Of a stretch of DNA of 39,655 nucleotides, positions 1-39,655 are shown piece by piece. A program made the translations under genes and the position numbers. A model generated the notes under the pieces. The model did no database searches and was not told the DNA's origin. It saw only the letters and a list, made by a program, of their open reading frames with translations. Position 1 is the stretch's first letter. The number at the start of each line of letters is the position of its first letter. This DNA is from an uncultured Flavobacteriaceae bacterium (lineage in GTDB: Bacteria; Bacteroidota; Bacteroidia; Flavobacteriales; Flavobacteriaceae): assembly GCA_947500385.1 (NCBI GenBank), contig CANMSA010000030.1, positions 1 to 39,655 on the forward strand, given 5' to 3'.

Positions 1-3000
1 CGAGCCACCAGCGGTCGGGGTTACGCTCCCAACGGATATCTGTCCCAGTTGCAGGCATGTATAGTCTTGTGTCTGTATCGCCTCGGCGATCAGTTGTGCG
101 GGCTGTGTGACATCGAAGGTCATTGTCTGCTCACAGTTGTTGGCATCCTGTACGCGAATGGAATAGGTCCCCGCGGCGAGGTTTACAAAGTTGTTGCTTA
201 CCTGATAGTTGGTGCCGTCGTCGATACTGTATTGGTACGGTGCGAAGCCGCCTGTTACGGCAAGGGATATGCCCCCGTTGCTCTCCCCGAAACAGACTAC
301 CGGTGTTTCGGTAGGCGTGATGGCTATCGGGGCGTCCTGTGTAATTGTAATTTCGGTAAAACCAGGACAAGTCGTTGACCCACCACGTGGACTGCGCATG
401 TATATATCATAATCACCTGCTACTGAAATTGTTCTAACGGTGGAGGCATTAAAGTCGGGATTTCCAGGTGTAACCCCATCGGGAACAACAGCGAATTGGT
501 AGGTGCCACTACCTCCTGAAGCAGATAAAGTTAAGGTCGTAGAAGTGGCGCAGGCGGCAATCGGGGGCGCGGTAGCTGTAATTGCAGTAGCAGGATCAAT
601 TGTAACAGACTGAGGAGTACCAGTACATCCCGCACCGTCAAGTACATTTACAGTATAAGTTCCGTTAGATAGGTTTTCAAATGTGTAGCTTATTGCTGTT
701 AAAGGGGTGGGGCTAATCCAAGGACCACCATTAATATTAAATGAGTAATCACCATTGCCGCTAGTTACATCGATTTGGATGGTTGCATCGTTGGTTCCTG
801 AGTAACATACAGTTGGATTTACATCGAACACTACAGGATCAGTCGGTGTAATGGTCAGTGCAGTATCAATGACATCTTCACAGCCATTCGCGTCCCGCAC
901 TCGAACAATGTAATCGCCTGCGGCAACTCCCGTAAAGACATTGTTATTGCCATTGGAGGCAAAATCGTATCCTGCAAGGGGTGTTCCTGCGGTACTTTCC
1001 AATTGATATAGATAAGTAGGGGTTCCTCCGTTCCCAGAAGCGGTGATGGTAGCGCCACCATTGGTACAGGAAAGCGCCGTGGTGATAGTGGCACTTGCAA
1101 CGATGGATGCGGGCTCTGTTATGGTTTGCGAAAGATTCAACGTGCAAGTAATGTCATCTGCCCTTCTAATCAATACGGTCTGGTTGCCAGCCCCAAAGAC
1201 TCCCGTGGTGGTTATTGGAGAGCTTGTGGAAGCGACGTATGTGGTCCCTCCATCAACTGAATATTCAAATCCGGCAGTGGCATCAAAGTTTTCTACTTCG
1301 AAAGTAATCGTCCCATCGGAAGCACCGTTACAACTTGCATTGGTGAAACTTGTAACATTTGCGGAGAATTGGTTTCCGGCCTCTATGCTCACGGGGGTAT
1401 CAACCGATAGTTCACATACTTCAGGTGTTTGAAATACCGTGATATCGTCTATGGCAACATCGTTTCCACTGATTTCACTTTCGTTGGTCAACACCACAAA
1501 ATCTAGTGTGGGAAAAGTACCTGGATTTAAGGAAAGTACGTATTCGTTCCAGATTTCATTTTCTGGTACGGCTCCTGTGGTTGAGGAAGCAATTACGGTA
1601 CCGGTTGCGGGATCTCTTAGTTCAATGGTAAGATCGGGAGCTACACGGTTTCTATTTTGTCTTATAAGGTTGGCCAACCAAAGCGAAACGGTAACCGGCT
1701 GGTTGGGAATCAAATCATTGATGGGTTTTTGATAAATGACCTGCCCTGGCGTGGGTGCGCCAATATTGATGACCAAGTAGCGGCCATCAGCGGCGCTGGG
1801 ATCCGTATGGTCAGTGGGGTTCCACCAAGCGCCAAAAGGGCTCACAATTGAACTTGTAACAGCATATTCATAGTCGTTGATGGCTCTTCCATTATCGATT
1901 GGGGCTCCGCTGGGAGTCACATCATTGGCCTGGTCTTCATAAAAGTAGCCGGTGGTGTTGGGGCTTGGTATGGTTGCTCCATTTCCAAAATCCTCGCTAA
2001 GCAACAAACTAGGGGTCGGAGGTGTCTGCGAAACATAATAGGCAGTTACCACATAGTTACCCAAAGGCAAGTCATTGAAAACATTGCTGGTAGGATCGGG
2101 GGAATTTAACACTCCATTTAAAGCATATCGGTAGTTGTACGTAGTGATGTCTGCGGTAACGGTTACATCACCTGTACCGGTACACGTGTATTCCACTGCG
2201 GGAGTTAAGGTTACAATTGGAGGGGGCGGCACATCGTCAACGGTGACCGTCATTGGAAAATCGCAAGATTGATCCCGTACGATGACCGTGTAGGTCCCTG
2301 CAGGTAAAATAGCAATCGTAGAAGTCCCAAAAGTACTTCCGCCGTCAAAGCTATAGGTATACGGTGCAGTTCCTCCGACCACATTCGTAATCCGTACCTC
2401 GGCTCCGTTAGGGTCACAGGTGGCATCACGGGAAACACCCACAGATGCGCTTAATGGAAATGGCTCCGTAAGATCATAGAACTGGGCGATATCACAACCA
2501 GAATTGTCCAATACACGAATGGGGTAATTGGCAGCGGTCAAGTTCACAAAATTCGGTGTGGATTGATAGGTGGCACCATTGTCAATACTATACTGATAAG
2601 GTGGAATACCTCCAGAAACGTTAATGGTCAATTGCCCGTCATTGTCGCCGCTACAAGAAGGTGAAGTGGCCGTGATAGAATCGATCACGGTATTTCCCAA
2701 ATCGGTAATCGTTGCTATATTGGAGTAGGCTACACAGTTATTGGCATCTACTACGATAAAAGTGTAGTCGCCATCATCTCCACTGCCAAAACTAAAGGTA
2801 TTCGATGTTTGATAATTTGCTGCGGGGATATTGGTGGGCGAAGCATACAGATCTGTGCCATCCTTACTCCAAATCGCGTAAAAGTATGGGCTTGGATTAC
2901 CTCCTGCCGCGGTTACTTGAATCGTACCATCGTCACAACCAATATTGGTAAGGGTCGTTGCCGTTAAGGTGGGGTCTGGAGTCCTGGTGACCGTTACGGG

Positions 3001-5973
3001 TTCAACTGCGATACAACCGTCATCTGTACGTACGACTACGAAATAGTTTCCTTCGTTTACATTAAACGTATGGGTATTGTCTGCCTGCGCTGTTTCGTCA
3101 TCTATAAAAGTACCTCCGGGATGTCCTGGGTACGGTGGGGATGCAGGAGGTGGAGTTCCGTCATCCCTACGCAGTTCATAGGAATAGTTTGGAAATACAT
3201 TTAAGGCATCTATTTGAATGCTGCCTTGTGTATTACAGTTGGCTTCCGTAGTGTCTATGTCTAGGGTTAGCATCCTGTTTAGGAACCCCTCATCGGGCGT
3301 GCTAAAAATACAAGCTCCAGGAATCGGGTTGCCCGTACCGTCTAACTGAACAACATCGATTCGGTAGATACCACTAGCCGTAATATCGAAGTCCGGACCA
3401 TTGTTGGCACTAAACGGAACCACGATATTCCCATTGGCAACATCAACCAATTGGTACCCATAGTTGGCACCAAGGTTGGTAATGGTAAACCGCCCATCGG
3501 TGGTACATACTATGTCTCGGGTGTTATAGAGTAAGTCTAAATTGTTTTGGTAGACATCGAAATGAAAACGACTGAAACAACCATTCAAGTAATTGACCAC
3601 CAACCGATATTTGCCAGCGGTATCGGCCAAGAAGTCCCCTCCGGTGGCTACTTGGTTCCAGGTACAGCCAACATCGGTATTGGCACAATTGGTAGGGGCG
3701 GCGGTACAACTTGTTTCGTCCAATCGCTCCCAAGAAAGACTTAGGGCATCTGCGATGCTAATTTGTATTAACTGGGAATCTGCCGCTCCGCACAAGAAAA
3801 GATTGGGCAACGTAGAACCATCAATGGCGCAAGTAACCAATTCTCCCTGCACATCATTGGTGGGATCCGCATCGCCATTACGGTCATTGTAAAAGTCGAT
3901 GATCGGGTTGTTTTGGGTAGTTCCAAAACGTTCCACTATAATGATTTCGTTAAAGTCTTTGCAAGGGTCTGGTACTTGCTTGTTTACCGTATAGGTGCCT
4001 ACTTCAGTTACTACCAAGGTGCTTGGGTCTCCGTCTGGATCTCCGTCATTCAATACAATACCGGCATCATTGGTCCAAACATAGGTATCAAAGCCGTCAC
4101 CGGCATCGAGAATTAGGTTGGCCCCACATAATTGTGCGGTTCTTGTAAAATTACAAGCGGTAAGGTCATCCAATAAGAAGTTTGTAGCACCCGGGGTCGG
4201 CAACCCACAGGCCGTAAGACTAGAGACACTGGGGTCGTCTGTAATGATTTGGGTATTCAAAGTACCTTGATAAGTAGAATAGGCTAGATTTTCGATCAAA
4301 TCGGTACAAGCATCTACAAAATCAAAGCAATTTTCAGCAACCCTAACACGCAGACGAATCCTGTAAGTTGGGTCGTTTATTTCTACGAGATTATCGGGAA
4401 CGGTAAAGACAACTTCTTTCGTAACAGGGTCAAAGGTGTATGTAACCCCGGGAGCATCGTCTAAATTTACCTCAATAAAGTCAGTGTTTTGAGGTAATAC
4501 GTCTCGAATGGTATAATTGTCGGCGTCATCGTTTCCCCTGTTTTGGAAAGACAGGATGTAATCCAATGTTTGCCCAAGGTTTACACCAAGCCCAGTAATA
4601 TCATTACCGGCGGCGTCGTTGACTCTTTTTTCAAGAACTATTTGTGGTTCTATAATGTCAACACTAATGGTGTTTAGGAAAAGATAAGTAATATCACCAC
4701 TACCATTTAACAAGAGTATGCGTATGGCGGCACCGGTTTCGTCATTTGGTAAGACACTGTTGAGCGGATTTTCGAGCTTATACATGTCGGTGTCCCAACC
4801 CAAGGTATTTTCACTGGCGGGATTTCTTGCCGCCACATGAAAAGCGGTTCCTGCCGCATCTACATCGGTAATGGTACTGTTGAAAAAATTGTCTACTGGA
4901 TTTAGGTTGTTGGTAAGCTTGGTAAAGCCATTATCCGGTGTGGCCGAGTTAGGGGTTAAATCGGCTTTGAACTGCAACTGCGGGCCTATAAAATTGAGAT
5001 CGCCCTCCATAGCCGAAACACCGATTTTTGCATTTACAGGAAGCGGTGAAGGAAGTGTTCTAAATCCATCGTAGTTAAAGGTGGCACTGTTTCCGTTGGA
5101 AATAGCGGCCATCCCGTCAAAGGTAGAAATGTATTTACTGGTTAGGTTCGGGTTTTCATAAATAACAACGATGGTCCAACCGGCCAAGTTTCCACCTTGT
5201 TTTCTTTCCAAAGTACCGACCACGTTTGCCACGGTATACTCGCCATTGGGAGCATCTCCCAAACTAGCGAACAAACTTGTTACGTTCGCATAGTTTAGAT
5301 AGGGGGAGTGTATGAGGTCTACATCAGCAAGAACACCGGGATCTCGTACGCCATCACCGTCCAAATCCCCATTTTTGTCATATATTTTTTCGTATTCGTA
5401 AATGGCGGGGCTCCCTGGACCTATGTCTACATAAGATCCTCCCGGAATCTTGAATTTAACAGATTCGTACGGTTGATCTCTTCCATAGTCGTTTGCCGCA
5501 GGGGTTTGAGTGGGTAGAATAGGGTCGCTACTTCGAGCATTGGCAGTGGAGTTTCCCTCGTTATAGGGATACGTTCCCCCCCAATAAAGTCCGGCATAGA
5601 CAACACGCGAACAGGGCGGTGCATTTAATGTGGCACTACTAGAGCTAAATGTGCTGTCGTCCCCGTCAATATCAATATACTGCATGGGCAAACTTTGGTT
5701 GTTTGCATTGGCATTGTTGTATGAAATGTTCGGATCCCACGGCGCATTGTTTGCATGAGCAGCATTGTTTCGTTGGTTGGGCCCTACGATACGCGTATTC
5801 AGTATATTGTTAGAAAGCAGCGTAATATCACCTTTAACCTTGATGTTATCTCCGGCCAAACGCGGCGTAAACGGAACCGCTACTTGTGCTTGTGCGGTGA
5901 ATACACACCCGATGGTAAAAAGAACAAGAAGTAGTAGTAATAGGGGTTTTTTGGTAGTTGGTTGGTGGTGCAT
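1..5973 (-). CDS. Giant SprB-like surface adhesin (T9SS cargo), C-terminus off the window
   Basis: Open reading frame of 1,991 codons running to base 1 without a stop, so the C-terminus is missing. It starts MHHQPTTKKPLLLLLLVLF and has an N-terminal signal peptide ending near AQA (about residue 30). Roughly in order it shows: a beta-rich head with an AGLYWGG motif (about 80-430); a DUF11-like domain (about 445-560); many Cys-containing Ig-like repeats; a jelly-roll-like segment (about 1320-1515, starting LLLSEDFGNGA and ending DVAIDDITVF); and SprB-type repeats with the pattern C-x-G-x-x-[DN]-G-x-I/L ... GG-x-x-PY-x-Y-S-[IF]-[DN]-[GD]-G (for example bases 2520-2700 and 110-310). Such repeats occur in SprB, the mobile gliding adhesin of Flavobacterium johnsoniae. 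The start codon overlaps the upstream PorP-like stop (TAATG), so translation is probably coupled. Expected location is the cell surface. The missing end should carry a T9SS sorting domain; that is inference. Adhesion or gliding role is inferred from the family. Confidence 0.85.
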   Translation of the reverse strand, partial: MHHQPTTKKPLLLLLLVLFTIGCVFTAQAQVAVPFTPRLAGDNIKVKGDITLLSNNILNTRIVGPNQRNNAAHANNAPWDPNISYNNANANNQSLPMQYIDIDGDDSTFSSSSATLNAPPCSRVVYAGLYWGGTYPYNEGNSTANARSSDPILPTQTPAANDYGRDQPYESVKFKIPGGSYVDIGPGSPAIYEYEKIYDKNGDLDGDGVRDPGVLADVDLIHSPYLNYANVTSLFASLGDAPNGEYTVANVVGTLERKQGGNLAGWTIVVIYENPNLTSKYISTFDGMAAISNGNSATFNYDGFRTLPSPLPVNAKIGVSAMEGDLNFIGPQLQFKADLTPNSATPDNGFTKLTNNLNPVDNFFNSTITDVDAAGTAFHVAARNPASENTLGWDTDMYKLENPLNSVLPNDETGAAIRILLLNGSGDITYLFLNTISVDIIEPQIVLEKRVNDAAGNDITGLGVNLGQTLDYILSFQNRGNDDADNYTIRDVLPQNTDFIEVNLDDAPGVTYTFDPVTKEVVFTVPDNLVEINDPTYRIRLRVRVAENCFDFVDACTDLIENLAYSTYQGTLNTQIITDDPSVSSLTACGLPTPGATNFLLDDLTACNFTRTAQLCGANLILDAGDGFDTYVWTNDAGIVLNDGDPDGDPSTLVVTEVGTYTVNKQVPDPCKDFNEIIIVERFGTTQNNPIIDFYNDRNGDADPTNDVQGELVTCAIDGSTLPNLFLCGAADSQLIQISIADALSLSWERLDETSCTAAPTNCANTDVGCTWNQVATGGDFLADTAGKYRLVVNYLNGCFSRFHFDVYQNNLDLLYNTRDIVCTTDGRFTITNLGANYGYQLVDVANGNIVVPFSANNGPDFDITASGIYRIDVVQLDGTGNPIPGACIFSTPDEGFLNRMLTLDIDTTEANCNTQGSIQIDALNVFPNYSYELRRDDGTPPPASPPYPGHPGGTFIDDETAQADNTHTFNVNEGNYFVVVRTDDGCIAVEPVTVTRTPDPTLTATTLTNIGCDDGTIQVTAAGGNPSPYFYAIWSKDGTDLYASPTNIPAANYQTSNTFSFGSGDDGDYTFIVVDANNCVAYSNIATITDLGNTVIDSITATSPSCSGDNDGQLTINVSGGIPPYQYSIDNGATYQSTPNFVNLTAANYPIRVLDNSGCDIAQFYDLTEPFPLSASVGVSRDATCDPNGAEVRITNVVGGTAPYTYSFDGGSTFGTSTIAILPAGTYTVIVRDQSCDFPMTVTVDDVPPPPIVTLTPAVEYTCTGTGDVTVTADITTYNYRYALNGVLNSPDPTSNVFNDLPLGNYVVTAYYVSQTPPTPSLLLSEDFGNGATIPSPNTTGYFYEDQANDVTPSGAPIDNGRAINDYEYAVTSSIVSPFGAWWNPTDHTDPSAADGRYLVINIGAPTPGQVIYQKPINDLIPNQPVTVSLWLANLIRQNRNRVAPDLTIELRDPATGTVIASSTTGAVPENEIWNEYVLSLNPGTFPTLDFVVLTNESEISGNDVAIDDITVFQTPEVCELSVDTPVSIEAGNQFSANVTSFTNASCNGASDGTITFEVENFDATAGFEYSVDGGTTYVASTSSPITTTGVFGAGNQTVLIRRADDITCTLNLSQTITEPASIVASATITTALSCTNGGATITASGNGGTPTYLYQLESTAGTPLAGYDFASNGNNNVFTGVAAGDYIVRVRDANGCEDVIDTALTITPTDPVVFDVNPTVCYSGTNDATIQIDVTSGNGDYSFNINGGPWISPTPLTAISYTFENLSNGTYTVNVLDGAGCTGTPQSVTIDPATAITATAPPIAACATSTTLTLSASGGSGTYQFAVVPDGVTPGNPDFNASTVRTISVAGDYDIYMRSPRGGSTTCPGFTEITITQDAPIAITPTETPVVCFGESNGGISLAVTGGFAPYQYSIDDGTNYQVSNNFVNLAAGTYSIRVQDANNCEQTMTFDVTQPAQLIAEAIQTQDYTCLQLGQISVGSVTPTAGGS

Positions 5974-8117
5974 TAGGTAAGCAGGTTTGGTTTCACACGC
6001 ATAATCCACATTTTATCATCGTATGCGTCGTTTAGTTTGGAGTAATAAGAAATCAAGGCGTTGTTCCAAGATTCATGTCGTTTTAAGTACACATATCTCC
6101 AGTTGTTTTCTGGGTTGATAAAATAGCTGGCACTTAAACCGTAGGAGTTCAAAAGCTTTACAAAGCGGTTGGCATTTTTTGGGTTTGCAAATACATTGGC
6201 AATGATATAGAAACCGGAGCCGACCCCTTCGAGAACGTAGTTTTTTGGAGTGGGGGCTACCGCCGCCATACCATCTTTCTCAACTTCATTATACTGAACG
6301 GTATTGGTTTCGTATTGCGAAGATTTCTCCTTCACTTTGTCTACATTAGTTGCGTACCTATCATTGGAGTAGCGATTGTCTACATTCATGATCCAGAGTG
6401 CACCGTCATAACTACCGCCCAAACCGCTTTGGTATGCCGCGGCGGCATCTTCCCAGCTATCATGACGTTCTAGGTACACGTATTTTAACCCATTGTTCGG
6501 GTTGTCTATATAATCGGTGACAAACCCCTTTTCATTTAGGTCGTTCATAAATTTATTCATGTACTGTCCCCCTTTGTACACATTGGCAACAACATAATAC
6601 CCATCTTCTACACCTTCTAAATCTTTGAACTTTCTACTTTTGATGGCAGTGCGTTCCGTGGGTCTTGCATAGTCGGTACTTTCGGTATTATCTCTTGCTG
6701 CTTCATTTCTTGAAGTATTGGTATTGGAGGCATAGGCGTTCTCTGCTATGGGATCTTTACCGGTGTCGTTGTATGTATTGGTCGTGGCAACAACATCTCT
6801 TGCCTGTTGTGCCCCGTTATTCGGACCGGATTTGGTGTCGTCGGTGTTTAGGGCTAAGGTGGCCTGTTGATTGTTTCCGGTGAGAAATAGGTCCTCTGCC
6901 CTTTTTTCAAGGTCTGGGCGCTCGCCATTGGTTTCGTTTCGAACCATTCGCATGACCATGCTAAATCGTCTTTCAAGATCTTTTTGACGATTGCTTTCCA
7001 ACGAATCCTGGCGGAACATCAGCTCTGCTATGATAGCGTCGTTTTCAGCTAGTTTTTTCTTTAGTTCTTCTATCTCATCGTTGCTTGCAAGGTCCTCATT
7101 TTCGGGCTCCACATTGTCCGCAAGATCATTGTCTTCCTCTAACATTACGCGATCCTCGGTAAGGTTTGGAGTAAAGGAGTATGCGAAAGATATTTCGTGG
7201 GTAACCCCGAGGTTGTCAAAATCGTTCACAAACCCTTTTTCCATGGTGTAACCAAGCGAGAGACGTTTGTTTAAGTTGAAGCCAACGCCTGCGGCGGCAC
7301 CATAGAAATTGTCATAGCCACCTTGTATCCATCCAAGTTTTGGAAGGTCTAAAATTAAACTACCGCCCAAGGTTAAATCGTCCCCTCCCGCATCGGCAAT
7401 CCGTTGCCCATTCATTCGTACACGGGCCAAAGGCATGAGGCGAGCGTTTTCCATAATACCAGAGCCGTTTTTAAAGGAATGGGTATACTGCAAATGTGCA
7501 GAGTAGGCCTTATCCCCAAATTCGGATAAGGACTTACTGGTTTTTAAGTTGTATTCAATCAAGTTTTCCGCATAGGCGCCGAAATCAAATTTTCCATAAG
7601 AGAGATTGAAACCGGGTTGAAAGGACAAGACATTGCTATCTTGAGTGCCAAAAAGACGATTGTCATTTGGATCCACGGTACTTACATCATTCAGATTCAA
7701 ACCACTACTATAATAGGCCAAGTTACCGCCAAAGGTAAAGTTGCTTTTATCACTCAGCTTAAGTCCGTAAGCGTAGTTGGCCAGTACCCCGATATTGGAA
7801 ATAGGACCGATTCTCTGGGTGTATAGGCTTAAACCTAATCCACTTCTATCCCCTATTCTACCGCTATAACTCAAGAAATAGGTTTGGTCGTTGTCTTGAA
7901 ATTGTACCGATTGGTTTCTGTGCAAAAGGTTAATATAGGACTTGTCTTCTTGTACCGTAGAAAAGGTAGGGTTGATCAAGAATCTATTAAACTTTAACAA
8001 GTTTTGAGGTGCCACTCGATAAGGCAAAATGGGATCGTCTTCCTGGCCATGTAAGGTTGTGGTAGACAAGGCCAGAAGGGCGATCAGCGATAAGGATAGG
8101 AGTCTGAAAAGTTTCAT
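5973..8117 (-). CDS. PorP/SprF-like outer-membrane protein fused to coiled coil and two SPOR-like repeats
   Basis: 714 residues, starting at MKLFRLLSLSLIALLAL. An upstream in-frame start at 8177 would put 20 residues before the signal peptide and overlap the preceding gene, so I reject it. Residues about 20-320 match the PorP/SprF family: QNLLKFNRFLINPTF near the N-terminus, then alternating beta-strands typical of an outer-membrane barrel. Residues about 342-395 are a charged coiled coil. After a Thr/Asn-rich linker come two about 85-residue repeats (about 493-580 and 624-709) sharing G-[YF]-Y-[VI]-[VI]-A-N-V-[YF] ... YVYL-x-RH-[DE]-SW ... WIM-x-V. These look SPOR-like. Plain PorP/SprF proteins are about 300 residues, so the protein is more than twice the usual size. 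PorP/SprF proteins act with T9SS and are needed for type B cargo; the gene lies between two such cargo genes, 13 bases after one stop and overlapping the next start by one base. Confidence 0.85.
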   Translation of the reverse strand: MKLFRLLSLSLIALLALSTTTLHGQEDDPILPYRVAPQNLLKFNRFLINPTFSTVQEDKSYINLLHRNQSVQFQDNDQTYFLSYSGRIGDRSGLGLSLYTQRIGPISNIGVLANYAYGLKLSDKSNFTFGGNLAYYSSGLNLNDVSTVDPNDNRLFGTQDSNVLSFQPGFNLSYGKFDFGAYAENLIEYNLKTSKSLSEFGDKAYSAHLQYTHSFKNGSGIMENARLMPLARVRMNGQRIADAGGDDLTLGGSLILDLPKLGWIQGGYDNFYGAAAGVGFNLNKRLSLGYTMEKGFVNDFDNLGVTHEISFAYSFTPNLTEDRVMLEEDNDLADNVEPENEDLASNDEIEELKKKLAENDAIIAELMFRQDSLESNRQKDLERRFSMVMRMVRNETNGERPDLEKRAEDLFLTGNNQQATLALNTDDTKSGPNNGAQQARDVVATTNTYNDTGKDPIAENAYASNTNTSRNEAARDNTESTDYARPTERTAIKSRKFKDLEGVEDGYYVVANVYKGGQYMNKFMNDLNEKGFVTDYIDNPNNGLKYVYLERHDSWEDAAAAYQSGLGGSYDGALWIMNVDNRYSNDRYATNVDKVKEKSSQYETNTVQYNEVEKDGMAAVAPTPKNYVLEGVGSGFYIIANVFANPKNANRFVKLLNSYGLSASYFINPENNWRYVYLKRHESWNNALISYYSKLNDAYDDKMWIMRVKPNLLT

Positions 8118-8130
8118 TGCAGTAGGTTGA

Positions 8131-10371
8131 TTATCGTATAACGGTAATGGTACCTTGTTTAAGGGTTTCCGAGGCATTCTTAACGATATAGTAGAATACC
8201 ATATTTTGTTGTGGGAACGCGGTAGACGAATCGGGCCAGTTGTTTTGATAGCCCATCACATTGAGCAACTCAACACCTTTATCATCGTATATAATAACGT
8301 TCACATCAGATTTGTTCGAGTATGAATTTGGAATTATCCACTGATCATTGGCACCATCGCCGTTGGGGGTAATTACATTCGGAATATTGAACAGGTCAAG
8401 ATATACCGCCGTTAATTGTCTTGTAATTTCGCAGTTGTCTATGTTGGCTACCAAAATGAATTCCCCCTCTTCGGTGAAAGTCATTGAGCTGCTATTGCTC
8501 ATAAGGTTGTTGTTTGCATCAAACCATTGGTAAGCTGTTCCGCCGCTTGCGGTAACGGTTTTAGAACTTCCTTCGGGAAAAACGATTTCTCCGTCAACAT
8601 CTAGCTGGATCAGGTTTGGGTCTAAAGGTGTGATGGCTATTTCATTCGATATAAGGTCGCAGCCGTTCTTGTCTACTACCAAACGGTAGGTACCTGCTTC
8701 GTTCACCGTTAAAGAGGTATCAGTGGTGTTTATCGAAGCCCCATCACGTTCCCAAGAAAAGGCATCTGAACTCAGGTCTGCCGTAGTACTGATGGTAATG
8801 ATGTCCGAGCTGTTACAATACACCGTGCTTGTACTGGTAATGGCCAAGGTTTCGTTTGTCAATAATTGCACTGGAAGGCTATTAGAGCTTTCATTATAGG
8901 TGTTTAAAACTGCATCCACGCTATACGTACCATTTTCATCAGTACTGGTAAGGCTAATGGTCTTGGCGGTTGCTCCACCAACATTGCTTCCATTTCTTTG
9001 CCATTGGTAGTTGAACGAATCAACCAGTGAAGCCGTAACGTCGGTTGCGTTCCCACCACCATCAATGGCATTGATTGCCTGCACCTCAAGAACAGTGCTT
9101 GTGCTTACACAAGCGGTATAAGTACCTTGGTACCCAACAACTACTTCAAAAGAGGCCGGTACTACTGCGACCGTAGTTTCAGAATCAAGAGTCGATGAAC
9201 AGGCCCCACCATTTTGGGTAACCGATACATAATAGGTTCCTTCTTGGGTGATGTCCAAACTACTATTGGTTGCGCCGCTTACAATACTACCATTTCTATA
9301 CCATTGGTAGGTTGGTGAAATTGCAGAGGTACTTACGCTCAAGGTTTCGGGTTGTGAAGGAAGCACCACAACATTGGCCGGGTTATCTCTAGTAACGGTA
9401 AAACCGGATGCGTTGGTAATTGTAACCGCTGCAGACCGTTCGGTACAAATTGTAGGGGCCGATATTTCAACTTCGTAATCGCCTTCGAAGCCGGCATTGG
9501 AAGTATCCACCGTGTAGCTGCTCGCCGAAGCACCCGCGATCATGTTTCCATCTTTATACCATTGAAAGCTCCAGGTGGGATCCGGAGAATCTACCTGTAA
9601 CGTTTCAGTATCGGAAGGCGGACATAAGGCTGTTTTTGACGGAGTGGCGATCGCTACACCGGAACCTCCGGTACAGATATCAAATGAAACACTATTGGAA
9701 AAGGCATTACTGCTCCCGGTACAAACACCGTAGTCGATATAAGCTTGGAAAATGCCATCTTGATCTGCAAGAATGGATGGCCCCGTCTCGGGTAGAAGCG
9801 TACCACTGCGGTACCATTGGTATTGATAGCTGGCCGCATTGGGAACATTATCAACAATCAAGGTTACAGGAACGGAGCTGTTTACGTCGCCCGTAGTACC
9901 ATCGCCGTTAGGGCTGATATTGAAACTGGTAACATGGCCTTGATAATACATATTGAATGCCATTGATTCGGTACCGTCCCTGGCAGGAGCGGTACTTCGA
10001 ACTCGCAGCTTGTAACCGGATCCCCTTGTATCTGTCGGGATAGAAAACTCGATACCGGTGCTGGTAACAACATCAAGGCTGGTTTCCCGAGTAAGTTCTA
10101 TTGGGTTGGTAAAATCACCGGTCGCATCGGAAAGCTCAAGAATAAATTCATTTCCACTGTCCGGAGTTCCCGTAACGTCTGCGGTTACGAAATATTGGTT
10201 GAACCCGCCATTGTCACCGGCACAAATTTGGTTCCAAGCGCCTCCTCCAAAATTGGGGTTGGGGGCTGGTTCGGGAGCATCGATCAGTAATTGGGCGTTC
10301 GATTGAACAAGCCCAAAAAACAAAAAGGCAAGTGCAAAAAGGCATTGGGGGATAAGTCGTTTTGTTTTCAT
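8131..10371 (-). CDS. Secreted Ig-like repeat protein with T9SS type B sorting domain
   Basis: 746 residues with a clear signal peptide (MKTKRLIPQCLFALAFLFFG... ending SNAQ). The body is a string of Ig/PKD-like domains with the recurring pattern [YF]-x-W-[YQ]-[RK]-[DN]-G (for example YQWYRSG, FQWYKDG, YQWYRNG, YQWQRNG), each about 80 residues and with paired cysteines. The last about 85 residues begin NIPNVITPNGDGANDQW and end in GTITVIR, which fits the gliding-motility C-terminal (CHU_C / type B) sorting domain that directs export by T9SS. It departs from the usual consensus: the common NRWG is IYDDKG and WDG is NWPDSS. First gene of a three-gene minus-strand operon, followed 13 bases later by a PorP/SprF-like protein. 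Probably a surface or matrix protein; its ligand is unknown. Confidence 0.85.
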   Translation of the reverse strand: MKTKRLIPQCLFALAFLFFGLVQSNAQLLIDAPEPAPNPNFGGGAWNQICAGDNGGFNQYFVTADVTGTPDSGNEFILELSDATGDFTNPIELTRETSLDVVTSTGIEFSIPTDTRGSGYKLRVRSTAPARDGTESMAFNMYYQGHVTSFNISPNGDGTTGDVNSSVPVTLIVDNVPNAASYQYQWYRSGTLLPETGPSILADQDGIFQAYIDYGVCTGSSNAFSNSVSFDICTGGSGVAIATPSKTALCPPSDTETLQVDSPDPTWSFQWYKDGNMIAGASASSYTVDTSNAGFEGDYEVEISAPTICTERSAAVTITNASGFTVTRDNPANVVVLPSQPETLSVSTSAISPTYQWYRNGSIVSGATNSSLDITQEGTYYVSVTQNGGACSSTLDSETTVAVVPASFEVVVGYQGTYTACVSTSTVLEVQAINAIDGGGNATDVTASLVDSFNYQWQRNGSNVGGATAKTISLTSTDENGTYSVDAVLNTYNESSNSLPVQLLTNETLAITSTSTVYCNSSDIITISTTADLSSDAFSWERDGASINTTDTSLTVNEAGTYRLVVDKNGCDLISNEIAITPLDPNLIQLDVDGEIVFPEGSSKTVTASGGTAYQWFDANNNLMSNSSSMTFTEEGEFILVANIDNCEITRQLTAVYLDLFNIPNVITPNGDGANDQWIIPNSYSNKSDVNVIIYDDKGVELLNVMGYQNNWPDSSTAFPQQNMVFYYIVKNASETLKQGTITVIR

Positions 10372-10560
10372 AAGTAGTTGTAGTTTTAATGACTACTCGT
10401 TCTATCAGACTTGGGACCGGATAAAACATGTATGTCGTTGTTAACAATAGCATCAAAAATTGGGTTAATGGGCCATTGCTTTACAGCTATACAGTATTCA
10501 ACAACAAATATGGATGATAATTACATCGTACGGAATTTAATGTTGTATCAGGGAACAAAG

Positions 10561-10570
10561 TTGTTGTGAA
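10561..10570 (-). promoter_or_regulatory. Recurrent intergenic motif TTGTTGTGAA, copy 1
   Basis: TTGTTGTGAA on the plus strand (TTCACAACAA on the strand of the gene it precedes), about 190 bases upstream of the Ig-repeat T9SS cargo gene that starts at 10371. The same 10-mer occurs at 31315, 35077 and 35928, always in intergenic DNA. The 283-base divergent gap 10372-10654 otherwise holds the glnS -7 element and a TTGTTAACAA palindrome at 10438-10447. Function unknown; it may be a regulator site. Confidence 0.3.
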
Positions 10571-10626
10571 ATGCACTTATTTGTATGGGGACGGGTTTTT
10601 TAGAGGCCCAATTAGGGGTTTTTCGT

Positions 10627-10634
10627 TATTTTTG
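10627..10634 (+). promoter_or_regulatory. Putative promoter -7 element for glnS
   Basis: TATTTTTG matches the Bacteroidota -7 consensus TAnnTTTG, 20 bases before the glnS ATG, implying a leader of about 15 bases. I see no good TTG -33 element at the expected 17-23 base spacing. Confidence 0.5.
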
Positions 10635-10654
10635 TAGGTTCAAAAAAGCAGCTC

Positions 10655-12340
10655 ATGAGTGAAGAACGCGTGTCCTTGAATTTTTTAGAGCATATCATTG
10701 AAGAAGACTTGGAAAAGGGCTACCAAAAGGCCCAGTTACGGTTTCGGTTTCCCCCTGAACCCAATGGGTATTTGCACATAGGGCATGCCAGTTCCATATG
10801 CCTGAATTTTGGGCTTGGATTGAAGTACGGGGCTCCTGTGAATTTGCGCTTTGACGATACCAACCCTGCGAAGGAGGAACAGGAGTTTGTGGATGCCATT
10901 AAACGCGATGTGGAGTGGCTGGGATACCAATGGGATACCGAACGGTATGCCTCTGATTACTTCGACCAGCTCTACGACTGGGCGGTATTACTTATCGAAC
11001 AGGGGAAGGCGTATATAGATAGCCAAAGTTCGGAGGACATGGCCAAGCAAAAAGGCACTCCCACCGAAGCTGGCAGTGAAAGTCCGTTTCGCAATCGTTC
11101 GGTTGAAGAAAACCTTGCCCTGTTCGAAGGAATGAAGGCGGGAAAGTTTGAGGAGGGCACTCATGTGTTGCGGGCCAAAATAGACATGGCCTCTTCGAAT
11201 ATGTTGATGCGCGACCCGATTATGTATCGAATTCTTCACAAGGCGCATCATCGAACAAATACCGATTGGTGTATTTATCCTATGTACGATTGGACGCATG
11301 GTGAGAGCGATTATATAGAGCAAGTATCCCATTCATTCTGTACCTTGGAATTTGCGATGCACCGAGAATTATACAATTGGTTTTTGGATCAAGTGTACGA
11401 GGAGGGTAACATGCGGCCCAAGCAACGGGAATTTGCGCGTAGAAATTTAAGCCATACCGTTGTGAGCAAACGAAAACTGCTGCAATTGGTGGAGGGGAAC
11501 GTGGTATCCTCTTGGGACGACCCTAGAATGCCGACCATATCGGGCCTGCGAAGAAGAGGGTATACCCCGGAATCGATTCGGAACTTCGCAGATACCATCG
11601 GAATCGCCAAACGGGAAAATCTTATTGACGTTTCCTTGCTTGAGTTTCATGTGCGAGATCATCTAAACAAGGTGGCGCCCAGAGTCATGGGAGTGTTAAA
11701 CCCGCTAAAGATTGTATTAACCAATTATCCGGAGGAACAGGAAGAGTGGCTGGATGCGGAAAACAACCCAGGGGATGAAGCTGCGGGGTTCCGAAAAGTA
11801 CCATTTTCAAGGGAATTGTATATTGAAAAGGAAGATTTTAAGGAAGAGGCAAACAGAAAGTTCTTTCGATTAAAGTTGGGAGGGGAAGTCCGGCTAAAGA
11901 ATGGGTATATCATTAAGGCCGAGAGTTGTACAAAAGATACCAATGGGAATATTATTGAGGTACAATGCACTTATGACCCCAAAAGTAAAAGTGGTAGCGG
12001 TTCTGAAGAAAGTTTGCGAAAGGTAAAGGGTACCCTCCATTGGGTTTCTATAAAACATGCTTTAGAGGCAGAAATTCGCTTGTATGACCGCTTGTTTACA
12101 GATGAAAGCCCTGATACGCATAAGGATAAAGACTTTATGGAATTTGTGAATCCCGATTCACTGGAGGTGATTACGGGGTATTTGGAACCAAGCCTTAAAA
12201 ACGCTCGAATTGAAGATCGGGTTCAATTTCAACGTATTGGATATTTTTGTGTGGATCCGGACACTACCTCGGAAAAAATTGTGTTCAATAAAACGGTGGG
12301 GTTAAGAGACACCTGGGCCAAAATTACACAAAGCAGCTAG
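10655..12340 (+). CDS. glnS: Glutaminyl-tRNA synthetase
   Basis: 561 residues, close to E. coli GlnRS (about 554). This class Ic aminoacyl-tRNA synthetase charges tRNA-Gln with glutamine in the cytoplasm. The HIGH-type motif is PPEPNGYLHIGHA (HIGH at residues 41-44), preceded by the GlnRS-type FRFPPEPNG context rather than the GluRS APSPTG. LRFDDTNPAKEEQEF follows, and the KMSKS-equivalent loop is VSKRK at about 270-274. The two C-terminal beta-barrel anticodon-binding domains (about 340-555) are complete. The start is supported by an upstream -7 element. It faces the SPFH gene across a shared bidirectional terminator. Its presence implies direct charging of tRNA-Gln instead of, or besides, the amidotransferase route. 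Confidence 0.96.
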   Translation: MSEERVSLNFLEHIIEEDLEKGYQKAQLRFRFPPEPNGYLHIGHASSICLNFGLGLKYGAPVNLRFDDTNPAKEEQEFVDAIKRDVEWLGYQWDTERYASDYFDQLYDWAVLLIEQGKAYIDSQSSEDMAKQKGTPTEAGSESPFRNRSVEENLALFEGMKAGKFEEGTHVLRAKIDMASSNMLMRDPIMYRILHKAHHRTNTDWCIYPMYDWTHGESDYIEQVSHSFCTLEFAMHRELYNWFLDQVYEEGNMRPKQREFARRNLSHTVVSKRKLLQLVEGNVVSSWDDPRMPTISGLRRRGYTPESIRNFADTIGIAKRENLIDVSLLEFHVRDHLNKVAPRVMGVLNPLKIVLTNYPEEQEEWLDAENNPGDEAAGFRKVPFSRELYIEKEDFKEEANRKFFRLKLGGEVRLKNGYIIKAESCTKDTNGNIIEVQCTYDPKSKSGSGSEESLRKVKGTLHWVSIKHALEAEIRLYDRLFTDESPDTHKDKDFMEFVNPDSLEVITGYLEPSLKNARIEDRVQFQRIGYFCVDPDTTSEKIVFNKTVGLRDTWAKITQSS

Positions 12341-12572
12341 TATAAGAATTTCTTATATTCTGAAATATCTCAATTGGTATTTTCTATTTAAACCACCCTT
12401 TTTTAAGACATTTTAAGACGGTTTCTTTTCAACTCTTGGTATTTATACCTTTCGGTTGGAAACAGGCCGAGAGGATGCCTTAGATTTGATTTTGGAAAAT
12501 TAAGTGACTTTAACGGACTCGAGGGCCAGGAGGAAGCGAAATAGGGGCAAAACAATTAATTAGGAAAAATAA

Positions 12573-12608
12573 AAAAACCCTTGGTTCTTTTTTGTGCCAA
12601 GGGTTTTT
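12573..12608. terminator. Bidirectional Rho-independent terminator between glnS and the SPFH gene
   Basis: Inverted repeat AAAAACCCTTGG (12573-12584) and CCAAGGGTTTTT (12597-12608) with a 12-base T-rich loop. Runs of T follow on both strands, so it can end transcription from either of the convergent genes. Confidence 0.85.
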
Positions 12609-12627
12609 ATGCGATGTAACGAAAAGC

Positions 12628-13557
12628 TTACTTTTCTTTTTTCACATTGGTTTTCTTCATTGATTCTCCGATCATATTGCTAGCCGTAAAGGACGCCACC
12701 ATATTGTTTAGCATATCGCTACCGGCCTGTGGAGAATTCGGAAGGAGGATTAAGTTGGTATTGGTCTCCTCTCCTATCGATTGTAGTGTGTCATAGTGTT
12801 GGGTAACAACAATCAGCGCAGAAGCCTCCTGTGAATTAATACCTACCTTATTCAATACCTCTACCGATTCTTCGAGACCACGTGCAATTTCCCTACGTTG
12901 GTCCGCAATACCCTGTCCTTGCAACCGTTTGCTTTCGGCTTCGGCCTTGGCTTTTTCTACGATTAAGATTCGGGCCGCATCCCCTTCAAACTGCGCGGCA
13001 ATTTTTTCCCGTTCCGAAGCGTTGATACGATTCATCGCCTCCTTTACCTGGGCATCGGGGTCAATGTCGGTTACCAGGGTTTTGATAATGTCATACCCAT
13101 AGTCGAGCATGGCGTCTTGTAGCTCCGATTTTACCGCAATGGCAATGTCATCTTTTTTGACAAAAACGTCATCCAGTTTCATTTTTGGAACCTCGGCCCG
13201 TACCACATCGAATACATAAGAAGTAATTTGATCATGTGGATATTCTAACTTATAAAAGGCTTCGTATACTTTTTCTTTAATGACCACATATTGTACAGAT
13301 ACTTTTAATTTTACGAATACATCGTCTAAGGTCTTGGTCTCTACAATCACATCCAGTTGCTGAATTTTAAGACCCATACGTGCCGCAATGCGGTCGATCA
13401 GCGGAATTTTCATTTGAAGTCCCGATTGGCGAATGCTATGAAACTTACCAAAACGTTCAATAATGACCGCAGTTTGCTGTTTCACTATAAAGAAGGATGA
13501 TAACAAAATAATGACACCGAAAAAAACAATCGGTATTAGGAATAGATTAAAGCCCAT
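12628..13557 (-). CDS. SPFH/band 7 (stomatin-like) membrane protein
   Basis: 309 residues. One N-terminal membrane segment (about 4-27, LFLIPIVFFGVIILLSSFFIV) is followed by a complete SPFH/PHB domain: QQTAVIIERFGKFHSIRQSGLQMKIPL, then the LKIQQLDV and VFVKLKVSVQYVV strands. A long alanine/glutamate-rich helical stretch follows (about 175-225, with EAMNRINASEREKIAAQ and AKAEAESKRLQGQG), as in stomatin and QmcA-type proteins. These proteins oligomerise into membrane microdomains and often influence membrane proteases. No NfeD-like or protease partner lies next to it here, so its specific job cannot be inferred. It sits alone between glnS and gltX, with 145 bases upstream in which I see no clear -7 element. 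Confidence 0.9.
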   Translation of the reverse strand: MGFNLFLIPIVFFGVIILLSSFFIVKQQTAVIIERFGKFHSIRQSGLQMKIPLIDRIAARMGLKIQQLDVIVETKTLDDVFVKLKVSVQYVVIKEKVYEAFYKLEYPHDQITSYVFDVVRAEVPKMKLDDVFVKKDDIAIAVKSELQDAMLDYGYDIIKTLVTDIDPDAQVKEAMNRINASEREKIAAQFEGDAARILIVEKAKAEAESKRLQGQGIADQRREIARGLEESVEVLNKVGINSQEASALIVVTQHYDTLQSIGEETNTNLILLPNSPQAGSDMLNNMVASFTASNMIGESMKKTNVKKEK

Positions 13558-13702
13558 GATGTTGATTTTTTTAAGTTAATGGATTGAATTTACGAAACTC
13601 GTATTATATCGGTAGTCTTTTTAGGCGATTTGTTACAGAAACCGCCAACAATCCGGTACAAAAGGCTGAAAGAAGAGAATTGTAACAATACCAGAGGGGT
13701 GC

Positions 13703-15211
13703 TTATGCAAGGGTCGAGATGGCCTTTTCTATTCTGGAAATGCTTTCCGCTTTCCCTAACAAAGCCATGATATCGAAGATATGTGGGCCCTTCATGTCAC
13801 CCACCAACACCAACCTAAGTGGAGGCATTACCTTACCAAATGAAAGTTCGTTTTCTACGATCCATTCTTTTACAGATGCCTCCAGGGGTTCGGAAGCAAA
13901 ATTCTCGGTATTTCGGAGCAAGGAAACCAATTCACCCATTAGGTCGGGAGTTCCCTCTTTCCATTGTTTCTTCACGCCTTTTTCAGCGTAGGCTACCGGG
14001 GTGGTAAAAAAATAGTCCGAAAGGTCCCAAAGATCGGTCACGAAGGTCGCGCGCTCTTTTACTAAGCCAACTACATCTTGAATATAGGCAGGTGTACTTC
14101 TTGCCTTGTCAATGGCTTTGTCTTGCAAGATGGTTGCAAAAAGTTCGGCAAGTTCCGAGTCATTTTTTTCTTTTAAATAGAGCTGGTTGTACCATTTGGT
14201 TTTATCGGGATCAAAACGCGCCCCTGCTTTGTTTACCCGGGCCAACGAAAAGGAGGTGGTTAATTCCTCCAGGGAAAATACCTCTTGTTCGGTACCGGGA
14301 TTCCAGCCCAGCAATGCTAGAAAATTTAGGACAGCTTCGGGGAAATAGCCCGCTTCCTTATAACCAATGGAATCTTCCCATGTAAGCGGAAAGACGGGAA
14401 ATCCCATTTTTGCACCATCACGCTTGCTTAACTTGCCCTTGCCCACGGGCTTCATAATAAGTGGTAGATGAGCGAAGGTCGGGGCTTTCCAACCAAAAGC
14501 GTCGTACAATTGTTGGTGCAGTGCCAAAGAAGGCAGCCATTCTTCGCCGCGTATAACATGGGTAATCTCCATTAAATGATCATCAACGATATTTGCTAAA
14601 TGATAGGTGGGCATCCCGTCGCTTTTAAAAAGCACCTTGTCATCCAAAATATTGGTGTCAATTTCGATGGCCCCTCTGATTTCATCTTTTAGGAGGAGTT
14701 TTTGGTCCTGAGGGGTATGAAAACGTACCACATAGTCGACACCGTTTTCCAAACGTGTATTAACTTCAGCTTCGGAAAGGGAAAGTGAATTCTCTAATTT
14801 TAAACGATTATGCCAGTTGTAAATAAAGGTCTTGCCTTTTGCTTCATGGTCTTGCCGGTGAAAGGCAAGTTTTTCTGAACTATCAAAGGCGTAGTATGCC
14901 TTGCCTTTTTTAATGAGCTCCTCTGCATATTGTTTGTAGAGAGGTTTACGAGCACTCTGGCGATAGGGGCCAAAAGCGCCCTCTTTTCCGGGGCCTTCGT
15001 CGAATGGTATTCCACACCAATTAAGGGCATCAATTATATATTGTTCAGCGCCTTCAACGTATCTATTTTGGTCGGTATCTTCAATGCGTAATACGAAATC
15101 CCCTCCGTGTTTTTTAGCAAACAAATAGTTGAAAAGGGCAGTACGAACACCCCCAATGTGCAGGGGTCCTGTGGGACTCGGTGCAAAACGCACCCTTACT
15201 TTTTGGCTCAT
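13703..15211 (-). CDS. gltX: Glutamyl-tRNA synthetase
   Basis: 502 residues from the ATG at 15211 (MSQKVRVRFAPSPTGPLHIGG). A TTG nine bases upstream is in frame but would overlap the promoter leader, so I use the ATG. It is a class Ic synthetase that charges tRNA-Glu with glutamate. The HIGH-type motif is APSPTGPLHIGG (residues 10-21); the KMSKS-type loop is KLSKRDG (about 258-264). Other GluRS signatures are RIEDTDQNRYVEG and RGEEWLPSLALH. The C-terminal anticodon-binding helical domain is complete and length is typical of bacterial GluRS. The gene follows a minus-strand AlkB-type gene only if read through from its own promoter region; a good -7 element lies just ahead, so it probably has its own promoter. 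Confidence 0.96.
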   Translation of the reverse strand: MSQKVRVRFAPSPTGPLHIGGVRTALFNYLFAKKHGGDFVLRIEDTDQNRYVEGAEQYIIDALNWCGIPFDEGPGKEGAFGPYRQSARKPLYKQYAEELIKKGKAYYAFDSSEKLAFHRQDHEAKGKTFIYNWHNRLKLENSLSLSEAEVNTRLENGVDYVVRFHTPQDQKLLLKDEIRGAIEIDTNILDDKVLFKSDGMPTYHLANIVDDHLMEITHVIRGEEWLPSLALHQQLYDAFGWKAPTFAHLPLIMKPVGKGKLSKRDGAKMGFPVFPLTWEDSIGYKEAGYFPEAVLNFLALLGWNPGTEQEVFSLEELTTSFSLARVNKAGARFDPDKTKWYNQLYLKEKNDSELAELFATILQDKAIDKARSTPAYIQDVVGLVKERATFVTDLWDLSDYFFTTPVAYAEKGVKKQWKEGTPDLMGELVSLLRNTENFASEPLEASVKEWIVENELSFGKVMPPLRLVLVGDMKGPHIFDIMALLGKAESISRIEKAISTLA

Positions 15212-15228
15212 GCGAATCAATTAAGCGG

Positions 15229-15236
15229 CAAAGTTA
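15229..15236 (-). promoter_or_regulatory. Putative promoter -7 element for gltX
   Basis: TAACTTTG on the minus strand matches TAnnTTTG exactly and lies 17 bases ahead of the gltX ATG, implying a leader of only about 10 bases. No strong -33 element is visible. Confidence 0.55.
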
Positions 15237-15300
15237 CAAAAAAGAAAGCCCGACTATGAACGGTTTTCCCTTAGATTTTGAGGGTTTTCAGAGGCTTCGG

Positions 15301-16383
15301 TTAAGCCCGACTTAAAATACCACCGGCCGTGTTTGAGTCTGCAGGAGGTTTCATGTTGGTAGGTATTCTGGGATTCATCAATTTAAACCAAATAGGAGGC
15401 ACCAATGACAACACCATAGAGGTGGGATACCCATAGGGCATTTGAGGAGAAACGTCATGATAGTCCAGTATTTGATACTTTTTGGATGACTTATAGTGAT
15501 GGTCACTGTGCCGGGTAAGCTCGTACAATACAATTCTACCCATTACGTGATTGCTGTTCCAGGAATGAACTTCTCGCACACGTTCGTATCTACCGGATGC
15601 CATTTTTTTTCTTGACAGACCATAATGTTCAATATAGTTGACGGTTTCCAACATCAGAAATCCAGTAATACCGGCACCAACAGCAAAAACCAGGCCGATT
15701 TCGGCAAAGAACAAATACACTATCAATAGGTAAAGGCATTGGAAAACAGTGTACCACAACATATCGTTCTTGATCGAAAAAAACGGCAGCCCCGCTCCTT
15801 TTAAGAGCTTTGATTGTAGCTTCCAAGCACTCAGGTATTGACGCACAACAGATGTAAACCAGAAGGAATATACCGATTGATTATACTGGGCCGTTGCAGG
15901 ATCTTCTTTAGTAGCAGCGTTGGCATGATGTCCAAAGTTGTGTTCAATATAAAAATGCATATAATGAGAAGGAAGCAACAAGAATTTGCCGAGGTGCCGT
16001 TCAAAAGAGCCTTGTCTGTGTCCAAGTTCGTGGGCGACGTTGATACCATTTGTACCCAATACAATGCCTATTGACAAAATTAAACCTACGATTTCATAGG
16101 TTGCATAGGTAACATGGGTGAGATCCCAAAGGGTGTATATGATGAGACCGAATACGATCGGGATGTTGAGATACAGCATCCAATCAAACAACTTGCTTTT
16201 TTTCTTTTCTTCACGCTCCTCTCCTTCATAGTTACTGGTGTCATGTGGTAGTAGCAGTTCCAGGATAGGAATCATTCCAAAGGCGTAGATTACCGTAAAA
16301 TAACTCCAACCACCTTTGAAATAGAGACTAATTACTGCAGATATAGGGAGCGTAAGGGCTGCCAAGTACTTTAAATCTTTCAT
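15301..16383 (-). CDS. AlkB-type membrane di-iron hydroxylase (probable alkane 1-monooxygenase)
   Basis: 360 residues, with several hydrophobic helices (for example about 8-40, 70-110 and 205-240). The histidine clusters of the alkane monooxygenase branch of the fatty-acid desaturase superfamily are all present: HELGHRQ (about 117-123), EHNFGHH (about 146-152), the AlkB-type NYIEHYGL (about 247-254), and LTRHSDHHY (about 288-296). Known members hydroxylate the terminal carbon of medium-chain alkanes using a rubredoxin electron donor. No rubredoxin or rubredoxin reductase gene is in the window. Substrate is therefore uncertain: alkane, fatty acyl or another hydrocarbon. The gene is divergent from the DUF4175 gene across 73 bases and lies upstream of gltX on the same strand. 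Confidence 0.88.
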   Translation of the reverse strand: MKDLKYLAALTLPISAVISLYFKGGWSYFTVIYAFGMIPILELLLPHDTSNYEGEEREEKKKSKLFDWMLYLNIPIVFGLIIYTLWDLTHVTYATYEIVGLILSIGIVLGTNGINVAHELGHRQGSFERHLGKFLLLPSHYMHFYIEHNFGHHANAATKEDPATAQYNQSVYSFWFTSVVRQYLSAWKLQSKLLKGAGLPFFSIKNDMLWYTVFQCLYLLIVYLFFAEIGLVFAVGAGITGFLMLETVNYIEHYGLSRKKMASGRYERVREVHSWNSNHVMGRIVLYELTRHSDHHYKSSKKYQILDYHDVSPQMPYGYPTSMVLSLVPPIWFKLMNPRIPTNMKPPADSNTAGGILSRA

Positions 16384-16412
16384 CGTGAACCTTTTAACAA
16401 TTAATTGATACT

Positions 16413-16420
16413 TAAATTTG
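16413..16420 (+). promoter_or_regulatory. Putative promoter -7 element for the DUF4175 operon
   Basis: TAAATTTG matches TAnnTTTG and lies 36 bases before the proposed TTG start of the DUF4175 gene, in the 73-base divergent gap with the AlkB-type gene. It could drive the whole plus-strand run up to 23834. Confidence 0.45.
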
Positions 16421-16456
16421 GGATATCAAGTATCTTGGTATTAAATATAGCGGAAT

Positions 16457-19400
16457 TTGAACAGTTATCACAACATACTCGATAAACTCAAAGTATTTAC
16501 CCAGCGGTATTATACCAAAATGCTCATTAAAGGGGTATTGCTGTTTGCAGTACTGGGCCTGTTGTTCTTCCTGGGCCTTATGGCGGTCGAATACTATTTA
16601 TGGTTGGGCTCAAGCGGGCGGCTATTCTTGTTGCTTTTGTTTATAGGTATCGAATTGGTATTGATTTACCGGTATATCGCCGTACCCTTGTTTTATCTTT
16701 TTAGGGTGCGCAAGGGAATTAGTAACAAACAGGCATCCTTAATGATCGGGAAACACTTTTCTGAAGTGGATGACAAGTTGTACAATCTGTTGGATTTGGC
16801 AGAGGACACCAGCAAGTCTGAATTGTTACTGGCAAGTATTGAACAGCGGTCGGAAAGGTTAGATGCCATTCCTTTTTCCCAGGCGGTTGATTATAGGGAT
16901 AATGTAAAGTATGCAAAGTATCTTTTGGTACCGATTATGCTGTTCGGTATCATATGGATTACGGGAGAATTGGGCTCTTTTTTCGGCTCAGCTGGTCGTG
17001 TGGTAAATTATGACCTGGCGTATGAGCCACCTGCACCATTTCGGTTTGAATTAGTGAACAAACAGCTAAAGGTATTGGATGCCGAATCGTATACGATTGA
17101 GGTCGTAACTGTTGGCGACATAAGGCCAGACGCCGTTTTTATTGGTATGGAGGGAAAGGAATCACTTTTGCAGGAGGATAGCGGGAGGTATCGCTATACC
17201 TTTTCACCTCCGCTGAAGGAGAAGTTGTTTTATTTTAGAGCCAACGGGGTTCAATCAAGGGAATATCGTTTGGAAGTACTCAAAACGCCCTCTATTCAAG
17301 ATTTCACGGTTCGGTTGGATTTTCCAAAATATACCGGTCGCAATTTTGAGATTTTGAACGGAACCGGAAATGCCACTTTTCCGGAAGGAACAAAAGCTAC
17401 CTGGCAGATAGAAGGGAGGGATACCGAAACCATACATCTTCGAACGAAGGATACGATCTTGACGTTTGGGAGAGAAAGAAATGCCTTTCGCTATTCCAAA
17501 AGATTATACGCTGATTTTGGGTACGAGTTGGTAACTTCTAACGCCAATGTGGAGCAATATGAGAAATTGGCATATACGTTTAAGGTGGTGAAAGATGCTT
17601 TTCCCAAGATTCGGGCCGATCAGGTACTTGATTCGTTGAATCCGAATGTGGCATACTTCATGGGCGAAGCCAGTGATGATTACAAATTAAGTGGCATTCG
17701 TCTGGTCTGCTATCCTGATAACGATGAAGAGGAAAAACAGGTATTGAACCTAAGTCAACCGAATACCAATGTAGATCAGTTTTACTATACCTTTCCCTCA
17801 GGTTTGCAATTGAACCCCGGAACGGATTACAGTTTCTTTTTTGAGGCAATCGATAACGACGCCATTCATGGAGGTAAGCGAAGTAAGACCCAAGTATTTT
17901 CGTTGGCACTGCTTAACGAGGACCAATTGCGGAACAAGGAATTGGAGTCGCAACAATCCATTATAGGAAATATGGACAAGTCGTTGGAGAAATTTAAGGA
18001 GCAAAAGCAGACCTTACAAGAAATAAATAAAGAACAGAAAGAGAAGAAACAACTGAATTTTAATGATCAGAATGAAATCAAGGATTTTCTGAAAAAGCAA
18101 CAGCAACAGGAGTCTATGATGCAAAAGTTTAGTAAGCAGTTAAAAGAGAATCTGGAAAAATCGGAAAAGGACGATGAATTAAATAAACTATTGCAAGAAC
18201 GACTCGAACGACAAGAGAAAGAGGCACGTAAGAATGAGAAGTTGTTGGAAGAACTCAATAAGATCGCGGACAAGATCAACAAAGAGGAGTTGGCGAAGAA
18301 ATTAGAAGAACTGGGGAAGAAACAACAGAATAGTCAACGTAGTTTGGAGCAATTATTAGAGCTGACCAAACGGTATTATGTGACGGAGAAAGCGGCTCAA
18401 ATCGCGAAGGACCTTGAAAAGCTGGCCGAACGACAGGAATATCTTTCTGAAATTAAAATTGGGCAGGACTTTTCGAATAGGGAGCAAGAAAAATTGAATG
18501 AGGAGTTCGAGGAGATTTCGGGAGAATTAAAGGAGTTGGAGAAGGACAATCAGGACTTGAAAAAACCCTTGGAGCTCTCTATTGACAAGAATAAGGAAGA
18601 GGGGGTCAAGAAAGACCAGCAAGAGGCCTTGGAGCAGATTAATAAACATGAAGGACAGGAATCCTCATCAATGGAGGAGCGGGAGAAAACCGCCAAAACC
18701 GCCTCTCAGAAACAGAAGTCTGCGGCCAACAAGATGAAGGAGCTATCACAAGGACTTCAACAGGCCTCGTCAGGCGGGGCTAGTGGTTCGTCGGTATCCG
18801 AGGATGCTGAAATGTTACGGCAAATCTTGGACAATTTGGTTACGTTTTCCTTTAAACAAGAAAAACTTTTTGAAAATTTGGAGGACGCTGGGCCGGACAT
18901 GCCGCAGTTTTCGGGCGTCGTGAAACGCCAACAAGAATTAAAAGGACTTTTTGAACATGTAGATGATAGCTTGTTTGCGCTATCGTTAAGACAGGCAGAA
19001 CTATCCGAGTTTGTAAACGAGCAAATTACGGAGGTGTATTATAATATAGATAAGTCATTGGAAAGCTTGGCAGAAAGTCAGGTATATCAAGGTGTTTCGT
19101 ATCAGAAGTACGTGTTGAGTGCTTCGAATAGCTTGGCTGATTTTTTGGCAAAGTTGCTCGATAATATGAACCAAAGCATGCAAATGGGTCAGGGTTCGGG
19201 GGAGAGTCAAGAGGGTTTTCAACTACCCGATATTATTCAGCAGCAACAAGGGTTGAAAGATAAGATGGAGGGAATGGGGCAGTCCGGTAAGGGAAAACCG
19301 CAACAAGGAGAGGGAGAAGGTAAGGGAAAGCAGGGTGCTGGAGAAAATGAAGGTGGTGAAGGAAAATCTGGCCAAGAAGGCAATACCGGGGAAGGGAAAG

Positions 19401-19972
19401 CTGGGAAGGATGGCAAAGGAAAAGGGGCTAGTAATGGGGAAGGCGAAGGCGAAGGGGAGAATGGAAAAGGTAAGGGAGCCGATGGGAATGGCGGAAATGA
19501 TGGCGAGGGGTCGAACGGCCAGGGCGGAAATGGTGTTGGCCAAGCCACCGAAGCGGAGTTGCAAGAGATATATGAGATATACAAACAACAACAACAATTA
19601 AGACAACAACTCGAACAGCAGTTGCAGGGTATGATTAACAATAGCGACCGTAAATTGTGGGAGAAATTGATAAGACAGATGGAGGACTTTGAGAATGATC
19701 TGTTGGAAAACGGTTTTACGCAACGCTCCATGGCGAAGGTGAACACCATCCAGTATGAGTTGTTGAAGTTGGAAAATGCGGCTATGAAGCAAGGAAAGAA
19801 ACCAGAAAGGGAGGGCAGTACGAACACAAAACGGTTCAGTAATCCCATAACTACGAAACCTGCGCTGCTAGAGAATTTTCGAAATGAGGTTGAAATATTA
19901 AATCGACAAGCCTTACCTTTGCGGCCCAATTTTAAGGAAAAGGTAAAAGACTATTTCAAAGGAAATGATTGA
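16457..19972 (+). CDS. DUF4175 family large membrane-anchored coiled-coil protein
   Basis: 1,171 residues. The start is a TTG: an in-frame TAG lies nine bases upstream, and the next ATG (16520) would remove the N-terminal helix preceding the first membrane segment. There are three hydrophobic segments (about 25-48, 58-82, 152-172), a beta-rich extracytoplasmic-looking region (about 190-490), and a very long Glu/Lys/Gln coiled coil (about 500-730). A Gly/Glu/Lys-rich low-complexity tract (about 935-1030) and a short helical C-terminus follow. This layout fits the DUF4175 family, common in Bacteroidota and of unknown biochemical function. The last eight bases overlap the ybeY start (ATGATTGA), indicating translational coupling. 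The low-complexity part has an extreme purine bias on the coding strand. Confidence 0.85.
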   Translation: MNSYHNILDKLKVFTQRYYTKMLIKGVLLFAVLGLLFFLGLMAVEYYLWLGSSGRLFLLLLFIGIELVLIYRYIAVPLFYLFRVRKGISNKQASLMIGKHFSEVDDKLYNLLDLAEDTSKSELLLASIEQRSERLDAIPFSQAVDYRDNVKYAKYLLVPIMLFGIIWITGELGSFFGSAGRVVNYDLAYEPPAPFRFELVNKQLKVLDAESYTIEVVTVGDIRPDAVFIGMEGKESLLQEDSGRYRYTFSPPLKEKLFYFRANGVQSREYRLEVLKTPSIQDFTVRLDFPKYTGRNFEILNGTGNATFPEGTKATWQIEGRDTETIHLRTKDTILTFGRERNAFRYSKRLYADFGYELVTSNANVEQYEKLAYTFKVVKDAFPKIRADQVLDSLNPNVAYFMGEASDDYKLSGIRLVCYPDNDEEEKQVLNLSQPNTNVDQFYYTFPSGLQLNPGTDYSFFFEAIDNDAIHGGKRSKTQVFSLALLNEDQLRNKELESQQSIIGNMDKSLEKFKEQKQTLQEINKEQKEKKQLNFNDQNEIKDFLKKQQQQESMMQKFSKQLKENLEKSEKDDELNKLLQERLERQEKEARKNEKLLEELNKIADKINKEELAKKLEELGKKQQNSQRSLEQLLELTKRYYVTEKAAQIAKDLEKLAERQEYLSEIKIGQDFSNREQEKLNEEFEEISGELKELEKDNQDLKKPLELSIDKNKEEGVKKDQQEALEQINKHEGQESSSMEEREKTAKTASQKQKSAANKMKELSQGLQQASSGGASGSSVSEDAEMLRQILDNLVTFSFKQEKLFENLEDAGPDMPQFSGVVKRQQELKGLFEHVDDSLFALSLRQAELSEFVNEQITEVYYNIDKSLESLAESQVYQGVSYQKYVLSASNSLADFLAKLLDNMNQSMQMGQGSGESQEGFQLPDIIQQQQGLKDKMEGMGQSGKGKPQQGEGEGKGKQGAGENEGGEGKSGQEGNTGEGKAGKDGKGKGASNGEGEGEGENGKGKGADGNGGNDGEGSNGQGGNGVGQATEAELQEIYEIYKQQQQLRQQLEQQLQGMINNSDRKLWEKLIRQMEDFENDLLENGFTQRSMAKVNTIQYELLKLENAAMKQGKKPEREGSTNTKRFSNPITTKPALLENFRNEVEILNRQALPLRPNFKEKVKDYFKGND

Positions 19973-20384
19973 TTTTCATTACGAGCTAGATTTCAAACTT
20001 GATAATGCAACCAAGTATTCCGATTGGATTACTAGGATTATTAAGATGGAGAAAAGCAGTATTGGTCAGTTGGATTATGTATTCTGTAATGACAGTTATT
20101 TGTTGAATATAAATCAGCAGTATTTGAAGCACGATACTTTTACTGATATCATCACTTTTGATTACAGTCAAGGGAGACAGGTTGCCGGGGATATTTTTAT
20201 CTCTATTGATAGGGTACGAGAGAATGCTAAAGAATTTGTAGTGGATTTCAATGAGGAGCTAAGACGGGTGATGGCACATGGAATCCTGCACTTATTAGGT
20301 TATAAGGATAAGAGTGTAAGTGAAAGCATTGAAATGAGGGAAAGGGAAAATGAAGCGATGCGATTGTTCCACGTGGAACAATAG
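19965..20384 (+). CDS. ybeY: YbeY endoribonuclease (16S rRNA 3' maturation / ribosome quality control)
   Basis: 139 residues, typical length for YbeY, a zinc-dependent single-strand endoribonuclease acting in rRNA processing. The signature HGILHLLGY is present (His105 and His109). The third ligand, His in E. coli (HGxLHLxGYDH), is Asp115 here in GYKDKS; from memory this GYKDK form is common in Bacteroidota, and Asp can also bind zinc. Other family landmarks are YLKHDTFTDIITFDY and AGDIFISIDRV. It starts inside the end of the DUF4175 gene. Its last codons (LFHVEQ and stop) are formed by a parS-type palindrome, so the protein's C-terminal tail is dictated by a DNA site. Confidence 0.93.
   Translation: MIDFHYELDFKLDNATKYSDWITRIIKMEKSSIGQLDYVFCNDSYLLNINQQYLKHDTFTDIITFDYSQGRQVAGDIFISIDRVRENAKEFVVDFNEELRRVMAHGILHLLGYKDKSVSESIEMRERENEAMRLFHVEQ
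20363..20382. other. parS: parS-type centromere site 1 (ParB/Spo0J binding), overlapping the ybeY 3' end
   Basis: Perfect 20-base palindrome ATTGTTCCACGTGGAACAAT whose inner 16 bases, TGTTCCACGTGGAACA (20365-20380), fit the chromosomal parS consensus TGTTnCACGTGnAACA. It covers the last six ybeY codons and part of the stop. A second exact 16-base copy lies at 22323-22338, on the other side of mnmG. ParB is not encoded in the window, so binding is inferred from the match alone. Confidence 0.85.
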
Positions 20385-20445
20385 TTGGATATATTGATTA
20401 GTGTGCGGTGTTCAGTCGCGCAGAAAGCAGGTTTAAACCAAGGGA

Positions 20446-22314
20446 ATGTTTGGAGAGCAATACGATGTTATAGTAGTGGGTGGCGGACACGCGGGGGCCG
20501 AAGCGGCCGCGGCCGCGGCGAACATGGGCTCCAAAACATTATTGGTCACGATGAACTTGCAGACGATAGGACAAATGTCGTGCAATCCTGCCATGGGAGG
20601 AATCGCCAAGGGTCAGATTGTTCGGGAGATCGACGCCTTGGGAGGCTATAGTGGGGTCATTACCGACAAGTCCGCGATTCAGTTTAAGATGCTAAACAAG
20701 TCCAAGGGTCCGGCTATGTGGAGTCCGAGGGCTCAAAACGATCGGATGCGTTTTGCAGAGGAATGGCGTATGGCCTTGGAGAATACTCCCAATTGCGACT
20801 TCTATCAGGAGATGGTAAATGGCTTATTGACCGAAGGTGGAAAGGTAACCGGGGTACGCACCTCTTTGGGACTCGAGATCAAAGGTAAATCTGTGGTTCT
20901 TACCAATGGAACCTTTTTGAATGGTTTGATTCATATCGGGGAAAAACAGTTGGGCGGAGGCCGCGCTGGTGAGAAGGCATCCACAGGAATCACTGAACAG
21001 CTGGTTGATTTTGGTTTTCAGAGTGGACGCATGAAAACGGGAACACCCCCTCGTGTGGACGGCCGCTCCCTGAATTATGCGGCAATGATTCCGCAACCGG
21101 GCGATGCAATTCCTGAAAAATTTTCCTATTTGAATACAAGACCGCTCGATACGCAGCGAGATTGCCATATGACACATACGAGTACATTGGTGCATGATTT
21201 GCTAAGAGAAGGTTTTGATCGTTCTCCAATGTTCAATGGCAGAATCAAAAGTCTGGGTCCAAGATATTGCCCATCTATAGAGGACAAAATAAACCGTTTT
21301 GCAGATAAGGACAGCCATCAACTGTTCGTAGAGCCGGAAGGTTGGAATACAGTTGAGGTATACGTAAATGGTTTTTCAACTTCCTTGCCGGAGGATGTGC
21401 AATATAAAGCGCTGCGATCTGTAAAGGGGTTCGAAAACGTGAAGTTTTTCAGGCCGGGTTATGCAATAGAGTACGACTATTTTCCACCCACGCAACTAAA
21501 GCATACGTTGGAAACCAAGTTGGTTGAAAACCTTTATTTTGCCGGGCAGATCAATGGTACTACCGGGTATGAGGAAGCCGCTTCCCAAGGGCTGATGGCC
21601 GGTATCAATGCGCATCGTAAACTAAACGAAGAAGAATCCTTTATATTAAAAAGAGATGAGGCATATATTGGGGTGTTGATTGATGATTTGATTACGAAGG
21701 GTACAGAAGAACCCTATAGGATGTTTACTTCCAGGGCAGAATATCGTACACTCTTACGACAAGATAATGCGGATTTGAGGCTGACCCCTAAAGGACATGC
21801 GATTGGTTTGGCCAAAGAAGAGCGGTTGGTTCGGATGGAACAAAAGGAAAGGAAGGCAAAGGACTTCGTTGATTTTTTCCGTAAAACAAGTGTCCTGCCA
21901 GCCGAAATTAATCCGATTCTGGAAAGCGTAAGGTCAGCTACGGTAAAGCAATCCGATAAGATGTTCAAGGTATTTTCGAGGCCAAAAGTGACTATGGGAC
22001 ATATGATGCAGTTGAGTTCTGTGGCCAAGTACGTGGAAGAGCATGAGCTTGACAGAGAGGAAATGGAGCAGACCGAAATACAGGTGAAGTATGCCGGTTA
22101 TATCGAAAAAGAAAAGAACAATGCCGATAAGTTACATCGGTTGGAGAACGTTAAGATTCCACCTAATTTTGATTATACCCAGTTGAAGTCTTTGTCTTAT
22201 GAGGCAAGGGAAAAGTTGAGTGCTGTACGGCCCGTAACTATAGCGCAGGCGGCACGGGTAAGTGGAGTGAATCCGTCAGATATCAGTGTTCTTCTGGTAT
22301 TTTTAGGGCGGTAA
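20446..22314 (+). CDS. mnmG: tRNA uridine-5-carboxymethylaminomethyl modification enzyme MnmG (GidA)
   Basis: 622 residues, full length. With MnmE, MnmG installs the carboxymethylaminomethyl group on wobble U34 of certain tRNAs, using FAD and methylene-tetrahydrofolate. The FAD-binding motif GGGHAG is at residues 12-17 (YDVIVVGGGHAGAEAA). GidA signatures CNPAMGGIAKG, LTNGTFLNGLIHIG and GTPPRVDGRS follow, then INGTTGYEEAASQGL and TSRAEYRTLLRQDNADLRLT. The C-terminal helical domain that contacts MnmE and tRNA is complete (LSYEAREKLSAVRP... ending LVFLGR). It lies 61 bases after ybeY on the same strand and is flanked on both sides by parS-type palindromes. gidA lies next to the replication origin in many bacteria. 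Confidence 0.97.
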   Translation: MFGEQYDVIVVGGGHAGAEAAAAAANMGSKTLLVTMNLQTIGQMSCNPAMGGIAKGQIVREIDALGGYSGVITDKSAIQFKMLNKSKGPAMWSPRAQNDRMRFAEEWRMALENTPNCDFYQEMVNGLLTEGGKVTGVRTSLGLEIKGKSVVLTNGTFLNGLIHIGEKQLGGGRAGEKASTGITEQLVDFGFQSGRMKTGTPPRVDGRSLNYAAMIPQPGDAIPEKFSYLNTRPLDTQRDCHMTHTSTLVHDLLREGFDRSPMFNGRIKSLGPRYCPSIEDKINRFADKDSHQLFVEPEGWNTVEVYVNGFSTSLPEDVQYKALRSVKGFENVKFFRPGYAIEYDYFPPTQLKHTLETKLVENLYFAGQINGTTGYEEAASQGLMAGINAHRKLNEEESFILKRDEAYIGVLIDDLITKGTEEPYRMFTSRAEYRTLLRQDNADLRLTPKGHAIGLAKEERLVRMEQKERKAKDFVDFFRKTSVLPAEINPILESVRSATVKQSDKMFKVFSRPKVTMGHMMQLSSVAKYVEEHELDREEMEQTEIQVKYAGYIEKEKNNADKLHRLENVKIPPNFDYTQLKSLSYEAREKLSAVRPVTIAQAARVSGVNPSDISVLLVFLGR

Positions 22315-22322
22315 CACTTGTT

Positions 22323-22338
22323 TGTTCCACGTGGAACA
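22323..22338. other. parS: parS-type centromere site 2, just downstream of mnmG
   Basis: Exact 16-base palindrome TGTTCCACGTGGAACA, identical to the core of the site at 20365-20380 and centred 1,958 bases from it. It begins nine bases after the mnmG stop, in the 142-base gap before the next gene. The remainder of that gap shows no recognisable promoter. Confidence 0.85.
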
Positions 22339-22456
22339 TTATCCTGCTACATACATTTTTTACAAGAGCTCCTAACGCGTAGGACCCTATGTAAGTGACC
22401 ATGTTTTATAATGGCCTGGTTTTTGATAATCAAACGGCAACTACAAACTGGCGTTT

Positions 22457-23017
22457 ATGAAAGCATTACTACCTGTTCTTCTTTTGATTTTTTTCATGTT
22501 ACAATCCTGTATTCCTCTTCGAATTGCGCCCTCCATTTCAAACTATAAAGTCACCAACGGCAAGAAGTTTAAACGGGGCCTTTCCAAAAGGCAGATGTTT
22601 ATTTTTGAGGATCCAAAACAGGCGGGCGACTTCTATGACTATGTGAACACCAAGTTTGCATTAGGGCATCATAATGTGTATGATGATGTGCCATTTGAGC
22701 TAAATGAGGCCCAATATTTTTTTGCATTTTATGAGATAGAGATTCCGGACAAAGTGTTGAATCTCGCCCCGATGGTAGCAGATGCTATTTGGAACGAAGT
22801 GGTATATGATGGTGAGGAAGAAACACGTGGCGTGCAACCACAAGATGTATTGCGAAAAGGAAATTGGTATGTTGCCATTGAAGTCTACAGCGATATGGAA
22901 AAAGACTGTTTGCAAAAAGATTCGCTTTCAAGAGAAGCAGTTTTGAAGTATCTTTCGTCCTTAAAAGAAGAATACCTCGCTACGTACAATTACAATGAAG
23001 TCGTATTTAAGAACTAA
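22457..23017 (+). CDS. Small lipoprotein of unknown function
   Basis: 186 residues. The N-terminus is a lipoprotein signal: MKALLPVLLLIFFMLQSC, with the lipidated cysteine at residue 18. The mature part is mixed alpha/beta with aromatic-rich stretches (AQYFFAFYEIEIPDK, KGNWYVAIEVYSDMEKDC) and no catalytic motif that I recognise. It probably faces the periplasm or is in the outer membrane. The gene's last 23 bases overlap the start of the methyltransferase gene, so the two are co-translated. Conservation of that pair would be the best clue to function; none is assigned here. Confidence 0.75.
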   Translation: MKALLPVLLLIFFMLQSCIPLRIAPSISNYKVTNGKKFKRGLSKRQMFIFEDPKQAGDFYDYVNTKFALGHHNVYDDVPFELNEAQYFFAFYEIEIPDKVLNLAPMVADAIWNEVVYDGEEETRGVQPQDVLRKGNWYVAIEVYSDMEKDCLQKDSLSREAVLKYLSSLKEEYLATYNYNEVVFKN

Positions 23018-23834
23018 AGACCATTCCGTTTCAGGGGAAGAGTTTGAGCTCATGTTGCATCCCGAACTTGAAATGTTGATTACCAAACCCCAGCCAGAAG
23101 ATCTAGATGGCTACTACGAGAGCGCCGCATATATTTCGCACACCGATGCCAATAAAACACTATTGGAGAAAATGTACCAAACTGTAAAGAGGTACAGTCT
23201 TTCCAAAAAAGTAGCGCTAATGGAAAAATATAGCGGGGAAGAACGAACAGTGCTTGATTTTGGCGCAGGCACTGGAGACTTTTTGTATGTGGCCCAGGAG
23301 AAAGGATGGAAGGTGAGCGGGGTAGAACCGAACTGGGGTGCACGAAAAAAAGCCTCGGAAAAAGGGGTGAACCTAATCGATAAAATACAGAAAGATCATT
23401 CAGGGCGGTACAACCTCATTACCCTATGGCATGTATTAGAGCATTTACCAAATTTGGAAGACCATATAGATCAGTTGAGCAAGCTTTTGCTGCCCGGGGG
23501 AACAATCATTGTCGCGGTACCGAACTTTAATTCCTATGATGCAAAACACTACCAAGAGTTTTGGGCGGCCTACGACGTTCCAAGGCATCTTTGGCATTTT
23601 TCCCGTACAGCTATTCAAAAATTGTTTGGATCATCGGGCATGGAGGTGGTTGCAACAAAACCACTCATCTTCGATTCATTCTATGTTTCGTTGTTATCTG
23701 AAAAATACAAAACAGGAAAATCAAATTATATCAGTGCTTTTCTAAACGGCCTTCTTTCAAATATGAAAGCCTGGAGCTCCAAAGAATACTCTTCGCTGAT
23801 TTATGTATTAAAAAAAAGAGAAGAAGTGTTGTAA
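22995..23834 (+). CDS. Class I SAM-dependent methyltransferase
   Basis: 279 residues. The Rossmann-type methyltransferase core is clear: motif I VLDFGAGTGDFL (about 86-97), then VSGVEPN with the acidic residue that binds the SAM ribose. LITLWHVLEHLPNLEDHIDQL is the motif II region, and LLPGGTIIVAVPNFNSYD follows. The layout, with an N-terminal segment ahead of the core (YYESAAYISHTDANK) and WHFSRTAIQKLF, resembles the UbiG/bifunctional-type methyltransferases that modify small molecules or lipids. Substrate cannot be told from the sequence. It starts inside the lipoprotein gene (23-base overlap) and ends the plus-strand run that began at 16457. Confidence 0.88.
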   Translation: MKSYLRTKDHSVSGEEFELMLHPELEMLITKPQPEDLDGYYESAAYISHTDANKTLLEKMYQTVKRYSLSKKVALMEKYSGEERTVLDFGAGTGDFLYVAQEKGWKVSGVEPNWGARKKASEKGVNLIDKIQKDHSGRYNLITLWHVLEHLPNLEDHIDQLSKLLLPGGTIIVAVPNFNSYDAKHYQEFWAAYDVPRHLWHFSRTAIQKLFGSSGMEVVATKPLIFDSFYVSLLSEKYKTGKSNYISAFLNGLLSNMKAWSSKEYSSLIYVLKKREEVL

Positions 23835-24087
23835 TGGCCCTAAACCGGCCAAAATTCGTTTTCAGGCCGTTTCAGCGCGTTTCGAAGCACCATCCCTTGC
23901 GACCCTTTTAATAATTTTAAAAACGCCTTTAAGTGCTGTTTCAGGCATCGTTTTTAATAGAGAATACAAATAATTTCACCGCAATACAATAGAAATATCT
24001 TATATATTGTAGTGGTGGTATTTTACCGATTGTATTTCTGAACTGCTAAAATTTTCAATACTTACCAAGACATTGCAAAAGCTTTGT

Positions 24088-24095
24088 TACTTTTG
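24088..24095 (+). promoter_or_regulatory. Putative promoter -7 element for the OmpH-like gene
   Basis: TACTTTTG matches TAnnTTTG, 30 bases ahead of the ATG at 24126. A TTG at 24073-24075 is too close to be the usual -33 element. The 291-base gap 23835-24125 holds this element and a weak GGCC-containing hairpin near 23850-23875, and nothing else that I recognise. Confidence 0.5.
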
Positions 24096-24125
24096 CGCAT
24101 CTTAAAACGAGAAAAAAGATACAAC

Positions 24126-24632
24126 ATGAAAAAAGTACTAGTGGTATTTGCAGTTTTGGCATTCATCTCTTGCAAGCAAGAAAAGATAGGCTATGTAGAT
24201 AACGTAAAGTTAATGGATGATTATCAGGAAAAGATTGATGTTGAGGCAAAATTCAAGGCCAAAGCGGAAGCAATGGGACGGAAAAAAGATAGTATTTCGA
24301 AAGCATTTCAATTAGAAGCACAGGCATTTCAGGCAAAGGCCGAAAGCATGTCCCAAAAGAAAGCGCAGGAAGAGTATGGCCTTATGCAACAGAAAGGCCA
24401 ATTTATTGGCCAGCAAATTCAGCAAGAAGAACAACAAATACAGACGCAGGGTCAAACGGAAATGGATTCTTTGGTCAGCAAGGTTAAAGAAGAAATCAAA
24501 GCGTACGGCAAAACCAATGGCTATACCTATATCTTAGGTGGTGGTGATGGTGGTAGTGTTTTGTACGGAACGGAAGCAAATGATCTCACTGAGGAAATCG
24601 TAAAGATCTTGAACGACAAATATAAAAAGTAA
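24126..24632 (+). CDS. OmpH/Skp-family periplasmic chaperone-like lipoprotein
   Basis: 168 residues from the ATG at 24126; an upstream in-frame start at 24084 would overlap the promoter and precede the signal peptide. The signal MKKVLVVFAVLAFISC ends in a cysteine that fits a lipobox (Cys16), whereas classical Skp/OmpH is a soluble periplasmic protein. The mature part opens IGYVDNVKLMDDYQEK, the strand-helix start of OmpH. A long Lys/Gln/Glu coiled coil follows (about 35-125), then a C-terminal strand region YTYILGGGDGGSVLYG with ANDLTEEIVKILNDKY, typical of the family. Skp binds unfolded outer-membrane proteins; here it would be tethered to a membrane. It has its own promoter and terminator. 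Confidence 0.85.
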   Translation: MKKVLVVFAVLAFISCKQEKIGYVDNVKLMDDYQEKIDVEAKFKAKAEAMGRKKDSISKAFQLEAQAFQAKAESMSQKKAQEEYGLMQQKGQFIGQQIQQEEQQIQTQGQTEMDSLVSKVKEEIKAYGKTNGYTYILGGGDGGSVLYGTEANDLTEEIVKILNDKYKK

Positions 24633-24661
24633 GAAAAGGCAGAAGCCTTTGAAATACAAAG

Positions 24662-24704
24662 AACCCGCTATGACCAAACAGGTGTTGGCGGGTTTTCTAT
24701 TTTT
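24662..24704 (+). terminator. Rho-independent terminator after the OmpH-like gene
   Basis: Stem AACCCGC (24662-24668) with GCGGGTT (24688-24694), a 19-base loop, then a T-rich tail (TTCTATTTTT). A second small hairpin, AAAGGC/GCCTTT, lies just upstream at 24635-24650. Confidence 0.7.
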
Positions 24705-24725
24705 AAAAACGACCCTAAATGGGTC
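24703..24725 (-). terminator. Rho-independent terminator after the DoxX gene
   Basis: Stem GACCC (24711-24715) and GGGTC (24721-24725) with a five-base loop. Read on the minus strand it is followed by GTTTTT. It lies just past the DoxX stop. Confidence 0.55.
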
Positions 24726-24732
24726 TTGCTTA

Positions 24733-25131
24733 TCACCCCTGCAATATGTAAACCAAGAAAATAGCAGGTACAAAATAGACGGCGATTGTTTTGGCCCCAT
24801 CGTAATCTTTGGCCATGCGTTGCCCAAAAAGCAACATGAGCAATGATACACAGGACATGATGGCGCCGTATAAGGCAATAGTAGATGTGCCCATTATGAC
24901 AATTTGATAGAGGCCTACGGCACATAGTATACCGGCAACCATTTCTGCAAGAAGAACGGTTGCCAAAAGAAGCGGAACAAATTTACCCAAAGGGGTTTCT
25001 GCAAAATGACCCTTCAACCAGCCTAGGTTGCCGGTCCAGTCAAAAACCTTATCGATCCCACTCTGCAGGAACGTGATTATTAAAAATAATAATAGTAAGA
25101 TTTCTGTGGCGTTCGTTAAAATATGTTCCAT
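24733..25131 (-). CDS. DoxX family membrane protein
   Basis: 132 residues from the ATG at 25131 (MEHILTNATEILLLLFLIITFLQSG). A GTG 42 bases upstream is in frame but adds a charged tail before the first membrane helix, so I prefer the ATG. There are four hydrophobic helices: about 7-28, 48-70, 76-98 and 110-130. FLQSGIDKVFDW after the first helix is the DoxX-like landmark. The DoxX family consists of small four-helix inner-membrane proteins, some linked to quinone or thiosulfate metabolism and oxidative stress; the role of this one is unknown. It lies 67 bases downstream of the DNA polymerase III delta-prime gene on the same strand and is probably co-transcribed. Confidence 0.75.
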   Translation of the reverse strand: MEHILTNATEILLLLFLIITFLQSGIDKVFDWTGNLGWLKGHFAETPLGKFVPLLLATVLLAEMVAGILCAVGLYQIVIMGTSTIALYGAIMSCVSLLMLLFGQRMAKDYDGAKTIAVYFVPAIFLVYILQG

Positions 25132-25198
25132 GGCTTTTAATTTAAACTGGGTTCGAAACCTCTTATTGTTCACCTCTCAAGGATAAAAACACTCCTTC

Positions 25199-26350
25199 CT
25201 ATGCCGCTTTTTTATGAAGCAGGCGGGTGAGGCGAATCGAAAGGTCTGTAAATATGATTTTAGCATTTCCGTTTCGCTCCACATGATAAATGGCATCTTC
25301 TAATTCTTTCGTAATAGCGAGCACATTATTTTCATGTACGAAGGGCGCGAATTTTTCCAATTGAAACCCATCTGCATGAAGCTGCATATAGGCCAATTCG
25401 TTTGTATTGTAATTGATCAACAAGGCCTGTCGCATCACTGCAATACAAAAATGAAGGAACTTCTTTTGCGTCTCTCGACCCGTGCCGGCAACTTCTTCAC
25501 TCCATAAAATCAAATCATGAATGGCCGTCTTGTTGCCCTTGGCCTTAAACGCACTGCGCACCCATTGCACGAACCATTTTTCAAAAATGAGGTCTTCCGA
25601 ATCCCGGTTCATCAGGTCAAGGGCTTTGTTAAAATTGCCGTTGGCTTCTTGAGCTATGCGCATGGCTTCGGGCCTGGTAGCACCTTCGGCAACCAAACCA
25701 TTGGCTATCGCCTCTTCCGCCAAGGGCGGAAAATGTACTACCTGACAACGGGATCGGATCGTTTGTAGTAGCTGTTCCTCATCTTCCGCGATTAAAAGAA
25801 AGATGGTATTATTGGGAGGTTCCTCTATTAGTTTGAGCAATTTATTGGCCGCGGCGTTGTTCAATTTGTCCGCCATCCAGATCAGCATCAATTTATAGCC
25901 ACCCTCATAGGATTTTAAGGACAACTTTTTTACGACGTCCAAGGCTTCATCTACCCCTATTTGCCCTTGTTTTTTCTCAATGCCAATGGCACGGTACCAA
26001 TCAAAAAGATTGCCATAGGGCTGTTCTTTTAGAAATTGTCGCCATTCTTGCATATAATGATTGCTCACCGCGTGGCTTTTTACCTTATCACTATTTGAAA
26101 CGGGAAAAGCAAAGTGCATATCGGGATGCGAAAGCGAATCGAATTTAAGATTACAACGTTGGTTTCCGCCCAGGTTTTCGCCCTCGGCATTCCCACAAAT
26201 AATATATTGGGCATAGGCCAAAGCCATTGGAAGCGTACCCGAACCCTCTGGACCAACAAATAATTGCGCATGGGGAATACGCCCGGAATCCGCGCTGGTG
26301 GTCAAGTGTTTTTTGATATGGGTGAGGCCTAAAATGTCCTTGAACTGCAT
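25199..26350 (-). CDS. holB: DNA polymerase III subunit delta' (clamp-loader, HolB type)
   Basis: 383 residues. Delta-prime is the non-ATPase stator of the clamp loader that puts the beta clamp on DNA. The sequence begins MQFKDILGLTHIKKHLTTS, and RIPHAQLFVGPEGSGTLPMALAYAQY is a degenerate Walker A region (GPEGSGTL in place of GxxxxGK[ST]), as expected for a subunit that does not hydrolyse ATP. MADKLNNAAANKLLKLIEEPP is followed by IFLLIAEDEEQLLQTIRSRCQ, which carries the conserved SRC motif. An insertion with two cysteines (IICGNAEGEN ... NQRCNLKF) follows the Walker region. The gene is divergent from pgk; a -7 element ends only five bases before the start codon, so the message may be leaderless. 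Confidence 0.9.
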   Translation of the reverse strand: MQFKDILGLTHIKKHLTTSADSGRIPHAQLFVGPEGSGTLPMALAYAQYIICGNAEGENLGGNQRCNLKFDSLSHPDMHFAFPVSNSDKVKSHAVSNHYMQEWRQFLKEQPYGNLFDWYRAIGIEKKQGQIGVDEALDVVKKLSLKSYEGGYKLMLIWMADKLNNAAANKLLKLIEEPPNNTIFLLIAEDEEQLLQTIRSRCQVVHFPPLAEEAIANGLVAEGATRPEAMRIAQEANGNFNKALDLMNRDSEDLIFEKWFVQWVRSAFKAKGNKTAIHDLILWSEEVAGTGRETQKKFLHFCIAVMRQALLINYNTNELAYMQLHADGFQLEKFAPFVHENNVLAITKELEDAIYHVERNGNAKIIFTDLSIRLTRLLHKKAA

Positions 26351-26354
26351 GGGC

Positions 26355-26362
26355 CAAAGATA
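26355..26362 (-). promoter_or_regulatory. Putative promoter -7 element for holB
   Basis: TATCTTTG on the minus strand matches TAnnTTTG and ends five bases before the holB ATG, so the transcript would have essentially no leader. Confidence 0.5.
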
Positions 26363-26460
26363 GTTTTTTTCACGTAAGATTCCTTTGGGGAGGTTACGAA
26401 TGACCTATTTAATAATCAAAATATTGATGGGGGCCATTTCTTCTCATCAAGAGAAATAAT

Positions 26461-26468
26461 TACATTTG
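26461..26468 (+). promoter_or_regulatory. Putative promoter -7 element for pgk
   Basis: TACATTTG matches TAnnTTTG, 24 bases before the pgk ATG. TTTC at 26437-26440 sits at a 20-base spacing and may be a weak -33 element. Confidence 0.55.
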
Positions 26469-26491
26469 CTGTTCTCTAAATATTCCATAGA

Positions 26492-27685
26492 ATGAAGACC
26501 ATTGATGATTTTAATTTTGAAAACAAAAAAGCGCTGATCCGTGTTGATTTTAATGTACCGCTAGACAGTGCTTTCAATGTAAGCGATACCAATAGGATCC
26601 AAGCGGCGAAACCAACGATTATCAAAGTCTTGGAAGATGGAGGGAGTGCGGTGCTGATGTCGCACTTGGGTAGGCCAAAAGGACAAAAAAACCCTGACCT
26701 TTCCCTGACCCATATCTGCACTACCGTTTCCGATGTTATTGGAGTACAGGTAAAGTTCGTCGGCGATTCCGTTGGGGAAACAGCCGAGCAAGCGGTTGCG
26801 GCATTGCAGCCCGGGGAAGTGCTACTGTTGGAGAATCTTCGCTTTTATGCGGAAGAGGAAAAAGGCGATTCCGATTTTGCAAACAAACTATCCAAGCTTG
26901 GTGATATTTATGTAAACGACGCTTTTGGAACGGCACATAGAGCACATGCCTCAACTACTATCGTTGCAGATTTTTTCTCAGAAAACAAGTGTTTTGGATA
27001 CCTATTGGCCAAAGAAATTGCGGCGATAGAAAAAGTGATGCAAACAGGCGAAAAACCAGTACTGGCCATTTTAGGAGGCGCGAAGGTATCGTCCAAGATT
27101 ACGATCATAGAAAACATTTTGGACAAAGTGGATCATTTGATCATAGGGGGTGGTATGACGTATACCTTTGTAAAGGCTCAAGGCGGCGCGGTAGGGGATT
27201 CTATATGTGAAGACGATAAAATGGACCTTGCCTTGAGTATTTTAAAACAGGCCGAAGCCAAAGGGGTACAAGTACATTTGCCGGTAGACGTAATCGCCGC
27301 GAATGATTTTGACAACAATGCCGCAACCCAAACGGCAGCGGTAGATAAGATTCCCGATGGGTGGCAAGGGCTTGATGCCGGCCCCAGGACCTTGGAGATT
27401 TTTAGAGAGGTTATTTTGAAATCAAAAACGATTCTTTGGAACGGCCCGGTCGGCGTTTTTGAAATGGAAAACTTTGCCAAAGGCACGATTGCCGTAGGGA
27501 ACGCTATTGACGAGGCAACGGCAACAGGAGCATTTTCTTTGGTCGGCGGTGGAGATTCCGTGGCGGCCGTAAAGCAGTTCGGTTTTGCGGACAAGGTTAG
27601 CTATGTCTCCACGGGCGGTGGTGCTATGTTAGAGAGTTTAGAGGGCAAAACCCTTCCCGGAATAGCAGCAATAATCGCTTCGTAG
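26492..27685 (+). CDS. pgk: Phosphoglycerate kinase
   Basis: 397 residues, standard length. It transfers phosphate from 1,3-bisphosphoglycerate to ADP in glycolysis and works in reverse in gluconeogenesis. The N-domain substrate-binding motifs are present: RVDFNVPL (17-24), SHLGRPKG and LRFYAEEE, with [14 protein letters not shown] close behind. The hinge and C-domain nucleotide-binding motifs are present too: [22 protein letters not shown] and the C-terminal [13 protein letters not shown]. The gene has its own promoter, is divergent from holB, and is followed by the lytic transglycosylase gene on the same strand; no clear terminator separates them, but a further -7 element does. Confidence 0.98.
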
Positions 27686-27716
27686 GAGCGTTATTAGTGT
27701 ACGGCGGTGTTACGAC

Positions 27717-27724
27717 TATCTTTG
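27717..27724 (+). promoter_or_regulatory. Putative promoter -7 element for the transglycosylase/DUF4837 pair
   Basis: TATCTTTG matches TAnnTTTG in the 114-base gap between pgk and the transglycosylase gene, 76 bases before its ATG. Confidence 0.45.
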
Positions 27725-27799
27725 ATAATTTCTTAAAAATTTTATGCTCTCGAAAAAAAACGCGATTTTCGTTGGCCCCTCCGTTCTATAGAAGCTGTT

Positions 27800-29488
27800 A
27801 TGACCATAAAAACAATCAAGATCCAAAGTACTTTATTCTTTCTTGTTTGCGGCGTTTTTGCATTTGCACAACATAAAGACTCCACTTTAGTATCAAGCAA
27901 GAACGATACGATAAAAGAGATAAACAAACTTCCCACAGATTCTCTTGCCGTTGGCATTGAGGAGAATGTAAAACAAATGGAACAAATGGATGAATCTTCT
28001 GACCAAGATTTACCGTTCCCATTTGTCGATGGTAAAGGCCAATACAATTTAAAGGACCACCCGCAAGCGGCAATTTACGATAGTCTTTGGATGCAAGAAT
28101 TGTATGCTACCGATGCGCTGTATAACGAGATGTATTCAGAAGTGTTGGAGTTGGGCAAAGTTGCCCAAATAGATGGGAATCCTGTGGCGGTAGAAGAAGT
28201 CTATGAGTACGATTTACCTACAGATTCTTTAAAGGCCCGTTTGGAGAAACTAAACCAAAAAACACCGTTCAACGTTGTATACAACCCTTCATTGGAAAGA
28301 GTGATCAAGTCGTTTTTGACCAGAAAGAGAGGCCTTATGGAACGAATGCTTACCGTAAGCCAGTTCTATTTTCCCTTGTATGAAGAAGAGTTCGACCGGA
28401 ATGATATCCCCTTGGAAATGAAATACCTGTCTATCGTAGAGTCGGCCTTGAATCCAAAGGCAAGATCGCGTGTAGGAGCAACCGGGCTCTGGCAGTTTAT
28501 GTATGGGACCGGAAAGCAGTACAAGTTAGATGTAACGAGTTATGTAGACGAACGTAGCGACCCTATAAAGGCCACGAAGGCGGCAAGCAAATATCTTTCA
28601 AGATTGTATCAAATTTTTGGAGATTGGGATTTAGCGCTGGCCGCATATAATTCTGGCCCAGGAAATGTAAATAAGGCGATTCGCCGGTCGGGCGGCAAAC
28701 GCAACTATTGGAATATTCGTAGAAACTTGCCGAGGGAAACGGCCGGGTATGTCCCCGCTTTTTTGGCCACTATGTACGTTTTTGAGTATGCCGAAGAGCA
28801 TGGTCTACGGGGCCGCAAAGTAGAAAGGCCTTATTTCGAAACAGATACCATTCAAGTGAAAAGCCTCATCACTTTTGATCAAATCTCAAAATTAGTAGGG
28901 GTGAGTATGGAAGAGTTGAAAGTCCTGAACCCTTCCTATAAATTGAACGTAATACCCTATGTTAAAGGGAAAAACTATGCGTTGCGTTTACCCAAGGATG
29001 CGATGGGGAAGTTCGTAGCGAACGAAGTACAGATTTATGCGCATGTAAAAAAAGAATTGGAAAGCAAGGAAAGTCCTTTGCCAGCTTTGGTAAAGCAGGC
29101 AGAGAAAGATAGGATCAGATATAAAGTACGAAGCGGTGATTTCTTGGGAAAAATCGCAGAGCGTTACGGGGTTCGCGTAAGTCAATTGAAACAATGGAAC
29201 GGACTTCGTAGTAACAATTTGAGAGTAGGACAGCGACTTACCATTTATCCCAGGTATCGGGGCAAAAAAGCGGTAAGCTCAAAAAAGAAGGTGGCGTCCA
29301 ACACCTCTAAACCACAGGTGATTGCACCTGGCACTAAAACACATACCGTTCGCAGTGGCGACTCCCTTTGGACCATCTCCCGAAAATATCCAGGAGTTTC
29401 TGTCGAAAATTTACGAGAATGGAACGGTATTAGCGGTAAGAACCTAAAACTGGGCACAAAACTGAAATTGTGCGAATGTTCACCGTAA
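27800..29488 (+). CDS. MltD-like membrane-bound lytic transglycosylase with LysM domains
   Basis: 562 residues with a signal peptide (MTIKTIKIQSTLFFLVCGVFAFAQ). The family cleaves the MurNAc-GlcNAc bond of peptidoglycan. The SLT domain spans about 195-320. The catalytic glutamate is Glu214 in LSIVESALNPKARS, followed by GATGLWQFMYGTGKQY and LALAAYNSGPGNVNKAI. Two clear LysM peptidoglycan-binding domains follow: about 440-485 (YKVRSGDFLGKIAERYG) and about 514-560 (HTVRSGDSLWTISRKY). A divergent LysM-like segment lies at about 350-400 (ITFDQISKLVGVSMEELKVLNP). E. coli MltD has the same SLT plus LysM order. No lipobox is seen, so it is probably periplasmic. The DUF4837 lipoprotein starts 11 bases later, so the two are likely to be co-expressed and may act together at the cell wall. 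Confidence 0.92.
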   Translation: MTIKTIKIQSTLFFLVCGVFAFAQHKDSTLVSSKNDTIKEINKLPTDSLAVGIEENVKQMEQMDESSDQDLPFPFVDGKGQYNLKDHPQAAIYDSLWMQELYATDALYNEMYSEVLELGKVAQIDGNPVAVEEVYEYDLPTDSLKARLEKLNQKTPFNVVYNPSLERVIKSFLTRKRGLMERMLTVSQFYFPLYEEEFDRNDIPLEMKYLSIVESALNPKARSRVGATGLWQFMYGTGKQYKLDVTSYVDERSDPIKATKAASKYLSRLYQIFGDWDLALAAYNSGPGNVNKAIRRSGGKRNYWNIRRNLPRETAGYVPAFLATMYVFEYAEEHGLRGRKVERPYFETDTIQVKSLITFDQISKLVGVSMEELKVLNPSYKLNVIPYVKGKNYALRLPKDAMGKFVANEVQIYAHVKKELESKESPLPALVKQAEKDRIRYKVRSGDFLGKIAERYGVRVSQLKQWNGLRSNNLRVGQRLTIYPRYRGKKAVSSKKKVASNTSKPQVIAPGTKTHTVRSGDSLWTISRKYPGVSVENLREWNGISGKNLKLGTKLKLCECSP

Positions 29489-29498
29489 TTTAGAGACC

Positions 29499-30488
29499 AT
29501 GAAACTTAGTAAACTTATTGTAGTATGTAGCCTTCTGTTCATCTCCTGTAAGGAAGGAGATCGAAAAAGCTACCTTCCCTCTAGCATTGGACCCATTAAT
29601 TCATTGGCGGTCGTAATGGACGACGAACTATGGAAAGGCGAGGTAGGTGATAAGGTACGGGAACATTTCGCGGCCCCGGTTTTGGCGTTGACCCTTAACG
29701 AACCAAAGTTCAGTATTAATCACTTTCCTCCGAAGTCCTTTACCGGTACCACCCGCAATTCAAGGTCTATCCTATATGTGATGAAAGACTCGCTGGATCT
29801 TGCCCATGTCAAAAGTGATATGTATGCAACCCCGCAAAAAGTAGGGGTGATCAAAGGAACGACCAACTCCGAAATTATTGACAATATTGAACGGAAAGCG
29901 GCAGCGATGATCGCTTCCTTTAAGGCAGTGGAAATAAGCGAAAAACAAAAAAGATTTTTAAAGTCCTTGAATACGGAAGGTGCTTTTGAACAAAACTTTG
30001 GAGTAAAAATAGATGTGCCTTCGGTATATAAGGTGGGTCGCCAAGAAGACAATTTTGTTTGGCTAGATCGCCAAATCCCAAAGGGAACAGTCAATATTGT
30101 AGCATATGAGATGCCCGCAGACTACTTTAAAAGTGACTCTACCTTGGTAAGAGACATTGTTAAAATGCGTGATTCCATAGGGGAGCTTTATATTCCTGGT
30201 CCCGATAACCCGGGTAAAATCACCCACATGCGTACCGAACCTGCCTTTGCACCCCATGTTTTTGCCACGGAGATTGCCGGCCTTAAGGCCGTTGAAGTAA
30301 GGGGACTATGGGATATTAAAAACTACCCGATGGCAGGGCCTTTCTTGACCTACATAATCAATGACGAAGAGAACAAACGAAAAATGGTGGTCGAAGGCTT
30401 CGTTTTTGCTCCTGCGGCAGAGAAGCGGGACGATATGTTCGAATTAGAGGCAATTTTAAAGACCATTACCTTTGATATGGCCAAATAG
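29499..30488 (+). CDS. DUF4837 family lipoprotein
   Basis: 329 residues with the signal MKLSKLIVVCSLLFISC; Cys17 is the expected lipidation site. The mature protein begins KEGDRKSYLPSSIGPINSLAVVMDDELWKG, fitting the DUF4837 family of Bacteroidota, whose function is unknown. Two repeated-looking alpha/beta halves are suggested (LALTLNEPKFSINHFPP and the later NIVAYEMPADYFKSD). A linking helical stretch is rich in charged residues (KQKRFLKSLNTEG). The gene follows the lytic transglycosylase by 11 bases, which suggests an envelope role. A strong terminator follows the stop. Confidence 0.82.
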   Translation: MKLSKLIVVCSLLFISCKEGDRKSYLPSSIGPINSLAVVMDDELWKGEVGDKVREHFAAPVLALTLNEPKFSINHFPPKSFTGTTRNSRSILYVMKDSLDLAHVKSDMYATPQKVGVIKGTTNSEIIDNIERKAAAMIASFKAVEISEKQKRFLKSLNTEGAFEQNFGVKIDVPSVYKVGRQEDNFVWLDRQIPKGTVNIVAYEMPADYFKSDSTLVRDIVKMRDSIGELYIPGPDNPGKITHMRTEPAFAPHVFATEIAGLKAVEVRGLWDIKNYPMAGPFLTYIINDEENKRKMVVEGFVFAPAAEKRDDMFELEAILKTITFDMAK

Positions 30489-30507
30489 GCAATAATCAAG
30501 GAGCATA

Positions 30508-30541
30508 AAAAAGCCCCATATCGATCGATATGGGGCTTTTT
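30508..30541. terminator. Perfect 34-base palindromic bidirectional terminator
   Basis: Arms AAAAAGCCCCATATCGA (30508-30524) and its exact complement (30525-30541), with no separate loop. A- and T-runs at both ends allow termination in both directions. It separates the DUF4837 gene from the convergent small membrane-protein gene. Confidence 0.85.
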
Positions 30542-30567
30542 ATATTGTTTAGGTTGGTAATCGACTA

Positions 30568-30738
30568 TCAGCCGAAAGAAAAGCCCGTAGACAGCCTGTA
30601 TATAAATGCATAGACAGCAATGGCCAAAAGAAAGAAGCAAAACCATGAAAAGGCTTTGAAATACTTATTCAACATTCGGTGTGTCCAATCCTTAAAAGCT
30701 TCTACGTAAATTTCTCTTACAAGTAATAATTTCCTCAT
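30568..30738 (-). CDS. Small single-pass membrane protein, paralogue A (56 residues)
   Basis: 56 codons from ATG 30738: MRKLLLVREIYVEAFKDW at the start, then KYFKAFSWFCFFLLAIAVYAFIYR (about 27-50) as the likely membrane segment, ending STGFSFG. It is a near-copy of the protein at 31064-31234, with the same length and shared IYxEAF, YFKAFSWFCF, YAFI[YF]R and STGF[SA]F, which argues that both are real although very short. It resembles the small Bacteroidota family that I remember as DUF6728; that name is from memory and uncertain. A sequence one base off TAnnTTTG (CATCTTTG) lies at 30764-30771 upstream. Function unknown; the N-terminal half is basic and probably cytoplasmic. Confidence 0.78.
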   Translation of the reverse strand: MRKLLLVREIYVEAFKDWTHRMLNKYFKAFSWFCFFLLAIAVYAFIYRLSTGFSFG

Positions 30739-31010
30739 ATTCCGTTCTTTAAATGTTATGGTGCAAAGATGGTTTGAACGCCGAGGAATCGCGCTAAAAA
30801 TTAGACGAAATGCACCGTATCTTCGTTTTGTATTTCAGGTATTGTAAATACTCGATGAACCACCTGGAATTTTGGACAAACGGCAAATTATTCACTAGAA
30901 GTCCCCTACAAAAATGTAAGCAGGATGTTTTTTTCCGATAATCGTGTAAGTAGATACGTTGGTGTAGTCCTTTTTCCTGAGATAAAAAGCGGTAGGTTCG
31001 TTTAAAAACA

Positions 31011-31037
31011 TAAAAAAAGCACCTTTTAAGGTGCTTT
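31011..31037 (-). terminator. Rho-independent terminator after small paralogue B
   Basis: Stem AAAGCACCTT (31016-31025) with AAGGTGCTTT (31028-31037) and, on the minus strand, a following T-run (31011-31018). The stretch 30739-31010 between the two small genes shows no other gene. Confidence 0.75.
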
Positions 31038-31063
31038 CTTCGGTTAGGTTGGTCACTATGTGG

Positions 31064-31234
31064 TTAGTCAAATGCGAAGCCCGTTGAAACTCTGAATATA
31101 AAAGCGTACAACATAATGACAAAGCTTGCAAAACAAAACCAAGAGAAGGCTTTGAAATAGGACTTTACCATTGCATGGCCTAAGTTTCTAAATGCTTCTA
31201 GATAAATTTCTTTGATTAGTAGGACATTTTTCAT
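31064..31234 (-). CDS. Small single-pass membrane protein, paralogue B (56 residues)
   Basis: 56 codons from ATG 31234: MKNVLLIKEIYLEAFRNL, then SYFKAFSWFCFASFVIMLYAFIFR as membrane segment, ending STGFAFD. Same length and same conserved blocks as the protein at 30568-30738, with many differences at the DNA level, so this is an old tandem duplication kept by selection. Each copy has its own terminator, so they are probably separate transcripts. A TTGTTGTGAA motif lies about 80 bases upstream. Function unknown. Confidence 0.78.
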   Translation of the reverse strand: MKNVLLIKEIYLEAFRNLGHAMVKSYFKAFSWFCFASFVIMLYAFIFRVSTGFAFD

Positions 31235-31314
31235 GATTTGGGTTTTAGTTCGATTTGGGTTTTTACTTCTTATATAACTCTTAATCCGCTATTTACGTAT
31301 TTTAACGAGTTTAT

Positions 31315-31345
31315 TTGTTGTGAACATGACCCAACATGTTGTGAA
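31315..31345 (-). promoter_or_regulatory. Recurrent intergenic motif TTGTTGTGAA, copy 2 with a degenerate second copy
   Basis: TTGTTGTGAA at 31315-31324, then ATGTTGTGAA (one mismatch) at 31336-31345: a direct repeat with a 21-base period, two turns of the helix, which is a common layout for a dimeric regulator. It lies between the OmpA-gene terminator and small paralogue B. Confidence 0.35.
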
Positions 31346-31411
31346 ATTGCTCTTTGGGTTTTTTGCAGCTTTTTCTACCCTGGAAATAATAGGTTTAGCG
31401 GGAGAAAATAG

Positions 31412-31446
31412 AAAGCCCGCTTATCAAATTCTGAAAAGCGGGCTTT
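31412..31446 (-). terminator. Rho-independent terminator after the OmpA/PD40 gene
   Basis: Stem AAAGCCCGCTT (31412-31422) with AAGCGGGCTTT (31436-31446), 13-base loop, followed on the minus strand by CTATTTTCT. Confidence 0.8.
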
Positions 31447-31467
31447 GTGTTATAGGGTACGTTGTTT

Positions 31468-33993
31468 TTACATATCTACAATGATAAATTCTGAACGCCT
31501 GTTTCTAAAGTGCTCGTCTTCGGTGCAACGAATACTGCCATTACATTCGTTTAAGAGGCGTTCTTCTCCATATCCGGTGGCACTCTCTATGCGACTTGCA
31601 TCGATGCCTTGGGAGATGATATAGTTTCTTGTGGCCTTGGCGCGTCTGTCTGATAGGTATTTGTTGTATACGCTACTACCACGCGAGTCGGTATGGGATT
31701 CAATTTTAATGACCATGTTGGGATATTCTGTCATCACCTCTACCAATTTATCCAGTTCCTCTGAAGCGTCGGTTCGTATGTATGACTTATCAAAATCAAA
31801 GAATATCATCTCTGTTTTCAATTTTTTAATACCATCTTCCAAAGCGATCATTTCTTCAAGACGTCGTAAGTTGACATCTACGTTTACCAATTCGTTATCC
31901 TTGGTTCCAGTTTCCAAATTGTCCTCGAAGAATTCGCCCACGGTAGTTTTTAAGATGTATTTGGTATTACTATCCAAGTCTTCGAATACAAAACTTCCAT
32001 CTTCTTCGGTCACAACTTCTTTCAGTTTAATACCGTTTTCATCTAGTAGTTCAACCAACGCTTGTGGCATAATATCGCCTGTAATCATTTCGGTCACGAC
32101 ACCCGCAATGGCATTCAGGTTTTCGGGCACCTCTTCCACGATAAGGCGCTTAAACGAATAGATGTCGTCATCGCCCTTGCCACCTTCTCTGTTAGAGGCA
32201 AAAAACCCTTGTTGGTTTTCTTCGTTTACGATATAGGAAAAATCATCTTTATTACTGTTAACAGGTTGGCCAACATTCACTACTTCCTGGAAACCTTCTT
32301 CCGGATCGATGGCCACTTCGTATACATCAAGCCCGCCAAGACCGGTATGGCCGTCCGAAGAGAAGTATAGTTTTTGTTCGTTAATAAAGGGAAACATTTC
32401 CCGTTGCTCGGTATTGATATCCGGGCCAAGATTTTTTGGTTCTGAAAAATCACCATTTTCCAAGATATCTACGACGAAGATATCGGTTTGACCGATGCTT
32501 CCCGGCATATCCGAAACAAAATAAAGCTGTTTGCCATCGGGGCTCAAGGCAGGGTGTCCGGTTGAATAAGCGTCGCTGTTGAAGGAGACTTCGCGGGCCT
32601 CTGTCCATTCCCCATCAACCTTGTTAGAAGTGTATATCTTTAAATGATTGACACCGTTTTTGTCTCTTTTTAATTTTTTGCCATAGTTGTTTCTTGTGAA
32701 ATACATGGTGGTATTGTCCGGAGAAAATGTTACGGACGCCTCATGGTATTTGGTATTGATTTTTTTTGAGAATTTGATGGCATCTTTTAAGTCTTGAGTC
32801 TCTTCATTGATCTTAGCCACGTACAGGTCCAGAAAAGGCTGATCATTCCATTTATACCTTCTGGTATTTAAAAAGGAAGAGTCTTTTGCCGATGCAAACA
32901 CTACTTGGCTCGAATCAAGAAACATGGGCGAGAAATCTGAATATTCGGTATTGACCGACATGTTCTTGATTTCAAAATTTTGCGAACTATTTAAAATATT
33001 ATCGAGCACCATTTCTGTTGGCGTAGCCGCTTCCGAATCGAGGCCCGCGACTGGTTCATTGTTGGCCTTCTTATTATACAAGCGCATAAGCTTTTTGGCA
33101 CGGGCATATTTCCCGGTCCCTTTTAAAGAATGCGCATATTTAAAGGTGTTGTCCGCCGAAAGTTCTTTGCCATATTTTTCATACAATACGTCGTACCATT
33201 CATAGGCCTTTTCCATGTTGGTGTTGAAGTAATGGGAGTCGGCTGCCTTTTGAATAACGTCGACCGTATAGTTTTTACCTCCTTTGGCCAAAGCTTGTTC
33301 GTAGAGTTCGGCGGCTTCTGCATACCACATTTTGTTAAAGTAGGCATCAGCTTTCTGAATCAACTTACTCTTGTTGGGTTCTTCATAAACGATTGGCTTA
33401 TCCGAGTTTTCTTTCATCTCGTTGAGCATGTCATAGGTAATATCGTCAACTGCAACGGGCGAAGAAACTTCGGTTTCTAAATCGTCTGTAGCGGCTTCCT
33501 GTTCTAGAAGCGGTTCCTGGGGAGCTTCGCCATTTTCTACCTGCATGATCCAAACTTCATCTGTATACTTTTCATCAAATTTAGAAACGGTTCGATCAAT
33601 GGCAGGTCGCCAGTCTATGTGATGCTCTAAATATAGATAGGTCAACCCTGTTTTGGTATTGACTATGGTCCCTGCTTCAAATCCTTTTTTCCCCAGTTTT
33701 TTGATCGTTTTTTTAAGGCTCTTTCCCTTGCTGAATACGTCGGCAATGATATAATAGCCATTTGCAACGTCATTTAGATCGCTAAAAGTCCTGTAGGGAA
33801 TGTCGTTCTCCTCCGCCGCATCGGCAAAGGTCTCTTCTTTTTTTGGGTCGAAAAGGGGCGCTTCAAGAGCATCGGAAAAGCTAGTAGCGGTAATACTGGC
33901 GTTTTGTTGATTTCCTAAAACATTTTCAGGCAGGTCCTGGGCCATTGTAAATAAGGAGAGAAGGAGTGCACCTGTTGTGATTAATTTTTTCAT
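31468..33993 (-). CDS. OmpA-family protein with SPOR-like, TPR and PD40 domains (T9SS/gliding module partner)
   Basis: 841 residues from the ATG at 33993 (MKKLITTGALLLSLFTMAQ). An in-frame start at 34050 lies inside the PorP gene and would precede the signal peptide, so I reject it. In order: a signal peptide; a SPOR-like module (about 66-150, GYYIIADVF ... YLYLEHHIDW ... WIMQV); TPR-like helices (about 205-310); five PD40/WD40-like strands (about 350-610, for example YSTGHPALSPDGKQLYFVSD); a carboxypeptidase-regulatory-like beta domain (about 626-700); and a C-terminal OmpA domain. The OmpA domain (about 730-841) has IFFDFDKSYIR, ESHTDSRGSSVYNKYLSDRRA and NRRSEFII, which bind peptidoglycan diaminopimelate in known members. 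It follows PorP/SprF by 11 bases, the usual PorP-OmpA pair of Flavobacteriaceae T9SS loci. It probably anchors the outer-membrane complex to the wall. Confidence 0.92.
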   Translation of the reverse strand: MKKLITTGALLLSLFTMAQDLPENVLGNQQNASITATSFSDALEAPLFDPKKEETFADAAEENDIPYRTFSDLNDVANGYYIIADVFSKGKSLKKTIKKLGKKGFEAGTIVNTKTGLTYLYLEHHIDWRPAIDRTVSKFDEKYTDEVWIMQVENGEAPQEPLLEQEAATDDLETEVSSPVAVDDITYDMLNEMKENSDKPIVYEEPNKSKLIQKADAYFNKMWYAEAAELYEQALAKGGKNYTVDVIQKAADSHYFNTNMEKAYEWYDVLYEKYGKELSADNTFKYAHSLKGTGKYARAKKLMRLYNKKANNEPVAGLDSEAATPTEMVLDNILNSSQNFEIKNMSVNTEYSDFSPMFLDSSQVVFASAKDSSFLNTRRYKWNDQPFLDLYVAKINEETQDLKDAIKFSKKINTKYHEASVTFSPDNTTMYFTRNNYGKKLKRDKNGVNHLKIYTSNKVDGEWTEAREVSFNSDAYSTGHPALSPDGKQLYFVSDMPGSIGQTDIFVVDILENGDFSEPKNLGPDINTEQREMFPFINEQKLYFSSDGHTGLGGLDVYEVAIDPEEGFQEVVNVGQPVNSNKDDFSYIVNEENQQGFFASNREGGKGDDDIYSFKRLIVEEVPENLNAIAGVVTEMITGDIMPQALVELLDENGIKLKEVVTEEDGSFVFEDLDSNTKYILKTTVGEFFEDNLETGTKDNELVNVDVNLRRLEEMIALEDGIKKLKTEMIFFDFDKSYIRTDASEELDKLVEVMTEYPNMVIKIESHTDSRGSSVYNKYLSDRRAKATRNYIISQGIDASRIESATGYGEERLLNECNGSIRCTEDEHFRNRRSEFIIVDM

Positions 33994-34004
33994 GGTTGAG
34001 TTCG

Positions 34005-34925
34005 TTAGAAAAACCTTGGGGATTTTAATTTGTTTTCTCTGGTAATCCATTGATATCTAAGGAATATTTCATGGGTACCGGTATTATAGTTGTTTAAATT
34101 GTTAATGCTGTAATCATAGGCATAGCCTACATTAAATTTTGGAGATATCTGGAAACCAAAAAGCCCGCTGACAGAATCGTCCCAACGGTAGTTTACTCCT
34201 AAATTAAGTGCATTATTGATTAGAAAGTTCGCGGAAACATCTACCGAGATGGGAGCCCCTGTAACCTGCTTTACGAAAAAGGAAGGTTTGAATTTGAGTT
34301 CCGAATTGAGATTAAAGACGTACCCCCCTATCAGGAATAAATGAAGACGTTCCGTGGCTTCGGCCTCTTGAATTTCATCATAATGTGCATTGGTAAAGAC
34401 ATTGGGCGTTGAAAGACCCAAATAGGCATTTTGAGTGTAATAAAATACGCCCGCCCCTACGGAAGGCAATAGTTTGCTGTTGATATTTTCGTTGAATCTT
34501 GTTTCGGGTTCGCGAAAAATTCCTTTTCCCCAGTCAAGACTGAAAAACCGTACCCCTGCTTTTAATCCCAGGGCCAATCGATGCCCTCGATTATTCAATA
34601 CGAGTTGATGCGCATAATTGGCATCGATATAAGTCTCTTCCGAAGGCCCCAATTCATCTTGTACGATCGATAGGCCAATACCGTCAAAAGGGCTTAACGG
34701 ACTGTCGAGCCCAAAAGTAATGGTTCTTGGAGATCCTTCTATACCGACCCATTGGTCCCTGAATAGGCTAATAAGGGCAAGATGACCCCGTGATCCCGTA
34801 TACCCAGGATTTACGGTCATCGTATTGTACATGTAATGCGTAACCTGCGGGTCTTGCTGAGCACTTGTCCACATGGGCAACAGCATTGCGATCAGCAAGA
34901 ATTTATAGATTTGGGTTATTTTCAT
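34005..34925 (-). CDS. PorP/SprF family outer-membrane protein
   Basis: 306 residues, standard length. The signal peptide is MKITQIYKFLLIAMLLPMWTSAQ, followed by the family landmark QDPQVTHYMYNTMTVNPGYTGSRG and ALISLFRDQWVGIEGSPRT. LGLKAGVRFFSLDWG and the repeated beta-strands of an outer-membrane protein come next, ending FLRYQWITRENKLKSPRFF. SprF is needed for secretion or surface display of SprB in Flavobacterium johnsoniae, and related proteins serve type B cargo in general. The likely client is the giant repeat protein encoded upstream (36050-39655 and beyond), though a 1.1 kb gap and a terminator separate them. The downstream OmpA gene starts 11 bases later and is surely co-transcribed. 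Confidence 0.92.
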   Translation of the reverse strand: MKITQIYKFLLIAMLLPMWTSAQQDPQVTHYMYNTMTVNPGYTGSRGHLALISLFRDQWVGIEGSPRTITFGLDSPLSPFDGIGLSIVQDELGPSEETYIDANYAHQLVLNNRGHRLALGLKAGVRFFSLDWGKGIFREPETRFNENINSKLLPSVGAGVFYYTQNAYLGLSTPNVFTNAHYDEIQEAEATERLHLFLIGGYVFNLNSELKFKPSFFVKQVTGAPISVDVSANFLINNALNLGVNYRWDDSVSGLFGFQISPKFNVGYAYDYSINNLNNYNTGTHEIFLRYQWITRENKLKSPRFF

Positions 34926-35055
34926 TATTTCTTTCGTTGGCTCCGTTCAGTTCCGAAGGCATATAAATTGCGAATGGTGGTTAAGCTTTCGCACACGTAT
35001 CTATAGTACCTCCTCTAACGCTAAAACATAGGGGTTTATGTGCATATGGCCCATT

Positions 35056-35086
35056 TTGTTGTCAATAGCGGGTTTTTTGTTGTGAA
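35056..35086 (-). promoter_or_regulatory. Recurrent intergenic motif TTGTTGTGAA, copy 3 with a degenerate partner
   Basis: Exact TTGTTGTGAA at 35077-35086 and TTGTTGTCAA at 35056-35065: a direct repeat with a 21-base period, the same layout as at 31315-31345. It is about 150 bases upstream of the PorP/SprF gene. Confidence 0.35.
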
Positions 35087-35745
35087 CGGACATTATTTTG
35101 ATATGTACTGCGCTTTGGATTAAATAACTTTAAAAAAATACCTTTTGGTTTTTTGTGATCTTCACTGCAATCATGTGTTTTTGAAAGCAATGCTAGTTTT
35201 AAGAATAGGAAGACAACCTTAAACTGACTCCTAAATGTTGAAACACAATTTCGGTGCTTATCGGTTGTTGATAAATACTTTGGTTTGGCAATGAACTCCT
35301 GTTTTTTTCTTTTTGTAAGTCTTGAAAAAGACTCGAAAAACTGTAGGTATCGAATAGTTCTTTTTGATAAGCCCATTGAAAGGTCTTCAGAAACGGCTTT
35401 GTGGCCTATGTAATAGGACATTGCAGCGCCCTTTTTGATATGGTATTTAGCGGAGTATCTGTAAAGTGTTTTTATATTGTTCTCCTGAGCGGTATTTGTG
35501 TTGACCTTTAACAACAATAAACCAATTGGTATTGAGTTGCCGAATACGTTGCATCGCTGATCGAAAATACGGGCCCTTTTAAATTGTTTGCTAAGTGTTG
35601 GCTTGAATTTGGTTTCCCGAGCCATGTAAGGATAAGAGCAACGCTTTGATTGAATATCTAAGAAAATATTAATTCCTAGGAATTCGAAAGTGCTCGAACC
35701 TAGCCATGAGCGGGTGTCGTTTATGAGCTTCTTTCTTTTCGCCAT
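35062..35745 (-). CDS. Unidentified basic protein (orphan ORF)
   Basis: 227 codons from ATG 35745 (MAKRKKLINDTRSWLG), or 254 from a GTG at 35826. I recognise no family. The product is rich in Lys and Arg, has no signal peptide and no clear membrane segment apart from a short hydrophobic run (FKVVFLFLKLALL), and contains RTIRYLQFFESFSRLTKRKK, which could be helical. No overlapping gene on either strand would explain such a long open frame in AT-rich DNA, so it is either a fast-evolving gene, a decaying gene or a statistical accident. The 3' end runs through the TTGTTGTGAA repeat at 35056-35086, which argues against a functional C-terminus. No Shine-Dalgarno or -7 element is clear. Confidence 0.25.
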   Translation of the reverse strand: MAKRKKLINDTRSWLGSSTFEFLGINIFLDIQSKRCSYPYMARETKFKPTLSKQFKRARIFDQRCNVFGNSIPIGLLLLKVNTNTAQENNIKTLYRYSAKYHIKKGAAMSYYIGHKAVSEDLSMGLSKRTIRYLQFFESFSRLTKRKKQEFIAKPKYLSTTDKHRNCVSTFRSQFKVVFLFLKLALLSKTHDCSEDHKKPKGIFLKLFNPKRSTYQNNVRSQQKTRY

Positions 35746-35927
35746 AGGTCGGATAGGCGCACTATGCGATATCCAAAATGGAAAGCATTCTAAAAACGGA
35801 TGTACTGTTACACTAAATTCCCCCACATGTTTTACTTAGGTTAGCTAGTAAAATGTGAATTAAAGCCGACAAAAAGGCTTAAATTCCTGATGACAAGTTA
35901 CTTTTAGACCTTGCTTAGGGGAAATCT

Positions 35928-35937
35928 TTGTTGTGAA
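35928..35937 (-). promoter_or_regulatory. Recurrent intergenic motif TTGTTGTGAA, copy 4
   Basis: Exact copy, extended match TTTGTTGTGAACG shared with the copy at 35077. It lies about 58 bases past the terminator of the giant repeat gene and about 100 bases upstream of the longer version of the orphan ORF. Confidence 0.3.
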
Positions 35938-35994
35938 CGATGGATATGGAATGGTAAAACCCTAGAAAATTGTTATTTCCTACATCGTTCAAAA

Positions 35995-36029
35995 ATGGAA
36001 AAACCCTCGTCTTGCGAGGGTTTTTCCAT
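35995..36029 (-). terminator. Rho-independent terminator after the giant DUF11 protein gene
   Basis: Stem ATGGAAAAACCCTCG (35995-36009) with CGAGGGTTTTTCCAT (36015-36029), five-base loop, T-run within and after the arm on the minus strand. It lies about 20 bases past the stop. Confidence 0.9.
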
Positions 36030-36049
36030 CATTTCGATAGGTTTTTCTA

Positions 36050-39000
36050 TTAGCGTGATATATAGAGCCATCCTGTTTTTGGTTCATCAGCTCCATTTCC
36101 TAAATTTAAAAGGTAGTAATAGGTACCTACAGGCAGCTTATCATCTTCTACTGTTGTGGCACGCCCCATAGAAGTACCATCCCAAGTATTGTCATATCCT
36201 TCTGTCTCGAACACTAGCACGCCCCATCGGTTATACACTTGAAGCGTATTGTTGGGATACTGTTCAATACATTCAATAAAGAAGAAGTCATTCACTCCAT
36301 CTTGGTTTGGCGAGAACTCGTTAAAAATGGTCAAACATTCTGACTGGGTAACTTCCGGGGTCGCCTCATCTCTATCATTGGCCATGTTTGGGTCTATCTG
36401 ATCAACATAGATCAACTGGGCGATATTGGTATAATCATCGGTCTCTGTCACGGTGACCGTCATTTCCAAACTTGCCGTTTCGCCTGCACTTATAACCGGT
36501 ATTTCCCACGTAGCTATGGTTTCATTGTAAACGCCATTGTCTGCATCGGCGCTTACCAGTTCATAACCTCCAGGGAGTGCGTCTTCAATACCAATGTTTG
36601 TTGCATCGTACGTGCTACTATTGGTAACGGTGATCGTAAATACTACCGTATCCCCGAAAAAGGTTTGTGCCTTGTCAACTGTTTTTACTATTTCTAGATC
36701 AACTGTTGGCGAGGGAATCGTATAACTAGCTTCATCATCCTCACTTTGATCGCCATCATCATTGTTGGGTGTCGAGTCTGGATCGTACTGATCGGAAGCG
36801 GTTATTTCTACCGTATTGGTATATTCCCCTAAAATGTTGGCGGGCGCGTTGATGGTTACCTCGTAAGATACCGTTTGTGATCCCACCGGTACATTCGGAA
36901 GTACCCAGGTAATGGTGTTATTGTTTACTACACCTCCATCATTTACGGTCCCTAGGGTAAATCCGCTGGGTAATTGATCTACCAAACGTACGTTGGTGGC
37001 CAAGCCCGGCCCTTCATTCGTCACGGTTATCTCAAAAACAACCGTATCCCCTGCATTTGGGTTTTGAACAGCTGCGGCGCTTAAGGCTTTGGTGATACTA
37101 AGGTCGGCAGGAATAAGTTCAATAAAGGCACTATCCTCGTCATCTTCACTTTGGTCCCCATCGTCATTGTTAGGTGCCGAATCGGGATCAAGTTGATCAA
37201 CAGCGGTTACCTGTGCTGTATTGACATACTCGTTCGCGGCGTTGGTCGGGACATTGATGGTTACTTCGAACGTAAGTACCTGACTGGTGCCGGCAGGAAT
37301 GGTGAGCCCACTCCAACTTATCGTGCCAGTATTTTGAACACCTCCATTGTTAACGGTCGTAACCGTAAATCCGCTTGGAACGTAATTTTCAATTCCTACG
37401 TTGGTTGCATCATCGGCGCCTTCGTTGAAAACCTCTATGGTAAATGTAAGCGTATCTCCAGGATTGCCTTGTCCCGGATTCACGGTATTTACCAATCGAA
37501 GGTCTGCGGATTGTATGGTAAGGAGCGTGTTGTCTTCATCGTCTTCACTTTGATCCCCATCATCGTTGTTCGGTGCTGAGTCTGGATCATGCTGGTCTAC
37601 TGCTATGACTTGAACCGTATTCGTATACTCCCCGGCAGTAGCTGTGGGCATATTCACTGAAGCCTCAAAGGTAAGAGTAACCGTATTTCCAGAAGGAATG
37701 TTGATTCCGTTCCAGTTAATGATACTACCTGTCTGCGACCCTCCATCATTTATGTTTACTACCGTAAATCCTGCTGGGATCGTATTGGCAATGTCAATGT
37801 TGGTGGCATCATCGCCCCCCTCATTCTGTATAGCCACTGAAATCGTGACTACATCGCCAGGGTTCGCACTAGGCTGTGAAATGGTATTGGTTACATTCAA
37901 ATCAGCTGCTTGAGGCGTAATGGTCACCGCAGCTTCGTCGTCTTCGCTTTGATCTCCGTCATCGTTATTCGGACTCGAATCTGGATCAAAATTGGAAGAA
38001 CTGAATACTTGAGCGATGTTGGTATACTCTCCTGCGGTTCCGGTGGGCGCATTTACCACCGCACTGATAGTAATTGAAGCGTTATCAGCATTGGCGATCA
38101 ATGGGAGTATCCAATCCCCCGTTGTGTCAACATAGGTGCCATTTGTGGCATTTCCGCTATCTGAGGAATATGTAAATCCTTGAGGTAGCAAATCTCTTAC
38201 AACCGCTCCTGCAGGACAATCAATGGGTCCATCATTGAACACCGTTACCGTAAAAACAATTGTTTCACCAACATTTGGATTTGCATTATCAACCGTTTTG
38301 GTGACCCGTAAATCGGATGTCGGAGCAACGGTTACGGTTACCTGCGCGGTATTTTCACAACTATTGCCATCGGTTCCTGTCACTGTGTAGGTGGTGGTAG
38401 TCAAAGGGAATACGGTATCACCATCAGTGACCCCATTGTCCCATGTATAGGTCGTAGCTCCCGAACCTGTTAAGGTAACCGGTTCTCCGGCATTTATGGT
38501 GGTAGCCGTAGCATTTGCAACGACGTTCGGCAACGCATTTTGTGTGATGGTAATAAGGGTACGCGTAGTACTTGTACAGCCATTTACCGTATTTCGAGCC
38601 TCCGCATAAAAATCATTGGCGCCGTTTGCCAGATCTGCCTCAAGCGGTGTAAAGGTCAAGCTTGCCGTAGCCACCGGGGTACCCCCGGTTGCGGTGGTAA
38701 ACCAATCAACGGTCTCATCGGTTCCTATGGAAACCTCCATTGTGGGTACGGTTCCTCCGATACAGTAGGCCTGGTCCCCTTGTACGATAGTTGGTGCATT
38801 CACAGTAGGACAAGCACAACTTGGCGCGGTGATGTTCATGGTGTCGGCACAAGAAGTCCCGCCGTCAGTAACGGTAAGTGTGATGTTATTTCCGGAAGTA
38901 ATCCCGGAGATGGTCCAGTTGTTCCCTCCATTGTCCGTAACGGTCCCTTCCGTACTGGTTACGGTCCCTGTGCTTACATTGACGGATAGTGAATAGGTTA

Positions 39001-39655
39001 ACAAGTCCGGTGCACATGTAGGCGCGGTATCGATACTGATAGTGGGCAAGGCGTTCTGTGTGATAGTGATTGCCGTGCGGGTGGTGCTGGTACATCCATT
39101 AACGGTGTTCCTAGCTTCGGCATAAAAATCATTGGCTCCATTTACAAGATCTGCCTCTAGCGGTGTAAAGGTCAAGCTTGCCGCAGCCACCGGGGTACCG
39201 CCGGTTGCGGTGGTAAACCAATCAACGGTCTCATCGGTTCCTATGGAAACCTCCATTGTGGGTACGGTTCCTCCGATGCAGTAGGCCTGGTCCCCTTGCA
39301 CTATTGTAGGTGCATTTACTACCGGACAACTGCAATTTGGGGCCGTAATGTTCATGGTGCCAACACAAGAAGTCCCGCCGTCTGTAACGGTAAGTGTGAT
39401 ATTGTTTCCGGAAGTAATCCCGGAGATGGTCCAGTTGTTCCCTCCATTGTCCGTAACGGTCCCTTCCGTACTGGTTACGGTCCCGGTACTTACGTTGACG
39501 GATAGTGAATAGGTCAACAAATCAGGGGCACAAGTCGGTGCCGAGTCTACAGAAATGGTAGGTGTCGCATTAACGGTGACCACGATTTCCGCCCTTGGGC
39601 CTTCACAGGAGTTGGCGTTGGTCTGGCTTACGAAGAAGGATGTATTCCCTGCCGT
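36050..39655 (-). CDS. Giant DUF11/Ig-repeat surface protein with T9SS type B sorting domain, N-terminus off the window
   Basis: 1,201 codons visible; the frame is open to base 39655, so the start lies beyond the window and any internal start (for example GTG 39583) is not real. From the N-terminal side: two near-identical 172-residue Ig-like units (about 38530-39561), one PKD/Ig-like domain (about 38330-38530), and five DUF11 domains (about 36360-38315; DLxVTKTVDxxxPNxGDTVxFTI). Four of these end in the acidic motif DPDSxPNNDDGDQSEDDE. A type B sorting domain (36050-36340) closes the protein: NEFSPNQDGVNDFFFIECIE, VYNRWGVLVFETEGYDNTWDGTS and LPVGTYYYLLNLG. T9SS should export it to the surface through a PorP/SprF partner, probably the protein at 34005. 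Adhesin or matrix function is inference. Confidence 0.9.
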   Translation of the reverse strand, partial: TAGNTSFFVSQTNANSCEGPRAEIVVTVNATPTISVDSAPTCAPDLLTYSLSVNVSTGTVTSTEGTVTDNGGNNWTISGITSGNNITLTVTDGGTSCVGTMNITAPNCSCPVVNAPTIVQGDQAYCIGGTVPTMEVSIGTDETVDWFTTATGGTPVAAASLTFTPLEADLVNGANDFYAEARNTVNGCTSTTRTAITITQNALPTISIDTAPTCAPDLLTYSLSVNVSTGTVTSTEGTVTDNGGNNWTISGITSGNNITLTVTDGGTSCADTMNITAPSCACPTVNAPTIVQGDQAYCIGGTVPTMEVSIGTDETVDWFTTATGGTPVATASLTFTPLEADLANGANDFYAEARNTVNGCTSTTRTLITITQNALPNVVANATATTINAGEPVTLTGSGATTYTWDNGVTDGDTVFPLTTTTYTVTGTDGNSCENTAQVTVTVAPTSDLRVTKTVDNANPNVGETIVFTVTVFNDGPIDCPAGAVVRDLLPQGFTYSSDSGNATNGTYVDTTGDWILPLIANADNASITISAVVNAPTGTAGEYTNIAQVFSSSNFDPDSSPNNDDGDQSEDDEAAVTITPQAADLNVTNTISQPSANPGDVVTISVAIQNEGGDDATNIDIANTIPAGFTVVNINDGGSQTGSIINWNGINIPSGNTVTLTFEASVNMPTATAGEYTNTVQVIAVDQHDPDSAPNNDDGDQSEDDEDNTLLTIQSADLRLVNTVNPGQGNPGDTLTFTIEVFNEGADDATNVGIENYVPSGFTVTTVNNGGVQNTGTISWSGLTIPAGTSQVLTFEVTINVPTNAANEYVNTAQVTAVDQLDPDSAPNNDDGDQSEDDEDSAFIELIPADLSITKALSAAAVQNPNAGDTVVFEITVTNEGPGLATNVRLVDQLPSGFTLGTVNDGGVVNNNTITWVLPNVPVGSQTVSYEVTINAPANILGEYTNTVEITASDQYDPDSTPNNDDGDQSEDDEASYTIPSPTVDLEIVKTVDKAQTFFGDTVVFTITVTNSSTYDATNIGIEDALPGGYELVSADADNGVYNETIATWEIPVISAGETASLEMTVTVTETDDYTNIAQLIYVDQIDPNMANDRDEATPEVTQSECLTIFNEFSPNQDGVNDFFFIECIEQYPNNTLQVYNRWGVLVFETEGYDNTWDGTSMGRATTVEDDKLPVGTYYYLLNLGNGADEPKTGWLYISR
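36737..37990 (-). repeat. Four DUF11 repeat units (about 400 bases each) sharing an acidic Asp/Glu motif
   Basis: Copies of the segment encoding DPDSxPNNDDGDQSEDDE occur near 36737, 37142, 37540 and 37940, spaced 398-405 bases. The DNA between them is diverged, so selection keeps the acidic motif. The pattern DxDxDGxxDxxE resembles calcium-binding loops; that role is inferred. Confidence 0.75.
38530..39561 (-). repeat. Two tandem 516-base coding repeats, nearly identical
   Basis: Units about 38530-39045 and 39046-39561, in phase (516 = 3 x 172). The TGGTCCCCTTG landmark is at the same offset in each (GTAGGCCTGG at 38765 and 39281). Long stretches are identical apart from scattered third-position changes, indicating a recent duplication or gene conversion. 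More units may lie beyond the right edge. Confidence 0.85.

Follow-up and report, generated by a model that had tools for sequence, protein, structure and literature searches.

The two perfect 16-bp palindromes that bracket mnmG in the DNA described here are very probably the parS centromere of this chromosome, the sites that its ParB and ParA would use. This prediction draws on the sequence of the palindromes, their uniqueness in the genome, their conservation at mnmG, selection on the DNA itself, the residues of ParB, and the position of the skew-inferred origin in relatives. So read, the parS would work in the ordinary way, with mnmG as its anchor, dnaA and parAB at a distance, and one copy overprinted on ybeY.

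The window (i.e., the whole stretch of 39,655 nucleotides that was analysed) is contig C30 of a 6.03 Mb draft genome. A search of the window recovered TGTTCCACGTGGAACA, a perfect 16-bp palindrome, at 20365–20380 and 22323–22338, the two sites being 1,958 bp apart; both copies fit TGTTNCACGTGNAACA and bracket mnmG, exactly as originally noted, and no further TGTTCCACGTGGAACA-like place was found in the window at up to three mismatches. The first predicted parS site lies inside the 3′ end of ybeY (endoribonuclease YbeY; 19965–20384, plus strand; PF02130, E = 7.2e-28), where it reads TG-TTC-CAC-GTG-GAA-CA and covers the final codons of the gene (TTG TTC CAC GTG GAA CAA TAG), giving the protein an LFHVEQ end; the same placement recurs in relatives. 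The second starts 8 bp past the stop codon of mnmG (gidA; 20446–22314, plus strand; PF01134 (GIDA), E = 2.5e-161). The surrounding genes are ordinary: among them are pgk, type IX secretion genes, and genes for a DNA polymerase III delta-prime-like protein, two tRNA synthetases (Glu/Gln class), and a methyltransferase. A minus-strand frame (1–6009), no shorter than 2003 codons, adjoins the type IX secretion genes and runs off the left contig end. A scan of the window against Rfam gave no match at gathering scores.

Had the palindromes been scattered, the centromere proposal would have suffered; instead, across the draft genome (6,028,828 bases in 123 contigs), TGTTNCACGTGNAACA was matched only twice, both times around mnmG and 1,958 bp apart, with no match for a reversed control. 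By chance, 14 fixed bases would match approximately 0.02 times in a genome of 6.03 Mb if even base composition is assumed. When up to three mismatches were allowed, 14 places were found genome-wide vs. 28 for the reversed control, indicating that the weaker matches are background and giving no indication of a hidden family of weak sites.

The perfect site was found in 264 of 299 Flavobacteriaceae genomes, a set drawn from a larger group, at one to three copies each, and the reversed pattern in 2 of the 299. Among the 35 genomes that lack a perfect site, 30 carry a copy with one change, often at the outermost base, although a few of these may be chance, since the control matched in 4 of the 35; two such one-change sites lie 1.89–2.04 kb apart in 14 of those 30 genomes. 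Only five of the 299 (G004, G014, G107, G200, and G273) have no site even with one mismatch, and ParB is present in these. In a phylum-wide set that overlaps the family set, perfect sites occur in 296 of 392 genomes, representing 124 of 179 genera, with the control non-zero in six rows.

In the loci sampled, the sites keep company with mnmG. An mnmG match was present in all 30 palindrome-fetched loci (L042–L071; one locus per genome, from 30 of the 264 perfect-site genomes), and ybeY in 24 of them. In a collection of 94 loci (these 30, plus 34 and 30 fetched by ybeY), and with loci lacking an mnmG match excluded from the count, 90 of 91 distinct perfect sites are no more than 400 bp from one end of an mnmG match: 77 upstream and 13 downstream, with one elsewhere (L022). 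The downstream side is under-sampled, as 60 of the 94 loci span just 3 kb or so. In Pedobacter and other Sphingobacteriales (L023, L025–L027, L029, and L030), ybeY lies away from mnmG and the sites are still found at mnmG, which argues that mnmG, not ybeY, is the anchor. On these sequence comparisons, the layout of sites around mnmG is old. A one-letter variant, TGTTCCTCGTGGAACA, was also seen near the mnmG locus in G292 (C1:715601, 716045, and 716484) and in L015 (4681 and 5134), at a spacing of about 440–450 bp, and as a single copy in L014 (131).

The overlap with ybeY allows one stretch of DNA to be read in two ways. An FHV[EK] motif lies within the last nine residues of 28 of 83 distinct YbeY ends, and in these tails His is encoded by CAC and Val by GTG without exception (28/28 each), against backgrounds of 28% and 20%, respectively, among the YbeY and MnmG matches at these loci; TTC encodes Phe in 25 of the 28, compared with a background of 21%. 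Six of the tails come from palindrome-fetched loci and are therefore biased by construction. The other 22, one of which is the window itself, were found by YbeY similarity, independently of the palindrome, and all 22 have both CAC and GTG; 30 of the ybeY-fetched loci are the best 30 of 59 genomes with a match, which favours closeness to the query. The loci are related by descent, so that a naive codon probability would not be a real one, but the direction is clear: the fixation of CAC and GTG in independently found tails points to selection acting at the DNA level on the coding copy in ybeY. The dual coding proposed for the ybeY end is real. Across the YbeY C-termini compared, palindrome-type His and Val codons are found wherever FHV[EK] occurs, but the overlap itself is not the rule (28/83). 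The remaining 55 ends have no such tail, and many have the palindrome just past the stop codon; outside the overlap cases, the site commonly lies in the ybeY–mnmG spacer.

Several individual loci extend this picture. The palindrome at 6354–6369 of L031 is translated in another frame, as VSRET, and a one-change copy at 6298–6313 of L041 lies across the ybeY stop codon; at these loci the DNA is constant while the peptide varies, and such overprinting seems to have evolved on more than one occasion. The YbeY tail of G053 (L235) reads LFHMEQ and so falls outside the FHV[EK] count, and its site and the second site in that genome both carry TGTTCCACATGGAACA. In G238, which belongs to the same genus, this central-change variant TGTTCCACATGGAACA likewise occupies both sites, and nothing unusual was found in the helix-turn-helix of its ParB; a shared change of this kind is what one would see were the sites to drift in concert as a single DNA signal, and hints that they do. 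A search of the 299 genomes for an FHVEQ-stop pattern gave 95 matches in 84 genomes, 91 of them with TTYCACGTGGAACA, a result not used as evidence of codon choice, since the pattern is matched by any parS that RTRR follows. Four matches depart from TTYCACGTGGAACA: that in G045 is on a different contig from its ybeY, that in G230 is 779 kb from the parS-type match of the genome, and those in G203 and G072 may be genuine tails that do not match the palindrome.

A parB homologue, without which the original prediction would fail, was found in the genome beside a ParA-like reading frame. The single ParB match of the genome (G000:C12; E = 2.3e-51; 299 aa) lies on a different contig from the window, and the adjoining ORF (L003:2148–2921) reads KGGVGKTT and is ParA-like by eye. 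All 62 family genomes that were searched for ParB have it, among them the 35 that lack a perfect site, and 53 of the 62 give a single match. Thirty-one ParBs (this genome's own and those of 30 loci fetched from the 62 genomes) were aligned; with residue numbering transferred via the GKxR and GHxR motifs rather than by alignment with Caulobacter ParB, R173, N178, G201, and R204 are present in all 31, and Q162 and G170 in 30. All 31 also have a GERR motif, which belongs to the CTP-binding site of ParB. Residue 172 is mostly K, as in this genome's own ParB, compared with S in PMC7383237. According to the same source, R173 and G201 of ParB contact parS, and Q and R take these positions in Noc (PMC7383237).

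With the window's genome in draft form (123 contigs), the case for the origin depends on closed relatives. In eight of these (G052, G124, G131, G284, G218, G283, G259, and G256), parS is 0.30–0.47 of the chromosome away from dnaA, and dnaA therefore proved to be the wrong landmark. An oriC far from dnaA has been published for Bacteroidetes (PMC4755523). The distance from parS to parB is 0.14–0.36 of the chromosome (0.32–0.34 in five of the eight), so that none of these relatives has parB close to parS, in contrast to the usual rule that the par operon lies within the origin domain (PMC7022226). GC skew was sampled in five closed relatives, from 20 stretches of 20 kb per genome at 5% spacing, and a two-state fit was scored against 60 shuffles. 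The GC3-skew fit beat all 60 shuffles in all five genomes and placed the origin at 0.018 (G052), 0.061 (G124), 0.125 (G256), 0.056 (G131), and 0.099 (G218) of the genome from parS, each value being uncertain by about one sampling step (0.05) because, where positions tie, the fit returns the first; the distance from this origin to dnaA is 0.22–0.41. In all five relatives sampled, the skew-inferred origin is nearer to parS than to dnaA. Raw GC skew beat all 60 shuffles in only two of the five (G124 and G131), and its best fit in G218 lies 0.20 of the genome from parS. In G052, 400 contiguous kb centred on parS were scanned, a span limited to minima within 200 kb of the site, and the lowest point of cumulative GC skew there falls 44 kb from parS. 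A cluster of four DnaA boxes within 600 bp was not found in these 400 kb, and the window has two TTWTNCACA boxes, which are unclustered.

ParB is known to load SMC at parS in other systems. TIGR02168 was run on 11 genomes, this one and ten relatives in single contigs, and none gave a canonical SMC over the cut-off (best score, 29.8 bits), while 10 of 14 controls exceeded it. It follows that the SMC-loading role of ParB and parS is probably absent here or taken by another complex.

Other explanations of the palindromes can be weighed against these results. The palindrome might act as an RNA element (a hairpin, attenuator, or terminator) in the ybeY–mnmG transcript, and a hairpin can indeed fold at each site (−10.6 and −7.7 kcal/mol). 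These energies are unremarkable (z = −1.74 and −0.98), however, a terminator is called at neither site, and, with the sites oriented by mnmG, a stem-breaking C–A at the fifth pair (12 of 91 sites) is about as common as a stem-keeping T–G (10 of 91); on these grounds the hairpin or terminator reading, which we judge very improbable, was rejected. Equally little credence is given to binding by a Noc-like protein or another regulator of mnmG or ybeY in place of ParB. The location of the sites at gene ends would suit such a regulator, as would residue 184, which is K or R in 30 of the 31 ParBs and is described as permissive on the path to Noc (PMC7383237). Yet the R/G pair at positions 173 and 201 is kept in 31 of 31 ParBs, where Noc has Q/R, and a Noc-type site was rejected for this reason; moreover, with a single ParB match in 53 of 62 genomes, a second family member is not needed, and the genome-wide uniqueness and skew position of the sites fit a centromere.

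Of still slighter probability is the proposal that FHVEQ is kept for the function of the YbeY protein, with the palindrome as its by-product. That the tail recurs in many genera speaks for a protein role, but such a role sits poorly with the invariant CAC and GTG codons, against backgrounds of 28% and 20%, and with the 55 of 83 ends that do without the tail, many of them with the palindrome just past the stop. The VSRET reading in L031, the stop-overlapping copy in L041, and the FHMEQ tail of G053, whose change is repeated at the second site in that genome, all weigh in the same direction.

Under the preferred reading as a ParABS centromere, ParB, encoded on another contig, would nucleate on each of the two sites, close into a CTP clamp, and slide along ybeY–mnmG and beyond, and ParA would move the ParB-coated, origin-proximal region. 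Each of these processes (i.e., ParB loading, CTP-clamp spreading, and ParA-driven movement) is established for ParABS in other systems (PMC7333895). The simplest reason for the bracketing of mnmG would be redundancy of loading. More tentatively, and with somewhat less than even confidence, the anchoring of the centromere to mnmG in Flavobacteriaceae, and perhaps in Bacteroidota, may be a relic of an ancestral origin cluster of mnmG, parAB, and dnaA, from which dnaA and parAB moved off and canonical SMC was lost, leaving parS alone to mark the origin; the mnmG region would then serve as a fixed ParB platform, hence the flanking sites, and the C-terminus of YbeY would have been reshaped more than once by the centromere.

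An mnmG-anchored parS would provide a simple, sequence-only marker of the origin in a large group in which dnaA misleads, as well as a compact centromere open to experiment in cells with no known SMC, so that ParABS segregation without canonical SMC becomes directly testable in a laboratory Flavobacterium. The ybeY end, in turn, offers a clean natural case of DNA selected as a centromere while coding for protein. Origins marked by parS, and an oriC far from dnaA, are already published for Bacteroidetes (PMC10197239, PMC4755523). For the mnmG bracket and the ybeY overlap, no description was found among titles and the openings of abstracts in the parS literature on Bacteroidota or Flavobacterium, mnmG/gidA, and YbeY, a body of work whose subscription journals fall mostly outside this coverage, and both features may already be in print.

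The closest published parallel is a study of twelve gut bacteria, including Bacteroides caecimuris and Muribaculum intestinale, in which a parS cluster and GC skew, backed by read coverage, mark the origin, and in which dnaA is not systematically found at the origin (PMC10197239). No known condensin was found in the two Bacteroidetes of that study, and the present system is alike in that parS lies near the skew-inferred origin in closed relatives, dnaA lies farther from it, and no canonical SMC was detected in the 11 genomes searched; it differs in the mnmG bracket and ybeY overlap, which the available text does not describe (PMC10197239). Noc and its NBS sites resemble the present system in the related protein family and the similar 16-bp site (PMC7383237, PMC8429893), but ParB residues 173 and 201 here are R/G in place of the Q/R of Noc. 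With the chromosomal parS of ParABS (TGTTNCACGTGNAACA), the sites share the consensus, their small number, a ParB with parS-type residues and GERR, and a position near the skew-inferred origin, as seen here in relatives. Unlike that familiar arrangement, they are associated with mnmG instead of parAB, lie far from dnaA and parB in the eight closed relatives, occur with no canonical SMC detected in the 11 genomes searched, and include one copy overprinted on ybeY.
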